DNA from: Thermoplasmata archaeon
GTDB lineage: Archaea > Thermoplasmatota > Thermoplasmata > Thermoplasmatales > GCA-001856825
Direction: 5' to 3'
Assembly: GCA_021797855.1 (NCBI GenBank)
Contig: JAJZYX010000001.1
Coordinates: 62,001-126,000, forward strand
Length of the DNA stretch: 64,000 nucleotides
Of this stretch, positions 1 to 64,000 are shown in pieces (within the stretch, counting starts at the first letter, position 1; every line of letters begins with the position of its first letter). The notes under the pieces are model-generated. The model did not search any database, was not told the origin of the DNA, and was given only the letters and a program-made list of their open reading frames with translations. The position numbers and the translations under genes were made by a program.

Positions 1-89
1 CTTTCCGCATCCCCGCACTGGACTGCCACGCTGTTTTAACCCCTCCTCACCTTACAAGAAATCTTTCTCCCGGAGAAGAGTTGACCACC

Positions 90-986
90 TCATATGTAGT
101 CGCTTAGAGACTTGATTTCTCCTGTGAACCCGTCCATTACGAGAGCAGCAGAGGAGTAGATCGGATAGTAGGCAGTATTGACGTAAGACACTTTAATTGA
201 CTCCTCCAGTGGCCTAACCCTCTTCCTGGAGTACACTATAAAGGCATCAGTTTCGCTCTTCTCGACCACTTCAGACTCGGTAGTTTCGCTGACCCACCGC
301 TTTGCCCTCTCCATTGATGGAAGGGGCTCCCATTTCGGCTCCAGTTCTCTATGTGCTGTGGGCCAAGAGTCCAAGACCTCGTACCCATTAATCGCTTTTG
401 AAACCCTTCCATTGACTGCATTGACCATTGCATTTCCCTCCTTCACCACAACATTGCTCCCCTCCATAACCTTCATGGAATAGGAGAAGAAATGATACGG
501 AATGAATATGAGGTCCGCTTTCAGTCCTATTGAGTTTGTCACCGCCTCGCCACTAACCACTGGCCTGATGTACCTCGGGTTGCTTCCTTCTTCCAGATAC
601 ACGAGTATGAAATCCTTGTCTTCCTTCCTTTCCAGCGGTATATTCCTTCGTGGTGGCTTCATTGAAAGATGAAGGTCAATTAATGCCCGCCCTAGCATTT
701 TTGCAACATCCTCCCTAACCACCGGAGTTATCCTGTGGGCTTTGCAGTACGATAGAATTTCCTTGTCCGTGGCTTCACAGAGTATGAAGAGGAATCTCTC
801 CCCTGCAAATGAGGAGGTAGAGGAATTAAAGTCCCTGACCTTCTGAAAATCTGATGTTTCTAGAAGCATTATAACTTCTCCCGTTCCGTCTCCGTGATCG
901 ACCCATATGTATTCATCTGGGTAACCGGGATAAGTTCTATATCCCATCTTTCGAACCATCTCATCTATCAGGACCCTGATGTCCAT
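90..986 (-). CDS. Uncharacterised protein, 298 aa
   Basis: I do not recognise a family. The product is soluble-looking, with no signal peptide or membrane segment, and mixed alpha/beta in composition. An in-frame ATG lies 33 bases further upstream (1019), but a TATA-like box (about 1008-1018 read on the minus strand) covers that codon. The ATG at 986, which begins MDIRVLIDEMV, is therefore preferred, with a probably leaderless mRNA. It diverges from the 2-oxoacid oxidoreductase cluster across about 190 bases. The remaining 89 bases to the window edge hold nothing I can assign. The open frame is long and uninterrupted, so it is probably a real gene, but no function can be proposed. Confidence 0.7.
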   Translation of the reverse strand: MDIRVLIDEMVRKMGYRTYPGYPDEYIWVDHGDGTGEVIMLLETSDFQKVRDFNSSTSSFAGERFLFILCEATDKEILSYCKAHRITPVVREDVAKMLGRALIDLHLSMKPPRRNIPLERKEDKDFILVYLEEGSNPRYIRPVVSGEAVTNSIGLKADLIFIPYHFFSYSMKVMEGSNVVVKEGNAMVNAVNGRVSKAINGYEVLDSWPTAHRELEPKWEPLPSMERAKRWVSETTESEVVEKSETDAFIVYSRKRVRPLEESIKVSYVNTAYYPIYSSAALVMDGFTGEIKSLSDYI

Positions 987-1137
987 TACGATTTGGAATA
1001 AAGTGGGGGATAATATCATTATTGCTTGGAGATACCGAAAACGTGATAACGCCCCGAACGCTCATACAGGAAGAAATTGGGTAGGAACCTGAATTTTTCA
1101 CGGTCTTGACACATCATGGTAAAGGAAAATTCAGCAT

Positions 1138-1148
1138 CCTTTTATATC
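1138..1148 (+). promoter_or_regulatory. TATA-like box upstream of the por cluster
   Basis: The T/A-rich stretch CTTTTATATC lies about 30-40 bases before the porC start at 1178, the position expected for an archaeal TATA box with a very short leader. No other promoter-like element is obvious before the following genes, which abut or overlap. This box probably drives the whole por-ior run. Inferred from sequence pattern only. Confidence 0.45.
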
Positions 1149-1177
1149 ATCCCGCAATATCGGAATTAGTGTGACAT

Positions 1178-1723
1178 ATGTATGAAATTAGGTTCCACGG
1201 AAGAGGTGGACAGGGTGCGGTCACAGCATCAAAAATACTCGCCATGGCTGCCTTTCTTGAGAACAAATGGGTCACTTCCTTTCCATTTTTTGGTACGGAA
1301 AGAAGAGGTGCACCAGTAACCGCCTTCACAAGAATCGATGACCAGAAGATAGAACTCCGGAGCCAGATATATGAACCGGATGCAATCATTGTCCTGGACC
1401 GATCCCTCATGAAAATCGTGAATGTTACTGAGGGATTGAAAAGCGATGGTATTTTGGTCGTGAACGGAAAGAGTGGGAACCTGGCGGAGACTTCTAGATA
1501 CAGGATAGGGTTCGTGGATGCGACGAGCATTGCACTTAGAAACGGTCTCGGAGATCCCTCGCACCCTATAGTCAATACGGCAATACTGGGAGCATTTGCC
1601 AAGGTAAGCAACATTGTTTCAATAGAATCAATCAAGACCGCAACTGCTGAGATGGCACCATCAAGGAAAAAGGAGAATGTGAATGCTGTCCAGGAAGCGT
1701 ACGAAGAGACGGAGTTGAATTAA
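1178..1723 (+). CDS. porC: Pyruvate:ferredoxin oxidoreductase, gamma subunit
   Basis: This is the gamma subunit of a 2-oxoacid:ferredoxin oxidoreductase, the complex that oxidatively decarboxylates pyruvate to acetyl-CoA and reduces ferredoxin in the cytoplasm. The N-terminus carries the gamma signature GRGGQGAVTASKILA (about residues 8-22), followed by FFGTERRGAPVTAFTR, typical of pyruvate-type gamma chains. At 181 aa it has the usual length. It is the first gene of the order gamma-delta-alpha-beta, with one base separating it from the delta gene, so co-transcription is near certain. Pyruvate is the likely substrate because the alpha and beta partners look pyruvate-type, but other small 2-oxoacids cannot be excluded. 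Confidence 0.93.
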   Translation: MYEIRFHGRGGQGAVTASKILAMAAFLENKWVTSFPFFGTERRGAPVTAFTRIDDQKIELRSQIYEPDAIIVLDRSLMKIVNVTEGLKSDGILVVNGKSGNLAETSRYRIGFVDATSIALRNGLGDPSHPIVNTAILGAFAKVSNIVSIESIKTATAEMAPSRKKENVNAVQEAYEETELN

Positions 1724-1724
1724 A

Positions 1725-2012
1725 ATGGTGATTGTTCCAGTAGCATATCTTCCGACATCATCAAAGGAGCTATCATCATGGAGGACTTCCAGACCGGTCA
1801 TCGATTATTCAAAATGCACAAGGTGCGCCATCTGCTGGAAATTCTGCCCGGACGTTGCAATAGACCTCTCACCTGATCCCTCACTTAGTGCACCTAATGA
1901 CAGGTTTAAGGCTCTTGAGGCTCCGCGGATCGATTACGACCATTGCAAGGGTTGCGGGATCTGCGCAGAGGAATGCCCATTCGACGCAATAGCGATGGTG
2001 GAGGAGGAGTAG
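1725..2012 (+). CDS. porD: Pyruvate:ferredoxin oxidoreductase, delta (ferredoxin-like) subunit
   Basis: A 95-aa ferredoxin-type electron-transfer subunit. Two classical [4Fe-4S] motifs are visible: CTRCAICWKFCP (about residues 31-42) and CKGCGICAEECP (about 74-85). They pass electrons from the TPP/Fe-S centre of the beta subunit to free ferredoxin. The residues before the first motif (SSWRTSRPVIDYSKC) match the PorD/VorD family rather than free ferredoxins. The gene lies between the gamma and alpha genes with gaps of one base on each side, as in other archaeal four-subunit operons. Confidence 0.93.
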   Translation: MVIVPVAYLPTSSKELSSWRTSRPVIDYSKCTRCAICWKFCPDVAIDLSPDPSLSAPNDRFKALEAPRIDYDHCKGCGICAEECPFDAIAMVEEE

Positions 2013-2013
2013 G

Positions 2014-3189
2014 ATGGAGTCGATACAAGCTTCAAGAAGAATCATGACTGGAAACGAGGCAGTTGCAACAGGGGTAAAACTGTCAAGAGTGAAGGTAATT
2101 TCCGCTTATCCAATCACACCACAGACAACCATAGTAGAAGAACTGGCGGAGATGGTTGCAAACGGAGAGCTTGACTCAAAATTCATAGAAGTTGAGAGCG
2201 AGCACAGTGCACTGGCATCCGTCATAGCAAGCGAGCTTTCGGGGGCCAGGTCCTTCACCGCATCGTCCTCGCACGGAATCCTCTACATGCACGAAAACCT
2301 CCACTGGGCATCTGGAATGAGGGCACCGCTGGTAATGTCCGTCGTCAACAGGGCAATTGGGCCCCCGTGGAATATCTGGAGCGAGCAGACAGACACGTTC
2401 AATCAGAGGGATACTGGATGGCTTCAGATTTATTGTGAATCAAACCAGGAAGCTATGGACAGTGTACTGCTAGGATACAAAATCGCGGAGAATAAGAGCA
2501 TACTTCTCCCTGTCATGAACATGCTGGACGCTTTCACCCTCTCCCACACTTCCGAACCTGTCGAAATAAGGAGTGAAAGAACAGCCTACGATTACCTGGG
2601 GGACCTTGACCTAGACTTCAAACTAGATTTCAAGAATCCCGGAGGGTATGGATCACTCCTTGGCCCAGACGGTCCTTTCATGGAAATGAAGAAGGATATG
2701 AGAGATAGTATGTACAATTCAATCAAACTCATCAAGAGAGAGATATCGAATTTCAATGACCAGTTCGAAGCTAACCTTCCCGGACTGACTGAAAACTTCA
2801 TGATGGAAGATGCGGATTACGCACTTATCACTACAGGCGCCATATCATCAACGGCCAAATACACCGTAAGGAAATTACGCGCCCAGGGACTCAAAACCGG
2901 GCTCATCAGGCTGTTCTTCTACAGACCCTTCCCCGGTGACGATATACTGAAAGCCGTTAGGGGACTCAAGGGTCTCGGGGTAGTTGAGAGGAACGTATCA
3001 TACGGCCAGAGGGGTCCCACTTACGAGGATGTGGTATCCTCCCTCTATGGGAAGGCTGATGTTCCTGTCAGGAACTACGTCGTGGGCCTGGGAGGGAGAG
3101 ATATCAGGGTAAAGGACTATGAAAAGATGTTTGAAAACCTAGTTGAAACCGACGGGGGGATGGAATGGATAAATGTGGGGGTGACATAG
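2014..3189 (+). CDS. porA: Pyruvate:ferredoxin oxidoreductase, alpha subunit
   Basis: Alpha chain of the 2-oxoacid:ferredoxin oxidoreductase. Family landmarks are AYPITPQTTIVEELAE (about residues 31-46), VESEHSALASVIASELSGAR, SSSHGILYMHENLHWAS, and NRAIGPPWNIWSEQTD followed by RDTGWLQIYCES. These form the pyrimidine side of the TPP site and the substrate pocket, and the MHE...PPWNIW pattern is that of pyruvate-specific enzymes. At 391 aa it is full length. It ends directly at the GTG of porB, which implies translational coupling. Confidence 0.93.
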   Translation: MESIQASRRIMTGNEAVATGVKLSRVKVISAYPITPQTTIVEELAEMVANGELDSKFIEVESEHSALASVIASELSGARSFTASSSHGILYMHENLHWASGMRAPLVMSVVNRAIGPPWNIWSEQTDTFNQRDTGWLQIYCESNQEAMDSVLLGYKIAENKSILLPVMNMLDAFTLSHTSEPVEIRSERTAYDYLGDLDLDFKLDFKNPGGYGSLLGPDGPFMEMKKDMRDSMYNSIKLIKREISNFNDQFEANLPGLTENFMMEDADYALITTGAISSTAKYTVRKLRAQGLKTGLIRLFFYRPFPGDDILKAVRGLKGLGVVERNVSYGQRGPTYEDVVSSLYGKADVPVRNYVVGLGGRDIRVKDYEKMFENLVETDGGMEWINVGVT

Positions 3190-4071
3190 GTGCCTCTCAC
3201 CTTCCCTAAAGAGGAATACATGCAAAAGGGGCACAGCGCATGCGCAGGTTGTGGGGCGACGCTCTCCATGAGGTATGTCCTCAAGGCCCTCGGCCCAAAG
3301 AGCGTTGTTTCGGTACCTGCAAGCTGCTGGGCTGTGATCCCTGGAGAATTTCCGTATACTTCCCTGAACATACCGATGCTATACACAACCTTCGCCTCCT
3401 CAGGTGCGTCTATTTCCGGGCTGAGAGAAGGACTCGATTCGCAGGGTAAGGAGGATTACAACGTCGTCGCATTCGCTGGGGACGGGGGAACTGCAGACAT
3501 AGGTCTCCAGGGGCTAAGCGCTGCAATGGAGCGAGGGCATAACGTTCTTTACGTGATGTATGACAATGAGGCCTACATGAACACTGGGATACAGAGAAGC
3601 GGAAGCACTCCATACGGTGCCTGGACCACCACTACCCCAGTCGGAATCAAGAGGGACTACAAGAAGAGCAATAAAAAATTTGTCGCTGACCTAATGATTG
3701 CGCAGAATGTTCCCTACGTTGCGACTGCAACAATAGGTTTTCCGGAGGATCTTGAGAGGAAAGTCGCGACTGCCAAATTGATAAAGGGACCAAAATTTAT
3801 CCAGATCCTTTCCCCGTGCCCACCTGGATGGTATTACAACTCATCGGATACGATAAAGATTTCCAGACTGGCGGTTGAGGCCAATGTATTCCCGCTGTAT
3901 GAGTATAGGAACGGAAAGCTGACAGTTTACAAACCTGCAAAGACTGTTCCTCTAAGGGACTACCTCTCGCTCCAGGGCAGATTTGGCCATCTGAATGATG
4001 TTGAGATCGGGGAGATAGAAAGGGCATTGGAGGAGAGGTGGCAGTACCTGCTGAGAAGGGAGAAGGATTGA
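3190..4071 (+). CDS. porB: Pyruvate:ferredoxin oxidoreductase, beta subunit (TPP-binding)
   Basis: Beta chain carrying the TPP pyrophosphate site and the proximal [4Fe-4S] cluster. Seen: GHSACAGCGATLSMRYVLKAL near residue 15 with cluster cysteines, the TPP/Mg motif GDGGTADIG followed by NEAYMNTG, and a further conserved cysteine in LSPCPPGWYY. The start is GTG immediately after the porA TAG. The 293-aa length fits the family. The QRSGSTPYGAWTTTTPVG stretch is typical of pyruvate-type beta chains, supporting pyruvate as substrate. Confidence 0.93.
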   Translation: MPLTFPKEEYMQKGHSACAGCGATLSMRYVLKALGPKSVVSVPASCWAVIPGEFPYTSLNIPMLYTTFASSGASISGLREGLDSQGKEDYNVVAFAGDGGTADIGLQGLSAAMERGHNVLYVMYDNEAYMNTGIQRSGSTPYGAWTTTTPVGIKRDYKKSNKKFVADLMIAQNVPYVATATIGFPEDLERKVATAKLIKGPKFIQILSPCPPGWYYNSSDTIKISRLAVEANVFPLYEYRNGKLTVYKPAKTVPLRDYLSLQGRFGHLNDVEIGEIERALEERWQYLLRREKD

Positions 4072-5898
4072 ATGCCATACGATGTCCTCCTGGGTCAGGA
4101 AGGGAAGAAGGAATTTCTCCTAGGGAACGAGGCCGTCGTTAGAGGGATATACGAAGCAGGCGTTTCTGTCGCTTCAACTTATCCTGGGACGCCAAGTTCA
4201 GAGATAGGGGATATCCTTTACGTTCTCGGCAACAGGATGGGCATAAAGTTTGAATTCGCGACCAATGAGAAAGTGGCACTGGAGATTGGTGCTGCTGCCG
4301 CGTCAGGTGGCCTCAGATCATTCGTCTTCATGAAGCATGTGGGACTAAACGTTGCGATGGATTCCTTCGTTTCCCTTGCGGAATCAGGTGTCAGGGGTGG
4401 AATGGTTGTTCTTTCGGCAGATGACCCCTCCATGCATTCTTCTCAGAGCGAGCAGGACAACAGGTACATCGGGAAATTTGTGAAGAGCGTGGTTCTGGAG
4501 CCATCTAACCCGCAGGAACTGAAGGACTTCATCGTTGCGGCATTTGACCTATCAGAGTTTGCAGGGCATCCTGTCCTGGTTCGGAGCACTACGAGAATAT
4601 CTCACGTTCGGGCCGTAGTGAAGTTCGGTAAACCAAGGGAAAAGAATGAATGGAACTACAGGAAGAACCCGTCCCTGGTGCTCATCCCAGAGAACGCGTA
4701 CAAGGCGCAGGAATCCTTGTGGCAGAGGATAGTGAAGGTCTCAAAATCCAAATACGCCAATTATTTCAACAGGACATACGGGTCATCCGATACACTCATA
4801 ATTACCTCAGGTTCTGCATACAACTACGTAGAGGAGGCACTATCAAAACTGATGAAGGAAGCAAGGATACTAAAGGTTGGGATGAGCTTCCCCCTGGATA
4901 CAGAAGGTATAATGCAAGAGGTCAGAAAGGCAGAAAAGGTCGTATTCGTGGAGGAGGGAGGACCGTTCATTGAGGAGCAGGTTCTTGCAGAGTGTGCATT
5001 ACAGTCTGTTAGCAAGAAATTTTATGGCAAAAGCAACGGCATGGTTCCTTATTCGTACGAAATGGATGTGGACAGGGTGGCCAGTTCACTTTCAAGGGTC
5101 TTTGAGGTGGATTACGAACCCGTCCAAAGTGCCGGAGGTGCGCCAAACAGGGAGCCGGTTCTCTGCCCGGGATGCCCTCACCGTGCAACCTATTACGTTG
5201 CGACCCTCGCGATGAGACAGAAGGGCATCAGGAGTCCGATAGCCCCTACCGATATAGGCTGCTACACGCTCGGATTCTACGACCCCTACAGACTGGGGGA
5301 TTTCTGTTACTCGATGGGGTCGTCCATTGGATCTTCCAGTGGATTTTCAATGGTCGCAAAGGAAAAGGTGATAAGCTTCATAGGGGACAGTACCTTTTTC
5401 CATGCGGGAATACCTGCACTCGTAAACGCCTATCATAATAACCACAACTTCCTCCTAGTGATAATGGACAACTCCACAACGGCAATGACGGGAGGTCAAC
5501 CCACACCTGAAACTTCGCCACCGTTCAATAGGGTCGACATAGAAAGTGTCGTCAGGGGGATTGGAATAAAGGACGTGTTCATAATCGATCCCTATGATCT
5601 TAAGGATTCCCTCGAGACTTTCAAGAAGGCACTGTCTAGCGAAAGGCTTTCTGTCGTAATAAGCAGGAGGGAGTGCGCACTCGAAGCCGACCGGAAGAAG
5701 CCTCTCTCAGAGCTAAAGGTGTTTCAGGTGAACCAGGACAAATGCACGAGATGCTACAACTGCATAAGGAATTTCTCCTGCGCGGCCTTCTATACCGAGG
5801 AAGGCAGGGTTAAGATCGATCCGGAGCTGTGCGATGGGTGCTCAGTGTGTTCTGAACCGCTTGTATGCCCGTTCAATGCTATAGAGGTGGTGGAATAG
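4072..5898 (+). CDS. iorA: Indolepyruvate:ferredoxin oxidoreductase, alpha subunit
   Basis: Large subunit of the aryl-pyruvate oxidoreductase that converts transaminated aromatic amino acids to aryl-acetyl-CoA while reducing ferredoxin. The N-terminal half has LLGNEAVVRGIYEAGVSVAS and TYPGTPSSEIGD. The central TPP domain contains LCPGCPHRATYYV, GCYTLGFYDPYRLGD, and GDSTFFHAGIPAL followed by DNSTTAMTGGQ. The C-terminus (last about 60 residues) has two cysteine sets, CTRCYNCIRNFSC and CDGCSVCSEPLVCP, for two [4Fe-4S] clusters. At 608 aa it is full length. It follows porB with its ATG adjacent to the porB stop, so both oxidoreductases probably share one transcript. Confidence 0.94.
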   Translation: MPYDVLLGQEGKKEFLLGNEAVVRGIYEAGVSVASTYPGTPSSEIGDILYVLGNRMGIKFEFATNEKVALEIGAAAASGGLRSFVFMKHVGLNVAMDSFVSLAESGVRGGMVVLSADDPSMHSSQSEQDNRYIGKFVKSVVLEPSNPQELKDFIVAAFDLSEFAGHPVLVRSTTRISHVRAVVKFGKPREKNEWNYRKNPSLVLIPENAYKAQESLWQRIVKVSKSKYANYFNRTYGSSDTLIITSGSAYNYVEEALSKLMKEARILKVGMSFPLDTEGIMQEVRKAEKVVFVEEGGPFIEEQVLAECALQSVSKKFYGKSNGMVPYSYEMDVDRVASSLSRVFEVDYEPVQSAGGAPNREPVLCPGCPHRATYYVATLAMRQKGIRSPIAPTDIGCYTLGFYDPYRLGDFCYSMGSSIGSSSGFSMVAKEKVISFIGDSTFFHAGIPALVNAYHNNHNFLLVIMDNSTTAMTGGQPTPETSPPFNRVDIESVVRGIGIKDVFIIDPYDLKDSLETFKKALSSERLSVVISRRECALEADRKKPLSELKVFQVNQDKCTRCYNCIRNFSCAAFYTEEGRVKIDPELCDGCSVCSEPLVCPFNAIEVVE

Positions 5899-6491
5899 TG
5901 GTTTCCATCGTCTTCGCTGGTGTTGGAGGGCAGGGGGTCATAACTGTCGCGATGATCATAGGCAAGGCAGCTGTGATGGAGGAGAGGAACGCACTGATGA
6001 CTGAATTGCACGGTATGGCCCAGCGCGGGGGGAGGATCTCTGTAGATGTAAGGATTGGAGACTATAGGAGTGCAATAATTCCCATTAGATCCGCAGACCT
6101 CCTTGTCGGCTTTGAGGAGCTGGAGGCGGTCAGGAACTTAGGCAAGCTGAGGAAGGATGGTATCGTTATCCTGAACAGGCGCAGGGTACACCCTGTCTCG
6201 ATGACGATAAGAAAAATGGACTATCCAGATGACCTGATAAGGGAACAACTCGAAAAATTCCAGGTTATAGATGTGGACGCTGACGGGATTGCATTCAAAC
6301 TAGGGAACAAGAGGGTTGCAAATACCGTTATGATCGGTGCGTTGCATTCTACCGGTGTTCTTGGGCTCAGAGAGGAAAGCATAATAAGAGCAATCCAGGG
6401 ATCGCTGCCTGATAAACTCTGGGAAGTCAACATGAAAGCGTTAGAGGAGGGGAAGAAGATCGTGCCCCTTCAAGCAGCAAGGACGAAATGA
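5898..6491 (+). CDS. iorB: Indolepyruvate:ferredoxin oxidoreductase, beta subunit
   Basis: Small (gamma-like) subunit of the IOR complex. The chosen start is the GTG at 5898, which overlaps the iorA TAG by one base and is preceded by GAGGTGGTG. It gives a protein beginning VVSIVFAGVGGQGVITVAMIIG, matching the family start. The frame remains open for 11 codons upstream, but those lie inside iorA. Further landmarks are TELHGMAQRGGRISVDVRIG and VANTVMIGAL. The last codons overlap the start of the next gene by four bases (ATGA). Confidence 0.93.
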   Translation: MVSIVFAGVGGQGVITVAMIIGKAAVMEERNALMTELHGMAQRGGRISVDVRIGDYRSAIIPIRSADLLVGFEELEAVRNLGKLRKDGIVILNRRRVHPVSMTIRKMDYPDDLIREQLEKFQVIDVDADGIAFKLGNKRVANTVMIGALHSTGVLGLREESIIRAIQGSLPDKLWEVNMKALEEGKKIVPLQAARTK

Positions 6492-7345
6492 GAATCGAGG
6501 TAATAGGGGCGGGATCAATAGGGATAGTTCTTTCTTCCCTCCTGCGGAGGAAGAACGATGTGACGCTCGTTGTCAAGAAGGGTGAAGGAAATCTATACGA
6601 CCGGGACTTTACTGTAAAGGAAGGGGAAAGGGAAGAGAAGTTCAAAGTAAGGATAGCTGAATCCACCGGAGCACCGGATTTAACGATAGTTGCCGTCAAA
6701 TCCTACGACCTGGATGATGTTTTTGACCGTTATGACATAAGGGGCAAAGTAATGCTCATACAGAACGGGCTTTCCCACATTTCTCTTGAGAAGCCAGGTA
6801 TAACGAAGATTTACGCGGTCACAACCTGGGGGGCCAAGAGGGAGTCAAGAGGGGTCGTCGAACTGACAGGAAGAGGGTATTTCAGGGTTGGAAGTGAATC
6901 TGGAAAGGTGGATATATCGTTTCTGAGGGAAGCTGGAATCAATGCAGAGTGGGTGGAGAACATAAAGGAAGAGCTGTACAGGAAGGCCGCAATAAATGCC
7001 GTCATTAACCCCCTCACCGCTCTGTTCGGGGTCAAAAACGGAGAATTGGTGGAGAATAAAAACCTCTGGAGCTTGGCCAAGGAAGTGATAGGGGAACTGG
7101 ACGAGCTATTCTCCAGGCTAGGATACGATCTCCAGATAGAGAAGAATGTCCTGGAAACGTGCAAAGTGACTGGGGGCAACGTCAGCAGCATGCTTCAGGA
7201 CGTTCGGAATGGGAAAAAGTCAGAGATAGATTCCATTACGGGGGAGATTATTTCGCTCGGTAACAAAAACGGGATCAGGATGAGGTTGAATGAATTTCTT
7301 TACGGGTCGATAAAATTCCTAGAATCTGTTGCACTCCACACGTGA
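6488..7345 (+). CDS. panE: 2-dehydropantoate 2-reductase-like (ketopantoate reductase)
   Basis: NADPH-dependent reductase of the ApbA/PanE family, which makes pantoate for coenzyme A. The Rossmann nucleotide site is IGAGSIGIVLSSLL at residues 6-19, followed by the VAVKSYD segment. The catalytic lysine lies in YRKAAINAVINPLTALFGV, and the C-terminal SSMLQDVRNGKKSEIDSITG box is characteristic. At 285 aa it is slightly shorter than bacterial PanE. It starts inside the iorB stop (ATGA overlap), so it is co-transcribed with CoA-consuming oxidoreductases, a sensible pairing though not proof of a link. Substrate specificity within this family can vary. Confidence 0.85.
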   Translation: MRIEVIGAGSIGIVLSSLLRRKNDVTLVVKKGEGNLYDRDFTVKEGEREEKFKVRIAESTGAPDLTIVAVKSYDLDDVFDRYDIRGKVMLIQNGLSHISLEKPGITKIYAVTTWGAKRESRGVVELTGRGYFRVGSESGKVDISFLREAGINAEWVENIKEELYRKAAINAVINPLTALFGVKNGELVENKNLWSLAKEVIGELDELFSRLGYDLQIEKNVLETCKVTGGNVSSMLQDVRNGKKSEIDSITGEIISLGNKNGIRMRLNEFLYGSIKFLESVALHT

Positions 7346-7367
7346 AGAGATTATGCCAGCCGGAAAG

Positions 7368-8774
7368 TCACTTGCGAGGTATGCTGACAGGATACCTTCC
7401 GGTAAGGCAGCCAAGGCACAGGTTATCCTTGCCGAGGTGAGTTGCTTCTATCAAACCCTGCAGGGAGATGTATCTTAGGCTGTCAGCCCCCAATTTCGAG
7501 TTTATCTCCTCCACCGTTCTGTTTGATGCTATGAACTGGTCCTTGGTTTTCATGTCTATCCCCAGATAACACGGGAACCTTACCGGAGGGCAGGCAATAC
7601 GCAGGTGAACCTCCTTTGCACCATGCTTCCGGAGCATTTTAACAATCTTCCTTGTGGTGTTACCCCTGATGATGCTGTCGTCAATCAGTACCACCCTCTT
7701 CCCGTCAATGAGTTGTTTGATAGGGTTGAGCTTAATGTCAAGTTCGCTCTCCCTGCCTGCCTGTTCAGGCATTATGAATGTCCTGTCCACATACCTGTTC
7801 TTTATCAGTGCCTCTGTAAGGGGAATACCCGATTCCTCCGCATACCCCTGTGCATGAGTTCTGGCGGAGTCTGGAACAGCAACCACGCAGTCTGCTCCCT
7901 CTACCGGGCTTTCCCTTGCCAGAATCCTGCCGAGCTCCATCCTCGTTTCGAACACGCTTCTCGAGTCAAGCAGGCTATCTGGTCTGGCAAAGTATACGTA
8001 TTCAAACATGCAATGAGCCGTCTTTGCCTTGTCGTTATACATGAAGGAATCGATCTCGTTCTTCTTCAGCTCCACTATTTCTCCTGGCCTCACGTCACGA
8101 AGCATCTTACCGTTGAGCTGGTCAAAGACTACGCTTTCCGAAGCCGCACAGTATCCAAACTCAGTGGTACCTACCGCCAGCGGCCTAATGCCATTAGGGT
8201 CCCGCGCAACGAAAACTCGATGGTTAATGATTATATTTAGCGAATACGCCCCTACCAGTTTTTTGAACGTATTCTTCATGGAAAGAACAGGGTCAGACGT
8301 CTTTGACAGCTCAATCGATAGAAGTTTCAGGATGACTTCCGTGTCCGAATTCGTTGTAAAGGAATATCCCTTGCTTTCTAGTACCTTTTTTAGCTGTAGC
8401 GCGTTGACGATTTCCCCGTTGTGTCCTATAGCAATCTCATACTTCCCTATATTGGAATAGAGAGGTTGAGCATTCTCTATCGTAGATGAGCCGGCCGTGC
8501 TGTACCTGATATGCCCTATTCCGAGTCCGTTGTCTCTTTCCAGTTTAACCCCTGAAAAAACTTCATTGACAAGGCCCATGCCCTTGTAATTCCTGAGATG
8601 GTTTCCTGTGTTAATGGATATCCCGGCAGATTCCTGCCCTCTGTGTTGAATTATCCTAAGTGATTGGATGAGCCTATATCCGACGGGAACGCTCTCTGCT
8701 AGAGAAACGATCCCGCAGGATTCACCTAGACTTCGCCCAGTTGTAGCTTCTGAACCTGGAGTCCGGATATCCAC
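7368..8774 (-). CDS. purF: Amidophosphoribosyltransferase
   Basis: First committed step of purine synthesis: PRPP plus glutamine gives phosphoribosylamine. Cys20 of ESCGIVSLAE is the expected N-terminal nucleophile of the glutaminase domain, so about 19 residues would be removed as a propeptide. The PRPP loop is VVLIDDSIIRGNTTRK in the C-terminal half. Cysteines in AHCMFEY, IACPPVRFPC and LCLGC suggest the [4Fe-4S]-bearing class. The only plausible start is GTG at 8774, which places the first 53 bases inside rpl37e in another frame. Between that GTG and Cys20 there is no ATG, GTG or TTG. The gene converges on panE with 22 bases between. Confidence 0.92.
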   Translation of the reverse strand: MDIRTPGSEATTGRSLGESCGIVSLAESVPVGYRLIQSLRIIQHRGQESAGISINTGNHLRNYKGMGLVNEVFSGVKLERDNGLGIGHIRYSTAGSSTIENAQPLYSNIGKYEIAIGHNGEIVNALQLKKVLESKGYSFTTNSDTEVILKLLSIELSKTSDPVLSMKNTFKKLVGAYSLNIIINHRVFVARDPNGIRPLAVGTTEFGYCAASESVVFDQLNGKMLRDVRPGEIVELKKNEIDSFMYNDKAKTAHCMFEYVYFARPDSLLDSRSVFETRMELGRILARESPVEGADCVVAVPDSARTHAQGYAEESGIPLTEALIKNRYVDRTFIMPEQAGRESELDIKLNPIKQLIDGKRVVLIDDSIIRGNTTRKIVKMLRKHGAKEVHLRIACPPVRFPCYLGIDMKTKDQFIASNRTVEEINSKLGADSLRYISLQGLIEATHLGKDNLCLGCLTGRYPVSIPRK

Positions 8775-8883
8775 AGTGCGCGCACCTTTTGTCGGTAACG
8801 TTGTAAGAGTGGTGACCGCATCTCCTGCACTTAATATGGACCTTTATCCTGTTCCTCTTCCCCATTGATGGGGTTCCTCTCAT
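8722..8883 (-). CDS. rpl37e: Ribosomal protein eL37 (L37e)
   Basis: A 53-aa zinc-ribbon protein of the large ribosomal subunit, found by translating the minus strand between lsm and purF. It reads MRGTPSMGKRNR at the start, then the zinc cysteines CRRC (about residues 19-22) and CAHC (about 34-37), and ends RSYNWAKSR. These match the eL37 family: a GTPSMGKRN start, two CxxC pairs and an RSYNW end. The ATG lies two bases after the lsm TAA, and lsm-rpl37e is a conserved archaeal gene pair. Its last 53 bases overlap the presumed purF start. Confidence 0.95.
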   Translation of the reverse strand: MRGTPSMGKRNRIKVHIKCRRCGHHSYNVTDKRCAHCGYPDSRFRSYNWAKSR

Positions 8884-8884
8884 A

Positions 8885-9121
8885 TTATATCGCCTCCGAA
8901 GGTGAAATATACACCACTACGTCCCCTCTTACCACCATTAAGGGGAAAGTCCCTTTGCTTTTGTTGTCAACAACCTCTTCCGCATTCTTTATGACCAGGT
9001 TGAGGTGTTGATCATAACCATCCAGCAATCCCCTGTATTCCCTGTTCCACTTTACCTTGACCAGCACGTACTGGTTGAGGCTACTTCCTAGGACGTTAAG
9101 AGGACGCAGTTTGCCTTCCAT
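8885..9121 (-). CDS. Sm-like archaeal protein (Lsm)
   Basis: A small RNA-binding Sm-fold protein (78 aa) that forms heptameric rings. The Sm1 region is visible as LNQYVLVKVKWNREYRGLLDGYDQHLNLVIKNAEE, with the DxHxNL signature appearing as DQHLNL. The Sm2 motif is MVVRGDVVVYISP. A TATA-like TTAAATATG lies about 25 bases upstream of the ATG, so this leaderless gene heads the lsm-rpl37e-purF operon. Partner RNAs cannot be inferred from the sequence. Confidence 0.94.
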   Translation of the reverse strand: MEGKLRPLNVLGSSLNQYVLVKVKWNREYRGLLDGYDQHLNLVIKNAEEVVDNKSKGTFPLMVVRGDVVVYISPSEAI

Positions 9122-9324
9122 GAAACCACATTGTTACCTCATATTTAATTCTGATTAGAAGCAATTCCTCCTTGGAATTTGTTGATTCCCGTGCATTCCT
9201 GGAGCCATTCCATAGCCTTCCTTTTGATCGAGGTAGCCCGTCTGTAAACAACAGCAGATTTTACCATTCCCCCGTCTTCCCACATTTCCAACATATTTTT
9301 AGTCACCAATACATTGGGGTTCTA

Positions 9325-10098
9325 ATGGCGAAAATAGGACTAATAGGAGGGTCTGTTACTGGTAAGTTGCTTGAAAACGCAGAAGTCGTCAAGCTCAGTA
9401 CCCCATACGGAGAGATGTCGTCTCCCCTCGAGATTGGGAAAATTGCAGGTACTGAAGTCGTAGTCCTTTACAGACACGGAAAGGAACACAGCATCCCTCC
9501 TCATAAGATAAATTACAGGGCGAATATTTACGGACTGAAGGAAATGGGAGTAGAAAGAGTAATAGGTGTTTCTGCAGTTGGCTCCCTCCAGAAGGATATA
9601 GAACCGGGGGCAATAGCCCTTCCGGATCAGTTTTTCGATTACACAAAGGGCAGGTCGTATACATTTTACGATGGACCGAAGGTAGTGCATATATCCATGG
9701 CGGACCCATTCTGCCCGGACCTGCTTGACATATTCCACAAGACTCTAATTGAGTTGAGGATTAAGTCAAAGAAAGGGGGAACCTACGTCTGTATTGAGGG
9801 ACCAAGGTTTTCTACAAGAGCAGAAAGCAGGTTCTTCAGGACAGTCGGGGATGTCATAGGGATGACACTAGTTCCGGAGATAAGCCTTGCAAGGGAAAAA
9901 GAAATGTGCTACCTCACATTAGCGACCGTAACAGATTATGATGTCTGGGCTGAAATACCAGTGAATTCAAGAGAGGTTATCAAGGTTATGAAAGAGAATG
10001 AAGAAAACATAAAGAAGGTACTGACAAATGCCATCCCGAAGATAGGGAACGTTAGGTCATGCGGCTGTGACCGTTATCTAAAGGAGGCAGGGATTTGA
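9325..10098 (+). CDS. mtnP: S-methyl-5'-thioadenosine phosphorylase family protein
   Basis: Phosphorolytic cleavage of methylthioadenosine to adenine and methylthioribose-1-phosphate (family II nucleoside phosphorylases). Visible motifs are the phosphate loop IGLIGGSVTGK (residues 4-14), LYRHGKEHSIPPHKINYRAN, SAVGSLQKDIEPG, IEGPRFSTRAESR, GMTLVPEISLAREKEMCY and VTDYDVW. The aspartate of TDYD favours a 6-amino purine, that is MTA rather than inosine. The frame is open 51 codons further upstream without family similarity, so the ATG at 9325 is used (257 aa). The neighbouring deaminase at 18.1 kb could process related nucleosides. Confidence 0.88.
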   Translation: MAKIGLIGGSVTGKLLENAEVVKLSTPYGEMSSPLEIGKIAGTEVVVLYRHGKEHSIPPHKINYRANIYGLKEMGVERVIGVSAVGSLQKDIEPGAIALPDQFFDYTKGRSYTFYDGPKVVHISMADPFCPDLLDIFHKTLIELRIKSKKGGTYVCIEGPRFSTRAESRFFRTVGDVIGMTLVPEISLAREKEMCYLTLATVTDYDVWAEIPVNSREVIKVMKENEENIKKVLTNAIPKIGNVRSCGCDRYLKEAGI

Positions 10099-11315
10099 AG
10101 GCGAGATTTTTGGGGGGAGGGGACGAGGTCGGCCGGCTAGGAATGGTACTCTCAACTGAGCGTTACAAATTCCTTTTCGACTATGGCATGAACCCTACCA
10201 AGCCGCCAACTTTCCCAATGTTGGCTCCAAAGGTGGATGGAGTGTTTGTCACTCATTCGCACCTGGATCATGTCGGGATGCTTCCATGGCTGAATAAGAA
10301 TGGAGGCGCGAATGTCTATGCAACCCCTCCCACTCTATCCGTGATACCAATATTGCTTTACGATTCGGTGAAGATTGCAAATCTTGAGGGGACGAAGCTG
10401 CCTTATGAGGAATTTGATGTGGATAGCATTATCGAAACGTTCACCCCTCTGAATTACGGGGAAGTCATGGAGTTCAAGGATCAGGAGATAACGCCCCATA
10501 ACACTGGCCACCTGATCGGGAGCGCAATGTATCTCATTCAGAACGACAGAAGGGTAGTGTTCACGGGAGACATTCAGAGCATAGATACCCATCTGACATT
10601 CGGTATCAAGCCGATCGACACAGACGTGCTGATAGTTGAGAGCACCTATGCAGGCAAAGAGCACCCTCCCAGGCCATCCGTGGAGGAGAACTTCCTGTCG
10701 TCAATTCAGAAGGTTGTTGAGCAGGATGGAGTTGCTGTGGTACCTGCTTTTGCAACAGGAAGAGCCCAGGAACTGCTGATGGTTCTGGAAAACACTGACT
10801 ACGAGATATGGATCGACGGAATGGCAAGAACAGTCTGCAACGTACTACTCGCCTTCCCCAAGTACATAAAAAATTTCCAGAGATACAAGAAGATGCTGAG
10901 GAGAGTTAGGCTGGTAAGAAGCAAATCAGACAGGGAAAGAGCACTTAACGGCGATGTGATAATAACCACGAGTGGTATGCTGGACGGGGGGCCAGTCCTG
11001 AACTACATCTCACAACTCAACAACCCCAAGAATGGCCTATTCCTGACGGGATATCAAGTGGAGGACACTAACGGGAGAATGCTTCTGGAAACTGGAAGTA
11101 TTGATATTGCGGGAGTAGCGACAAAAGTCAACATGGACGTGCAGTTTTTCGACTTCTCTGCACACTCCGGACATAAGGAACTCGTGGATTTCATAGAGGG
11201 ATCAAGGCCTGACAAGGTTGTCCTTATGCACGGTGAAAAGAGAGAGGAACTTGCAAAGAACCTGACCTCAGCGAAGGTAATTCTACCACGCAACGGAGAG
11301 GAGTTCGAAATCTGA
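10095..11315 (+). CDS. Beta-CASP metallo-beta-lactamase ribonuclease
   Basis: An RNA-processing nuclease of the archaeal CPSF/RNase J superfamily (COG1236-like), 406 aa with no KH domain. Motifs in order: motif 2 THSHLDHVGMLPWL (about residues 53-66), motif 3 histidine in NTGHLIGSAMYL, motif 4 aspartate in VFTGDIQ, a beta-CASP insert, motif B in FSAHSGHKELVDFI, and motif C histidine in VVLMHGEKREE. The TTG start overlaps the mtnP TGA, and an AAGGAGG Shine-Dalgarno at 10081-10087 sits eight bases before it, which fixes the start. It probably acts in mRNA 5' or 3' processing and decay. Confidence 0.87.
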   Translation: MKARFLGGGDEVGRLGMVLSTERYKFLFDYGMNPTKPPTFPMLAPKVDGVFVTHSHLDHVGMLPWLNKNGGANVYATPPTLSVIPILLYDSVKIANLEGTKLPYEEFDVDSIIETFTPLNYGEVMEFKDQEITPHNTGHLIGSAMYLIQNDRRVVFTGDIQSIDTHLTFGIKPIDTDVLIVESTYAGKEHPPRPSVEENFLSSIQKVVEQDGVAVVPAFATGRAQELLMVLENTDYEIWIDGMARTVCNVLLAFPKYIKNFQRYKKMLRRVRLVRSKSDRERALNGDVIITTSGMLDGGPVLNYISQLNNPKNGLFLTGYQVEDTNGRMLLETGSIDIAGVATKVNMDVQFFDFSAHSGHKELVDFIEGSRPDKVVLMHGEKREELAKNLTSAKVILPRNGEEFEI

Positions 11316-11320
11316 CCGTG

Positions 11321-12253
11321 ATGCTCAGAGAGCGCTTACTGGATATACTTTTCAGGGAGGACGTAACCCAGAAGGAGCTTACCTCAAGAACAAAAGGCTC
11401 AAGATCTAGAGTTTCTGAGATTCTCGGGAAGCTGGAGGAGGAGGGGCTCATAAGGAGGAGAAGGATAGGCAAGAGGACCGTGGTTGTTTCGCTCAACCAT
11501 TCCAACACTCTGAGGGTTGGGATTCTGAAGAGTTCCGAATACGCTTACGTCTTATTTGCACTTGACAAGATTCGGAAGGAGATACCTTTTAAAGTGACGG
11601 TGTACAACAACAGTCTAGAGGCACTAAAGGGCCTGATGACCGGTTCCGAGGACATAGTGGCCAGCCCGCTGATATCCGGGTACTTCTTCCATCTTATAGA
11701 CAAGCAGATTAAACCAGTATCCGGAATTGCAAAGGGAGGCTCCGGTATCCTTAAGAGGAGGGACCGAGGGAAGATTGGAACCACACCGTTATCCAGGATG
11801 GATAGGGATTCAAGGGAATTCAGGAATTACAAGCAGGTGTACTTCAACAGCGTTGAAGAGATGCTTAGGTCCTACAAGAAAGGGGAAATAGACGCAGTGC
11901 AGCTCTGGGAACCTTTTGTGAGCATGAATGGGGGCATAAAGAATAATCCGTCCGGAACATGTTGCTGTCTTTTCACACACTCGAAGGAAACCCGCTCCAT
12001 TCGCATTTTCCTCGGTACATACTCCAAATTGGTAAGCAGACCTCTTACCGTTAAGGAAAAGAGGAATGTCTCGAAAATGATGCACAAAATATTGGGAGTT
12101 GGGGAGAAGGGGATATTCGAAAGCCTGGATTCTTACATTTTCACTTCACTCATTAGCAGGGAGGATGTCGGAAGACAGGTTTCTGCCTTCGGCCTACCCC
12201 TGGGAAAGGAGGTGGACTCTTTTCTTGAAAGAGCTTCCGAAGTTTCCCTATGA
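11321..12253 (+). CDS. Winged-helix regulator fused to a periplasmic-binding-protein-like sensor domain
   Basis: Residues 1-60 form a winged helix (KELTSRTKGSRSRVSEILGKLEEEGLIRRRRIGKRTVV). Residues about 68-300 resemble the NMT1/SsuA type II solute-binding fold, with LRVGILKSSEYAYVLFA at its start, an IVASPLISGYF strand, and SVEEMLRSYKKGEIDAVQLWEPFV in the second lobe. There is no signal peptide, so this is a cytoplasmic one-component regulator that would sense a small ligand. The ligand is unknown. A GTG directly precedes the ATG at 11321. It lies five bases after the nuclease gene and overlaps xpd by 29 bases. Confidence 0.72.
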   Translation: MLRERLLDILFREDVTQKELTSRTKGSRSRVSEILGKLEEEGLIRRRRIGKRTVVVSLNHSNTLRVGILKSSEYAYVLFALDKIRKEIPFKVTVYNNSLEALKGLMTGSEDIVASPLISGYFFHLIDKQIKPVSGIAKGGSGILKRRDRGKIGTTPLSRMDRDSREFRNYKQVYFNSVEEMLRSYKKGEIDAVQLWEPFVSMNGGIKNNPSGTCCCLFTHSKETRSIRIFLGTYSKLVSRPLTVKEKRNVSKMMHKILGVGEKGIFESLDSYIFTSLISREDVGRQVSAFGLPLGKEVDSFLERASEVSL

Positions 12254-14024
12254 TCTCTATCCCTGGCAGGATCAGATACTTCAGAAGCTTGACGAGACCA
12301 AGAAGAGGTCTATCATACTGGAAAGCCCGACAGGATCAGGGAAGACCATTTCTGTCCTGTTTCACATAGTTTCAAAATACCCCGAAAGAAGATTGGTCTA
12401 CCTGACTAGGACAAACTCTCAAGGGGAAAACCTGCTAAGGGAGGCAAGAAAGCTCGGGGTCGAAAAGGTAATGACTTTTTTTGGTAGGGGGGAGATGTGC
12501 CTCTTCAAGAAACAGGCTTCAGATATGTCCCAAGGAACTCCTGAGGAACAGAGCAATTACTGCAGGGCCCTCGTGGAAAGGAACAGAAAAGGTATGGGAG
12601 GATGCCCCTACGACACTGATTACGCCGGAGGATGGAGGAATTCTATAATGGCACAGAAAGACTTCCTTGAACTTGGAAACGAGGATCTGTGCCCTTATTA
12701 CGCTCAAAAGAAGCTAGCAACAGATGCTAGGATCATAGCAACATCATACTCATACTTCCTGAACCCATTCATAAGGGACAGATTTTTGGGATGGATGGAA
12801 GAAGACCTTGGAGAGATCATACTGGTAGGGGACGAGGCTCACAATATCCCTGACCTTACCAGAAATTTGCTCACCACTAAACTGACACATCACACCCTTG
12901 CAAACTGTATGCGTGAGATTGAACAGTACGGGGACTTGTTGCTGAACAAGATCAATGTATCATACATCGTCGAATCAATAGGAGAAGCGCTTGATTCCCT
13001 TCTCAAGGAGGGGGACAGGATCGTGACAAACCATGAGGTGACGGAAGCTTACATGGACGCATTCCAGATGAATTCTCTTGAAATAGTGGACCTTCTTTCC
13101 ATAATGGCAAACTACGGTCTCTCGATCAAGGAATCAAAGAGCAACGAAGGAAAATTGCCAAGGAGCTACATTTACAACACTGCAATTCTTGCAGCCAGAT
13201 TGATTGAAGACAGGGACGACTTCACTGTCACCATAACACACACCGATGAACCTTCAGGTATCAGCGTTATGAACCTCCAGACCTACGACTTCCTAAAATT
13301 CTTCAATGACGCCTACAGAAGCTTCTTCATCTCAGGAACCCTCTCTCCGTTCGGCAAGTTCGTTGACGAGACCGGATTGAGGGACCCTGAGAAGATCGTA
13401 GTCAAGGCAGATTATTTGGAAAGGAACCTTAGGGTGCTATTCGTCAATGACGTAACATCAAAATACACTCAGAAGGACGAATCAAGGGAGAGGATGAACT
13501 CCTACGTGAGGGAAATCGTAGAGAAGGTGAGGAAGAATAAAATAATCTTCTGCACCTCTTATGAACAGTTATCCTCATTTCTGGAGGTGGACATGAGAGG
13601 GAGAATATACTTCGAAAGGAAAGGGATGACGAATGAGGAGTTTGAATCCCTGTTGACGAATTTTAAGGAAAGAGGGGGGAACCTTTTCGCTGTCATAAAC
13701 GGGCGCATATCGGAAGGGGTTGACCTGCCGGGAAGACTCGTTGAAGTAGCTGTACTTACAGGCATCCCCTACCCTCCCCCATCTCCTGAGACATCTGCGA
13801 TGGAACTGTTCTACGAAATGAAGTTCCGGAAGGGATGGGAATATGCCTACGAAGCTGTCGCATCCACCAGGATAAGGCAGGCAATAGGAAGGCTGATTAG
13901 GAGCCCAGAGGAAAAGGGGGTAGCAGTAATTTTGGACTCAAGAGCGAGAAAGTTCAAAGACAATCTTCCCAACCTCTATCTGACAAAGGACATCGTTTCT
14001 GACACAATCGAATTCCTTGGCTAA
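12225..14024 (+). CDS. xpd: DNA repair helicase XPD (Rad3 family)
   Basis: 5'-3' superfamily 2 helicase with an Fe-S cluster, used in nucleotide excision repair. Walker A is ESPTGSGKT (residues 33-41). The four cluster cysteines lie in GEMC, NYCRALVE, GGCPYD and DLCPYYAQ. The DEAH box is VGDEAHNIP, and motif VI is RQAIGRLIRSPEE. The frame is open upstream (ATG at 12165), but a GGAGGTGG Shine-Dalgarno at 12208-12215 sits nine bases before a TTG at 12225. That TTG gives MKELPKFPYDLYPWQ, the usual XPD beginning (599 aa). It overlaps the upstream regulator by 29 bases, so translation is probably coupled. It ends overlapping carS by four bases, convergently. Confidence 0.92.
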   Translation: MKELPKFPYDLYPWQDQILQKLDETKKRSIILESPTGSGKTISVLFHIVSKYPERRLVYLTRTNSQGENLLREARKLGVEKVMTFFGRGEMCLFKKQASDMSQGTPEEQSNYCRALVERNRKGMGGCPYDTDYAGGWRNSIMAQKDFLELGNEDLCPYYAQKKLATDARIIATSYSYFLNPFIRDRFLGWMEEDLGEIILVGDEAHNIPDLTRNLLTTKLTHHTLANCMREIEQYGDLLLNKINVSYIVESIGEALDSLLKEGDRIVTNHEVTEAYMDAFQMNSLEIVDLLSIMANYGLSIKESKSNEGKLPRSYIYNTAILAARLIEDRDDFTVTITHTDEPSGISVMNLQTYDFLKFFNDAYRSFFISGTLSPFGKFVDETGLRDPEKIVVKADYLERNLRVLFVNDVTSKYTQKDESRERMNSYVREIVEKVRKNKIIFCTSYEQLSSFLEVDMRGRIYFERKGMTNEEFESLLTNFKERGGNLFAVINGRISEGVDLPGRLVEVAVLTGIPYPPPSPETSAMELFYEMKFRKGWEYAYEAVASTRIRQAIGRLIRSPEEKGVAVILDSRARKFKDNLPNLYLTKDIVSDTIEFLG

Positions 14025-14566
14025 TATGGTACATCCTTCACTTTCAGTTTATATCCCATTATGTTTACTGCCCTATGAATTAGAGGAGTGACTATGAGGA
14101 TGGCAACGATCCCTTCCCACGGGAAAATTCTTAAGGCGTCTTGAGGAAAAAGTAGGTAAAAGAAGGCAAGGGAGAACAAGGCAAATGGATACTGATCAAT
14201 GAAGAGAGACTCATCTCCAGGAGCTCTCCCGATCCTCCTCTTCACAAAAGATCCGACTAGGTCTCCAACCATCGAGAAGAAGGAGAGTGTAAAAACCATT
14301 TCCAGCGTTAACACTATCTGTCCCGAGTACACCAATTCCTTTATTCCAGACAGGAGAAATAGGTAATTAAGCACCAGCCCGATCAGAATTCCTGCAGCGG
14401 CTCCTCCCATAAATCCAGACCAGGTTTTGTGATCCCCTAGAATCCTTTTCCCCTTCCAGCTCCTTCCCCTGTCAATTATCAGATGACCCCCAGTAATGAC
14501 GGCGCTTGGATTTGCAAAGAATGCAGGGATGAAGAGTATCAGTGATGAAATGAAGGATGGAATCAC
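14021..14566 (-). CDS. carS: CDP-archaeol synthase
   Basis: A membrane enzyme transferring CTP onto digeranylgeranylglyceryl phosphate, giving CDP-archaeol for polar lipid head groups. Family signatures are seen: FFANPSAVITGGHLIIDRGR (about residues 17-36), RILGDHKTWSGFMGG, and GDLVGSFVKRRIGRAPG followed by FIDQYPFALFSL. About five hydrophobic spans are present, and the 181-aa length is normal for the CarS (DUF46) family. It is transcribed convergently with xpd, with a four-base stop-codon overlap, and divergently from the flippase gene. Confidence 0.9.
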   Translation of the reverse strand: MIPSFISSLILFIPAFFANPSAVITGGHLIIDRGRSWKGKRILGDHKTWSGFMGGAAAGILIGLVLNYLFLLSGIKELVYSGQIVLTLEMVFTLSFFSMVGDLVGSFVKRRIGRAPGDESLFIDQYPFALFSLAFFYLLFPQDALRIFPWEGIVAILIVTPLIHRAVNIMGYKLKVKDVPY

Positions 14567-14647
14567 AACCTGCCAGAATTTGCCCTCATATAACCATTTC
14601 CCAGAAATCCCAAGGTTTTTCTATATTTCCCTATTAAGCCCTCGAGG

Positions 14648-16189
14648 ATGGAAACTTCGAAGCCTGCTTGGATTCTTTTGCAGAACGCATTCGGACTGAT
14701 ACTGGGATTCCTAACCTACCTCCTCATCATGAGGGACGCGGGAGTAAGTTCCTGGGGAATATTCTCAACAGCCCTTTCCATTGGACTGATTTTTTCATTT
14801 GTATCCGACCTCGGGATAAATACAGCACACACCAGGATGATTGCCCTTGGAAAGGATAGGAACGAATACAACAATGCTTTGATAGTGCTGAAGATATTCC
14901 TTACAGCTCTATACGTTGGCTTAATATTCCTGGGAGTCTTCGTTTGGACCGCTATCCTTCACCAGAAATTCCAGTCTCCACTGGTGTACATGAGCATACT
15001 ACTCCTCATACCATACTTCCTCGGTCTCCCTTACATCCAGGCAAACCGAGCTTTCTTCACAGGAACCCAGGAGGCTTTCAAGATGTCCCTTCCGGCAATA
15101 GCGGAATCTGTGGTAAGGTTCGCTGCAGTTGTCTTGCTAATTCACTTCAACGTCTTCCATTACCCTAACGCAAGATCCGGAATCCCGGAGATGGCCCTCC
15201 TTATAGCGGTATCATATTCGGTCTCGTACGTTGTGTATACGGTGCTGAGCTTTGTAATAGGAATGCCGTGGAAATTCAGGCTGCCTCACCTGGAAACCAT
15301 AAGAAGTTACTTGAGGTATTCATATCCGCTGATCTGGGCGTCGATAACTAAGGCAATATCAGCCAACGTACCTCAAGTACTCGTATATATCGCGCTCGGA
15401 TCATTTGATTCGGGAGGATATGCCGCAGACAACAAATTCATACTGATGATGACTGGATTCACTATGTCCGTAACGGTTCTCATACTTCCAGAACTGACAT
15501 CAAGGCTCAGTTCCAACGACGATTACGGGAAGGCAATGGGTGGAACAGTGAGATATCTTACAATTTTTATAACACCCATCACAGTTTTTGCTGTGGTATT
15601 TGCCGCACCTATCCTGAACCTATGGACTTCAGGGCTGGTATCATTCACCTATCCTCTCCAGGTCATGCTTGTAGGATCTTGGTTTTGGACAATGTCAACC
15701 CCTTACTGGACGCATTTCAATGCGGTAGCGAAGACAAGAGTGTCGGGATTCCTCAATAATTTTGGATACACAATATGGATAATCCTTGACTTTGTGCTTA
15801 TTCCAAAATCTCTGGCTGACGTTCGATTCGCCGGCTTGGGGATTGTAGGAGCGGCCTACGCCTACCTCATTTCCGGTGTAATCATACTTGTTGCATCTAT
15901 AATAGCCCTTAGCGCAGAATTGAAGATCCCAGTGACTTACCAGTCTTTGAAGGGAGCCCTGATATCTATCCTGCTTGGCGGATTCTTCTATTTATTCCTT
16001 GGGGGGGACAGTGCCATTCATTCCATTGTGCTGATAGGCCTTTTCCTTGCTTATGCGGGTCTGTATGCCGGCTTCCTCCTTGCCTCAAAAACTATTTCTA
16101 AAGAGGAATTCTTCGATATCGTTAATATGCTCAACATTCGAAGGCTCGGGAGATACGCTGTCGAAGAGCTTAAGAACAAGTCTCAATAG
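14648..16189 (+). CDS. Polysaccharide/lipid flippase-like membrane protein (Wzx/MOP superfamily)
   Basis: A 513-aa integral membrane protein with about 12-14 hydrophobic spans. It begins METSKPAWILLQNAFGLILGFLTYLLIMRDAGVSSWGIFSTALS, the usual N-terminus of oligosaccharide flippases (polysaccharide biosynthesis family, MOP superfamily). Such proteins flip lipid-linked sugars for surface glycans or N-glycosylation. No glycosyltransferases are adjacent, so the substrate is unknown. Its neighbour on the other strand makes CDP-archaeol, which may or may not be relevant. Confidence 0.75.
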   Translation: METSKPAWILLQNAFGLILGFLTYLLIMRDAGVSSWGIFSTALSIGLIFSFVSDLGINTAHTRMIALGKDRNEYNNALIVLKIFLTALYVGLIFLGVFVWTAILHQKFQSPLVYMSILLLIPYFLGLPYIQANRAFFTGTQEAFKMSLPAIAESVVRFAAVVLLIHFNVFHYPNARSGIPEMALLIAVSYSVSYVVYTVLSFVIGMPWKFRLPHLETIRSYLRYSYPLIWASITKAISANVPQVLVYIALGSFDSGGYAADNKFILMMTGFTMSVTVLILPELTSRLSSNDDYGKAMGGTVRYLTIFITPITVFAVVFAAPILNLWTSGLVSFTYPLQVMLVGSWFWTMSTPYWTHFNAVAKTRVSGFLNNFGYTIWIILDFVLIPKSLADVRFAGLGIVGAAYAYLISGVIILVASIIALSAELKIPVTYQSLKGALISILLGGFFYLFLGGDSAIHSIVLIGLFLAYAGLYAGFLLASKTISKEEFFDIVNMLNIRRLGRYAVEELKNKSQ

Positions 16190-16218
16190 GGTTTTATTTC
16201 CCTTTACGATCGAAGTGT

Positions 16219-16617
16219 GTGCCAGTGGAACTGATGGAACACACCGCAGATCTGAGGATTAGGGCCTGGGGAAGGTCTTTCCAGGGTACTCTTTTGGATC
16301 TCTCAAACTACGTTATGGACATGATATACGGCAGAGATATCCTGCCAGATGTATTCCTCAGCTCTTCGTTAGAGTATGAGTCGAACGATAGTTGTGTGGT
16401 CCGTCTGTTGAATGATCTGATCTACGAGTCTGAGAGAAGGGGGCTTGCAATAAGAGTGAAGAAGATAACGATATGCGAAGGTTCCATCAGGTGGGAAGCC
16501 ACAGGCGAGAAAGCTGATAGAAGAAAGAGGGGGTCCATCCTAGTGAAGGCTGCTACGTATGATAGGATCAAGGTCAGCAGGGTGCCGCCAATGGTCGAAG
16601 TCACCCTTGACATTTGA
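16219..16617 (+). CDS. Archease (RtcB tRNA ligase activator)
   Basis: A small metal-binding protein (132 aa) that stimulates guanylylation and turnover of the RtcB RNA ligase in tRNA splicing. It has the N-terminal HTADLRIRAWGRSFQGTLLDLSNYV, the central VRLLNDLIYESERRGL helix, KAATYDRIKV, and the C-terminal aspartate of VEVTLDI. The His/Asp residues are the presumed metal ligands. The start is GTG at 16219. RtcB is not in the window. Confidence 0.88.
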   Translation: MPVELMEHTADLRIRAWGRSFQGTLLDLSNYVMDMIYGRDILPDVFLSSSLEYESNDSCVVRLLNDLIYESERRGLAIRVKKITICEGSIRWEATGEKADRRKRGSILVKAATYDRIKVSRVPPMVEVTLDI

Positions 16618-16669
16618 TTGCATACTGAAAGAGAAGAATAATTATAATACGAATTAGGAATAACTTCCC

Positions 16670-17011
16670 ATGGCCAAAGATGACAATTTCATCTTCGAGG
16701 ACTCAAAAAAACTACTCATTTCTGACGACATAATAGTCCAAGCCGTTCAGGAGCTCTATAAGGAAGAGATCAAGGAAAGGATAAAGGAAAAACTCAAGGC
16801 TAACCCGAGGATGGAGGAGGAACTAAAGGAGGCAATAACGGATTACACACGAGGGAAACTGCTTGAGGCAGGGGCGCAGGGTAAACTGCTGAAAGTAGTG
16901 GCAGAACTCGGCCTTATTTCAATGCCAGAATCTGTGAGGGACGAGCTTGTAAAGTCCGTCCTAAAGGCGATTGGACCTGAGCTTGACACGATTCTCAAAA
17001 ACACTCTCTAA
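16670..17011 (+). CDS. Small helical protein of unknown function, 113 aa
   Basis: No family recognised. The sequence is almost wholly helical and highly charged. It has a long K/E-rich amphipathic stretch (about residues 27-66), a glycine-containing turn EAGAQGKLLKVVAELGL, and a final helix. There is no membrane segment or cysteine. A TATA-like AATTATAATAC lies about 25 bases upstream of the ATG. Its TAA is directly followed by the ATG of the transporter gene (no gap), so the two are co-translated, and it could be a cytoplasmic partner of that transporter. This is inference from context only. Confidence 0.65.
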   Translation: MAKDDNFIFEDSKKLLISDDIIVQAVQELYKEEIKERIKEKLKANPRMEEELKEAITDYTRGKLLEAGAQGKLLKVVAELGLISMPESVRDELVKSVLKAIGPELDTILKNTL

Positions 17012-18076
17012 ATGAAACTTACAGTAAACAAGGTCCTCATTCTAGTCCTGGGCCTGGCTTATCTGGTAATAGCTGTTTTGCGTAAGAGCATCTACTCGCC
17101 GGGACTAGTTGATTGGGATACAATTGCGATTCTTTCGTCGCTAATAGTAGTCAACACCGGTCTCATGTATTCTGGAGGTCTGAATTACATCGCCTACCGG
17201 ATCATGAGAATGACAACTCACAGGAGGGTTCTTATGATTATTGCGGTTCTCCTGACCTCCACCATGGCCATGTTCCTGACAAATGACGTGTCCCTCCTAG
17301 TGCTTATCCCTATAACCGTAGCGATTGGTGGGTTCGCCGGCAAGAACCTGGATGACGTCATAATAATTCAGGCCATAGCCGCCAACGTGGGATCAATGCT
17401 TATGCCCTTTGGAAACCCTCAGAATATCATATTGTACCGCATCTACTCCCTCAATTTCCTTGATTTCCTCAGAACGATGGCCCCGATATACTTGTTTTCC
17501 CTAGCAATCCTTCTCTTATTCTCGGTTACCCTAAAAGATGAGAAGATTGAAAGTCAGGACACAGCTCCTAGGACCAACAGCACCTTCTTTTCTATATATG
17601 TGCTTCTCCTTCTTATCACTATAGTCGGAATGCTTACGAATGCGAGCATTTACCTGTTTATTGGAGTAATAGCGGTGTCTGCTGTTTCCCTAGTATTCCT
17701 TGAGCCGCAAACAATACTAAAAGTAGACTACGTTCTCATTGCGGTATTCATTCTGATTTTCCTGGTAATGAATTCACTCAAGCTCCTCATATCCATTCCA
17801 GTTCATGAGGGAGGTACCCAGACATTCTTTTATTCAATCCTCCTTTCCCAGTTGATATCCAATGTTCCAACAACAGTCCTGCTAGGGAAAATATCTTCCT
17901 TCCCTGTCCTATCTTACGGGGTCAATATAGGTGGAAATGGAACTGTTGTAGCATCACTTGCCAATATCATCGCACTGAGAAATCTTTCTGGTAGGAACTT
18001 CCTGAAATTCAACAAATACTCCTTCCTTTTTCTCTTAATTACGACAGCTGCTGGATTCCTGATCCTATTCAGATAA
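17012..18076 (+). CDS. Anion/ion transporter of the ArsB/NhaD/CitT (IT) superfamily
   Basis: A 354-aa polytopic membrane protein with about ten hydrophobic spans. Two helical-hairpin motifs characteristic of the ion-transporter superfamily are seen: FLTNDVSLLVLIPITVAIGG (about residues 89-108) with GSMLMPFGNPQNIILY, and in the second half SQLISNVPTTVLLGK with NIGGNGTVVASLANIIALR. Possible substrates include arsenite, dicarboxylates, sulfate or Na+/H+. No ars genes accompany it, so I do not assign one. It is shorter than typical ArsB (about 430 aa), with reduced loops. Confidence 0.78.
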   Translation: MKLTVNKVLILVLGLAYLVIAVLRKSIYSPGLVDWDTIAILSSLIVVNTGLMYSGGLNYIAYRIMRMTTHRRVLMIIAVLLTSTMAMFLTNDVSLLVLIPITVAIGGFAGKNLDDVIIIQAIAANVGSMLMPFGNPQNIILYRIYSLNFLDFLRTMAPIYLFSLAILLLFSVTLKDEKIESQDTAPRTNSTFFSIYVLLLLITIVGMLTNASIYLFIGVIAVSAVSLVFLEPQTILKVDYVLIAVFILIFLVMNSLKLLISIPVHEGGTQTFFYSILLSQLISNVPTTVLLGKISSFPVLSYGVNIGGNGTVVASLANIIALRNLSGRNFLKFNKYSFLFLLITTAAGFLILFR

Positions 18077-18105
18077 AATAAATACGAAAAAGGACATCGC
18101 AAACT

Positions 18106-19389
18106 ATGCAAATACTGCTGAAGGGCGGCATTCTCCTGACAGATGACCACATACCAAGGAGGATGGACCTATATGTCGACGACAACAGGATCATGGAGAT
18201 CGCAGAGAAGATCAGTTTGGAGGCAGAGGTAGTGATTAACTGTGAAAATCGGATAGTGGCGCCTGGCTTCGTTAACATGCATACTCATGTCTCAATGACC
18301 AATATGAGAACCCTTCTTGACGATATGCAATTTTCAAAATTCCTTGAAACAGGATTCAAATTGGATTCCATAAGAACTGATGAGGACATCTACTTCGGCG
18401 CCAAACTAGGAATCGCGGAAATGCTCAGGAAAGGAACGACGACCTTTGTCGACATGTACTATGGAGAAGATATGGTGGCAAAGGCAGTTACCGAAACAGG
18501 CATTCGCTCGTATTTGGGTTGGAGCATAGTAAACAAGAATCAAACAACACAGAAAGGTGAGCCTCTGAAGAATGCCGAGCGGTTCATCCAAGAGTACAGG
18601 GGAAAGGGTCTCATCACCCCCTTTCCAGCTCCGCATGGCATATATTCGTGCGACAGGGACGACCTGATAGCCTCCAAGGAAATGGCTGATCGCTACGGCC
18701 TGCCTTATACCATACATCTCAGCGAGAACAGGAGGGAAGTCTATGACATTGTGAAGAAGGAGAAAAAGCGGCCGGTAGAGTATCTCGACGGGATTGGATT
18801 CATTAGCAATAGGCTCATTGCAGCGCATACAATCTACGTCACCCTCAACGAGATAAAGATCATGGGGAGGCAGGGGGTGACGGCAGTCAACAATCCGGTA
18901 AGCAACATGAAGCTGGCCAATGGCAATTTTGTCCCTGCAGTAGAGATGATACAGCATGGCATAAATTTCACGATCGGAACAGACTCAGCTGCAAGTGAAA
19001 ATTCCCTAGATATGATAGAGAATGCAAAAATGGCGTCGCTGTTACAGAAGAACTATCGTGAGGAAGGGGTCGTATTCCCACCGTCTCAGGTTATAGATTT
19101 CATGACGAAGAATCCGTGGAAGGCGTTGGGAGGGGACGGAGGCGAATTAAGGGAAGGTGCGCTCGCAGATATCACAATAATAGGTGGAGGAATTAGCCAG
19201 ATCCCTCTTAGGAAAGATAATGCAGAGAGGATCCTGATCTATTCATCCAACGGAAATGATGTAGAGCACACAATAGTCAACGGACGCCTCCTCTACTCAC
19301 AAGGGAACTTTGTCGGAATCGACATTGAACAACTGAGAAGGAAGAACGAGGAAATCTTTGACCGCTACAGTTCCCTTATCAATTCGTGA
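18106..19389 (+). CDS. dadD: Amidohydrolase, 5'-deoxyadenosine/MTA/SAH deaminase type
   Basis: A TIM-barrel metal-dependent deaminase of the SsnA/MtaD group (427 aa). Metal and catalytic residues are visible in NMHTHVSM (HxH), PHGIYSC, TIHLSENR (His-x-x-Glu), IAAHTIYV, and the Asp of TIGTDSAASEN. Homologues deaminate 5'-deoxyadenosine, MTA or S-adenosylhomocysteine. Radical SAM enzymes, several of which are in this window, produce 5'-deoxyadenosine, so a salvage role is plausible. It starts about 30 bases after the transporter gene and overlaps the end of the convergent PP-loop gene by 25 bases. The exact substrate cannot be decided from sequence. Confidence 0.85.
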   Translation: MQILLKGGILLTDDHIPRRMDLYVDDNRIMEIAEKISLEAEVVINCENRIVAPGFVNMHTHVSMTNMRTLLDDMQFSKFLETGFKLDSIRTDEDIYFGAKLGIAEMLRKGTTTFVDMYYGEDMVAKAVTETGIRSYLGWSIVNKNQTTQKGEPLKNAERFIQEYRGKGLITPFPAPHGIYSCDRDDLIASKEMADRYGLPYTIHLSENRREVYDIVKKEKKRPVEYLDGIGFISNRLIAAHTIYVTLNEIKIMGRQGVTAVNNPVSNMKLANGNFVPAVEMIQHGINFTIGTDSAASENSLDMIENAKMASLLQKNYREEGVVFPPSQVIDFMTKNPWKALGGDGGELREGALADITIIGGGISQIPLRKDNAERILIYSSNGNDVEHTIVNGRLLYSQGNFVGIDIEQLRRKNEEIFDRYSSLINS

Positions 19390-20111
19390 ACCTTCATATT
19401 CCGCTTCCTTGCGGTCCTTGAGACTGCATCCTTGAATCCAGAAGAGTACTGGGCCGCCTTCTTGGCCCTCCACGCAATCTCGCCGTTTAATCCCACTCCT
19501 GATGCAGCAGATCGGAGGACGTACTTCCTTATCCCATCCTTGATCTTAAGATCCTTCGGTATTTTATGTGCAAGGTCGATGACATCTCCGTCGAGATAAG
19601 GGTAGATTATCCTTTTTCCGTGCATCGATGCAATCTTCCTTTCTATTGGCAGAATCTCCTCCATCACCTTTCTCAGATCTTCTGTTGAGGTGTCTGCACT
19701 CTCGTATTTTTTGTAACCAAAAAACAGTTCATCTGCCCCTTGTCCAGAGAGTAGTGTGGGTTCTTCAGCGGCAAGGGACACGAAATAGAGCGGAAGTTCA
19801 ATTAGCAGCACCAGAGGAGAGTCCTCACCTGTCACTTCCTTTATCCTTGCAATCCCGTCGATAACATCTTCATCCCCTTTTTTGATAATTTTCAGGGGGA
19901 GACCGAGAAATTCAGCAGCCTTCGGCACCCATTTCGAATCGTGGGAATCGACAGTACAAGAAGAATAAAGCATCACATTGCTATTCACTACCTTTGCCAG
20001 AAGGGAGAGGAGCGAGCTGTCTGTTCCTCCTGAAAAAAGGATACCCGTAGGTCCCTTTTCCCTCGAGACTGCGGACGTAAGTGCGACAATCAGTTCTTTT
20101 TCCCATTCCAT
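19365..20111 (-). CDS. Asparagine-synthase-like PP-loop ATPase without glutaminase domain
   Basis: A stand-alone 248-aa protein resembling the synthetase domain of asparagine synthetase. The PP-loop is ILFSGGTDSSLLSLL (about residues 24-38), followed by SSCTVDSHDSKWV, LLSGQGADELFFGYKKY (the conserved GxGADE segment) and RIIYPYLDGDVIDLAHKIP. No N-terminal Cys-type glutaminase domain is present. It would therefore use ammonia or another donor, or adenylate a different substrate. Its start codon overlaps the end of glyS by 22 bases. Co-expression with a tRNA synthetase suggests amino-acid or RNA chemistry, but that is only inference. Confidence 0.8.
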   Translation of the reverse strand: MEWEKELIVALTSAVSREKGPTGILFSGGTDSSLLSLLAKVVNSNVMLYSSCTVDSHDSKWVPKAAEFLGLPLKIIKKGDEDVIDGIARIKEVTGEDSPLVLLIELPLYFVSLAAEEPTLLSGQGADELFFGYKKYESADTSTEDLRKVMEEILPIERKIASMHGKRIIYPYLDGDVIDLAHKIPKDLKIKDGIRKYVLRSAASGVGLNGEIAWRAKKAAQYSSGFKDAVSRTARKRNMKVHELIREL

Positions 20112-21733
20112 GGGTTTAAACCTAGATATTTTGGGATTTCGTTTACCTTGATGCGTAACTGTTCCCTGGTGTCTCTGTGCCTTATGGTCACTGTATCATC
20201 TTTCAACGTTTCGTAGTCAACTGTTATGCAGTAGACTATCCCAACCTCATCATACCTGGAGTACCTCTTTCCTATCGACCCTGAGTCATCGTATATGACT
20301 GTGAACTTTTGCCTAAGCAATTCCTCATAAATTTCATTGGCCTTTTGGTCAAGACCGTCTCTTGCCATCAGGGGCAGTACGGCAGCGTCGTACGGGGAAA
20401 TTTCGTAGGGTATCTTGAGGAAGACGTAACCGGATTCGTCCCTCAGTCCCAGGTTATGGTCCAGAATTGCGTAGATTATCCTGTCAAGCCCGAAGGCTGG
20501 TTCTATTACAATAGGGACGAAGTTTTCGCGATCAACAGTGACTTTCTCCTCCCTTTCAATGATATAGTCCGCAAGGTCCAAAGTTCTCCCACCTGCCTCC
20601 AGTTTGGATTTGCCATCTTTTATTGCAGCAATTATCTTGGGAGATAACTCCGGGAAGTCAGCTTTGATTTTATCGTAGTCGACTTCCCTGACCTTGTTCA
20701 ACATCTCCTTCCTTTGAACTACCCTCTGTGCGTAGAGATCCTTCCCGGAAGCCTTTATGTGGTTTGTCAGGTCAAATATACCACGGTGAGCTATTCCGGT
20801 TATCTCTATCCAACCCAGGTCTGTGAGAGCCTCGGCATCCCACGTCTCTGATGAGTAATGGCTCAGCTCCTCCTTCTTATGTTGCCGGAACCTGAACCTG
20901 TTAAGGTCTATACCTATCCTCGAATAGAATCTTATGGCAAGTCCCATGAAGTATGCCATTGGCTGACTTTTCACCACGCCATTCTCGTAAACATCCCTAG
21001 GTGTGGCGTGTATCTCCTTTCCTTCGTTGGTGAGGAAGGTCACCTTTAAGTTCTCCTCAGGGTCGTGAATCCACATTTCATTTTGAGGGTCAAAGAATGA
21101 TTCGCATTCCATCATGTTGAATTCTCTCAGTCTGTAGAGCGCTCTCCTAGGGGATATTTCGTTCCTATACCCTCTTCCGACAGTTATGATCGCGAACGGT
21201 AGCTTTTCCCTGAAGAATCTGTAGTATTCCTTGAAGTTCACGAACATTCCCTGTGCTGTTTCAGGTCTTAGGAAGAGAGGTTCCTGCCCTTCACCCTGTT
21301 CGACCTGGAACATCAGTTTCTGTATTTTCACATCCCCAAGTTTGCCACCGCATTTTTCACATTTCATATTCAGCTCAAGAATCTTATTCTGCAACCATTC
21401 CCTGTCAACAATTGCTTCAATACCCCTTTTCTGGATGAGGTCATCAGCCCTGTATCGGTTACCGCATTCCGTACACTCCACAGAGTAATCAAAAAACCTG
21501 TCGTAGTGGCCGGACGCCTTGAGCACCTCTTGATGTGTTACAGCGGTACCGTCGAACTCGGCTATATTTCCCTCTGATAACATCATCTCCTTCCAGATTC
21601 TCACTATCCTGTCCTTGATCCTCGAGCCCAAGGGACCGTAGTCGAAAAGGCCGGATATTCCTCCATATATGCCGAAGGATTGGAAATATATCCCTCTTCT
21701 TCTAGCAACCTCCTCCTGATCGACTTTCTTCAT
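20090..21733 (-). CDS. glyS: Glycyl-tRNA synthetase (archaeal/eukaryotic alpha2 type)
   Basis: Class II synthetase, 547 aa, charging tRNA-Gly. It begins RRRGIYFQSFGIYGGISGLFDYGPLG. A zinc-type cysteine set follows: CTECG (about residues 86-90) and CEKCGG (about 124-129). Motif 2 is GRGYRNEISPRRALYRLREF, motif 3 is EPAFGLDRIIYAIL, and the C-terminal anticodon domain contains YDDSGSIGKRYSRYDEVG. The gene overlaps the CBS-domain gene by four bases at its start and the PP-loop gene by 22 bases at its end, making a tight three-gene operon. Confidence 0.95.
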   Translation of the reverse strand: MKKVDQEEVARRRGIYFQSFGIYGGISGLFDYGPLGSRIKDRIVRIWKEMMLSEGNIAEFDGTAVTHQEVLKASGHYDRFFDYSVECTECGNRYRADDLIQKRGIEAIVDREWLQNKILELNMKCEKCGGKLGDVKIQKLMFQVEQGEGQEPLFLRPETAQGMFVNFKEYYRFFREKLPFAIITVGRGYRNEISPRRALYRLREFNMMECESFFDPQNEMWIHDPEENLKVTFLTNEGKEIHATPRDVYENGVVKSQPMAYFMGLAIRFYSRIGIDLNRFRFRQHKKEELSHYSSETWDAEALTDLGWIEITGIAHRGIFDLTNHIKASGKDLYAQRVVQRKEMLNKVREVDYDKIKADFPELSPKIIAAIKDGKSKLEAGGRTLDLADYIIEREEKVTVDRENFVPIVIEPAFGLDRIIYAILDHNLGLRDESGYVFLKIPYEISPYDAAVLPLMARDGLDQKANEIYEELLRQKFTVIYDDSGSIGKRYSRYDEVGIVYCITVDYETLKDDTVTIRHRDTREQLRIKVNEIPKYLGLNPWNGKKN

Positions 21734-22575
21734 TTTATCAATGAAGATATTATGTCAAAGTCATAAACCATTCCGCTCAGTTCGTCGTCTACGTCCCTCA
21801 CGGGCAACTGAGTGAATTTGTTCTTCTTCATTATCTTAGCAGCGTCGTATGCAGAGGCCCCTTCAAATATTGAAATTGGGCTCTTGACCATTATCTTCTC
21901 AACCTCAACGTTCGGAATGTCCAGGTCTCTTATCGTGTAGTAGAATGTGTAGATATCCCTCAGGCTCTCCCAGCTCCACGCATCGTCATCCTCACCTATT
22001 CCAAGCTGAGTGGAAACAGTTTTTGAGTCCAGGTTTGCTCCGTTGAGCAGATCCCTCTCGGTCACGAGACCAGCTAGGTTACCGTTGTTGTCGAGTACTG
22101 GAAATGCCGTCACCTTTGTGAGTTTGATAACCCTCTCGACCATCTTGGCGGTGGACTTTATATGCAGGGGAATCGCTGTGCGGGAGATAAGTTTAGAGAT
22201 TGGGACCTCTACCTTCTTGGAAATGACCGCATCTAGTATATCGTATGGAGTTATGATGCCAACTATCTTCTTGTTGTCAACCACTACCAGATGCCTTCTC
22301 AGTAAGCTCGTGAAAATTGTTATAGCCTTTTCTAGCGAGTCTTTTGAGGAGAGTGTCGGAAAATCGGTTCGCATCAGAAGAGAAAGTTCGTCCTCTTTCG
22401 GGTGTTCCAGAATGTCTCTCCTGGACACTATACCTGCATAGTTTCCTTTAGGATCAACGACTGGAACTGCCGCCACATCCTTGTTCGCCATTATCTTCAT
22501 AGCATCAGATACTGAGGCTGGAAGTTTAAGCGTGTATGGTTTCTTGGTCATATAAGACTCGACGGTAAGGCTCAT
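21730..22575 (-). CDS. Four-CBS-domain protein
   Basis: A 281-aa protein made of four CBS repeats: residues about 5-60 (ending GIVSRRDILEH), 66-120 (ending GIITPYDILDAVI), 125-180 (ending GLVTERDLLNGA) and 225-280 (ending GMVYDFDIISSLI). CBS pairs bind adenosine nucleotides or S-adenosylmethionine as sensors. There is no catalytic or DNA-binding domain, so it presumably regulates a partner. It leads the operon with glyS (four-base overlap), making the synthetase or the PP-loop protein candidate targets. Confidence 0.88.
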   Translation of the reverse strand: MSLTVESYMTKKPYTLKLPASVSDAMKIMANKDVAAVPVVDPKGNYAGIVSRRDILEHPKEDELSLLMRTDFPTLSSKDSLEKAITIFTSLLRRHLVVVDNKKIVGIITPYDILDAVISKKVEVPISKLISRTAIPLHIKSTAKMVERVIKLTKVTAFPVLDNNGNLAGLVTERDLLNGANLDSKTVSTQLGIGEDDDAWSWESLRDIYTFYYTIRDLDIPNVEVEKIMVKSPISIFEGASAYDAAKIMKKNKFTQLPVRDVDDELSGMVYDFDIISSLIK

Positions 22576-22761
22576 TCTTATTCCCTCAAGGGTTTCGGAT
22601 TGTAAGACATTTTGATTACTTTAATTTTGTTGTCTTGTCCCGCAAACTGAAGTAGATCGGGCTAAAACTAGCTCTTCCAGGGCCTTTAACTAGCCTTTTC
22701 AGTATAATGGATGTCATTGACCTCCAATTCTATATGGAGGATACAAAAAGGATAACGCTAA

Positions 22762-22770
22762 CAATATATA
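22762..22770 (+). promoter_or_regulatory. TATA-like box for tRNA-Glu
   Basis: CAATATATA lies 25-33 bases upstream of the tRNA-Glu 5' end, the spacing expected for archaeal RNA polymerase with TBP/TFB. No other gene starts nearby on this strand. Confidence 0.6.
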
Positions 22771-22794
22771 ACAAGGGTTGTTATGGTTCGTTCA

Positions 22795-22869
22795 GCTCCG
22801 GTGGTGTAGTCCGGTCAAGCATATCGGCCTTTCGAGCCGACGACCCGGGTCCAAATCCCGGCCGGAGCA
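22795..22869 (+). tRNA. tRNA-Glu (anticodon UUC)
   Basis: The cloverleaf can be drawn by eye. The acceptor GCTCCGG pairs with CCGGAGC. The anticodon stem TCGGC/GCCGA encloses loop CTTTCGA, giving anticodon TTC. The T-arm is CCGGG-TCCAAAT-CCCGG. The discriminator base is A, CCA is not encoded, and no intron is seen. The D-arm contains TCCGGTCAAGCA. Confidence 0.95.
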
Positions 22870-22929
22870 TGATCATCGTTTCCAAAAAATGTAAGACAAA
22901 CATTTAATATGGGCACCATATAAAAAAAT

Positions 22930-23490
22930 GTGATTCTGGCCGGGGTATACCTGCCACTGATAGGTTATGTTCTTGGATTGTCACTAGCTGCCCCTCCTGG
23001 ACCGGTGAATGCGATCATAATAAACGAATCCTCGAAGTCGATTCTCCATGGGACGAGTGTGGGTGCTGGGGCCATGACAGCAGACTTCGTCTTCATGATT
23101 GCGTTGTACTTTGGCAGGGTTGCTATACCGGCATGGGCCTTTAGATATCTTTACATCGTCGGTTCTGTAGTAATGATATACCTTGCAATCGCTGTCATCA
23201 GATCGAAGATGCCTTCCAAGACCCCCAGGGGAAATTATTTCGTTGGTCTTTCTATGGGTATCACGAACCCATTTCAGATTGTGTGGTGGGTTACAGTGGG
23301 GTTGTTCTTGGTGGAAAGGATGACGCTACTGTCAATTGTAGGATTTTTCCTTGGTCTGATAACTTGGATCATCTTGTTTCCTTATGCCATGAACAAGGTC
23401 GGCGGCAAATATTCACCATATCTCAAGGTTTTCTCATTCCTGATTCTGGTTTCCTTTGCCGCAATAATGCTTTTTTACGGCCTCAAATAG
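22930..23490 (+). CDS. LysE/RhtB-type amino-acid exporter family protein
   Basis: A 186-aa membrane protein with six hydrophobic spans. The N-terminal signature GLSLAAPPGPVNAIIINESSK (about residues 17-37) and the central YFVGLSMGITNPFQIVWWV match the LysE family, which exports amino acids or metabolites. The start is GTG at 22930. The overlapping ATG at 22928 is immediately followed by TGA. A TATA-like TTTAATATG about 25 bases upstream suggests a leaderless mRNA. The substrate is unknown. Confidence 0.82.
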   Translation: MILAGVYLPLIGYVLGLSLAAPPGPVNAIIINESSKSILHGTSVGAGAMTADFVFMIALYFGRVAIPAWAFRYLYIVGSVVMIYLAIAVIRSKMPSKTPRGNYFVGLSMGITNPFQIVWWVTVGLFLVERMTLLSIVGFFLGLITWIILFPYAMNKVGGKYSPYLKVFSFLILVSFAAIMLFYGLK

Positions 23491-23584
23491 AAGCTACAAT
23501 CCAAACCATTGAAATGAAATGTTTGCCATATGGGTCAGAAACTCAAAGGTTTAATATTTCATTGTTAATACTCCAACGATACCG

Positions 23585-24190
23585 ATGCCGGCAACAGAGC
23601 AACCTAAGGACTGGTTTTCCAAACTTGATGAGCAACTCGCAAAGAAGGAGAAAGAGGTAATGAGGGAGAGCTCACTCACGACTGGCAAAAAAGCAGAGCT
23701 CAACAAGAAGATACTGACTGACCTGTGGCAAACATGGGTGAGATTCAATAAACAGAATATCCATTTCACGATCGATCCTCCGCCGAATAAGTGGCTCGAG
23801 TTCACTAGTTATCCAGAGAAATTCCAGCTCAGCAACGATTTTTTCTTCGAGAACGTCAGCGTGATTTCATTTAAGGACACTGCTGGAGAGATGGAAAGAG
23901 TAGGGGATGCTCTGAAGATAATATACAAGAAGGACGATAATGAAAGCATATCTGTCCTGTTCGAATTCTCAGAGGGGGAGAAGTACGACAGGTACACCGG
24001 CTGGCACAGGTACTTTACCCAATACATACTGTACGAAGCACCACTAAAAGCTGCTAAGATAGAGGAGATCGAAGATGTGCTGCTGAACGTCATCTCCAAG
24101 TGGTACGAGAGCCAGCTTAGAAGGAACAGAGAGCTAATAATAGATGAAATAAAGGGGAATTATAAGAAAGGTGAAACATTTATTGAGTGA
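23585..24190 (+). CDS. Uncharacterised protein, 201 aa
   Basis: No family recognised. It is a soluble, charged protein. Residues 1-60 are K/E-rich and helical, and residues about 60-150 look like a beta-rich domain (IDPPPNKWLEFTSYPEKF, VSVISFKDTAGEMERVGDAL). The C-terminal 45 residues are helical. There are no cysteines and no membrane span. It overlaps the AlaX gene by 20 bases, so it is translated together with a tRNA editing factor. No function is proposed. Confidence 0.68.
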   Translation: MPATEQPKDWFSKLDEQLAKKEKEVMRESSLTTGKKAELNKKILTDLWQTWVRFNKQNIHFTIDPPPNKWLEFTSYPEKFQLSNDFFFENVSVISFKDTAGEMERVGDALKIIYKKDDNESISVLFEFSEGEKYDRYTGWHRYFTQYILYEAPLKAAKIEEIEDVLLNVISKWYESQLRRNRELIIDEIKGNYKKGETFIE

Positions 24191-24860
24191 GGAAGGTCAG
24201 CTGCTTTACCTTCACGGCATAGACGGTTCCTACGTTAAGGAACTGGACGTACAGGTGCTCGGATACCAGGACGGGGGCTACATTCTAGATAGGACAATAA
24301 TGCATTATCAGGGGGGAGGACAACCTGGAGACAGAGGGGTCTTAGTCTCCGGAAACAAAGCCATTCCAATCTACAACGTAAGGAAAAAGGGGAAGAACGT
24401 CGTTCACTTATCTACCGTCAAATCAGATATACACGGAGGAAGGTTGATTCTAGACTGGGAGAGAAGGTACAAGATAATGAAGATGCACACCCTCCAGCAC
24501 GCAATTTCTGCAGTAATTTTCAAAGACGGCTTTAATTCCGTGACAACTGAGGTTTTTCCAGGTTACGGCTATATAGAATCGGATTCACAGAGGATAAAAA
24601 TCAGCAGCGATGGGTATACAATTAACCGTATCCCCAGACCTTTAAAGAGATACAGTGTGAAGAGGGATTCCATTGACCATAAGCTGCTTGCAAGGTGCAA
24701 CCTTGATAAACTCCCTAAATCAATAGATGAAGTGTCGATAGTAGAAATCGAGGGATTGGATGTATGTGCGTGCGCCGGTACGCACCTGAGAAACACCTCT
24801 GAGATTGGAGAGTATTGGCTAAGAGCTCCAAGCAAAAGAATAGAATTCGGTCTCTTTTAG
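24171..24860 (+). CDS. alaX: Alanyl-tRNA editing protein AlaX (first copy)
   Basis: A free-standing trans-editing domain that hydrolyses Ser- or Gly-mischarged tRNA-Ala. It has the N-terminal beta-barrel part with HYQGGGQPGDRGVL (about residues 46-59), the zinc histidines in HTLQHAIS (HxxxH), and the distal zinc pair in CACAGTHLRNTSEIGEY (CxxxH). At 229 aa it is of AlaX-M type. The GTG at 24171, within the previous gene, is taken as start, and an in-frame TTG at 24183 is the alternative. It retains the zinc cysteine that the second AlaX in this window lacks. Confidence 0.88.
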   Translation: MKHLLSEEGQLLYLHGIDGSYVKELDVQVLGYQDGGYILDRTIMHYQGGGQPGDRGVLVSGNKAIPIYNVRKKGKNVVHLSTVKSDIHGGRLILDWERRYKIMKMHTLQHAISAVIFKDGFNSVTTEVFPGYGYIESDSQRIKISSDGYTINRIPRPLKRYSVKRDSIDHKLLARCNLDKLPKSIDEVSIVEIEGLDVCACAGTHLRNTSEIGEYWLRAPSKRIEFGLF

Positions 24861-24867
24861 GGGAAGA

Positions 24868-25563
24868 TCACTGAAAAAGTTCCGATTTTGCCAGGATTTC
24901 CATCCCGTTGGATCCAATGCTGTATGGTCTTGCCTTCCGATCGTGGTTTGTCAGCCTCATCTTCAGAACTCGAATGATACTCGTAGTCGATCCGAGGTTA
25001 TCGTCGTACCTATTCTGCAACGCAATTACCCCGTCAGAAACGAACTCGGCCAGGCCGTCCCTGCTTGAGTATGGATTCGTTACACTTGATTCCGCGAGGA
25101 GGAGAGACGTGACCCCTAGGTCCCTCAGCGCGTTTGACAGGTTGATTATTACATTCCTCCTCAACACATCGCTTTCTGCGACCATGAGGATGAGTGATAT
25201 GCTGTCCAAAACTATCCTCCTAGGCTTTATGTTTTCTATACTTGACTTGAAATTCCCCTCTGTCTTTAGCATTTGAACAAACTCTACAGGATCGGGATTG
25301 AGAAGGAATAGATTCCTTTCGAGGTAAGGCGTAAGGTCTTTTCTGTATGATTTTGACGCAAGAATGATACTTTCCTTTCTCTCTTCTAGCGTAAAGTAGA
25401 CGACGTTTTCCCCCAGTGTGACACCCCTGTGCGCAAAGTGGATTCCCATGGTGGTCTTGCCTGCACCATAACTCCCCAGGACGAGTGTTGAACTCCCTCC
25501 TGGAATCCCTCCCCCAAGCATGGTATTCAGGCCTTCCACTCCCGTATCAACTATATCCATCAT
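24868..25563 (-). CDS. KaiC-like RecA-fold ATPase (intact Walker A)
   Basis: A single RecA/KaiC domain, 231 aa. It opens with VDTGVEGLNTMLGGGIPGGSSTLVLGS. Walker A is GSYGAGKTT (residues 30-38, Lys36). The catalytic glutamate pair is in YFTLEERKES, and Walker B is RRIVLDSISLI. Such proteins act as signalling or DNA-interaction ATPases in archaea. It overlaps, by four bases, a paralogue whose Walker A is destroyed, so the two probably form a hetero-oligomer. No effector domain is attached and the biological role is unknown. Confidence 0.85.
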   Translation of the reverse strand: MMDIVDTGVEGLNTMLGGGIPGGSSTLVLGSYGAGKTTMGIHFAHRGVTLGENVVYFTLEERKESIILASKSYRKDLTPYLERNLFLLNPDPVEFVQMLKTEGNFKSSIENIKPRRIVLDSISLILMVAESDVLRRNVIINLSNALRDLGVTSLLLAESSVTNPYSSRDGLAEFVSDGVIALQNRYDDNLGSTTSIIRVLKMRLTNHDRKARPYSIGSNGMEILAKSELFQ

Positions 25564-26360
25564 TTCACCTTTGTTGTGTTGAGCACAATCATTCCAGTCT
25601 TATAATCAAATTCCGTATCAAATCTCTCAATCTTCTCCCTCTCTATAATCGGCAGCACACCTATGAATCTCGGGATGGTCATAAATCTCTTTCTCTTACT
25701 GGCCTTGTCAGAGGTGTTCCATTCGAAAAGAAGAGTGCCGTCAAATATTTCCATCAATACGTTCTCAGCCCTCCTCTCAATGATCCCTGAAGTCATTAGA
25801 ACATACACAATAGAACTCCAAGTCTTGCTCACCCTCGATATTCCCCTAGATATGTCAAACATTGTCTTTTCTTCAAAATACCTGCTGGTTATTAGGTCGG
25901 TGAAAGAATCTATTATGATCAGCTTGTTCTTCCCTTCCTTTTCTAGTTCCTTTACGAATGAAGACATAAGGTTCACTTTATCCCTCATCTCGCTTCCGCC
26001 AAGCCAGGAGGCAGGTATCTGAGTCTGGGAATAATACAGCCTGGAAAAATCGAGTATTTTGATTCTTCTCCTGAGGCTTGACGCCAACCCTTCCTCTAGG
26101 GAGAGATTAATGGTGCGTGTTATCTCTTCTGCAGGTTTGGAGAAAGACACATATAGAACTCCATCTGGATACGCAACTTCATCTCCTTCTGGAACGTTCC
26201 TCATTTGCTTATCTAGAGCTCTTGAAAGATTAACCGCTGAAGTGAGGGCAAACTCAAAGTTCCCAGACCCTGGTTCTCCAAGAAGCAGTACAGAACTTCC
26301 CTCCGGTATCCCTCCCTTCATTATGCTGTCGAGAGAGGGAACAAATGTGGGAGTTTTCAA
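25560..26360 (-). CDS. KaiC-like protein with degenerate Walker A (probable pseudo-ATPase)
   Basis: A 266-aa paralogue of the preceding KaiC-like protein. It keeps the lead-in FVPSLDSIMKGGIPEGSSVLLLG, but its P-loop reads GEPGSGNFEF (residues 28-37), with Asn34 where the essential lysine should be. The TLEE glutamate pair is replaced by VSFSKPAEE, while a Walker-B-like KLIIIDSFTDLI remains. ATP hydrolysis is therefore unlikely. A scaffold or regulatory partner role for the adjacent intact copy is inferred. Both its ends overlap neighbours by four bases (epimerase gene upstream, KaiC downstream), which argues for a maintained gene, not decay. Confidence 0.82.
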   Translation of the reverse strand: MKTPTFVPSLDSIMKGGIPEGSSVLLLGEPGSGNFEFALTSAVNLSRALDKQMRNVPEGDEVAYPDGVLYVSFSKPAEEITRTINLSLEEGLASSLRRRIKILDFSRLYYSQTQIPASWLGGSEMRDKVNLMSSFVKELEKEGKNKLIIIDSFTDLITSRYFEEKTMFDISRGISRVSKTWSSIVYVLMTSGIIERRAENVLMEIFDGTLLFEWNTSDKASKRKRFMTIPRFIGVLPIIEREKIERFDTEFDYKTGMIVLNTTKVK

Positions 26361-27295
26361 CGTTGAACACCCGCCTCTTCTATTGCCCGCCTGACAGCCT
26401 CATCGCTCTCTATATCGTATTTCCACCCGTTCCTTAGTGCCTTAGTAACGTCCAGTCCCGCGTATTTCACGTCCCCTACCCATCCTGCTCCTCCCGGCCC
26501 GCCGACATAGTTAATTTTCGCGCCAGGAGAGTATCTGGATACAGTCATTTCTGCAATCTTTGCCACTGATGTAGTGCCCCTCGTGCCTAGGTTGAACAGA
26601 CCGTCTTCTTTACCATGGAGCTCGATCATGCCTCGGACGCAGTCGTCTACGTATATGTACGACTTCCTCTGTGTACCGTCCCCAAGTACGTCCAGTACCT
26701 TGCTGTTAGCAGATAGCTTTGCAATGAAATCGTGGATCACTCCATGCGTCCCTCTTCTCCCTACAACATTGGCGAACCTGAAAATTGAAGACTTGAATCC
26801 GTAGTTGTTGGAGAAGCTGAATATAAAGGCTTCAGCCGCAAGTTTGGAAGCACCGTAGTGTGAGATTGGCTTAAGGGGTCCATAAATTTCGGGCGTCGGT
26901 ATAACCTCAGCATTCCCGTATATGGCGCTGGTGGAGGAGAAGATGAGTTCGCTCACATCCTGACTCCTCATGGCTTCAAGCACCGAAAGTGTGGCCTGGG
27001 CATTTTCCCTAAAGTCTACAGTGCTGTCTCCAAACCCCCTCCTGACGTCCGCGTTCGCGCTGAGATGAAAGACAACCTCGGCGCCTTTCATCGCCTCCCT
27101 TAGTGATTTGGTATCATTCACATCCATTTTCTTAAACGTGAAATTCTTGGAATCTAGAAAATCGTTTAAGTTTTCCATCCTTCCAGATGAAAGATTGTCT
27201 ATCCCCGTTACATGATTATCTTTTATTAGTGCTTCTACAAGGTTAGATCCAATAAACCCAGCTGCACCGGTCACCAAAATTCTTTTGCCTTTCAC
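26357..27295 (-). CDS. NAD-dependent sugar-nucleotide epimerase/dehydratase (GalE-like)
   Basis: An extended short-chain dehydrogenase acting on nucleotide sugars, 312 aa. NAD site: VTGAAGFIGSNLVEAL (about residues 8-23). Active site: SSTSAIYG and the catalytic YGASK pair. RFANVVGRRGTHGVIHDF and RKSYIYVDDCVRGM are also typical. UDP-glucose 4-epimerase is the commonest activity of close relatives, but specificity is not readable. The start is GTG at 27295 with a TATA-like AATTATTAAATTT about 25 bases upstream. It heads the operon containing the two KaiC-like genes. Confidence 0.85.
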   Translation of the reverse strand: MKGKRILVTGAAGFIGSNLVEALIKDNHVTGIDNLSSGRMENLNDFLDSKNFTFKKMDVNDTKSLREAMKGAEVVFHLSANADVRRGFGDSTVDFRENAQATLSVLEAMRSQDVSELIFSSTSAIYGNAEVIPTPEIYGPLKPISHYGASKLAAEAFIFSFSNNYGFKSSIFRFANVVGRRGTHGVIHDFIAKLSANSKVLDVLGDGTQRKSYIYVDDCVRGMIELHGKEDGLFNLGTRGTTSVAKIAEMTVSRYSPGAKINYVGGPGGAGWVGDVKYAGLDVTKALRNGWKYDIESDEAVRRAIEEAGVQR

Positions 27296-27377
27296 CGTAA
27301 GTCAATGGGAGCAAAATTTAATAATTTTCCATAGGGAAGATGGGAGTAAAGTGATTCCTGCTCCTAAAAAATTGTGC

Positions 27378-29324
27378 TTAGGAGCCAGCAGTTCGAATTA
27401 TCTCCTTCCTGAACCTATCTATTGCATCCCTTATTTCATCGACGGATGCCTCCGTCTCGAGTGTTGTTACATCTCCAGGGATCTGGCCTAGATAAACTGC
27501 CTTGATTATTCTCCTCATTATCTTCCCGCTCCTTGTCTTTGGAAGCAGGTTTACTTGATGTATCTCGTCTGGCACGAAGAGAGGACCATAGCTATCCCTG
27601 ATAAATTTCCTTATCGAATCAACAGCTGAGTCTGAGGCTGATTCTTGCTTCAGAACTATGAACGAGACGATGCTCTCCCCTTTAACTGGATGAGGTTTCC
27701 CGAACACACCAGCCTCCGCAACTATCCCAGAGGAAAGAATTGCATCCTCAACCTCTATCGTGCCAATCCTGTGGCCAGATACTTTGAGAACCTCATCCGC
27801 CCTCCCAAGAAGCCAGAAGTAACCGTCTTTATCCTTTATCGCATAATCTCCAGTGAAATAGTAGCTGCCAATCTTACCGAAGTAGAGTGACCTATACTTT
27901 TCGTCTCCTTTGTTTATACCTATCATTAGACCTGGCCATGGTTTCCTAAAGAATAGAAGACCCTTTTCCCCCTCCCCTACCTCCTTCCCGTCCTGGCCAA
28001 TGATGACTGGGTCAATTCCTGGGAGCGGGAGGGTTGCTGACCCGGGCTTTAGCGGTCCTATTCCTATACCCAAAGCAGGACTTATTGCAAAACCTCCTGT
28101 CTCCGTCTGCCAGTAGGTGTCAATTATGGGGCACCGGGAGTTGCCTATCTTTTCATAGTACCACTGCCATGCAGCCGGATTTATTGGTTCCCCCACTGTC
28201 CCAAGTACACGCAATGATGAAAGGTTGTGAGCTATTGGATGCTCGTCCCCGTATTTCATCAGTGCCCTAATGGCAGTTGGGGACGTATAGAGGATGTCAA
28301 CTTCATAATAGGATATGATCTTCCACATCTGATCAGGTGACGGATAGTCGAAACTCCCCTCATAGAGGACCGAGGTGAGTCCTAATATCAGAGGGGCAAA
28401 AACGATGTAGCTATGTCCCGTTATCCATCCTATGTCTGCGGCACACCACCATCTGTCGGTCTCAAGGGGATTAAAAGCCCACCTCAAAGTGTTTGCAACC
28501 CAAACTCCGTAGCCTCCATTACCGTGTATTATACCTTTAGGTTTCCCTGTGGTACCCGAGGTATAAAGAATGAATAGTGGATCGTTAGAATCCATTCGTT
28601 CCGGCTCAACCTCGTGACCGTCGTTCGTTATCTCGTGGTACCAGTAATCTCGGCCTTCTACCATGTTTATGTTCTGCCCCGTGTGTTTCACGACGATCAC
28701 GGATTCCACGGTACTGATCGTTTCGAGCGCCATATCAACTGTTTCTTTGAGAGGTATCACCTTGCCTCTTCTGTACCCCCCATCTGCTGTTATTAACAGC
28801 TTGGCCCCGCAGTCATTTACCCTTTCTGCAATAGCTTCCTTGCCAAAACCTGAAAATATAACGGTGAAGACCGCACCAATCCTTGCTGCGGCAAGCATAG
28901 CCACCGGTTCCTCTATTATCATCGGCAGGTAGATCGCTATCCTGTCGCCTTTCCTGATACCCATCTCAAGCATCGCCCGGGCGAGGGCGTTAACTCTTTT
29001 GTAGAGTCCACGGTATGTTACAATCTTCTCCGCCCCGTTTTCATTAACCCAGATGTATGCCGCCTTGTTCCTTCTCCCTCCGTTCGCATGTCTGTCAACA
29101 GCGTTGTAGCATAAATTCAGCTTTCCGTTGATGTACCATCTATAGTACGGCTCGTCCCTCTTGTCAAGAATGGAGTCCCATCTGGAGTACCAGTCCAGAA
29201 TCCAAGCAGCGCTGTCATAGAACTTCTCGGGGTTCTCAATTGACTCGTTGTACACACTATGGTACCTTCCAATTCCAGGATTCATGGAAGTGTTGAATGG
29301 CAAAGGATTCATTTTGTCCGTCAT
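27378..29324 (-). CDS. acs: Acetyl-CoA synthetase (AMP-forming)
   Basis: Adenylates acetate and forms acetyl-CoA. At 648 aa it is full length. Motifs: LYTSGTTGKPKGIIHGNGGY, the acyl-pocket segments GWITGHSYIVF, VGEPINPAAW and DTYWQTETGG (with the tryptophan that limits the pocket to acetate-sized acids retained), and the C-terminal catalytic lysine region LPKTRSGKIMRR. A TATA-like TTTTATAGC lies about 25 bases upstream of the ATG. With PFOR making acetyl-CoA at 1-4 kb, this provides the acetate assimilation route. Confidence 0.92.
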   Translation of the reverse strand: MTDKMNPLPFNTSMNPGIGRYHSVYNESIENPEKFYDSAAWILDWYSRWDSILDKRDEPYYRWYINGKLNLCYNAVDRHANGGRRNKAAYIWVNENGAEKIVTYRGLYKRVNALARAMLEMGIRKGDRIAIYLPMIIEEPVAMLAAARIGAVFTVIFSGFGKEAIAERVNDCGAKLLITADGGYRRGKVIPLKETVDMALETISTVESVIVVKHTGQNINMVEGRDYWYHEITNDGHEVEPERMDSNDPLFILYTSGTTGKPKGIIHGNGGYGVWVANTLRWAFNPLETDRWWCAADIGWITGHSYIVFAPLILGLTSVLYEGSFDYPSPDQMWKIISYYEVDILYTSPTAIRALMKYGDEHPIAHNLSSLRVLGTVGEPINPAAWQWYYEKIGNSRCPIIDTYWQTETGGFAISPALGIGIGPLKPGSATLPLPGIDPVIIGQDGKEVGEGEKGLLFFRKPWPGLMIGINKGDEKYRSLYFGKIGSYYFTGDYAIKDKDGYFWLLGRADEVLKVSGHRIGTIEVEDAILSSGIVAEAGVFGKPHPVKGESIVSFIVLKQESASDSAVDSIRKFIRDSYGPLFVPDEIHQVNLLPKTRSGKIMRRIIKAVYLGQIPGDVTTLETEASVDEIRDAIDRFRKEIIRTAGS

Positions 29325-29353
29325 ATTTGTTATTTGAAAATTCCGCTATAAAA

Positions 29354-29878
29354 CTATTCTGTATCTGCTTCGCACAATTCCAGAAATTTCTCAAGTATCC
29401 TGGCAGTAAGCCCCCAGATGGTCCCTTTGCTGAATCTGAATTCGTTCCCGTGTTCCCCCTCCGTGGCTCTGACTTTGGACAGGTCCAACCACATTAAGAA
29501 TTCTGATTCCTTCGATGGCACCAATTGTACTGGTTTCTGGAGGACGAAGGCGTACGCATAGACCCTGAGATTCTGTTTGTTCTTCGGAACGAAGGGTCCA
29601 AAGTGACCAAGATACCTACCGACCTCATTAAGATTAACTCCAGTCTCCTCAAGCGTCTCCCTTATGGCAGTTTCCTTAAGCAGCGCATCGTGCTTGGAAA
29701 GATGCCCGCCTGGCAGAGAAAACTGCCCTGACCACGGGTCTCCTGCCATAACGCTCCTCTTTTCTATGATCACTTTGTTATTCCTAGTGATGAGCGCTAC
29801 TGCTGCATATTCATACTCTGGCTTAATTTCAATTTCATCTTCATCTTTACCTATTCCGATGGTATCAGGAATCCGCAC
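29354..29878 (-). CDS. Nudix hydrolase, CoA-pyrophosphatase type
   Basis: 174 aa. The segment EKRSVMAGDPWSGQFSLPGG leads directly into a Nudix box, HLSKHDALLKETAIRETLEE, and then TGV. The extra upstream motif (RSxxMxxxxGxxxxPGG), and a box that fits Nudix except for one substituted glutamate position as in CoA-specific members, point to cleavage of CoA or acyl-CoA to phosphopantetheine and 3',5'-ADP. The start is GTG at 29878 with a TATA-like TTTTATATG just upstream. Its position next to acs is consistent with CoA metabolism. Confidence 0.82.
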   Translation of the reverse strand: MRIPDTIGIGKDEDEIEIKPEYEYAAVALITRNNKVIIEKRSVMAGDPWSGQFSLPGGHLSKHDALLKETAIRETLEETGVNLNEVGRYLGHFGPFVPKNKQNLRVYAYAFVLQKPVQLVPSKESEFLMWLDLSKVRATEGEHGNEFRFSKGTIWGLTARILEKFLELCEADTE

Positions 29879-29965
29879 TGACTGCTCATATAAAATGAAC
29901 TACAAAATACTAGCGAATTAAGATCCTCCTGCCATTTCGAAAAATAGGACCACTTTCGTCTTAGG

Positions 29966-31585
29966 TTACGAAGGAACGGAAGTGGACCGATCAAAGCGGC
30001 CAGGTATTCCTTTGAAGGATGTAAGGGCAAGCCAGTATATGCTCTTAAGCACTCCAAGAACGCTATTTAGTTCTATATTGCTGAATTCATAAGATTTCCT
30101 TCCCCTTGTCTCCATCAGTTCCAAGAATACATTCTCTATGTTGGAGAATGTCAGGCTCATCACTGTGTTAACGATCGCTTTCGTGATCTTGCTGCTCATG
30201 CGCTTTGTCATTTGCGGCAGTATCTCCATCGTCAGTTCCAGGTCCTTTTTCCAGCTGACATAAAGAAGTTCCCAGTATTTGGTTGGCAGTCTCTCAAGTT
30301 CAGGAAAAGGATTTCTGCTTATCTTTGTGGATGTAATAGGGATAACCGGCAGCGGGAATACCCATGCTTTCCCACCGGAATCAAAAAGTTGTTTCACCAA
30401 ATCAATACTCTGCTGTACATCCTCATCGGTTTCGTCTGGGAAACCTATAGTCATGGTATAGGCGGGTGTAATGTAGGCATCGTTGAGAATCCTTGTAGAT
30501 TCTATGATGACATTCCCCCAATCCTCTGGTTTGTACGGGAATGGTTTACCTCTCATATATTTCGAAATGATCCTTGTGCTTCCACTCTCAAGACCAACGA
30601 CTGGTGCCTCGCTTCTATACTTACGATACTCAGCAATGTCCGATATATCCATCACCGCCTCCGGACTTCTGAGTACCGCGGGCGATGATATATGGGGGAA
30701 GAATATCTGTTCAGCCCCCTCTTCTTTCACATTGCTGAAGAGCTTGACTACAGCCTCTCTGTTGGTTTCCAGCCTCTTAGACCCATAAAGCAATATGTCG
30801 TCTGTCAGTAACTCTATGTTCTTCTGCCCCGCATCCAGATTTATCCTCACTTCCTTTATAATGTCATCCATAGGTATCGTCCTGAAGGTTTCTGGAGTTA
30901 TTGAGCAGAATTGGCAACCTCTGGGACATCCACGAGTGACCTGAACTTCACCCAGCCTTGCGGGTTTCACTATGGTAGGGATTTCCTCAACCCTTGCATC
31001 CCTTCCAACAACCTCCCTTGGAATGTCTTTCCCAGAAAGTACCTGTCTCACGTAGTCAGGTAAATCAATCTCTGCTTCTCCGTTGTATATTGTGTCTACC
31101 CAGTCGGGCCTTTCCATAGCCAGTTGCCAGGTAGCTGGTCCTCCAGCGAAGACTTTGAATTCGTATCTTTTCCTAAGCCTTGCAATTTCCTTAGACAACT
31201 CCCTGAAAAATGTTGCGTTCCATGCGGGACCTCCCCCAAAGAGCATCGTCAGTTTGAACGAGACGGGACTGAGACCGTACGGATCATGGACCGTTATGCC
31301 AACCAGCTTTGTGTCCCGGTCTATCGCCCTACCAATGGCTTCCGGTGGAACCACAACTACATCCTTTATCCCCGCTCTGAGGAGGATTGCCTCAACCTTT
31401 CGCAGTGCGTAAGGCGCCACAAAGGCTTCCCCTTGTGATGTGTACTTAATCCGGGGAGTGAAGAGCGCATCCATCATAATCTTAGGGACAATCCTATGTG
31501 GCATGCATGCTACGTATCCCAGGGTAGAGACACCGCCATAGTCAGTAAAAGAGCCGCGGTCAGCGGTAAGTACCACTTCAGTCAT
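29966..31585 (-). CDS. B12-binding-type radical SAM protein (COG1032 class)
   Basis: A 539-aa cytoplasmic enzyme. The N-terminal about 200 residues resemble a cobalamin-binding Rossmann domain without the classical DxHxxG. The radical SAM cluster motif is TRGCPRGCQFCSITP (CxxxCxxC, about residues 218-232), followed by ELLTDDILLYGS and VVGLESGSTRIISKYMRG. Substrates of this group include lipids, tRNA and cofactors, and none can be named here. It is transcribed away from the MarR gene across 45 bases containing an 18-bp palindrome, so both are probably under the same repressor. Confidence 0.82.
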   Translation of the reverse strand: MTEVVLTADRGSFTDYGGVSTLGYVACMPHRIVPKIMMDALFTPRIKYTSQGEAFVAPYALRKVEAILLRAGIKDVVVVPPEAIGRAIDRDTKLVGITVHDPYGLSPVSFKLTMLFGGGPAWNATFFRELSKEIARLRKRYEFKVFAGGPATWQLAMERPDWVDTIYNGEAEIDLPDYVRQVLSGKDIPREVVGRDARVEEIPTIVKPARLGEVQVTRGCPRGCQFCSITPETFRTIPMDDIIKEVRINLDAGQKNIELLTDDILLYGSKRLETNREAVVKLFSNVKEEGAEQIFFPHISSPAVLRSPEAVMDISDIAEYRKYRSEAPVVGLESGSTRIISKYMRGKPFPYKPEDWGNVIIESTRILNDAYITPAYTMTIGFPDETDEDVQQSIDLVKQLFDSGGKAWVFPLPVIPITSTKISRNPFPELERLPTKYWELLYVSWKKDLELTMEILPQMTKRMSSKITKAIVNTVMSLTFSNIENVFLELMETRGRKSYEFSNIELNSVLGVLKSIYWLALTSFKGIPGRFDRSTSVPS

Positions 31586-31597
31586 TATATGGTTATA

Positions 31598-31615
31598 TTA
31601 TTTATACATAAATAA
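31598..31615. promoter_or_regulatory. 18-bp palindromic operator candidate over a bidirectional promoter
   Basis: TTATTTATACATAAATAA is a perfect inverted repeat, eight bases per arm around AC. Its centre is 21-22 bases from the radical SAM start (31585) and 24-25 bases from the MarR start (31631). It therefore coincides with the TATA position for leaderless transcripts in both directions. MarR dimers bind such palindromes, so repression of both genes by this MarR is the natural reading. This is inference from position and symmetry. Confidence 0.7.
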
Positions 31616-31630
31616 TCATGTACACAAAGC

Positions 31631-32089
31631 ATGAGAAATATAACTAAACAGAGTTTTGGCGAGGCAGATCACGAAACTGTAGAAGCAATAAGAAACACCT
31701 ACAGGGCCATGGACAGGAAGATAACTGCCCTCCTAGCTGTAAATGACTTGACAAGACCTCAGTTTATGGCCCTCAAGGCAGTTTCCGAAGGCGGAGCAGT
31801 TCCGATGAACAAGATCAGCGACTGCCTCTCTGTAACTCCTGGAAACGTAACAGGAATCATCGACAGACTTGTCAGAGGGGGGATGTTGAAGAGAAGTGGG
31901 AAAGAAGGGGACAGAAGGAAGATAATGATAGGAATGACGAAGAAGGGTGAAGACACCTACAGGAGAGTCCTTTCTGCTTACTCTGAATTCCTGGGTAAAG
32001 TGTTGAGTCAACTGAGCCAGACAGAACGTGAAGAATTGAAGGAACACTTGACCAAACTGGAGGAGGCTATAGAGAGTGTCAAGATTTAG
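31631..32089 (+). CDS. MarR-family transcriptional regulator
   Basis: A 152-aa winged-helix dimeric repressor. The DNA-binding core is LTRPQFMALKAVSEGGAVPMNKISDCLSVTPGNVTGIIDRLVRGGMLKRSGKEGDRRKIMIGMTKKG, with the typical DRR wing, flanked by dimerisation helices. It diverges from one radical SAM gene and is followed after 27 bases by a second one, so it likely regulates both and itself. The inducing ligand is unknown. Confidence 0.9.
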   Translation: MRNITKQSFGEADHETVEAIRNTYRAMDRKITALLAVNDLTRPQFMALKAVSEGGAVPMNKISDCLSVTPGNVTGIIDRLVRGGMLKRSGKEGDRRKIMIGMTKKGEDTYRRVLSAYSEFLGKVLSQLSQTEREELKEHLTKLEEAIESVKI

Positions 32090-32116
32090 CTGCCAATTTC
32101 AGGGAGAGGCTGGCAA

Positions 32117-33718
32117 ATGAGAGCGGTTCTTATTAGACCAAGCAACAAGACTGGAAGCGCTTACCTCCAAAAATGGGGGTTCCTCCCGACCCCACTCGGT
32201 CTTCTTATTATGGCTGGTGAACTGCTCAGAATAGAAGGCACCTCAGTAAAGATAATAGATATGGAAGCGGAGAATATAACGCTCGAGGAGACTGTAGACA
32301 GGGTTCTCCATTTCCAGCCTGACCTTGTAGGAATCACCCTTCATGCCACGGCAGCACACAATAATGCAGGCACAATAGCAAGAATGGTCAAGGAAGAAAA
32401 GCCCGACACAGTCCTTGTGGCTGGGGGGCATCACGCCACATTCCTTCCAAAGGAGATTATTTCCTCTGGATTTGATATAAGCGTCCTAGGGGAAGGGGAC
32501 GAGACTATCTATGAAATAGGGAAAGTTATCTCGGAGGGAGGCAGATTGGAGGATATCAAAGGGATAGTCTTCAGGAATGGAGACAGGATCATTAGAACGG
32601 CCCCCCGACCCCTGATACAGGACCTCGACAGCCTCCCTCTCCCTCCAATGGACCTGATTGAGCCGGACAAATATATCTTCAGAGTGTTCAGTGAGAAATC
32701 CAAGGTGATGTGTATAGAAACTTCCAGGGGGTGTCCGTATGCTTGCGACTTCTGCTCGGTGACTCCAACCTGGGGCAACAGATGGAGAAACAAGTCGAAC
32801 GAAAGGATACTCGCGGAGATGGGACTCGCTAAAAAATTCGGATATGACTGGATTTTCTTCACAGACGATATATTTGTCGTATATCCTAATGTGAAGCACA
32901 GGGAACAACTGTTCAATCAGATAATTTCCCGTGAATTAAATATGAAATGGATTGTTCAGATGAGAGCTGATGTAACTAGCAGGAATCATGACCTGATAAA
33001 ACTGGCTGCAAAGGCAGGAATGCAGGTGGCCTTCCTGGGTGTTGAATCTGGTAGTGAAGAAGTCCTGAAGAAAATGCACAAGGGGGAATTCACATCACAA
33101 TCCGTGGATGCAGTCAGAACCCTCACAGAAAATGGCGTAATTGTCATAGTGGGAATGATGATAGGGGCCCCATATGAACGCCTATCCGATTTAATATCGT
33201 CCATAAGGTTTTCTAGAGCCCTGTCAAGGGCAGGGGCAGATGCCATACAGTTTTCCCTGTATACACCGCTCCCTGGCACCCGGGTGTTCGACGATGCAGT
33301 AAGGGAGAATAAACTGTTCACCCTGGATTGGGACAGATATGACATACTTACACCCGTAATGAAGACAAGGATGAATCCGGTCCTTGATCAATTAGCACAG
33401 TTCTACGGGAATTACAGCTTCTACATCTACAAGTTTGTGAGGAATAAACTGCTCGGAATCAAGGCTGTAGGTGAAGAAAAAACAAAGCTACTAAACAATT
33501 CTATGAAGTTTATTTTAAGCATGATACCTGAACATACCAAGAACATTATGACATTTCCAAAATTCCTTATAGAAACATGGAACCTATACGCAAACGGGAA
33601 GACAATGGCACCTGAAGATGTTACGAGAACTGCTGAGATAGCGGAGACTTCAGGGAAGATAATATATGACCTTGGACAAAGCAAGAACCCTTATTTCATG
33701 ATCAAACAGGAGAGGTGA
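32117..33718 (+). CDS. B12-binding domain radical SAM enzyme (BchE/GrsA-like class)
   Basis: 533 aa. The N-terminal cobalamin-type domain has PTPLGLLIMAGELLRIEG and VLVAGGHHATFLPKEII followed by VLGEGDETIYEIGKVI. The radical SAM motif is TSRGCPYACDFCSVTP (about residues 203-218), then FFTDDIFVVYPN and GVESGSEEVLKKMHKG. This architecture is shared by BchE, hopanoid methylases and archaeal GDGT ring synthases. With a membrane VTT/DedA protein immediately downstream, lipid modification is a reasonable guess but is not shown by the sequence. The gene is co-directional with the MarR gene and seven bases from the next gene. Confidence 0.83.
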   Translation: MRAVLIRPSNKTGSAYLQKWGFLPTPLGLLIMAGELLRIEGTSVKIIDMEAENITLEETVDRVLHFQPDLVGITLHATAAHNNAGTIARMVKEEKPDTVLVAGGHHATFLPKEIISSGFDISVLGEGDETIYEIGKVISEGGRLEDIKGIVFRNGDRIIRTAPRPLIQDLDSLPLPPMDLIEPDKYIFRVFSEKSKVMCIETSRGCPYACDFCSVTPTWGNRWRNKSNERILAEMGLAKKFGYDWIFFTDDIFVVYPNVKHREQLFNQIISRELNMKWIVQMRADVTSRNHDLIKLAAKAGMQVAFLGVESGSEEVLKKMHKGEFTSQSVDAVRTLTENGVIVIVGMMIGAPYERLSDLISSIRFSRALSRAGADAIQFSLYTPLPGTRVFDDAVRENKLFTLDWDRYDILTPVMKTRMNPVLDQLAQFYGNYSFYIYKFVRNKLLGIKAVGEEKTKLLNNSMKFILSMIPEHTKNIMTFPKFLIETWNLYANGKTMAPEDVTRTAEIAETSGKIIYDLGQSKNPYFMIKQER

Positions 33719-33724
33719 ACCTAT

Positions 33725-34522
33725 ATGAGGAATGACTTTGAGGGCGCAGCAAAGAAACTGGTAACGTTGATGGAATCTCAATTGGAAGCAAAAAAACGTG
33801 TGAACTCAAACAAGACAATGAGCAAGTACTGGCACTATACCTTCGTAGGTTCCATTGGGTTCATGGCGCTTTCATCAATGGGAATCATCAACGGATATCT
33901 AAGATTCATAAATCTCCATTCCTATTATCAGAGTAGCATAACGGTCCCTTACCAGAACCTACTCGGTGGTTATGTTGGAATCTTCATTCTGCGCCTTCTT
34001 CCTATTCCTGACTTCATAACTCTGCCTCTGATCGGATACCTAAGTTCCGCCGGATTGTTCAATCCATTCATTGCCTTCATTGCAGCCTTAGGCGGTGCCG
34101 TGGTGCCATTTGAATATTTTGCGGGTAGGCTTGCCGCCAGACCAATACTAATGAGATCGCTCAGGGTGCTGAGAATCAGCGAAGAGAAGTTAGAAATTGC
34201 AGAAGGCTGGATACTCAAACACGGTCCATTCTCAGTTTTCGCCTCCACCTTTGTTCCATATTTCTACTCCGCTGTCGCTCTCGCAGCTGGAACACTTAGA
34301 ATGAAAATCGTACCGTACTTCGTAGCTACTATTGCAGGATTTGGGATAAGGTATGCTATTCTTGAGGCAGCAGGATTTTACGGGGCGTATATACTCACTC
34401 CAGAATACGATAACTCACACAGGACGGAACTGTTGGCACTCCTGACGATCTCAATATTCCTAAGCGCTTGGTACGGAGTTGAGAATCTTAAGTTGAGGAG
34501 AACGTCAGCTACTACTCAGTGA
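33725..34522 (+). CDS. VTT/DedA-family membrane protein
   Basis: 265 aa, with an N-terminal cytoplasmic segment of about 35 residues and about six hydrophobic spans. The core GGYVGIFILRLLPIPDFITLPLIGYLSS and FIAALGGAVVPFEYFAGRLAARP followed by HGPFSVFASTFVPYFYSAVALAAGTLRM resembles the SNARE-associated/VTT (DedA) family, thought to scramble or transport lipids. It follows the radical SAM gene by seven bases, so it belongs to the MarR-controlled operon. The partner substrate is unknown. Confidence 0.78.
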   Translation: MRNDFEGAAKKLVTLMESQLEAKKRVNSNKTMSKYWHYTFVGSIGFMALSSMGIINGYLRFINLHSYYQSSITVPYQNLLGGYVGIFILRLLPIPDFITLPLIGYLSSAGLFNPFIAFIAALGGAVVPFEYFAGRLAARPILMRSLRVLRISEEKLEIAEGWILKHGPFSVFASTFVPYFYSAVALAAGTLRMKIVPYFVATIAGFGIRYAILEAAGFYGAYILTPEYDNSHRTELLALLTISIFLSAWYGVENLKLRRTSATTQ

Positions 34523-34648
34523 AAATAAACTCTCAACTGATCCGAGAAATCTCCCATGAAGAAGGCTGAAGGCTTTCCACGCCATAGAAGGGGTAATTCA
34601 AGCAAACAGTGAAGGTGAGCAATAAACAAAGCAGAAGTACGGGGAGGC

Positions 34649-35050
34649 CTAAATATTCCTTTGATCACAGGTAGAGTGAGCCACAATGCTCACCTTGGTT
34701 GGGCTGATCCCTTTCTTCTTCAATTCATTAAGAAGCCATGATACGTCCATATCTATATCTATAACTCTGTTTTTGTCAACACAGAACACGTTTACGTGGG
34801 ATTCGGTTCTTGATTCAAACCACCTCATCCCACTGACTTCAAAAGATGAAAGAATTTCATTTCTCTCTAGAGTGTCCAAGGTGCTATATACAGTTGAAAG
34901 GCTGATACTAGGCATTTTCTTCTTCAGCTCATTATAGATTTGCTCTCCAGTAAAGTGACCACCGTTTTTCATGATGTTTAATATAGCGACTCTCTGAGGA
35001 GTAACCTTGATCCTCTTATCCCTCAACTGCTGTATTGAATCGATTCTCAT
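34649..35050 (-). CDS. Fur/PerR-family metal- or peroxide-responsive regulator
   Basis: 133 aa. Winged helix: KVTPQRVAILNIMKNGGHFTGEQIYNELKKKMPSISLSTVYSTLDTLERNEIL, with the Fur-type STVYSTLD recognition helix. The C-terminal dimerisation part has ESHVNVFCVDKNRVIDID. The regulatory His of GGHFTGEQIY and the His/Asp of the hinge remain, but the structural zinc CxxC of canonical Fur/PerR (CxxCGKI) is replaced by CVDKNRVI. It diverges from katG by 163 AT-rich bases, the classical arrangement for a peroxide regulator. Convergent with the VTT gene, and the 126 bases between them hold nothing assignable. Confidence 0.87.
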   Translation of the reverse strand: MRIDSIQQLRDKRIKVTPQRVAILNIMKNGGHFTGEQIYNELKKKMPSISLSTVYSTLDTLERNEILSSFEVSGMRWFESRTESHVNVFCVDKNRVIDIDMDVSWLLNELKKKGISPTKVSIVAHSTCDQRNI

Positions 35051-35213
35051 ATACTACAAGCTATCATCTGATAATTATTTAAATTTACTAATGCCCAGGT
35101 AGGTGAGAGATAATGAAAGTGAAACTGTTATTATTTATAGCAATATTGACATAATAATCGATATTACATAGTAATTATTATTAACTAGTTATTCATAGCA
35201 CTATTGGTCTTAA
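35051..35213. promoter_or_regulatory. Divergent fur-katG promoter region
   Basis: This 163-base A/T-rich spacer separates two divergent starts. On the minus side a TATA-like TTTAAATAATTATC lies about 23-36 bases before the fur ATG. Near katG there are several near-symmetric A/T elements, most clearly TAGTAATTATTATTAACTA at 35169-35187 (an imperfect palindrome just upstream of the expected TATA position). There is also a TTATTAT...ATAATAA pair at about 35129-35158. They resemble the A/T-rich boxes bound by Fur/PerR proteins. Assignment as operators is inference. Confidence 0.5.
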
Positions 35214-37361
<2,148 letters not shown>

Positions 37362-37424
37362 CCCATTTATTGGGAGAGTTAGGGGCAATGAGGCAGATTT
37401 GATTGTCTCCTCTGGTTGGGAGAG

Positions 37425-37498
37425 GGCCGGGACCGGGATTTGAACCCGGGTCCGGGGATCCACAGTCCCCAAGGATGCACCGCTACCCCATCCCGGCC
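37425..37498 (-). tRNA. tRNA-His (anticodon GUG)
   Basis: On the minus strand the acceptor GCCGGGA pairs with TCCCGGC. A further 5' G pairs with the C at position 73, the G-1:C73 identity pair of tRNA-His. The anticodon stem GGGGA/TCCCC encloses CTGTGGA, giving anticodon GTG. The T-arm is CCGGG-TTCAAAT-CCCGG. CCA is not encoded. A TATA-like TAAATATTTTAG at 37522-37533 lies 24-35 bases upstream. Confidence 0.95.
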
Positions 37499-37521
37499 AT
37501 TATTCCTCAAATGCTTCCTTC

Positions 37522-37533
37522 CTAAAATATTTA
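37522..37533 (-). promoter_or_regulatory. TATA-like box for tRNA-His
   Basis: TAAATATTTTAG on the minus strand is centred about 29 bases before the tRNA-His 5' end, with a purine-rich BRE-like flank on its upstream side. Confidence 0.6.
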
Positions 37534-37555
37534 CCAAAGGTTGCAATTTTGATTT

Positions 37556-38233
37556 GTGTCATCAGATACGGCAATTTTCCTAGATTTCTCAAACACAATA
37601 ACTACCGTGGAGTCTGAAAACGACTCGTTATATAAGTGGCTAGACTTCGTGGGTAAGAAATATCACATCACCACAGATATTCGCTCAATGTTTTTGACAA
37701 AGAGGATGGAGAAATTGATCGAAAGGGAAAAGAAATACAGGACCTTCATGGAGATAAATCACGAAGTGCTTTATGAATTATTTAGCGTAGAAGAGATCTA
37801 TGAGGAAGAATATTACAGATTCCACGAAGAGAACCTCAAACTCAGACCTGATTTCATTGATTTTATCACCCTTGCTAGGGAAAAATTTCGGATTGTCATG
37901 GTAACGGATGCGGACAACATTTACACGGAAAGAACTCTATCCGCACTCGGAATAAAGGAATATTTTGATCATATCGTTACCGCAGAGTCCGTAATGGCAC
38001 CTAAACCGGACCCAAGGATATTCAACGCTGCATTAAGATTGTCTAATAATCCTTCGCGAGTAGTCTTTATAGGCGATTCTGAGAGGAGGGATATTGAGGG
38101 GGCGAAGAGAATGAAATTCTACACCCTTAAGATGCAGGATACACCAGGCCCAACAATAGCTGATGCAACTGTCCACTGCTTCAGTGATGTTGCCAAGATA
38201 ATCAATAACGGAACGTTTTACAGCGTTTCTTAA
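37556..38233 (+). CDS. HAD-superfamily hydrolase
   Basis: 225 aa. Motif I is FLDFSNT (Asp10 nucleophile), but the second aspartate of DxDxT is Ser12. A helical cap occupies about residues 20-90. Motif II is VMVTDADN, the motif III lysine is in APKPDPRIF, and motif IV is FIGDSERRDIEGAKR. The overall plan is that of phosphoglycolate-phosphatase-like HADs. Replacement of the acid/base aspartate by Ser would weaken phosphatase chemistry and is seen in dehalogenase or phosphonatase-like branches. The start is GTG at 37556. Substrate unknown. Confidence 0.82.
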   Translation: MSSDTAIFLDFSNTITTVESENDSLYKWLDFVGKKYHITTDIRSMFLTKRMEKLIEREKKYRTFMEINHEVLYELFSVEEIYEEEYYRFHEENLKLRPDFIDFITLAREKFRIVMVTDADNIYTERTLSALGIKEYFDHIVTAESVMAPKPDPRIFNAALRLSNNPSRVVFIGDSERRDIEGAKRMKFYTLKMQDTPGPTIADATVHCFSDVAKIINNGTFYSVS

Positions 38234-38248
38234 AGTGCTAAAACGCTT

Positions 38249-38995
38249 TTAAAGAGACCTAATTACCCTTGCGATATTCCCTATTACTTCCTCAATGTCC
38301 CCCGGCGCAACATTTCTCTCTTCTTGTACAACAACCTCCCCCTGGTTTGAACATCGACCGTCTGTTATCGTGTCTCCAGGGAATAGCTGAACAAATTTCG
38401 CAAACGTAGATATGGCCACTTCAACGGTTTTTATGTAACTGGGATTCGGGGAATACCCCTTTAGACTGGATGAGGTCTGCATATCATAATCGGTGACCTG
38501 CTTTGGGTCATATCCAATGCAGAATGCACCTGCCTTCTCGAACTTCGCCCCAAACAGAGCTCCATTTGATGGGGGGGATTTTGCAGTAAATCCTCCCTCA
38601 AGGACACTCCACGTCTGTCCCGGATCCAGGGTGAACAGAAACGCTATAATCCTATTGCCTTGGCCAAAGTCTACTATTCCTAATGGCATCGTATTCCTAT
38701 CCGTCCCCCTATTCGTCAAGGGAGCAAGCTGAGTGGCCCAAGTAGAAACTCCATTTCCTATATAAATGGGAAAATATGCGTTTCCAAAGTAATAGCCAGA
38801 CCTGTACAGAACCGCAGTTTCCTGGAACGCTGAGTTGTTCTTCAGGTTCCACGAAACTATACCCATGAGTTTGTTATACCATGACCAGTCAGCTGTAATG
38901 CTTGTTGAGATGCTCTCCACCTGATTTCCAAGTCCCATCGCGAACTGCCCAGAGACTTTCGGTATTGAGCCGCTTGTAATTACCATCTGATCCAA
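38249..38995 (-). CDS. Uncharacterised protein, 248 aa
   Basis: Not recognised. The sequence is beta-rich and aromatic (SITADWSWYNKLMGIVSWNLKN, GNAYFPIYIGNGVSTW, FTLDPGQTWSVLEGGF). It has no transmembrane helix or signal peptide and only two cysteines, AGAFCIGYD and DGRCSNQG. The only start codons are a TTG at 38995 and an ATG at 38986. The frame stays open for 22 more codons upstream without a standard start, so the true N-terminus is uncertain. It lies convergent to the HAD gene and 81 bases downstream of the GNAT gene. Confidence 0.65.
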   Translation of the reverse strand: MDQMVITSGSIPKVSGQFAMGLGNQVESISTSITADWSWYNKLMGIVSWNLKNNSAFQETAVLYRSGYYFGNAYFPIYIGNGVSTWATQLAPLTNRGTDRNTMPLGIVDFGQGNRIIAFLFTLDPGQTWSVLEGGFTAKSPPSNGALFGAKFEKAGAFCIGYDPKQVTDYDMQTSSSLKGYSPNPSYIKTVEVAISTFAKFVQLFPGDTITDGRCSNQGEVVVQEERNVAPGDIEEVIGNIARVIRSL

Positions 38996-39076
38996 ACCTA
39001 TTACCCTAATTCCTGGCTTAAGATTTTTGGGAGATAGCTCCGTTGTTTCTTCCCATGCCTATTTTCGGGGCCTTTG

Positions 39077-39589
39077 TTAAAGTGTGCAGTACATCTGAAC
39101 CACGTCGTAGTACCTTTCCCCTCTCTTCACGGCCTTCGGAAAGGTACCATATTCAACGAAACCTACTCTCTTGTATAGGTTTATTGCTCCTGTGTTCACT
39201 GAGAACACCTCCAGCTTCAGTATCTCAAATTTCCCTTTGGAGAGTTCAATTGCCCTTTTAATCATCGCCTCCCCGATGCCCCTCCCTCTATACCCTTTCC
39301 TGACGGCTATTCCTAACACTCCTGAATGTTCCAGTTCCGTTCCAGGTCTGATTCTTTCTATTTCACACAACCCCACAGCCCTTCCGTCTTCTTCCGCCAC
39401 AACCGCCACAGCGTTGCCGTCAAGAACGCTCTTATACAAGCCCGTAAACCATTCAACTTCAGATGAGAAATCTGGTATCTTTTTGTAGAATGATATACCG
39501 AAGTCAGGAGTGTCCCGGAGTTCGTCGTAATACGAATAATAGTTATTTACCAGGTCGTCCAGGTCATTCCACTTTAACTCCCTTATCAT
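39077..39589 (-). CDS. GNAT-family N-acetyltransferase (RimI-like)
   Basis: A GCN5-related acetyltransferase. Motif A for acetyl-CoA is LGIAVRKGYRGRGIGEAMIKRAIEL, and the C-terminal LEVFSVNTGAINLYKRVGFVEYG is the usual motif B. The frame has an earlier ATG at 39625. However, a TATA-like ATTTTATAT lies between the two, about 25 bases before the ATG at 39589, favouring a leaderless start there (170 aa, MIRELKWNDL). Likely targets include protein N-termini, polyamines or small amines. None is determinable. Confidence 0.85.
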   Translation of the reverse strand: MIRELKWNDLDDLVNNYYSYYDELRDTPDFGISFYKKIPDFSSEVEWFTGLYKSVLDGNAVAVVAEEDGRAVGLCEIERIRPGTELEHSGVLGIAVRKGYRGRGIGEAMIKRAIELSKGKFEILKLEVFSVNTGAINLYKRVGFVEYGTFPKAVKRGERYYDVVQMYCTL

Positions 39590-39664
39590 CCTCCTTGTAA
39601 GATGATGGAATATAAAATATTTCAATTTAGAAATAAAGTCAGTCTTCTAACATCACAGTAATTC

Positions 39665-40219
39665 TTAAGTTTCCTTCAGGAATTCCTCAGTTGTGATTAA
39701 TGGCATCATCCTAGACAGATTCTGAAGGCTCCTTTCGTGTGCTTCCCTATCTCTAGATGATACTGCATCCTTTATTATTATCGGAATGAACCCTAGATTC
39801 TGGCCATGTCTGGCCGATGTCTCTATTCCCATTTCAGTAGCGATTCCAGTGAAGTAAAGAATGTTAATTCCTGCATTCCGAATCATCAACTCAAAATTAG
39901 TGCCAATGAACAAACTAGCCGTGCTTTTGTTTATAACTATATCAGACTTTTCAGGATACACATCCTTAACTATGTCACCTGGCTCAAACCTACTAAATCC
40001 AGCGGCCTTTCTCAGTGGAGACTCAAATCGCTCTGGAAGAGGGGTTATCTTGGAATAGAAAATAGGGATGCCTATTTCCCTTGCCTTTTGAATGATTTTC
40101 TTCACATTTGTAATGAACTCTTCCCTATTGAAAATGGCTGAGACAAGTGCCTCCTGGACATCCCAGACGATCAAAGCACTCCTTTCTCTCTTTATCTCCC
40201 CTTTTATGTTTTGAAACAT
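39665..40219 (-). CDS. Isochorismatase-family hydrolase lacking the catalytic cysteine
   Basis: 184 aa, of the nicotinamidase/isochorismatase fold. Asp20 (LIVWDVQEAL) and Lys98 (VINKSTASLF) of the catalytic triad are present. The position normally holding cysteine (TGxxTxxC) reads TGIATEMG, with Gly131. True isochorismatases such as EntB and PhzD also carry glycine there, so ether-type hydrolysis is possible, while amidase chemistry is unlikely. No isochorismate pathway genes are nearby. Confidence 0.83.
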   Translation of the reverse strand: MFQNIKGEIKRERSALIVWDVQEALVSAIFNREEFITNVKKIIQKAREIGIPIFYSKITPLPERFESPLRKAAGFSRFEPGDIVKDVYPEKSDIVINKSTASLFIGTNFELMIRNAGINILYFTGIATEMGIETSARHGQNLGFIPIIIKDAVSSRDREAHERSLQNLSRMMPLITTEEFLKET

Positions 40220-40313
40220 ATCCTCGCATTTCCTTCTTTATCAAAAAGGCTTTGAACGGGGGTTCATCAAGAAATCGACGAAATCTCTTTTATTTGAACA
40301 TAGATTACTTCCA

Positions 40314-41195
40314 ATGAAGAAAGCTATGCTAAGTCGTCAGCGAAGAGGAGACAAGAATCTTCCATTTGTTACAACAAAGTCCGATCTTGTTGAGTCCATT
40401 TGTAACTTTATTAAGTCAAATCCTTCGGCAAACGTCTCACTTGAAAGTCTTGAGACCAAGTTCGGTGTGTCTCGATTCATTCTTCAGAAGACGTTCAAGG
40501 AGGTCATGGGAATAAGCCCTAGAAAGTATGCAGAGGAATGCAGGATACTCCTTCTAAAGAAAAATCTCAAGGATGACAGACCAATCCCTAAGGCCATATA
40601 TCAGGCGGGATACAATTCGCACAGCTGGCTCTATAGGACACCTTCTTCAAAGCTTGGGATGACACCATCAAGTTACAGGAAAGGCGGCCAGGGGGCTACA
40701 ATATACTATCTTACAGCAAAGTGCAAACTCGGATATGTCCTGGTTGCTGAGACGGAATATGGGATCTGCTCTTTAAGTCTTGCAGACGACGAAAATACGC
40801 TTATATCTTCCTTTCTGGAGGAGTTTCCAAAGGCAAAAATTGTTTGGTCTGAAGGTGTTAGGGAACGATTAAACTCGGTCCTCAGATACTTTGACGGACA
40901 GTGGCTAAACCTCCCTCTGGATGTAATTGGTACGGAATTCCAGAAGAGAGTTTGGTCCGCCCTTCTCGAGATTCCGTATGGAGAGACCAGGTCTTATCAG
41001 CAAGTTGCCGAAATGATTGGTTCGCCCAAGGCAGTGAGGGCAGTCGCCAATGCATGCGCCTCCAATCCCGTTCCTCTCATAATACCATGCCACCGTGTCG
41101 TGAGGAAGGATGGTGGGCTAGGCGGATATGGCCTAGGAGTTGCGAGGAAAAGGTATATCGTTCAGATGGAAAGAAAAAACTCCAAGAAGAAATGA
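40314..41195 (+). CDS. AraC-type HTH fused to O6-alkylguanine-DNA alkyltransferase (Ada-like, without N-Ada domain)
   Basis: 293 aa. Residues about 20-110 form an AraC-type double helix-turn-helix (NVSLESLETKFGVSRFILQKTFKEVMGISPRKYAEECRILLLKK, then IPKAIYQAGYNSHSWLYR). Residues about 127-285 form the methyltransferase domain, with FQKRVWSALLEIPYGETRSY and the acceptor cysteine Cys259 in IIPCHRVVRKDGG. The metal-binding N-terminal Ada domain that repairs phosphotriesters is absent. The layout is bacterial in style and AraC HTHs are rare in archaea, suggesting acquisition. It would directly reverse O6-alkylguanine damage and may bind DNA at promoters. Confidence 0.88.
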   Translation: MKKAMLSRQRRGDKNLPFVTTKSDLVESICNFIKSNPSANVSLESLETKFGVSRFILQKTFKEVMGISPRKYAEECRILLLKKNLKDDRPIPKAIYQAGYNSHSWLYRTPSSKLGMTPSSYRKGGQGATIYYLTAKCKLGYVLVAETEYGICSLSLADDENTLISSFLEEFPKAKIVWSEGVRERLNSVLRYFDGQWLNLPLDVIGTEFQKRVWSALLEIPYGETRSYQQVAEMIGSPKAVRAVANACASNPVPLIIPCHRVVRKDGGLGGYGLGVARKRYIVQMERKNSKKK

Positions 41196-41417
41196 AATTC
41201 TTTAAGAGCAGGGCACCATAATACTCATTCTTCGAGTACATAGGTTTGGGATTTAGAATGGTATTTGCCTGATTGAATGTAATATGTTGTCCGAATTGCA
41301 ATAGGAAAGTCTACTTCCTTTTTTACTACATCCTATATAGCAGGTTCTTCATTTTTAAATTACACTATAGTAAGCTTCAGAGAATAAGCTTAAAAGTAAA
41401 TCGGTTATGTCTTTCAG

Positions 41418-42209
41418 TTGGAAATAAGGACGGGCTGTTCAGGATGGAGTTACGACCAGTGGGTAGGGACTTTCTACCCAAGAGGGACTAAAGCAATCGA
41501 TTTCCTAAAGATCTATTCAAAGATATTTGACATCGTGGAGATCGACTCAAGTTTTTATAGGGTTCCTGACCGTCATACTGTGGAAACATGGTCCAGCTCG
41601 GTCCCCGAAAACTTTGCGTTTACCGCGAAAATGCCTCAGACTGTGACGCACGGTCTTAGGTTAAGAAATGTATTGGATGAAGCCATAAAATTTCTTGACG
41701 TGATTGGGATCCTAGGGGACAAACTCAAGGCGGTTCTAATTCAACTTCCTCCTTCATTAACATTTAGAGAAGGTTTCCCTTACCTCAAGAGTTTGGTCGG
41801 TGATCTTCCGTCGGGGATTAGATACTCAGTGGAGATGAGACACGATTCCTGGTTTGTAGACGACACATTCTTCATGCTTAGGGACAATGGAGTTGGGCTA
41901 GCGTGGTCAGAAATCCCGTATGCTCACGTTCCACCGGTGGTCACCTCAGATATAGTTTATCTTAGGCTTGTCGGTGATAGATCGATAAGGGAGGATGAGT
42001 TTGGAAAGGTTCTGAAAGACAGGAGTGTCGAAATTGGACTATGGGCAAAGGAATTGAAGGAAAAGGAGGAAATGATAAGGCATGCATACGTTCTTAGCAA
42101 CAATCACTTTCAGGGGTTTGGACCTGCAACAGTAAACCTCTTCAGAAGGATGTCAGGTCTAGATACCATAGATTGGACTTCCAGGACCGGGCAAACAAAA
42201 CTTTTCTGA
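41418..42209 (+). CDS. DUF72 family protein
   Basis: 263 aa, of the COG1801 TIM-barrel family of unproven biochemical function. It opens RTGCSGWSYDQWVGTFYPRG. Then come FDIVEIDSSFYRVP, the FTAKMPQTVTH segment, RYSVEMRHDSW, and the C-terminal YVLSNNHFQGFGPATVNLFRR, all hallmarks of the family. The start is TTG at 41418. The 222 bases before it contain no gene I can recognise. It lies between two DNA-repair genes, but a repair role is unproven. Confidence 0.85.
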   Translation: MEIRTGCSGWSYDQWVGTFYPRGTKAIDFLKIYSKIFDIVEIDSSFYRVPDRHTVETWSSSVPENFAFTAKMPQTVTHGLRLRNVLDEAIKFLDVIGILGDKLKAVLIQLPPSLTFREGFPYLKSLVGDLPSGIRYSVEMRHDSWFVDDTFFMLRDNGVGLAWSEIPYAHVPPVVTSDIVYLRLVGDRSIREDEFGKVLKDRSVEIGLWAKELKEKEEMIRHAYVLSNNHFQGFGPATVNLFRRMSGLDTIDWTSRTGQTKLF

Positions 42210-42278
42210 CTAGTTACCACCTTTCTTATAGCGAAAAATACTGGAAGGTGGACATCACTTGACTTATGGTGGCAGTTG

Positions 42279-43352
42279 CTACAAAATCACTTGGTTGAAT
42301 AATGGGCCAGCTTTTGATGAGTCGTCTTCGTTGTATGGGACTATGCCTTTAGTTGATATTTTGAAAAGGAATGGATTGGAATTATGTTCTCCTCCGTTCA
42401 TTTTAATTATTGAAGCTCTCTTAATCTCCGAGTCACTGGGGTCATTATCCAGCTTTATGAGACCAGATACAAAATACTGCTCAAGACCAAAGGCAGAATT
42501 ATCATTCTTGCCAATTCCGCTGGTCACCAATGTGTATGTCGTCGGTATTGATATTGAACGGAAAAATAGGTGGAGGAAATCGTTGTCAGGGATGATCAAT
42601 GGGGTAACAGGATCAATAACCAGTCTGGTCACATCGAACTCTGCAACAAGAGTCTTCAGTTGATTTGTAACGGTACGGATATAGCCGATCATTGATTTAT
42701 ACTCGTTCGTAACCCCTGATTTGAGCTTCATAATACGATCGCTGATCTCGAGAACTTCTATTGCTCCGTTACTATAGTAATTTTTGAATCCATTTGAAAA
42801 CGTTTCTACTTGGGAGATGAAATTGCGTCCTTGCCTATCTGTCAATATTATCATCCCCCTCTCACCTACCCTTGCACCTTCTGCCAAGAATTGCGAGCAT
42901 ACGGCGGTCTTACCAGTTCCAGGCCCGCCGGAGATCATATATACGCCCCCCTTCCTTATCAATCTCCCAACATCTTCGTCGAATTTCTTCACTCCAAGTA
43001 TGGAGTTTGTCGTGCTGTCGTAATTCTTTTTGACAACTGCTATGTTGCAAACTTTAGCAAGATTCATTTCCGACTTGTTAAGTTCCCTGTCGATGGCTAT
43101 GGCTTTCAGTTGAATACCGCAATCTCGAGCTATGGCATTGAATTCCATTATGTCACTTATAAGGTCTTCTGAGACGTCCTGTAGAACTGCAATTTTGTTT
43201 CTTTCATCGTCCTTTGATGTCAGAATCAGGTCGAACTTGTGTTCAATTCCTGACCTCCCCCTAAGCTTGACGTTGACGCCGTAAGTAAAGTCGTCGCCCA
43301 GAGAGAATTCCTGTGCGACTTTATACACATCCATCTGCGATTCTGACATCAT
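42279..43352 (-). CDS. KaiC-like ATPase with N-terminal restriction-endonuclease-like domain
   Basis: 357 aa. Residues about 15-108 look like a PD-(D/E)xK-type fold: a GRSGIEHKFDLILTS strand pair, IAVLQDVSEDLISDIMEFNAIARD, and AIAIDRELNKSEMNLAKVCNIAVV. The usual ExK catalytic pair is not evident, the strand reading AVLQD. Residues about 120-345 are a KaiC/RecA domain with Walker A SGGPGTGKT (141-149) and Walker B RLVIDPVTPLI. It may therefore recognise DNA without cutting. It follows bax1 on the same strand after 132 bases, so a link to XPB-Bax1 is possible. Confidence 0.75.
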   Translation of the reverse strand: MMSESQMDVYKVAQEFSLGDDFTYGVNVKLRGRSGIEHKFDLILTSKDDERNKIAVLQDVSEDLISDIMEFNAIARDCGIQLKAIAIDRELNKSEMNLAKVCNIAVVKKNYDSTTNSILGVKKFDEDVGRLIRKGGVYMISGGPGTGKTAVCSQFLAEGARVGERGMIILTDRQGRNFISQVETFSNGFKNYYSNGAIEVLEISDRIMKLKSGVTNEYKSMIGYIRTVTNQLKTLVAEFDVTRLVIDPVTPLIIPDNDFLHLFFRSISIPTTYTLVTSGIGKNDNSAFGLEQYFVSGLIKLDNDPSDSEIKRASIIKMNGGEHNSNPFLFKISTKGIVPYNEDDSSKAGPLFNQVIL

Positions 43353-43494
43353 TTACAGATAAACCTAATTGAGGATTTAAATGGTTTGTCTATTTAAACA
43401 TTGCTGAAGAAAAAACGCAACGTTTCGTGAGACATGATTGCCCGTTCTGTGCGTCGTTCAACGGCGACCGTTTCTGTGGTAGGAAAGACAGTCT

Positions 43495-44862
43495 CTACTT
43501 TTTCCCCTTGTCCATCTTCCCCGATACAATGAGCCTTAACCCCTTCCAAGTTATATTATAACCAGCTTCGCGAAGTCCTTCATCTGGCGGAATCCCCATG
43601 AAATCGAGGTAATCAATCATGGCCTGATCATCTGGGTACAAGGAGTTGAGGTGAGTCATTATGTTTTCCGAAAGCTTCAGTTGCCTACCACTCACTCTAT
43701 GATTCATTTCCGATGTTTCACTGCCATTTCGCTTCTCTGATTCGGTATTCGTATATCTCTGCGCCAGGTATTCCCTTATCCTAAACCAGTCTATGGTATC
43801 CTTGAAACAAATAGCCCCCTTTGGACATTTTTCCTTGCCCTCTATCAAGCAAAATACATCCGACTGAATGCCTGCGTCCCTGATCTTCCTCACCTTTAGC
43901 AGTTCATCTTCATAGTATCTGACAGGCGATACGAATATTGCAATTTCTTTCTCCCCAATTGTCATCGAATATTCTGGAGTTATGGTATTTTTGTCAATTT
44001 CAATCGGTTTAGGATTCATGTTAACGAATCTTGGAAGTTGTTCGTCATGAATCTCCTCCCTTATAATGAGGTCCGAAATAGATTCGTCAAGATGGTATGT
44101 AAATTCATCCTTCTTCTTCCTTCCTGCATTGCTTTTAAGAGATATGGATGAGTTGATCTCCCAGTCGTCTTGTGACAGGACGTAACGTACGAAGAGGGCA
44201 AGCTTAAAGCCATATCTCTCGCTCCTCTCAAATATCGATACAGGACCATTAACCCTGATTATGTGTCTATCCTCCTCCACCCTCTCCTCATAGAGCAGTC
44301 CCTTCGTCCTAATATTCCTGATGAAAGCGTTTCTGTGAGTTTTCGTTGTAACTTCAACCCAGAGTGACTTCATTATGACTGTCTCTATCTGTTCCTGGTT
44401 GAATTTTCTAGAAAGTATATCGGGTGAAACGTTGAACGGCGATACTAGAACCATATTGCTCTCTTTGTCTCCATATATTGCTTCGTCTACTTCCTGGACC
44501 GTTGTAGACATTGAAGAAGCGACGCTTTCCAGTATGGCTTTCCTCTCCTCTGGGCTCACTACTGGGTTCCTGGCTATCGAAAAAATAACCTTCCTAACTG
44601 CCTCTGAATCAAGGGAGGATGGCTTCCTGAATTCCGAGGCCCTGAACATTATGAGTGCCAAACCTCTCAGTATCTTAGGATTCTGCACTTTTAGCTCCAT
44701 TGTCTTCAGTTCCTCTTCTATTTCCCCTCTTGTTTTGCCTCTACTCCTTGAGAATAGTTCAATTATTGACATGCAGTAATCGCTGTTCTCTTCTGTCAGG
44801 AACACTGACCTTAGTATTCCTTTCTTACTCTTTCTAACTGACATCAGCTGAGTCGGGAACAC
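43495..44862 (-). CDS. bax1: Bax1-type nuclease partner of XPB (DUF790)
   Basis: An archaeal DUF790 protein that binds the XPB helicase and supplies structure-specific endonuclease activity. The frame is open from 44913, but GTG at 44862 is preceded at seven bases by GGAGG inside xpb. It gives a start reading FPTQLMSVRKSKKGILRSVFL, which fits the family's usual N-terminus, so it is chosen (455 aa). The C-terminal third has the nuclease-like core IDKNTITPEYSMTIGEKEIAIFVSP and SDVFCLIEGKEKCPKGAICFKDTIDW. It overlaps xpb by 29 bases, implying translational coupling of the two partners. Confidence 0.87.
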   Translation of the reverse strand: MFPTQLMSVRKSKKGILRSVFLTEENSDYCMSIIELFSRSRGKTRGEIEEELKTMELKVQNPKILRGLALIMFRASEFRKPSSLDSEAVRKVIFSIARNPVVSPEERKAILESVASSMSTTVQEVDEAIYGDKESNMVLVSPFNVSPDILSRKFNQEQIETVIMKSLWVEVTTKTHRNAFIRNIRTKGLLYEERVEEDRHIIRVNGPVSIFERSERYGFKLALFVRYVLSQDDWEINSSISLKSNAGRKKKDEFTYHLDESISDLIIREEIHDEQLPRFVNMNPKPIEIDKNTITPEYSMTIGEKEIAIFVSPVRYYEDELLKVRKIRDAGIQSDVFCLIEGKEKCPKGAICFKDTIDWFRIREYLAQRYTNTESEKRNGSETSEMNHRVSGRQLKLSENIMTHLNSLYPDDQAMIDYLDFMGIPPDEGLREAGYNITWKGLRLIVSGKMDKGKK

Positions 44863-46171
44863 CCTTTCTCCTCCTCTTAGAAGTGGCAAATTCGCTGGTT
44901 CCACTTGCAACAATTTCGTAAAGTGTTGCCTTCTTGCCGGATGACGGTCTCAGGAGCCTTCCCAGTCTTTGACGGAATTGTCTCGTAGATCCTGATCCGC
45001 TTAATATTATGCCAATGGATGCGTCAGGGACGTCGACGCCTTCATCAAGGACCCTTGACGTAGCTATTGTGGTGACGTCCCCCCTCCTGAACATGTCAAG
45101 ATACTCCTTCCTTTCGGGACCAGGCGTTAGGTAGGTGATGCATGGTATCAGGAATTCCTTTGAAATGAGGTATGAGGTGTTTGTGTCCTCGGAAAATATG
45201 ATAGTCTTCTCCCCCCTATGTTTTGATAGTACGTACCTGACCGTGTCCACCTTGACCCTAGAGTTGAAGGCAATTGACCTTGACTTCCTCCACGCAATGA
45301 GTGCCTCCCTCCCCTCTGGATTCCATGATGACAGGATGAACCTTTCAAAGTCCCATGGCCCTCTCATCCTCATGCGATGCTTCCTGAGGTAGTTCAGGAA
45401 TAACATTCTGTTACTGTTATATTCCTCCTCCTCTTCCTGCTCCAGTTCCACGGGTATCCTGATAATTTCATAGTCAGCCAGGAATTCAGTCAGTTCCTCA
45501 TAACCCAGCTCGAAGACCTTCCCTCCCATAAACTGCTGTAGCCTTTCATGAAGCATGTCGGTCCTCTCATACGTTGCGGTCAGTCCCATCCTGTAAGGCG
45601 ATGCGAACATCCTCGCAATCTCTACGTAACGTTCTGCAGCTAGGTGATGTACTTCATCAACTAGCAGGAATTTGAACCTGTTGCCTAGCTTCTCAGCCAT
45701 TAGATATGCAGAATCGTAAGTGCTCACCGAAACATCCTTCACGTCCTTCTCCCCTCCACCTATTTGACCCACTTCAATGCTGAAAGACTTCTGCAATCTC
45801 TCCCTCCATTGCTGCACAAGCTCTATCGTAGGTGCTACGACAAGTGTTGTGGTTGATAACCTTGACATTGCCTCTATCCCTATATGAGTCTTTCCAGCGG
45901 CTGTTGGCAGGACTACTGTTCCTGAAAATGAGCTGGATGACCAGAGGTCAACAGCCCTCTTTTGATATGACCTTAGCTTCTCCTGGTGTTTAAGTTCAAC
46001 CTTTCTGTCATTGAAAACGATGTCCTCCGAATCTGGGAAATCAGCCTTGAGTCGTGAATAGAGATACCCTTCTGCTCGGTATGAATGTGTTCTCCTGTCA
46101 AACGTGGCATAGGACGGGACAGAAGAAGGATCATTTATGATGATCGTTCCTGATTCATAGCTAAGACGCAT
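44834..46171 (-). CDS. xpb: DNA repair helicase XPB (Rad25 family)
   Basis: A superfamily 2 3'-5' translocase of nucleotide excision repair, 445 aa, the short archaeal form. It has an N-terminal damage-recognition-like domain, then LRSYQKRAVDLW, Walker A VVLPTAAGKTHIG, DExH box LLVDEVHHLAAERY, and GLTATYERTD (a variant of the RED-motif region). A helical thumb-like insert follows (ELEQEEEEEYNSNRMLFLNYLRKH), then motifs V-VI VLDEGVDVPDAS and RQFRQRLGRLLRPSSGK. Paired with bax1 downstream. XPD is also in the window, at 12-14 kb. Confidence 0.93.
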   Translation of the reverse strand: MRLSYESGTIIINDPSSVPSYATFDRRTHSYRAEGYLYSRLKADFPDSEDIVFNDRKVELKHQEKLRSYQKRAVDLWSSSSFSGTVVLPTAAGKTHIGIEAMSRLSTTTLVVAPTIELVQQWRERLQKSFSIEVGQIGGGEKDVKDVSVSTYDSAYLMAEKLGNRFKFLLVDEVHHLAAERYVEIARMFASPYRMGLTATYERTDMLHERLQQFMGGKVFELGYEELTEFLADYEIIRIPVELEQEEEEEYNSNRMLFLNYLRKHRMRMRGPWDFERFILSSWNPEGREALIAWRKSRSIAFNSRVKVDTVRYVLSKHRGEKTIIFSEDTNTSYLISKEFLIPCITYLTPGPERKEYLDMFRRGDVTTIATSRVLDEGVDVPDASIGIILSGSGSTRQFRQRLGRLLRPSSGKKATLYEIVASGTSEFATSKRRRKGVPDSADVS

Positions 46172-46594
46172 TCATCCCGAATATATGTTGGATGTTATTT
46201 AAGGGTTGTTTTCCTGTATATCTCACTTGGTTTCATGATTTTAAATTCTTTAGTCATTTTGCAGATTACAGATGCTTGGCCCATAAGAACAAGAAAATTG
46301 TGGTAAATAATCAAGCGAAGCCAAAATTACCTGATAGTGACAGGTGTTGATAAGATTTCAATGATACGACATATTTCTATTTCTGTTATCGACCAAGGTA
46401 TTCAGAAGAATTAACGGATACTATTTCCAAGGAGACCAGGCTTAATTCAAAGTGAGTATTAGACGTAAGTTCAGGGTAAAACAAGGACTAACATTGTCTG
46501 GAATATTATATTCCAAGAAATGTGAAAATAAAACGACTTCAATGTTCAAAAATTGAGCCACAATCATTATTAGCTTTGGGATGTGTTCATAGAT
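46172..46594. other. Gene-free interval between xpb and the DUF4382 gene
   Basis: 423 A/T-rich bases with no convincing gene. One plus-strand frame (about 46201-46455) is open apart from adjacent TGA and TAA codons at 46348-46353 and reads like degraded coding sequence (for example YFYFCYRPRYSEELTDTI), but I recognise no family. The xpb promoter must lie in the first part. No tRNA, repeat array or terminal inverted repeats are seen. Confidence 0.4.
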
Positions 46595-47104
46595 ATGGCA
46601 CGAAAGTCGACATTAATTTTCATAGTAGTAGTGGCTGTCATACTTATTGGGGTAGGTGGGTATAGCGCATACTCATTTCTAAGCCATGGAACTCTAAATA
46701 TTTCTGCTGCCGACGTACCTATAAATAGCAACGTCACATGAGTTAACATTACTTTTACATCCTTCTCCTTACACAGCAACTCTAGCGGATGGACTAATTA
46801 TACAATACCCTCCAAAACTGTAAACATTTTCGGAGTATTGCTGAACAACTCTTCTTTCCTTGGTTCACTTTCCATTCCCACAGGGAAGTATACGATGATT
46901 AGGGTCCAAGTATCTGCAGTTTCAGTTGATATAGCTGGAACCAACGAGACCTTTACACTTGCCTCCCACTATGTGTTCCTAAACCATCCGTTTACAATAT
47001 CTGCCCATACTACGACGCATCTGACATTGGAGTTCAATTTGAGTCAGGACCTTAACTTGAATTCAAAGATATTCACCCCATATATTGGAGTCGTAATTTC
47101 ATAA
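46595..47104 (+). pseudogene. Membrane-anchored DUF4382-domain protein interrupted by an in-frame TGA
   Basis: One frame of 170 codons runs from the ATG at 46595 to the TAA at 47102-47104 and is broken only by TGA at 46739-46741 (codon 49). Before it lies a short cytoplasmic start, MARKST, a membrane anchor (about residues 7-27) and GTLNISAADVPINSNVT. After it come VNITFTSFSLHSNSSGW, SKTVNIFGVLLNN, LSIPTGKYTMIRVQV and a C-terminal ISAHTTTHLTLEFNLSQDL. This order matches the extracellular DUF4382 domain (a DxP motif, a valine-x-F strand, and GxYxxIRL). The TGA falls inside a conserved strand. It is either a recent nonsense mutation, a sequencing error or readthrough. No additional decay is visible. 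Confidence 0.75.
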
Positions 47105-47196
47105 TTTTAATTCATTTTTTCTTGCATTCTTTTTTATTCTTATTATGCTACTAGAAAGGCAGTAGTTAAAACCCGCAAATCCTATGACATCTTCAA

Positions 47197-47268
47197 TGGA
47201 CTGGCGGGGATTTGAACCCCGGGCCTCCTCCATGCCAAGGAGGCGATCTTCCGCTGATCTACCAGCCC
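47197..47268 (-). tRNA. tRNA-Ala (anticodon GGC)
   Basis: On the minus strand the acceptor GGGCTGG pairs with CCAGTCC, with one G-T pair. Note that archaeal tRNA-Ala identity normally uses G3:U70, and the mismatch is in the third pair as expected. The anticodon stem CCTCC/GGAGG encloses TTGGCAT, giving anticodon GGC. The T-arm is CGGGG-TTCAAAT-CCCCG. The discriminator is A and CCA is not encoded. The D-arm contains TAGATCAGCGGAAGATC. Confidence 0.95.
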
Positions 47269-47293
47269 TGCTGAATACCTTGGTACTTCGGTG

Positions 47294-47336
47294 GATGACA
47301 CGAGTCCCTTCATCTTGCGATAAATCTGGTGTCATC
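47294..47336. repeat. Inverted repeat, 11-bp arms, 21-base loop
   Basis: GATGACACGAG (47294-47304) and CTGGTGTCATC (47326-47336) are complementary except for one position. It lies about 26 bases upstream of the tRNA-Ala 5' end and 215 bases before ctaB. It could be a hairpin in an unannotated transcript or a protein-binding site. The rest of the 283-base gap between tRNA-Ala and ctaB shows nothing else assignable. Confidence 0.4.
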
Positions 47337-47551
47337 TCATGCGACCTTTCTGAATTCAACGTCGTTATTTAGCCTTTAGCTCTTTCCTTACCCTTTTCCA
47401 AGAATTCGTATAACCCCTCCTACTTAAATGAGATATATTGAGTTATGGAGATGCAAAATTCGAATGTCATTGTCTTATGCTCCTCAGTTCACACTTTAAA
47501 CAATCTATTTTCCTCCACCATCATTCCACAATCTTTTGAAGAAATGACTAG

Positions 47552-48508
47552 ATGGATCGTTATAGGATAAACAGACGGCACAGATTTATAGAGAGGGTTA
47601 TTCACCCATTAGTGGGAAACTTCGTAATAGACTTCCTAAAAATGACAAAGCCGAGGGTCTGGGTGTTCCTGCTTATAACAGGAATAGCGGGTGAAGTTTT
47701 CTCCTTAAGCATCCTGAGAAGCCTGGATATACTGGGATTCATTTACGTTACTATATTTATTGCCCTTGGGCTAATGGGGGCTGAGTCCGTATCGAATTAT
47801 TTCGATCTTTCCATAGACAAAAAAATGAAGAGAACTATGAACAGGCCCCTTCCCTCTGGGAAGATGAGACCTGAGGTTGCCCTTTACGGCGGCATAATTC
47901 TGGTTGGAGTCACGCTTATAATGTCTTGGTTTAGATCATTGTGGTCATTCGCATTCATGGCAACAGGCATCTTTGATTATACTATAATATACTCCCTCAT
48001 CTCCAAGAAACGAACATCCTGGAACATAGTCCTGGGAGCATATTCAGGAGGTGCACCTCTCCTGGCTGGATTTTATGCCTTTTCTTCTTCCTTCAGCATC
48101 ATCGCAGTGCTTATGTTTCTCACGATATTTATCTGGACGCCCCTCCATATATGGTCCCTTTCCATCAAGTACAGGGAAGACTACGCTGCTGCTTCAGTTC
48201 CAATGCTTCCCGTAACAAGATCGACGAAGGAGTCCATGAGGATTCTCTTCCCATTTGCTCTCTTGGCCGCCTTCGTCACAGTCCTTACTGGTTATGAATT
48301 CATGGCTTATTTCAAACTCTACGTCGGTATTGCAGTATTTTTGCTTTACCTTGCCCTCGCTATCTCCCTCCTGATGTCATACTTCAGGGCACTCTCAGAC
48401 CCGGACAGAAATATAATGAAACTCTTCGCCTCTACGAACATGTTCATAGGAATATTTTTCGTTTTAATTGCGTTATTCTCATTATTGATACCATTTATAG
48501 GTGTATAG
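47552..48508 (+). CDS. ctaB: Protoheme IX farnesyltransferase (heme O synthase)
   Basis: An integral membrane UbiA-family prenyltransferase (318 aa, about nine spans) that adds a farnesyl chain to heme B for terminal oxidases. Signatures: FLKMTKPRVWVFLLITG, the prenyl-diphosphate site NYFDLSIDKKMKRTMNRPLP, SKKRTSWNIVLGAYSGGAPL, and the family-specific WTPLHIWSLSIKYREDYAAASVPMLPV. This implies an aerobic heme-copper oxidase elsewhere in the genome, since none is in the window. It is followed after two bases by an AlaX gene. Confidence 0.93.
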   Translation: MDRYRINRRHRFIERVIHPLVGNFVIDFLKMTKPRVWVFLLITGIAGEVFSLSILRSLDILGFIYVTIFIALGLMGAESVSNYFDLSIDKKMKRTMNRPLPSGKMRPEVALYGGIILVGVTLIMSWFRSLWSFAFMATGIFDYTIIYSLISKKRTSWNIVLGAYSGGAPLLAGFYAFSSSFSIIAVLMFLTIFIWTPLHIWSLSIKYREDYAAASVPMLPVTRSTKESMRILFPFALLAAFVTVLTGYEFMAYFKLYVGIAVFLLYLALAISLLMSYFRALSDPDRNIMKLFASTNMFIGIFFVLIALFSLLIPFIGV

Positions 48509-48510
48509 TC

Positions 48511-49209
48511 ATGAAGACGTTACAGGTGTATCTTGAAGATTCCTATCTCAGGGAGCTGGATGCAAAGGTTATTTCTACCGAAAATGGGGTAGTTCTAGAT
48601 AGAACAATCTTCTACGCAGCCTCAGGGGGGCAACCCTCCGATAGAGGTACGATGGTTGGTATCGCAAGATACGAAGTTTTAGATGTCTCGAAGGGCGATG
48701 AGATTTTGCATTTGACCAATCCCGTTCCATCAGCCGGCGAAAATGTCAGGTTGATGATCGACTGGGAAAGAAGGTACAAAATGATGAGACAGCACACCGC
48801 GATTCATGTTGTTTCATCAATAGCGATGAAGGAGTTCGGCGCAATGATCACTGGAAACCAGATATATGAGGATTATTCGAGGATAGATTTCAATTTCAGG
48901 GAATGGAACGCTGACATTTCAAAGATGCTTCAATATAGGGTGAACGAGGAGCTGAAAAGGGGGGTGGAGGTGACTGTCGTCTCTATGAAGAGAGAAGACA
49001 TCCTCAAGATAGAGGGGGCCCTCAAAGTCAATCCTAACTTGATCCCGAACTCCGATACGCTCAGGGTGGTAAGGATAGGTGACATAGACATACAGCCTGA
49101 TGGAGGCACTCACGTCAAGAACACCTCAGAAGTTGGCGAAATAAATATCTACAAGATAGAGAACAAGGGGAAGAACAACAAGAGGATGTACTTCTCGCTT
49201 CAAAGATGA
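48511..49209 (+). CDS. alaX: Alanyl-tRNA editing protein AlaX (second copy, Asp in place of zinc Cys)
   Basis: A 232-aa AlaX-M-type trans-editing protein. It has [16 protein letters not shown] near residue 35 and the zinc motif HTAIHVVSS (HxxxH). The second zinc motif reads [17 protein letters not shown], with aspartate where AlaRS and the other AlaX copy carry cysteine. Zinc may therefore be held by two or three histidines plus Asp or water. It shares a transcript with ctaB (two-base gap) and overlaps the convergent dnaJ end by ten bases. Confidence 0.87.
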
Positions 49210-50300
49210 AACTGTGAAAGGAACCCCTTCTCCTTTCTGAACTGTTCAAGGAGTTCCCGCTGTTTCTTCGATACCTTCTTCGGCAGGGAAATCTTTACCC
49301 TGAGGATGATGTCGCCATTTCCTCTCCCGTTCTTCCTTTGAATACCCTCACCCTTCAGCACTATTCTGTCCGCCGGCTGGGTGCCTGGTGGGATGTCCAC
49401 TTCCTTCTCCCCCGTAAGAAGAGACACTCTCGTCTTCCCTCCGAGAATCGCATCTATGAAATCAATCTCAATATCCTTCTCGAGGTCGTCCCGGTCTCTC
49501 CTGAACTCCATGTAGTCAATGTTGAACCTTATCCTTAGATCCCCGGAGCCTCCTGATCTGTAGTTCCCCTTGTCCCTCAGGATGTATATCTCCTCCTCAT
49601 GAATCCCAGGCGGTGGAGAAATCTCAATCTTATCCTTCTTCTTGGAGAAACCAAGACCAGAGCAGGTATGGCATACCTTCTCTGGAATTTTCCCCCGACC
49701 GTTGCATGTCCTGCAGACTTCGGTCGTCCTGAACATTATGAATCCCTGGTTTGAGGACCTCTCTACGAATCCTCTCCCTCTACACGTCGAACAGGTAACG
49801 AGCCTTTTAGTTTCTGACCCCGTTCCGTTGCAGGACTCGCATTTCATCTCCCTGAAATAATAGACCTCTATCTTCTCGTTCCTTGCAACTCTCCTTATAT
49901 CTATGGGTATCTCTACATAAACGTCTGAACCCTGTGGTTCCCTCTGCTGAGTTGAAAAGCCACCGAACGGGTTTCCAAACCCTCCCCCGAAGCCAAACTG
50001 GGAAAGGATGTCTCCGAAGATGTCCTGGATATCTTGGTAGTGGTGGAATTGACTCCAATCGAATCCCCCCTGGAATTTCACACCCTCTTCGCCGAACTGG
50101 TCGAACCTGGCCCTCTTCTGATCGTCCATCAGAACTTCGTATGCCTCGCTGATTTCCTTGAACTTCTCCTCGGCCTCCTTTTTGTTCTGTGGGTTCAGAT
50201 CTGGGTGGTACTTCTTGGCTAACTCCCTGTAAGCCTTTTTAATTTCGTCCTTTGAGGCGTTCCTGGCCACACCCAGTATGGCATAATAGTCCTTTCCCAT
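49200..50300 (-). CDS. dnaJ: Chaperone protein DnaJ
   Basis: Hsp40 co-chaperone, 366 aa, type I. The J domain contains the HPD motif in [10 protein letters not shown] (residue about 33). A G/F-rich linker follows ([14 protein letters not shown]). Four zinc repeats are [24 protein letters not shown] and CHTCSGLG, and the C-terminal substrate-binding domains end the protein. It stimulates DnaK ATP hydrolysis and delivers clients. It is last in grpE-dnaK-dnaJ, 13 bases after dnaK. No HrcA/CIRCE-type control element is seen. Confidence 0.97.
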
Positions 50301-50313
50301 TCAGATCAGAAGC

Positions 50314-52161
50314 TCATTGTTCCTTATTTTCTTTGTCTTCGTGTATTTCCCTCTCGCCTGGATTCGTATCTTTGGAGCCTTCATCCTGCTGCTGAGCTTG
50401 CTGTCCGTCTGTCTTCACATTCTTGTACATGTATTCCCCGATCTTCTGTATCTCCTTCGTCAGAGTATCCATCCTATCCTTGATTAAAGCTGTATCCTTC
50501 TTTTCTATAGCTTCCTTCAAGTCCTTAAGCTTCCCGTTTATGTTATCCTTGACATCCTGGGGAATCTTGTCTCCGTAATCGTTAATCGTTTTCTCAGTGG
50601 AGTATGCGAGCGCCTCAGCGTTGTTGATTGTTTCGATCTCCTCCTTCTTCTTTTTGTCCTCTTCCGCATACTTCTTCGCTTCTTCCTTCATCCTGTTTAT
50701 CTCTTCCTTGCTGAGCTTAGTGCTTGAAGTGATCGTGATTCCCCTCTGTTTGTTTGTTGCAAGGTCCTTCGCTGTTACGTTCAGGATTCCATTTGAATCT
50801 ATGTCGAATGTTACCTCTATCTGGGGCACGCCTCTCGGCGCTGGGGGGATACCGTCCAGCATAAATCTGCCAAGCGAGGTGTTGTCCTTTGCAAGAGGTC
50901 TCTCACCCTGTACCACAACAATTTCCACCGCCGTCTGGTTGTCAGCCGCTGTTGAGAAGATCTGGGATTTCTTTGTCGGAATCGTCGTATTTGCGGGTAT
51001 GAGGGGCGTTGCTACCCCTCCGAGAGTCTCGATGCTGAGGGTAAGAGGAGTTACGTCCAGCAGAACTATCCCCTTCACCTCTCCCGCAAGAACTGCACCC
51101 TGAATAGAAGCCCCTATTGCAACGCACTCCATTGGGTCCACCCCGCTCTCCACTTTCTTTCCCATTATATCCTCTACAAATTTTTTGACGATCGGCATCC
51201 TCGTGGGTCCGCCAACCAGGATGACTTTACTAATGTCAGATGCGGAAATCTTTGCGCCTTTGAGTGCCTCCTCGATGGGCTTCCTCGCTCTCTCTATTAT
51301 GGGCCTGACTAAATTCTCTAGGTCTGCCCTGGTGATGGAAATTAGAAGGTGTTTGGGACCATCAGCGCCGCTCGTAATGTATGGTAGATTGACCTCCGTT
51401 GATAGGGAAGTGGAGAGTTCGATCTTCGCCTTTTCTGCGGCATCCTTGAGTCTGATGTACGCGTTGCGGTCCTTCCTAAGGTCAATCCCATTTTCCTGCT
51501 GAAACTTCGTTGCTATGTAATTTATGAGTGCCTCATCCATGTCTGTTCCGCCAAGCTTTGTGTCCCCGGAGGTCGAAAGGACCTCATAAACACCCGAACT
51601 GAATTCCATTATTGTCACGTCCAGCGTCCCACCTCCGAGATCGAAGACCATTATCCTATGCTCCCCCTCCGTCTTGTCCAGTCCGTATGCAAGGGCCGCT
51701 GCTGTGGGTTCATTAATAATCCTCACCACTTCCAGCCCTGCAATGGCCCCTGCATCCTTTGTTGCCTGGCGCTGATTGTCGTTGAAGTAAGCCGGAACCG
51801 TTATGACGGCCTTAGTTATCTTCTCCCCTAGGTATTTCTCGGAGTCGTCCTTTATCTTTTGAAGAAGGAACGCAGACAACTGCTGGGGGGTGTATTCCTT
51901 CCCTCTTATCTTGTACTTAAAATTCTCTCCCATTTTCCTCTTAAATGCGTAAACAGTACCCTCTGGATTTGTAAGGGCCTGTCGTCTTGCTGGCTCCCCA
52001 ACCAGCAGTTCTCCGTCCTTAGTGAATGCAACATAACTCGGAAAAGCTTTTCCTCCTATTGTTGTGCCTTCTGAGCTAGGAAGCACCACAGGTTTCCCCG
52101 CAATCATCACAGCTGCTTGCGAGTTGCTAGTCCCAAGGTCTATACCAAGTATTTTTTCCAT
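50314..52161 (-). CDS. dnaK: Chaperone protein DnaK (Hsp70)
   Basis: An ATP-dependent chaperone of 615 aa. Nucleotide domain: [46 protein letters not shown] and [13 protein letters not shown]. The interdomain linker [17 protein letters not shown] and the substrate domain follow, with a glutamine- and glutamate-rich C-terminal tail. The ATG at 52161 is preferred over an in-frame GTG at 52170, because AAGGGTGAT inside the grpE end forms a Shine-Dalgarno at the right distance. Like other archaeal and Gram-positive DnaKs it lacks the long insert of the E. coli nucleotide domain, judging by length. Confidence 0.96.
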
Positions 52162-52162
52162 T

Positions 52163-52645
52163 TCAATCACCCTTGTTAAGAATTACCAGTTCTGGCCTTA
52201 TGACCCTGTCTCCAATCGCATATCCCTTTCTAACGACACGCTTTATCGTGTTGGCCTCTCCGCCCTCCTCCATTCCAATGGCCTCGTGTTTATTGGGGTC
52301 GAACTTGGAAGTGTCGTTAATTGTTACCAGTCCCTCCTTCTGTAGTATCCCCTCAATCTGTGTTTTTATTGCGATTATTCCTTCTTCCTTTGCGCTATCC
52401 AAGCTATCAAGTACAGGGAGGAGTTCCTTCATTATGCGTTCAGAAGCGTAATTCACGAGTTTCAGAGTCTCCTCTCCTACTTTCTTCTGGAAGTTCTCCA
52501 AGTCAGCAGTGAAACGAAGATTCTGCTCTTTCAGTTCCTGGATAATCCGGTCCTTCTCCACAATCTTCTCCTCCAATTCTTTTGCCCTCTGAGAGCACTC
52601 AGATAACGACTGTTTTAGGGACCTGTAATAGGAGACGTTTGGCAC
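52163..52645 (-). CDS. grpE: Nucleotide exchange factor GrpE
   Basis: 160 aa. It has a long N-terminal coiled coil (about residues 15-60, [20 protein letters not shown]) followed by the conserved ENFQKK segment, a helical bundle ([21 protein letters not shown]), and the beta-wing [40 protein letters not shown]. It exchanges ADP for ATP on DnaK. The start is GTG at 52645 ([10 protein letters not shown]). It heads the chaperone operon. Confidence 0.95.
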
Positions 52646-52992
52646 TTTCCCTAATTTAGCACTTCTATAATAATGTTATCATCAATCGGTTGTGTACTGA
52701 AATCCACGCATTAACAACGACCTACTGACGTGCTATAGGGGTTAAGCCGATCCTTTCCCATCTTCCGTCCGGCCTGTTGAGTTTAACCGTTGGGTAAAGA
52801 GACCCGATCTCCCTCGAGACATCCCGCTTCCTCAACTCTAAGATGCAATTAGCTGAGAGTTCTTGAGCTTCCAGGGCCCAAACCAAAAAGGATGGGGGGA
52901 AAGATAATCTTCATCGACGTACCTTATAAATAAAGTGATGAGAAAGGATATATGGGAAAGTCCATCATGCTTCTAAACGACAAGGGAGAAAG
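52646..52992. ncRNA. Structured intergenic region between grpE and the presenilin-like gene
   Basis: 347 bases lie between divergent genes, longer than most gaps here and richer in G/C. Several complementary segments are visible at 52780-52866: GGGT/ACCC closing a six-base loop, GTTGAG with CTCAAC, and CTCAACTCT (52831-52839) with AGAGTT...TGAG (52856-52866). The last forms a long hairpin. No tRNA, and neither RNase P nor SRP RNA signature, was recognised. It may be a small RNA or a structured leader of either gene. Promoter-like A/T (CTTATAAATAAAG, about 52924-52936) precedes the plus-strand gene. Confidence 0.35.
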
Positions 52993-53895
52993 ATGGAAGA
53001 AATGGTTGAGAAGCGAGAATTCCCGGGTGCACAGATTACAAGCCTGGCGCTGTTCGTTGTTTCATCCCTATTTGCAGTCTACCTGGCAAACATTGCCCTG
53101 CAGGTAGAGCCGTCGATATCACCGACCAGCACAACATCAGGGATAGACTACGTGCTTTATTATTTGGTTGCTGCGATTGTGTTCTCTCTCCTTCTCATCT
53201 TCCTTGCACGAAGGTACAAGCTTAACTTTCTGAAGTGGGTATTTGTTGCCGCAATAGGACTTATGGTCTTTTACATATGGAACTATCTTGGGCTTGTGAT
53301 TGCCAACACATATACTGAATACTACATAATCATCTTTGCAGCACCACTTGTCATGGTTTTAGCGCTTGTGTTTGTGAGGACATGGTATGTCGTAAATATC
53401 GCTGGGTTCTTCCTTACCTCTGGCATGGCTTTTGTTCTCGGCCTGCTGTTGGGGATATGGGCGGCAGCAATATTCCTTGCCGCCTTCGCGATTTACGATT
53501 ACATCTCCGTATACAAGACGAAGCATATGATTGGGCTTGCCAAGATTGCTCTTGAGAGAGACCTTCCCATGCTCTTCGTATTTCCTAGGGATATGTCAAG
53601 ACCTGTAGGGAAGATAGAGATAGGAGAAGAGGGGATAGAGGGGCACGCTGCAATGGCACTTGGATTTGGAGATGTTGCATTTCCCGGAATAATGGTAGTC
53701 GCTTCCGCAGTTTATGGGATGAAAATTGGCTACTTTTACCCCTTCGTCATTCTCCCTATTGTAGGGGGAGTTGCAGGGATGGTTTACCTGATCGTTGGTA
53801 ATGTGAAGAAACCTGCGCCTGGCTTGCCGTTCCTTAACACAGGGGTCATTGTCGGTACTCTTCTTTCCTATTTCCTTTACGTGGTTATCCATTAA
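52993..53895 (+). CDS. Presenilin/signal-peptide-peptidase-like intramembrane aspartyl protease
   Basis: 300 aa, nine hydrophobic spans. Catalytic aspartates: Asp169 in FAIYDYISVYKTKHM (YD motif) and Asp227 in LGFGDVAFPG (GxGD motif). The third motif is KPAPGLPFLN at 274-282, corresponding to the PAL motif. This is the archaeal presenilin-homologue family (COG3389 type), which cuts transmembrane helices inside the membrane. AAGGGAG just before the ATG is a plausible ribosome binding site. Divergent from the grpE-dnaK-dnaJ operon. Confidence 0.9.
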   Translation: MEEMVEKREFPGAQITSLALFVVSSLFAVYLANIALQVEPSISPTSTTSGIDYVLYYLVAAIVFSLLLIFLARRYKLNFLKWVFVAAIGLMVFYIWNYLGLVIANTYTEYYIIIFAAPLVMVLALVFVRTWYVVNIAGFFLTSGMAFVLGLLLGIWAAAIFLAAFAIYDYISVYKTKHMIGLAKIALERDLPMLFVFPRDMSRPVGKIEIGEEGIEGHAAMALGFGDVAFPGIMVVASAVYGMKIGYFYPFVILPIVGGVAGMVYLIVGNVKKPAPGLPFLNTGVIVGTLLSYFLYVVIH

Positions 53896-53947
53896 ACTCT
53901 AACAATCTCCGGAGTGTCTCCCTCGTCTACAATCCTCCCCTGAATTA

Positions 53948-55423
53948 TTACTTTGGAATGTTTGTTGTTTCACCCTTTCCTCGATACAGCTGCTCATGCC
54001 TGTTCTCAACGCCCCTAGTTATTGAGAAGACTCCTGATACTACAAGCATCGCTGCCAGCACAAGGAAGGAGTAATGTATCCCTCTCACGAACTGAATTCC
54101 AATACCCCCAATAACGTTGGATGTACCAGCGAAAATTGCGAATGCAAGATACCTGGGTACCGCCGATGCGGCAGCAACGAACGCTATAATGAAGCTGCCG
54201 ACTATACCTACGCTGCCAAGCAGTCTTGCTGTTCCAGAAGCTGCCCCCCTGAGGTTTGGGGATACGTTGGCCATTATTGCACTCAGGTTAGAAGGCCAGA
54301 AAAAGGCACCTCCCAGTCCCATTATCACCGAACCAACGATTACTGTATATATGGGAGATGTGGGAGATAGGAGAAATATGTAAAAGATCACTCCAAATGT
54401 CATAACGATTATACCTGTAGTTGCAATGAGCATCGATCCTTTCCTATCAGAAAGGCGACCCATTATTGGGGCGAAAACACCGCTTACCACGTACGCCGGA
54501 AGGAGGATAAGCGATGCGTGGAAAGGTGAAAAACCTCTCACACCTTGCAGGTACATTATTATCATGAAGGTCACGCCCATATATCCTAGGCCCTGGAATA
54601 GCGAGGCCATCAGGGAGTTTCGGAAAATCTTGTTTCTGAACATTTCGAAGTTTATTGTTGGGGCCTTAACTCTCTTCTCGATTATTACAAAAATCATTGA
54701 CGCAATGATTCCTGCTACGAGGAGCGCAACATTAAGGGTTGTGAATCCGTTTGACGCGTAATCTATGCCGGAATATGAGACCAAAGCCACAGCAATCCCG
54801 AGAAAGGTCATGCCGGGAATATCTAGGACGTCCTTTACTCTCTCCTGGTCCACTATGTATCTGACCCCTAGAATTGTTGCAATTATTCCTATAGGAACGT
54901 TGATGAAGAATATGTACCTGTATCCTATGAAAGTGGTGATGAAGCCTCCGAGAAGGATGCCTAGAAGCGCACCTATGTTCCAGCTCATGGAGGTGAGCCC
55001 GTATGCACGGCCTATCCTATTTCGGGCAAATGTATCTGCTATGATCGCACCGCTGTTGGACGATATAAGAGCTCCCCCAACCGCCTGTACAGCCCTGAAA
55101 GCTATCAATTGAACGTCCGTTGATGCTATTCCACAAAGGAAAGATGAGACGGTGAATATAGCAAACCCTAAGTTGAACATCCTCGCCCTTCCGTATAAGT
55201 CACCTATCCTCCCCAACTGGGTCGAAAAGACGGCTGTCACTATCATATATATTAGAATGACCCAGATAATCGTAGATATGTTGGAGTGCAGGGCTGACGT
55301 AATTGCTGGAAATGCAAGTAGAACTATCGTTGAGTCTATTGAAGCCATCAAGCTCCCAATTACTACAACGGAAAGTATCAGGTTGTCACTTGATCTACGG
55401 GAGTTGACAGCGCCAAAGTCCAT
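53948..55423 (-). CDS. MFS multidrug exporter, DHA2 (EmrB/QacA, 14-span) family
   Basis: 491 aa with about 14 hydrophobic spans. Motifs: the N-terminal MASIDSTIVLLAFPAI (the DHA2 signature with D and T), motif A in TQLGRIGDLYGRARMF, motif C-like GALLGILLGGF, and RLSDRKGSMLI in the second half. Such carriers expel drugs, toxic organics or metabolites using the proton gradient. No regulator is adjacent. Convergent with the protease gene, 52 bases between. Confidence 0.87.
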   Translation of the reverse strand: MDFGAVNSRRSSDNLILSVVVIGSLMASIDSTIVLLAFPAITSALHSNISTIIWVILIYMIVTAVFSTQLGRIGDLYGRARMFNLGFAIFTVSSFLCGIASTDVQLIAFRAVQAVGGALISSNSGAIIADTFARNRIGRAYGLTSMSWNIGALLGILLGGFITTFIGYRYIFFINVPIGIIATILGVRYIVDQERVKDVLDIPGMTFLGIAVALVSYSGIDYASNGFTTLNVALLVAGIIASMIFVIIEKRVKAPTINFEMFRNKIFRNSLMASLFQGLGYMGVTFMIIMYLQGVRGFSPFHASLILLPAYVVSGVFAPIMGRLSDRKGSMLIATTGIIVMTFGVIFYIFLLSPTSPIYTVIVGSVIMGLGGAFFWPSNLSAIMANVSPNLRGAASGTARLLGSVGIVGSFIIAFVAAASAVPRYLAFAIFAGTSNVIGGIGIQFVRGIHYSFLVLAAMLVVSGVFSITRGVENRHEQLYRGKGETTNIPK

Positions 55424-55550
55424 GTCGTCCTGATACCTACGGGCTTAATAGCTGTTTCATATCCTGGGCAACTAATTTCCAAATGTTGCATTGACGGGTA
55501 AGACCACTATAGCGATCTTCATTTTTAAGAAAATTCCGTGACCATATGAT

Positions 55551-55562
55551 AAGTATTTATAC
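55551..55562 (+). promoter_or_regulatory. TATA-like box of the ChrB-like gene
   Basis: AAGTATTTATAC is centred about 25 bases before the start codon, as expected for leaderless archaeal transcripts. The rest of the 158-base divergent gap (shared with the exporter gene) shows nothing assignable. Confidence 0.55.
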
Positions 55563-55581
55563 AGTAATCAGGTTGTAGAGT

Positions 55582-56028
55582 ATGAAGTGGATCACAAGAG
55601 AAAAGGCAAAAGTCGACAGGATCGCCTGCCCTTGGTTAATAAAGAAATTCGTGGACAGTGATGCCGAATTCTTCTTCGTGAGGAAGGACATCGTCCTGGA
55701 GGAAGCCGAGAAGATGAAAGCTGTGCCATTTGACGTCTCTGGGGCTGAGTTGAATCATTATACCGATCACGGTGAAGAATACGTCACATTCGACGCATTA
55801 ATCAGGAAATATGGCCTCAAGGACAGAGCACTCCTTGAACTGGCGAAAATTGTTCGCGGGGCTGATTCATCAATTCCCAACCCTCCCCCTGAATCCGCGG
55901 GGCTCAAGGCTGCAGCCGTTGGTTTCAATCTTCTATCGGTAGATGACTATGAAAACATGAAATTGCAGTTTCCCCTTTATGACGCCCTTTACGAGTACTG
56001 CAGATCCAAGACAGAGAATGCAACCTGA
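55582..56028 (+). CDS. ChrB C-terminal-type (chromate resistance-related) protein
   Basis: 148 aa. WITREKAKVDRIACPWLIKKFVDSDAEFFFV at the start, then VPFDVSGAELNHYTDHGEEYVTFDALIRKYGL and KIVRGADSS, match the ChrB C-terminal domain (COG4275 type), found in chromate-resistance loci but often also alone. No ChrA transporter is near, so a chromate role is unsupported here. Cys18 and the His residues may bind metal. A TATA-like AAGTATTTATAC (55551-55562) is centred 25 bases upstream of the ATG, so the mRNA is probably leaderless. Confidence 0.85.
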   Translation: MKWITREKAKVDRIACPWLIKKFVDSDAEFFFVRKDIVLEEAEKMKAVPFDVSGAELNHYTDHGEEYVTFDALIRKYGLKDRALLELAKIVRGADSSIPNPPPESAGLKAAAVGFNLLSVDDYENMKLQFPLYDALYEYCRSKTENAT

Positions 56029-56068
56029 CCTTTGAATCAGACGGAACAGCAAGATCCATTCATCACAA

Positions 56069-57505
56069 TCAGACTGGACTTGAAGGCATTCTTGCCTTAG
56101 CTTCGTTTATTATCGACACAACCTTCTGCTTGAACTGCGGGAAATCCTTTGGAGATTTTGGATAGTCTGCATATATGGAATTGAGTTCCTTCATCTTCTG
56201 GGTTGTCCATACGAGGTCCTTGAACGTCCTCAGAGCTCCAACCCCCCTTACGAGTTTTGCCACCTTAGATGTAAGGGAAAGTTCTGGTATCCTCCCGTAA
56301 GTTATCTCAACAGCTTCCTCGTAAGTAATGAAACTCCTCATCCCGTAGTCTATGTCCTGGTTGTTCATTGACTGCAGAAATATCCTGAAGACTTCCAGCC
56401 CGGCCATGCTCTTTCCGTACTGCTTAACGTAGTCGACGTTGAAATTCCATAGACCTTCAAGAGAGGTATCTGATGATTCTACCGCGACGGATGCTGCCTT
56501 TCCAGCCAGGATTCCTCCTATAAGCGCAGGGCCTATACCACCGGCGCTGAGCGGGTTGGCGGATGCCATGGAGTCTCCTACTCCTATGTAACCGGGATAG
56601 ACCATCCCTTCCATCTGCCTCCTAACGCTCACACTCCAGTACCCTTCCCCATTCCTGCTGCTGTTATCCAACTGATACTGCTTGAAGAGCGGGTTCCACT
56701 TGACGTACTTTTCTATGAGGGACTTTAGATTGTCGGATTCTGAAAACTTCTTATTCCTTATTTCCAGACTCCTGTGCTGCACCCCAAGCCCTACGTTAAC
56801 CCTTCCGTCCTTCTTCGGGAAGACCCAGCCGTACCCCCCTGGGGCCATCTGCTGATTCAGATGGATCAGTGCATTTTTCTTGTCATAATATCTCGTGTCA
56901 TCGAATCCGTCTTCCGTCTTATAGATGAATCTCCCAGTAAGCTCCAGGTCTTCATAGTCAATCTCCTTGTCTATGTAAGGATTCTCCGGAAGCTTCCTTC
57001 TGAGCAAAGACGCTATGCCGAGAGCATCGATCGTAACCTTTCCCCTTATCCTTTCCTCCTTGCCCTCCTCATTCTTTCCGAAGACACCCTTGACCTTGTT
57101 GTCTTCTATGATCGGGCCTTCAACACTGAATTTTCCTTTGAACTCAACACCATTCTTCATCGCCATGTCGAAGAGCGCCTTTCCGAAAAGTGGCCTTTCG
57201 AGGCTGTAACCTTCCCCATCGAAAGGTAGTTTATAACTAAGATCGGGAGAAAGAGCGACAACCCCGTCCACCTTCAGACCAAGGGCCTGATTGCTGAATG
57301 TCTCTCCGAGATTCTTTTCTACGAATGTGATGTGTGACTTTGCTACTGCATCCCCGCAAACCCAACCCCATACCGTCTTCCTCCCCGGTTCTTGGGCCGA
57401 GTTCCTGTCAATTAGAAGTACGTTTTTCCCCAACTTTCCTGCCATAGCTGCAGCAGTAGCTCCGGATACCCCGGCACCTGCAACTATCACGTCATACTCA
57501 TCCAT
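56069..57505 (-). CDS. Geranylgeranyl reductase family flavoprotein
   Basis: A 478-aa FAD enzyme that saturates the isoprenoid chains of archaeal lipids (digeranylgeranylglycerophospholipid reductase) or related polyprenols. FAD site: YDVIVAGAGVSGATAAAMAGKLG (residues 4-26) and GYIGVGDSMASANPLSAGGIGPALIGG (the second FAD motif). YSLERPLFGKALFDMA and GGYGWVFPKKDGRVNVGLG are typical of the GGR family. The C-terminal about 100 residues extend beyond shorter family members. The exact substrate is not readable. Confidence 0.87.
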   Translation of the reverse strand: MDEYDVIVAGAGVSGATAAAMAGKLGKNVLLIDRNSAQEPGRKTVWGWVCGDAVAKSHITFVEKNLGETFSNQALGLKVDGVVALSPDLSYKLPFDGEGYSLERPLFGKALFDMAMKNGVEFKGKFSVEGPIIEDNKVKGVFGKNEEGKEERIRGKVTIDALGIASLLRRKLPENPYIDKEIDYEDLELTGRFIYKTEDGFDDTRYYDKKNALIHLNQQMAPGGYGWVFPKKDGRVNVGLGVQHRSLEIRNKKFSESDNLKSLIEKYVKWNPLFKQYQLDNSSRNGEGYWSVSVRRQMEGMVYPGYIGVGDSMASANPLSAGGIGPALIGGILAGKAASVAVESSDTSLEGLWNFNVDYVKQYGKSMAGLEVFRIFLQSMNNQDIDYGMRSFITYEEAVEITYGRIPELSLTSKVAKLVRGVGALRTFKDLVWTTQKMKELNSIYADYPKSPKDFPQFKQKVVSIINEAKARMPSSPV

Positions 57506-57567
57506 GGTGGTGAAATATCACTTCCTATTAAAATGGTAGGTAGTCACGTATGAATTCTCCCCCTCGT

Positions 57568-59292
57568 TTATGTAAGCAGTTTGTATTCCGATGAGCCCGG
57601 GGGGATGTAAAAGATGAGGAGCGCATGCCAGGGGTTGTTCACGTTTAAAAGGACTATCCCGGAGGAATCTGTGAGGTTTGAAAAAGTGACAGAGATCTCG
57701 GCCTTCCCGTTTGGCGGTATTGTAACGTAAGTCCCGCTGCCGGACGTACCTATGTTCATAGTGCCGTTCAGGAAGAAGACGGAAGAGTTGTTGAACTTAT
57801 GAATGTCAAGTTGGGCTAGGGCCCCATTGTTAACCAGCGTAAGGTTTGCGACTGGTTTGTCAGTCCAGAAAGGATTCATGTAGTTGGCAGTAATGTTCGG
57901 GTCAAGTGCAACGACCATAACTTGCCTTTCAAACGCCTTCTTAAGCGTCGAAGCGTCCACCGTAACTGAAAATTGGTAGAGACCTAGAGAGGAGCTGTTG
58001 GTAGGCCATACGGAGATGTTATAGCTCGCCTTCTCCATTGGCGAAAGGGTCTCATTGAACGGCGGGGTAGCAGAAATGCCGATGGGGGCATATATAGTAA
58101 CTCCGAGGGGGATTGTGTAGTTGTTAAGGTTATCAATCGTAAGTACTAATGTGTCATTGGTAAGTGCAGGACTTCCGAATACTGAATAATAATTGCCTTC
58201 GGTAAGGGAAACTGTCGCTATGTTCGGGGAGAAATGTTCCGCGATGGGGACTGGTGAGAAGCTGATGGCAACGAGTGCTACTGCAACTATCCCAACCATA
58301 ATTTCCTTCTTCCCGGGTCTGGAGATGTCGTTCAAGGGCGGAGGATGCGTTAGTCCCAATATTATGACTATGACTGCAAAGAGTATCCAAGAGAAGTAGT
58401 ATATGCCGAAAAGAATGAGGATTATGACGAATGCGTAGCTCAAGTATTTAGCATTCTTCCCAAGCAGCCCCCTCGCTATGTGACCTCCGTCCAGCTGGCC
58501 GATAGGGAACAGATTTATCGCAGTTACGAGGAAGCCTACCCAGGCTGCGAATGCTACGGGATGAACACTGTGGATCTGTAGAAAGGGTATCAGATTGTAG
58601 ATCAGGGGAAGGGATATCAGAGTCGTGACCTGCGAGCTCGTCACGACCACCGGTTTCTGGACCGTACCCAGCCAGGCCCCTACCACGCCAACCACTATGC
58701 TCATAACGAACCCAACAATCGGACCGGCTGCACCAATCTTTATCAACGTCTTCCTGTCCGGGAGAGGGTCCCTGAGAGAGATGAACGCCCCCATTGTTCC
58801 AAGTGGCGGCACTGGGACTGGAATGAAGAATGGGAGGGATGCAGCAACCGCATTCCTTCTTGCGACAAAGTAGTGACCAAACTCGTGCGAGGCAAGAATG
58901 ATTAAGAGAGGGAGCGAGAAATAGAGGAAGCCGTCCACGTACAGAAACCAGGAGAATTTGCTTCCGAAATATCCTGCGTAGAGAATTTCACCAACGTATG
59001 TTGTTGAGGCAATCGTTGCAACGAGCAGCACTATGTTTACCCAGATTCCAAAGGGATGCGTTTTCCTCTTCTTTATCACCGATATCAAGTAATCCGAGCC
59101 CAGGTCCTTCCCCTTTACTATGACGGGAACATAACCAATGGACTTCAGGTCAGCGACAAGCTTCTTGAAATCCCCTTCAAGATTTGGTCCAACTAGAACC
59201 CTGAATTCGTAAACACCATCCTGGACCTTGACCTCACCCGAAACTGTGAAATACCTGCTAACAGCCGAGCGAATAGTCGCTAGCTCATCCAC
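57568..59292 (-). CDS. Site-2-type (M50) intramembrane zinc protease with large C-terminal extracytoplasmic domain
   Basis: 574 aa. Residues 1-75 form a small cytoplasmic domain. Then comes a membrane core with the zinc motif HEFGH (136-140) and NLFPIGQLDGGH (260-271), the third metal-ligand region. PVPPLGTMGAFISLRDP between them is typical. After a final hydrophobic span (about 335-350), a beta-rich, Asn/Thr/Ser-rich tail of about 220 residues with many N-x-S/T sites is probably exposed outside. It starts at GTG overlapping the end of alaS by eight bases. Substrate proteins are unknown. Confidence 0.88.
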   Translation of the reverse strand: MDELATIRSAVSRYFTVSGEVKVQDGVYEFRVLVGPNLEGDFKKLVADLKSIGYVPVIVKGKDLGSDYLISVIKKRKTHPFGIWVNIVLLVATIASTTYVGEILYAGYFGSKFSWFLYVDGFLYFSLPLLIILASHEFGHYFVARRNAVAASLPFFIPVPVPPLGTMGAFISLRDPLPDRKTLIKIGAAGPIVGFVMSIVVGVVGAWLGTVQKPVVVTSSQVTTLISLPLIYNLIPFLQIHSVHPVAFAAWVGFLVTAINLFPIGQLDGGHIARGLLGKNAKYLSYAFVIILILFGIYYFSWILFAVIVIILGLTHPPPLNDISRPGKKEIMVGIVAVALVAISFSPVPIAEHFSPNIATVSLTEGNYYSVFGSPALTNDTLVLTIDNLNNYTIPLGVTIYAPIGISATPPFNETLSPMEKASYNISVWPTNSSSLGLYQFSVTVDASTLKKAFERQVMVVALDPNITANYMNPFWTDKPVANLTLVNNGALAQLDIHKFNNSSVFFLNGTMNIGTSGSGTYVTIPPNGKAEISVTFSNLTDSSGIVLLNVNNPWHALLIFYIPPGSSEYKLLT

Positions 59293-61870
59293 TGTGATCT
59301 GTAATCGCCTCTTCTATGTCCTTAAGACTTAGATTTTCCTTTAATACTTTTCCCTGCGCAAATGTCCTGTTACCCCCTCCTTTGGCAAACCCTTTCCTCT
59401 CCAGCCTCTGCATTATCTCTATAGCTGACACATCTGGATATGAGGAAGCGACCCTGATCCTTTCACTTGAAACCACGATGCCTAGGGAAGATGTCAGGCC
59501 TTTGGATACGCTCTCCGCTATGGATTCCCCGACCTGGAATATCCTCATTTCCCTCTTTCCGAGATTGACTCTGGAGAAATTTAGGCCTGATTCTATCGCC
59601 TTCCTTGTTTCCTCAAGCGTTCTGTTTAGGGCCTCGAACGCCTTCTCTGGGTTGTCCCCAAGGCGATCCCTTATCTCCTCGAGTTCCATACTCTGGAAGA
59701 GCGCATATTCAACTGCAGACTTCCCCGCGGCAAAATTGAATCTGATGATCCCGTCCTGGATCCTTTCGACCTTCACGATCTTTATATAGCCGACTTCTCC
59801 GGTATAGTCCAGATGAGTCCCTCCGCATCCCTCGGCGTCGACCCCTGGTATTTCCACGAGCCTCAGCCTATTTCCGTCCGGTATTCCACCCTGGTACAAG
59901 GTGAAGCCATACCTCTCCTCTGCCCTGTTCCTATCCACGAATTCCTTGTGTAGAGGAAGGTTCATCCTCACTATCTCATTTGCCCTCTCCTCTATCTTTG
60001 AAATTTCCTCCTTCGAAATGTCCCTATAGTGGGTGACGTCAATCCTGCTTACCTTCTCATCCTTCTGCGCCCCGGCCTGCCATATGTGCAAACCCAGCAC
60101 ATCCCTGATGGAAGATAGGAGGATGTGCGTGGCAGTGTGATTCTGCATCAGCCTTCTCCTCCTCTCTGAAGAAACGACGCCGTGGACGGTATCCCCAACA
60201 GATATTTCATTCCCGTCTTCAACTTCGTGCGCTATCACGTTTCCCACCAGCTGCACGTCCTTAACCCTTGTCAGCCTCCCTGAGACCATGAGATACCCAT
60301 GATCTGCAGGCTGGCCTCCACCCTCCGGATAGAAATAAGTCCCTTCCAGAATGATTTTATTCCCTTCCACCCCCACAACCCTGCTGTTGAATTCCAATGT
60401 TCTTTCGTTATCATAGTAAAGCCTCTTCGTGTCAGGGTATATGCCTTTTAGAATGAGCCCTTTAGCTGTCGGTTCCTTCCTGATGTTTGAGAACCCCTTT
60501 GATTTGCTCAGCTTATCCGGGAACTTTATTCCGAGTGCGTCGCACCTTTCCTTCACGTATTCTACTGGCAGGCCATTCGATTCAAAGAGAATCATGACAC
60601 TTTCTGCGCTGATCCCCCCTCCCTTTGCGTATTTCTTTATCAGGCCGTCCCCCTTCGCCAGGAGTTCCGCAAACCTCTCCTCCTCTAACCCTATTATGCT
60701 CCTGGCCGATGACTCCAGTCTGATATCCAGAATGTCCTTGAACCTTTCCTTCTGCTGAGCTATGAGCTCCCAAAGGCTTGTCTTCAGACCAAGCCTCTTC
60801 CTGGCCAGAAGTGCCCGTCTTATAAGCATTCTCAGGACATATCCGGCCTTTGAATTAGACGGCACAAGGCCGTCGAACAGAAGGATCGTGATTGCCCTTG
60901 TATGGTCTGCTAGTACGTATATGTCGGAAAGTTTGTCGATGCTCTCCCTCTCCCCTCTGCTAAGTGTTGAAAGAAATTTTGCTTCTGACCCATCTTCCCT
61001 TGCATAAGAATTGATGAAATCCCTCAGGAAGCTTGGTCTTTCCAGTCCCACCTCCATCATGAGATTGCGGACTATTTGTGGGTAGAGGGCCTCATAAACT
61101 GTATCCGTTCCCTGGGAAAGCCAGGTGAAGCGCTCTATCCCATAGCCTGTATCCACGATCCTGTTCTCCATCTTCCTATAGCGTATTCCATCTATTTCCA
61201 CATCCCCGTCTGGCGTTTCCACCATATCCATGAACACAAGGGTAGCGACCTCCAAGCCCCTGACCATTACCTCTACAGACGAACCAGCGTTTCCTCCGCC
61301 TGCCCACGGTTTCTCCTTGAAAACTATCTCCTCCCTTTTCACCCCCAGGTGCTCGAGAAATTTGACGGATAGCTCTACCGCTTTGTCCTTCCAGTATATT
61401 TCCTTTCCGGGAAAATTGAATGATTTTGCTCCGCCCATCTCAAACACAGACAGATGCCTGCCCGTCTTCCCCACGTTATCAAGGTCCACGGTTCTGATGC
61501 ACGGCTGGGAAACAACCAGTGGGTTCCCTGGAGGGGGGACCTTCCCCGAGGTGACGTGAGGCTGGAAATCATATATGCTTGCATTCACAAGATAAACATC
61601 TTCCCTCCATCTTGCAACTATCGGGTAGCGTTTGACCCGCTTGTGTCCAAGATGTTCAAAATAAGAGAGAAATTCCTCTCTCATCTCCTCCAATGAGTAT
61701 TTTCTTGCGGTGGGAGGATTGCCTATGAAGGAGTACGGGTCGCACGGTATCTCCCCGCAGGTTTTCCTGGAGGGATCTATGGTCCAGAAAGCCTTTCCGC
61801 AGATCTGGCAAATCCTCCTCTCATACCCGTTCCTTGTAAAATAACCTATGACCTCCTCCCTTTCAGACAC
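59285..61870 (-). CDS. alaS: Alanyl-tRNA synthetase (archaeal type)
   Basis: Class II synthetase charging tRNA-Ala, 861 aa. An archaeal-type N-terminal cysteine region (ICQICGKAFWTIDPSRKTC, then IPCDPY) precedes the catalytic domain with QPCIRTVDLDNVGKTGRHLSVFEM and GGNAGSSVEVMVRGLEVATLVF. The editing domain has HTATH (HxxxH) and CGGTH (CxxxH) zinc motifs, and a C-Ala-like GGGNRTFAQGK ends it. The start is GTG at 61870, about 24 bases from the centre of a symmetric A/T box. Co-transcribed with the M50 protease gene. Confidence 0.96.
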   Translation of the reverse strand: MSEREEVIGYFTRNGYERRICQICGKAFWTIDPSRKTCGEIPCDPYSFIGNPPTARKYSLEEMREEFLSYFEHLGHKRVKRYPIVARWREDVYLVNASIYDFQPHVTSGKVPPPGNPLVVSQPCIRTVDLDNVGKTGRHLSVFEMGGAKSFNFPGKEIYWKDKAVELSVKFLEHLGVKREEIVFKEKPWAGGGNAGSSVEVMVRGLEVATLVFMDMVETPDGDVEIDGIRYRKMENRIVDTGYGIERFTWLSQGTDTVYEALYPQIVRNLMMEVGLERPSFLRDFINSYAREDGSEAKFLSTLSRGERESIDKLSDIYVLADHTRAITILLFDGLVPSNSKAGYVLRMLIRRALLARKRLGLKTSLWELIAQQKERFKDILDIRLESSARSIIGLEEERFAELLAKGDGLIKKYAKGGGISAESVMILFESNGLPVEYVKERCDALGIKFPDKLSKSKGFSNIRKEPTAKGLILKGIYPDTKRLYYDNERTLEFNSRVVGVEGNKIILEGTYFYPEGGGQPADHGYLMVSGRLTRVKDVQLVGNVIAHEVEDGNEISVGDTVHGVVSSERRRRLMQNHTATHILLSSIRDVLGLHIWQAGAQKDEKVSRIDVTHYRDISKEEISKIEERANEIVRMNLPLHKEFVDRNRAEERYGFTLYQGGIPDGNRLRLVEIPGVDAEGCGGTHLDYTGEVGYIKIVKVERIQDGIIRFNFAAGKSAVEYALFQSMELEEIRDRLGDNPEKAFEALNRTLEETRKAIESGLNFSRVNLGKREMRIFQVGESIAESVSKGLTSSLGIVVSSERIRVASSYPDVSAIEIMQRLERKGFAKGGGNRTFAQGKVLKENLSLKDIEEAITDHSG

Positions 61871-61887
61871 AACAGTGGAAGAATAAC

Positions 61888-61898
61888 TATTTTAAATT
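61888..61898. promoter_or_regulatory. Symmetric bidirectional TATA element between alaS and trmI
   Basis: TATTTTAAATT, with its TTTAAA core centred at 61893.5, lies exactly 23.5 bases from the alaS GTG (61870) and 23.5 bases from the trmI GTG (61917). A single palindromic box could direct two leaderless transcripts in opposite directions. Seen directly; use by RNA polymerase is inferred. Confidence 0.6.
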
Positions 61899-61916
61899 CT
61901 TTGTTCTGCTAAATCT

Positions 61917-62639
61917 GTGCTGCTTACTCTATACAACGACAAAGAACTATTTTCCTTCTCGAACAAGGCCGGCCTCCTTTACATAAGGGACCTAGGCAAC
62001 ATTGACACTGGTAAATTTGACATTACACAACGGGAAGTTGAGATTGGTTCCAGGAAGTTCAGAACAAGGATGTCAACGCTCAGCGACATCTCCCTCTCCA
62101 TTGAAAGGGGCCCCCAGATTGTAGTCCCGAAGGATATCAGTCAGATAGGCTTCGATCTTGACCTTCCCTTCTGTAACAAAATGCTTGAAATCGGGGGCGG
62201 GGTTGGGGGGTTCTCTATTCTCGCCGTTCACATGTTCAAAGTTAAAGTTGTAAGCTACGAAATTGACAATGAATATTTCGAGATATTCAGGAAAAATATC
62301 AGGAGATTCGAGGCGGAGGACAGGATAGAGGCAATAAACAATGACGGGAGGGAGGCAGATGTCAACGCATTCGACGCGATATTCATCGACAACCCTGAAC
62401 CGTGGTCCTTCTTGGAAGCAAATTTGCAGGGCAGAAAGAAGGTATCCTCCATACTCCCGACTTACTCGCAGGCGGAGAGGTTTTCGCGTTTCCTATCAAA
62501 AAAGGGTTTTTTAGTTAGTGTCCATCAACTCATCGATGTTCCCATAAAAATCAGCGCAATGGGAATGAGACCCGAAACATCATTTCTCTACCACACGGGG
62601 TTCATCGTTTCGGGAGTGGGTGAAAATCTAGATGGATGA
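61917..62639 (+). CDS. trmI: tRNA (adenine-N1)-methyltransferase, TrmI-like
   Basis: 240 aa. Archaeal TrmI methylates A57/A58 in the T-loop. An N-terminal beta domain (about residues 1-65) is followed by IERGPQIVVPKDISQIGFDL, the SAM motif I MLEIGGGVGGFSIL, VVSYEIDNEYFEIFRKNIRRF, the catalytic-loop IDNPEPW (the family's DxPxPW), and SILPTYSQAERF. Starts at a GTG with the TATA element 23-24 bases upstream. It overlaps taw1 by eight bases, so the two tRNA-modification genes are co-translated. Confidence 0.85.
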   Translation: MLLTLYNDKELFSFSNKAGLLYIRDLGNIDTGKFDITQREVEIGSRKFRTRMSTLSDISLSIERGPQIVVPKDISQIGFDLDLPFCNKMLEIGGGVGGFSILAVHMFKVKVVSYEIDNEYFEIFRKNIRRFEAEDRIEAINNDGREADVNAFDAIFIDNPEPWSFLEANLQGRKKVSSILPTYSQAERFSRFLSKKGFLVSVHQLIDVPIKISAMGMRPETSFLYHTGFIVSGVGENLDG

Positions 62640-63570
62640 GTTCAAGAAAAGGGCACTGGAAAAGCAGGGCTACAAAATAGTGGGAAACCACTCAGCGGTA
62701 AAACTATGCCACTGGGTGAGGCAGGACCTTTACTACAACAGACCTTGCTACAAAAATACGTTCTACGGAATTGAAAGCCATAGGTGCGTCCAGATGACCC
62801 CATCTGTAGACTGGTGCTCCGAGAACTGCACCTTCTGCTGGAGATCGCAGGGGTGGGAGGGTGCCAAGATACCTCAGGAAGATGATGCCAAAGAGATATT
62901 GGAGGGATCGATTCAGGCACAGAGAATGCTCCTCACGGGATTCAAGGGTGATGCCAGAACGAACATGAAGAAGTGGCTCGATGCACAGCAGCCCAAGCAC
63001 ATGGCCATATCCCTAACGGGGGAACCGACACTTTACGGTAAACTCGACGACCTTCTGCGCGAAGCGAGGCAGAGGCACATTTCCACCTTCGTTGTTACAA
63101 ACGGCACACAACCCGAAGCCCTTGAAAAGTTGAAGGTTATGCCAACACAACTCTACGTCACCGTCGCTGCACCCAACAAGAAACTCTTCGACGAGCTGCT
63201 CAATCCGGTCTACAGGGACGCGTGGGAGAGGCTGAACAGGACCCTGGAGCTCCTCCCCTCCCTGAAAACAAGGACTGTCATTCGCCACACCTTGGTCAAG
63301 GGTTTCAGCCTCGGTTACATAGAGGATTACTATAAGCTCGACAAGAAGGCTGCCCCGGATTTCGTAGAGAACAAGGGGTACGTCCACGTGGGTGGCTCGA
63401 GGGGGAGGCTCACCATTGCAAACATGCCCTCCCACGAGGAGATAAGGGATTTCTCCTTCAGGCTCAATGGGTATCTGAATTACGATTTCGGTGGGGAGAG
63501 GGAAGATTCGAGGATTGTACTCCTCAGCAAGGATAGGAGGAATAACAAAATTGATTTTTCAGCGATCTGA
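62632..63570 (+). CDS. taw1: 4-demethylwyosine synthase Taw1 (TYW1-type radical SAM)
   Basis: 312 aa, radical SAM enzyme converting m1G37 of tRNA-Phe to the tricyclic 4-demethylwyosine using pyruvate. The radical SAM cluster cysteines are Cys62, Cys66 and Cys69 (WCSENCTFCW). The second-cluster cysteines are Cys26, Cys39 and Cys52, the same numbering as in the characterised methanogen enzyme. AISLTGEPTLYGKLDDLL and RTVIRHTLVKGFS are further family blocks. Pairs with trmI in an operon. Confidence 0.95.
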   Translation: MDEFKKRALEKQGYKIVGNHSAVKLCHWVRQDLYYNRPCYKNTFYGIESHRCVQMTPSVDWCSENCTFCWRSQGWEGAKIPQEDDAKEILEGSIQAQRMLLTGFKGDARTNMKKWLDAQQPKHMAISLTGEPTLYGKLDDLLREARQRHISTFVVTNGTQPEALEKLKVMPTQLYVTVAAPNKKLFDELLNPVYRDAWERLNRTLELLPSLKTRTVIRHTLVKGFSLGYIEDYYKLDKKAAPDFVENKGYVHVGGSRGRLTIANMPSHEEIRDFSFRLNGYLNYDFGGEREDSRIVLLSKDRRNNKIDFSAI

Positions 63571-63675
63571 CTGCGGACCCCTTCCTTCCTTAAGACTTTA
63601 GGCAATTTGAAATAATGTTAACTTCTCAAAAAATTTTATATCTCCTTAAACACTGAACGGACGCAATCAGCACTG

Positions 63676-64000
63676 ATGAGATTTATGAGTTCAGGATATA
63701 TTAAGCAAGAGACGGACGTTCTAATAATCGGGGCAGGAGGGGCTGGCATGAGAGCGGCTATCGCCGCATACGATTCTGGTTCCCGGGTCACGATACTTTC
63801 GAAGTCTCTGCTGGGGAAGGCACATACTGTCATGGCTGAAGGTGGGATCGCAGCTGCCCTCGCAAATGTGGACTCAAAGGACAGTTGGGAGGTCCATTTC
63901 GCTGACACCATGGAGGAAGGTGTTTACATATCGAACTACAGGATGGCAGAGATATTGGCAAAGGAAGCCCCTGACAGGGTTAGGGAGCTGGAAGAGTATG
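63676..64000 (+). CDS. sdhA: Succinate dehydrogenase/fumarate reductase flavoprotein subunit (5' part, cut by window end)
   Basis: Only the first 108 codons are in the window. The FAD motif is VLIIGAGGAGMRAAIAAYDSG (residues 15-35). His50 in GKAHTVMAEGGIAAALAN is in the position that links covalently to FAD in SdhA/FrdA. DSWEVHFADTMEEGVYISN continues the family pattern. The ATG at 63676 is used, and a second in-frame ATG at 63685 is possible. The 105 bases before it carry A/T-rich promoter-like sequence (AAATTTTATATC, about 63632-63643). It works in the citric acid cycle and respiratory chain with subunits beyond the window. Confidence 0.92.
   Translation, partial: MRFMSSGYIKQETDVLIIGAGGAGMRAAIAAYDSGSRVTILSKSLLGKAHTVMAEGGIAAALANVDSKDSWEVHFADTMEEGVYISNYRMAEILAKEAPDRVRELEEY

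Follow-up and report, generated by a model that had tools for sequence, protein, structure and literature searches.

A candidate MarR-switched membrane-lipid locus with a GrsB-clade radical SAM enzyme in a Thermoplasmata archaeon

In a 64-kb stretch of the genome of an acidophilic Thermoplasmata archaeon (hereafter the window), a gene for a MarR-family regulator lies between two radical SAM genes, one divergent (rSAM1) and one downstream (rSAM2), and a gene for a VTT/DedA-like membrane protein follows. A sequence-only reading had proposed an inducible membrane-lipid modification module with two B12-type enzymes. What does each enzyme resemble, and does the regulator belong with them?

The four genes are real and have the positions and orientations first proposed (Table 1). 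Homologues of all four occur in other genomes at 50-83% identity, which argues against chance open reading frames (ORFs). The radical SAM genes on either side of MarR belong to different families. The spacers measure 45 bases between rSAM1 and MarR, 27 between MarR and rSAM2, and 6 between rSAM2 and VTT, the last previously counted as seven. Pfam detects a Radical_SAM domain in both enzymes and a B12-binding domain in rSAM2 only. The MarR domain scores clearly above its cut-off and the VTT domain narrowly so (36.3 bits, cut-off 33.9). The Shine-Dalgarno-like element GGGAGAGG ahead of rSAM2 suggests that this is probably an internal operon gene. We read the whole, with moderate confidence, as an accessory membrane-lipid locus switched by MarR.

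Table 1. Features of the locus and of the island that carries it (positions within the window).
Feature	Positions	Strand	Details
rSAM1	29966-31585	-	539 aa, ORF + Pfam; GrsB-clade GDGT ring synthase homologue
Divergent promoter region common to rSAM1 and MarR	31586-31630		45 bp
Perfect 9-2-9 palindrome ATTATTTAT-AC-ATAAATAAT	31597-31616		Proposed MarR operator
Motif TTTATACATNNATNATCAT	31601-31619	+	Kept upstream of 4/4 MarR orthologues
MarR-family regulator	31631-32089	+	152 aa, ORF + Pfam
Shine-Dalgarno-like GGGAGAGG before rSAM2	32102-32109	+	Read from sequence
rSAM2	32117-33718	+	533 aa; B12-binding radical SAM protein, separate family
Shine-Dalgarno-like GGAGAGGTGA before VTT	33709-33718	+	Overlaps rSAM2 stop; read from sequence
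VTT/DedA-like membrane protein	33725-34522	+	265 aa, ORF + Pfam; divergent subfamily
Fur/PerR-family regulator	34649-35050	-	Island member; ORF + Pfam
Catalase-peroxidase KatG	35214-37361	+	Last island gene; ORF + Pfam
tRNA-His	37424-37497	-	Island edge

rSAM1 and the distribution of GrsA and GrsB

Sulfolobales genomes were reached with the Sac7d protein sequence as query. A 505-aa radical SAM gene in Sulfolobus acidocaldarius (locus L170) is taken to be GrsA, Saci_1585: when the genes are numbered onward from it, an Lrp protein falls at 1588 and PyrE at 1597, in agreement with the locus tags of those two genes. We infer that L169:9278-10864 is GrsB, Saci_0240, from its position (about 200 kb) and since no full-length Grs homologue besides these two turned up; its identity to GrsA is 33%.

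End to end, rSAM1 is 54% identical to this GrsB candidate and 31% identical to GrsA. Across GrsB-type proteins its full-length identity is 54-56%, with the same cysteine pattern. A maximum-likelihood tree places rSAM1 within the GrsB clade (19 GrsB-type rows, support 97/99), with GrsA and its Thermoplasmatales orthologues in another clade alongside a third group (100/96). A topology that unites rSAM1 with GrsA is rejected (AU p=7e-8). By its sequence, rSAM1 is a homologue of the GDGT ring synthases of the GrsB clade, nested in a lipid-modifying clade rather than among tRNA- or cofactor-modifying families.

The radical SAM cysteines of rSAM1 form a CX3CX2C triad (C220/C224/C227), the single [4Fe-4S] triad in the sequence, and C27 is the sole further cysteine. 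Its AlphaFold model (pLDDT 88) has long C-terminal helices at 436-460 and 466-492, with mild hydrophobicity at 470-488 and 504-522. A single [4Fe-4S] site has been described for Grs enzymes, and long C-terminal helices, a possible membrane anchor, for GrsA (PMC11186832). The earlier label of B12-type for both enzymes holds for rSAM2 through its Pfam domain. For rSAM1 it is less direct: the N-terminal domain has no Pfam B12 match, though the model is similar to radical SAM enzymes of cobalamin or related type (MgmA, MiaB, AprD4) and can be aligned throughout with MgmA, a cobalamin enzyme. Sequence comparison of rSAM1 and rSAM2 with solved structures gave no match named Tes, in a set whose content of Tes is unconfirmed.

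Further Grs-family genes were seen in passing. A second GrsB-clade paralogue, 46-49% identical to rSAM1 and forming its own clade, is present in several Sulfolobaceae (L177, L181, L185 and further genomes). The window's own genome carries on contig C11 (L188:1-3699) a tandem array of at least three more family members: two genes of 559 and 564 aa and a partial one at the edge of the contig. The 564-aa gene forms a long, isolated branch.

GrsB introduces C-3 rings into GDGTs after GrsA, and the two genes usually occur together in Sulfolobaceae. In Sulfolobales grsB rather than grsA is the gene under transcriptional regulation, and in Sulfolobus GrsB is reported to act after GrsA and to be the one regulated by pH and temperature (PMC10465181). 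Thermoplasmatales differ. Thirteen genomes, from families f3, f4 and f5, have GrsA orthologues (49-55% identical to that of S. acidocaldarius), and nine have GrsB orthologues, namely seven f6 genomes, the window's host (G000) and its relative G007; no Thermoplasmatales genome here has both. A search of families f1 and f6 found no GrsA orthologue, the host genome being 52% complete, and nearly all genomes of these two families have in its stead a homologue from the third clade, about 560 aa long. rSAM1 resembles the GrsB of S. acidocaldarius in clade, identity, single triad and C-terminal helices, and likewise as an accessory gene. It differs from the GrsB there in that its f1 family, and the Thermoplasmataceae, are without a GrsA orthologue, and in that it sits on a tRNA-linked island. 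One nearly complete f6 genome holds a degraded remnant similar to the C-terminus of rSAM1 (G037:C14:123182-123436, seven stops), consistent with GrsB loss.

Could rSAM1 belong to the GrsB clade by descent and yet perform other lipid chemistry in Thermoplasmatales? The separation of GrsA and GrsB orthologues throughout the order, unlike their pairing in Sulfolobaceae, would fit such a shift. However, rSAM1 keeps the full-length similarity, cysteine pattern and C-terminal helices of the clade, and ringed GDGTs are made by Thermoplasma and Ferroplasma, which carry GrsB (PMC11349054), so that a change of chemistry seems quite improbable. The GDGTs of GrsB-bearing Thermoplasmatales are reported to hold between 0 and 4 rings (PMC11349054). 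GrsB-type ring formation by rSAM1 is likely, judging from these sequence features. The position of the ring or the substrate may nevertheless differ in Thermoplasmatales, because GrsB occurs there without a GrsA orthologue.

Genome G031, which we take to be a Cuniculiplasma, has no member of either the GrsA or the GrsB clade. Since Cuniculiplasma is also reported to make ringed GDGTs (PMC11349054), other enzymes can form rings, and the third clade or rSAM2 may do so as well. Ca. Scheffleriplasma hospitalis has 97% GDGT-0 (PMC8975820).

The second radical SAM enzyme and the VTT protein

rSAM2 belongs to a separate family, its rows lying outside the Grs family in the tree (100/100). Orthologues are found in Thermoplasmatales at 49-67% identity and in 10 of 31 Sulfolobaceae at 51-55%. 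The S. acidocaldarius orthologue, at 1.551 Mb, is 51% identical and shares the layout of B12-binding and radical SAM domains; it is probably Saci_1785, as the position fits, a protein that has served as outgroup to Grs (PMC8473941). Its neighbours there are unrelated, whereas rSAM2 follows MarR and precedes VTT. Identity with GrsA or GrsB is ruled out by the tree and by absence from ring-making Sulfolobales: Sulfolobales without an rSAM2 orthologue contain no full-length match to it. BchE, HpnR and HpnJ share its domain order, but its scores of 209, 163 and 134 bits fall far below the NCBIfam cut-offs of 481, 650 and 578. It is a member of none of these families.

The distribution of rSAM2 is uneven. 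In the genomes searched, the gene was found in acidophile groups that make GDGTs. Among 41 relatives, eight have both rSAM2 and GrsB, six rSAM2 only, one GrsB only and 26 neither (Fisher p=2e-4, a value that ignores kinship); within Sulfolobaceae the co-occurrence is not significant (p=0.14). The window's rSAM2 groups with those of G006, G031 and three f6 genomes (100/100). The copies of the congeners G002 and G009 belong to a different lineage, and joining them with it is rejected (p=7e-5). Broken copies exist in G007 (L081:6313-7918, a split gene with several stops) and as remnants in one Sulfolobaceae genome (G065:C1:1491613-1492388), which suggests that rSAM2 is dispensable and lost at times.

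These data allow a reading in which only rSAM1 is a lipid enzyme under MarR. rSAM2 would then act on a quinone, a cofactor or a secondary metabolite, MarR would sense a toxic hydrophobic compound, and rSAM2-VTT would be a detoxification operon. Such a division accords with the place of rSAM2 outside the Grs clade and with its presence without GrsB in G002, G006, G009, G014 and G031. Nor was a consistent partner, or a stable lipid-gene neighbour, found in other genomes, where it lies beside genes for a protein kinase/phosphatase, an ABC permease, an amino-acid permease or an oxidoreductase. Its AlphaFold model (pLDDT 83) resembles TsrM, AprD4, OxsB and CysS, but matches among cobalamin radical SAM enzymes say nothing of substrate. 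Its occurrence in GDGT-making acidophile groups speaks against detoxification, as does the joining of two rSAM2 gene lineages to the same MarR as GrsB, and we consider this reading unlikely. A lipid role for rSAM2 itself is evenly balanced.

The VTT protein has several hydrophobic segments and a C-terminal TPxxDxxHR-like motif of its own. The VTT domain carries the earlier description as a VTT/DedA-like membrane protein, with the qualification that the protein is divergent. It shares that domain with the UptA-type DedA/VTT lipid-phosphate translocases, yet scores 54 bits against UptA (cut-off 250), and neither arginine of the RFxPxxR stretch that the canonical DedA-like paralogue of this genome shows is present in it; it is thus neither UptA nor a canonical DedA. 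In most relatives it is unlinked to GrsB, as is rSAM2. Its neighbours there (M50 peptidase, M13 peptidase, aquaporin, MFS) revealed no common theme, and a lipid role can be suggested only tentatively.

MarR, its promoter and the island beside tRNA-His

The MarR protein combines its domain with a palindromic site at its own promoter. The palindrome ATTATTTAT-AC-ATAAATAAT is the only perfect 9-2-9 palindrome in the window, and a first-order simulation of the 45 bases yields such a palindrome in 0.5% of draws. Its centre lies about 22 and 25 bases from the start codons of rSAM1 and MarR, so that with leaderless transcripts, which are common in this group of archaea, it would overlap the TATA position expected for each gene. 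The motif TTTATACATNNATNATCAT occurs once per genome in all four genomes with this MarR (G000, G007, G002 and G009), always before MarR. It has no match in G006, which has rSAM2 without MarR, nor does the reversed control pattern match. Because the motif was derived from the four sites searched and includes a TATA box, its conservation is in part that of a promoter rather than an operator. No further operator site that would define a regulon was found in the searched genomes beyond the one before MarR, which makes MarR look like a local switch. Across the four proteins the recognition-helix region is well conserved.

MarR orthologues number four in 15 family genomes, including the window's own; the other three are 51-65% identical, and no further MarR in the order exceeds 34%. 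All four adjoin a GrsB gene, an rSAM2 gene or both, in the arrangements rSAM1-MarR-rSAM2-VTT (G000), rSAM1-MarR-VTT (G007, L068) and MarR-rSAM2 (G002, L086; G009, L082). The flanking genes of the three loci (G002, G009 and G000/G007) do not match one another, and MarR is joined to both of the rSAM2 lineages that the data keep apart. Conservation of the four genes as a unit in other Thermoplasmatales did not hold up: the full set is unique to this genome, so that the strict four-gene unit fails by the refuting condition of the earlier reading itself, though sub-sets recur and the association of MarR with these enzymes is recurrent. In the Thermoplasmataceae and Sulfolobaceae loci read, rSAM1 and rSAM2 are unlinked. 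At the Sulfolobales grsB loci read (L169, L173, L175, L176, L180, L183, L184), unlike at rSAM1, no divergent MarR lies immediately beside the gene. In G007, a 73-aa ORF (L068:6386-6607) stands in place of rSAM2 between MarR and VTT.

The genes rSAM1, MarR, rSAM2, VTT, Fur and KatG together form a six-gene island between a NUDIX gene and tRNA-His. The site is empty in G010, where NUDIX, tRNA-His and HAD are adjacent; a 901-aa gene occupies it in G004; and G007 has the island without rSAM2, its broken copy lying elsewhere. No exact repeat of tRNA-His of at least 14 bases was found elsewhere in the window, and the island is unremarkable in base composition. The divergent Fur/PerR and KatG genes travel on the same island; in G002 KatG lies beside acetyl-CoA synthetase with the rest absent (L234:4937-9468). 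Two contigs labelled Euryarchaeota archaeon CPBay (L105, L107) carry Sac7d-like Sulfolobus chromatin protein genes and are perhaps mislabelled or from mixed bins.

An island of this kind invites the view that genes have accreted at random in an integration hotspot and that MarR regulates only itself. The empty and differently occupied sites fit that view, as does the confinement of the full set to one genome. Chance accretion, however, would not lead one to expect that every MarR orthologue adjoins GrsB or rSAM2 at three loci with its motif kept, or that the 45-bp divergent promoter is common to rSAM1 and MarR in two species, and it is very improbable. MarR was first named as the likely regulator from its place between the radical SAM genes; its operator-like motif and its following of such enzymes from locus to locus strengthen that assignment. 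Control of both promoters by MarR is, on this comparative sequence evidence, very likely.

A proposed switch for membrane-lipid rings

In the favoured reading, a MarR dimer would bind the one palindrome over the TATA elements of two divergent promoters, repressing rSAM1 in one direction and, in the other, the transcript of its own gene with rSAM2 and VTT. An inducer would loosen MarR, whereupon rSAM1 would put cyclopentane rings into GDGT tails and give a tighter membrane. rSAM2 would add a second modification, for which an isoprenoid lipid is again the most likely substrate; VTT may help move a lipid or lipid carrier. The proposal of a membrane-lipid module is well supported for rSAM1, by its clade, and for MarR, by motif and linkage; for rSAM2 and VTT it is plausible but unproven. 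The arrangement recalls autoregulating MarR repressors such as MarR and OhrR, which are likewise winged-helix proteins with a palindrome in a divergent intergenic region; here the targets are instead lipid-type radical SAM enzymes. In the papers searched, none was found that joins MarR with GDGT ring synthases.

A bolder and rather unlikely extension is a mobile, MarR-switched lipid-remodelling cassette, in which the same repressor has become associated, on more than one occasion, with different cobalamin-type radical SAM lineages. A GrsB-type enzyme alone would form rings on demand without GrsA, and rSAM2 would be a further, undescribed GDGT-modifying enzyme.

The number of rings in GDGTs matters for acid tolerance and for palaeotemperature proxies. 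The mutually exclusive distribution of GrsA and GrsB in Thermoplasmatales makes it questionable whether GrsB acts after GrsA outside Sulfolobus as it does there. Because this MarR has a single clear operator-like site, placed at the promoter of a GrsB-clade gene, the regulation of grsB can be tested directly, and the locus supplies a first candidate for a switch dedicated to ring formation in membrane lipids.
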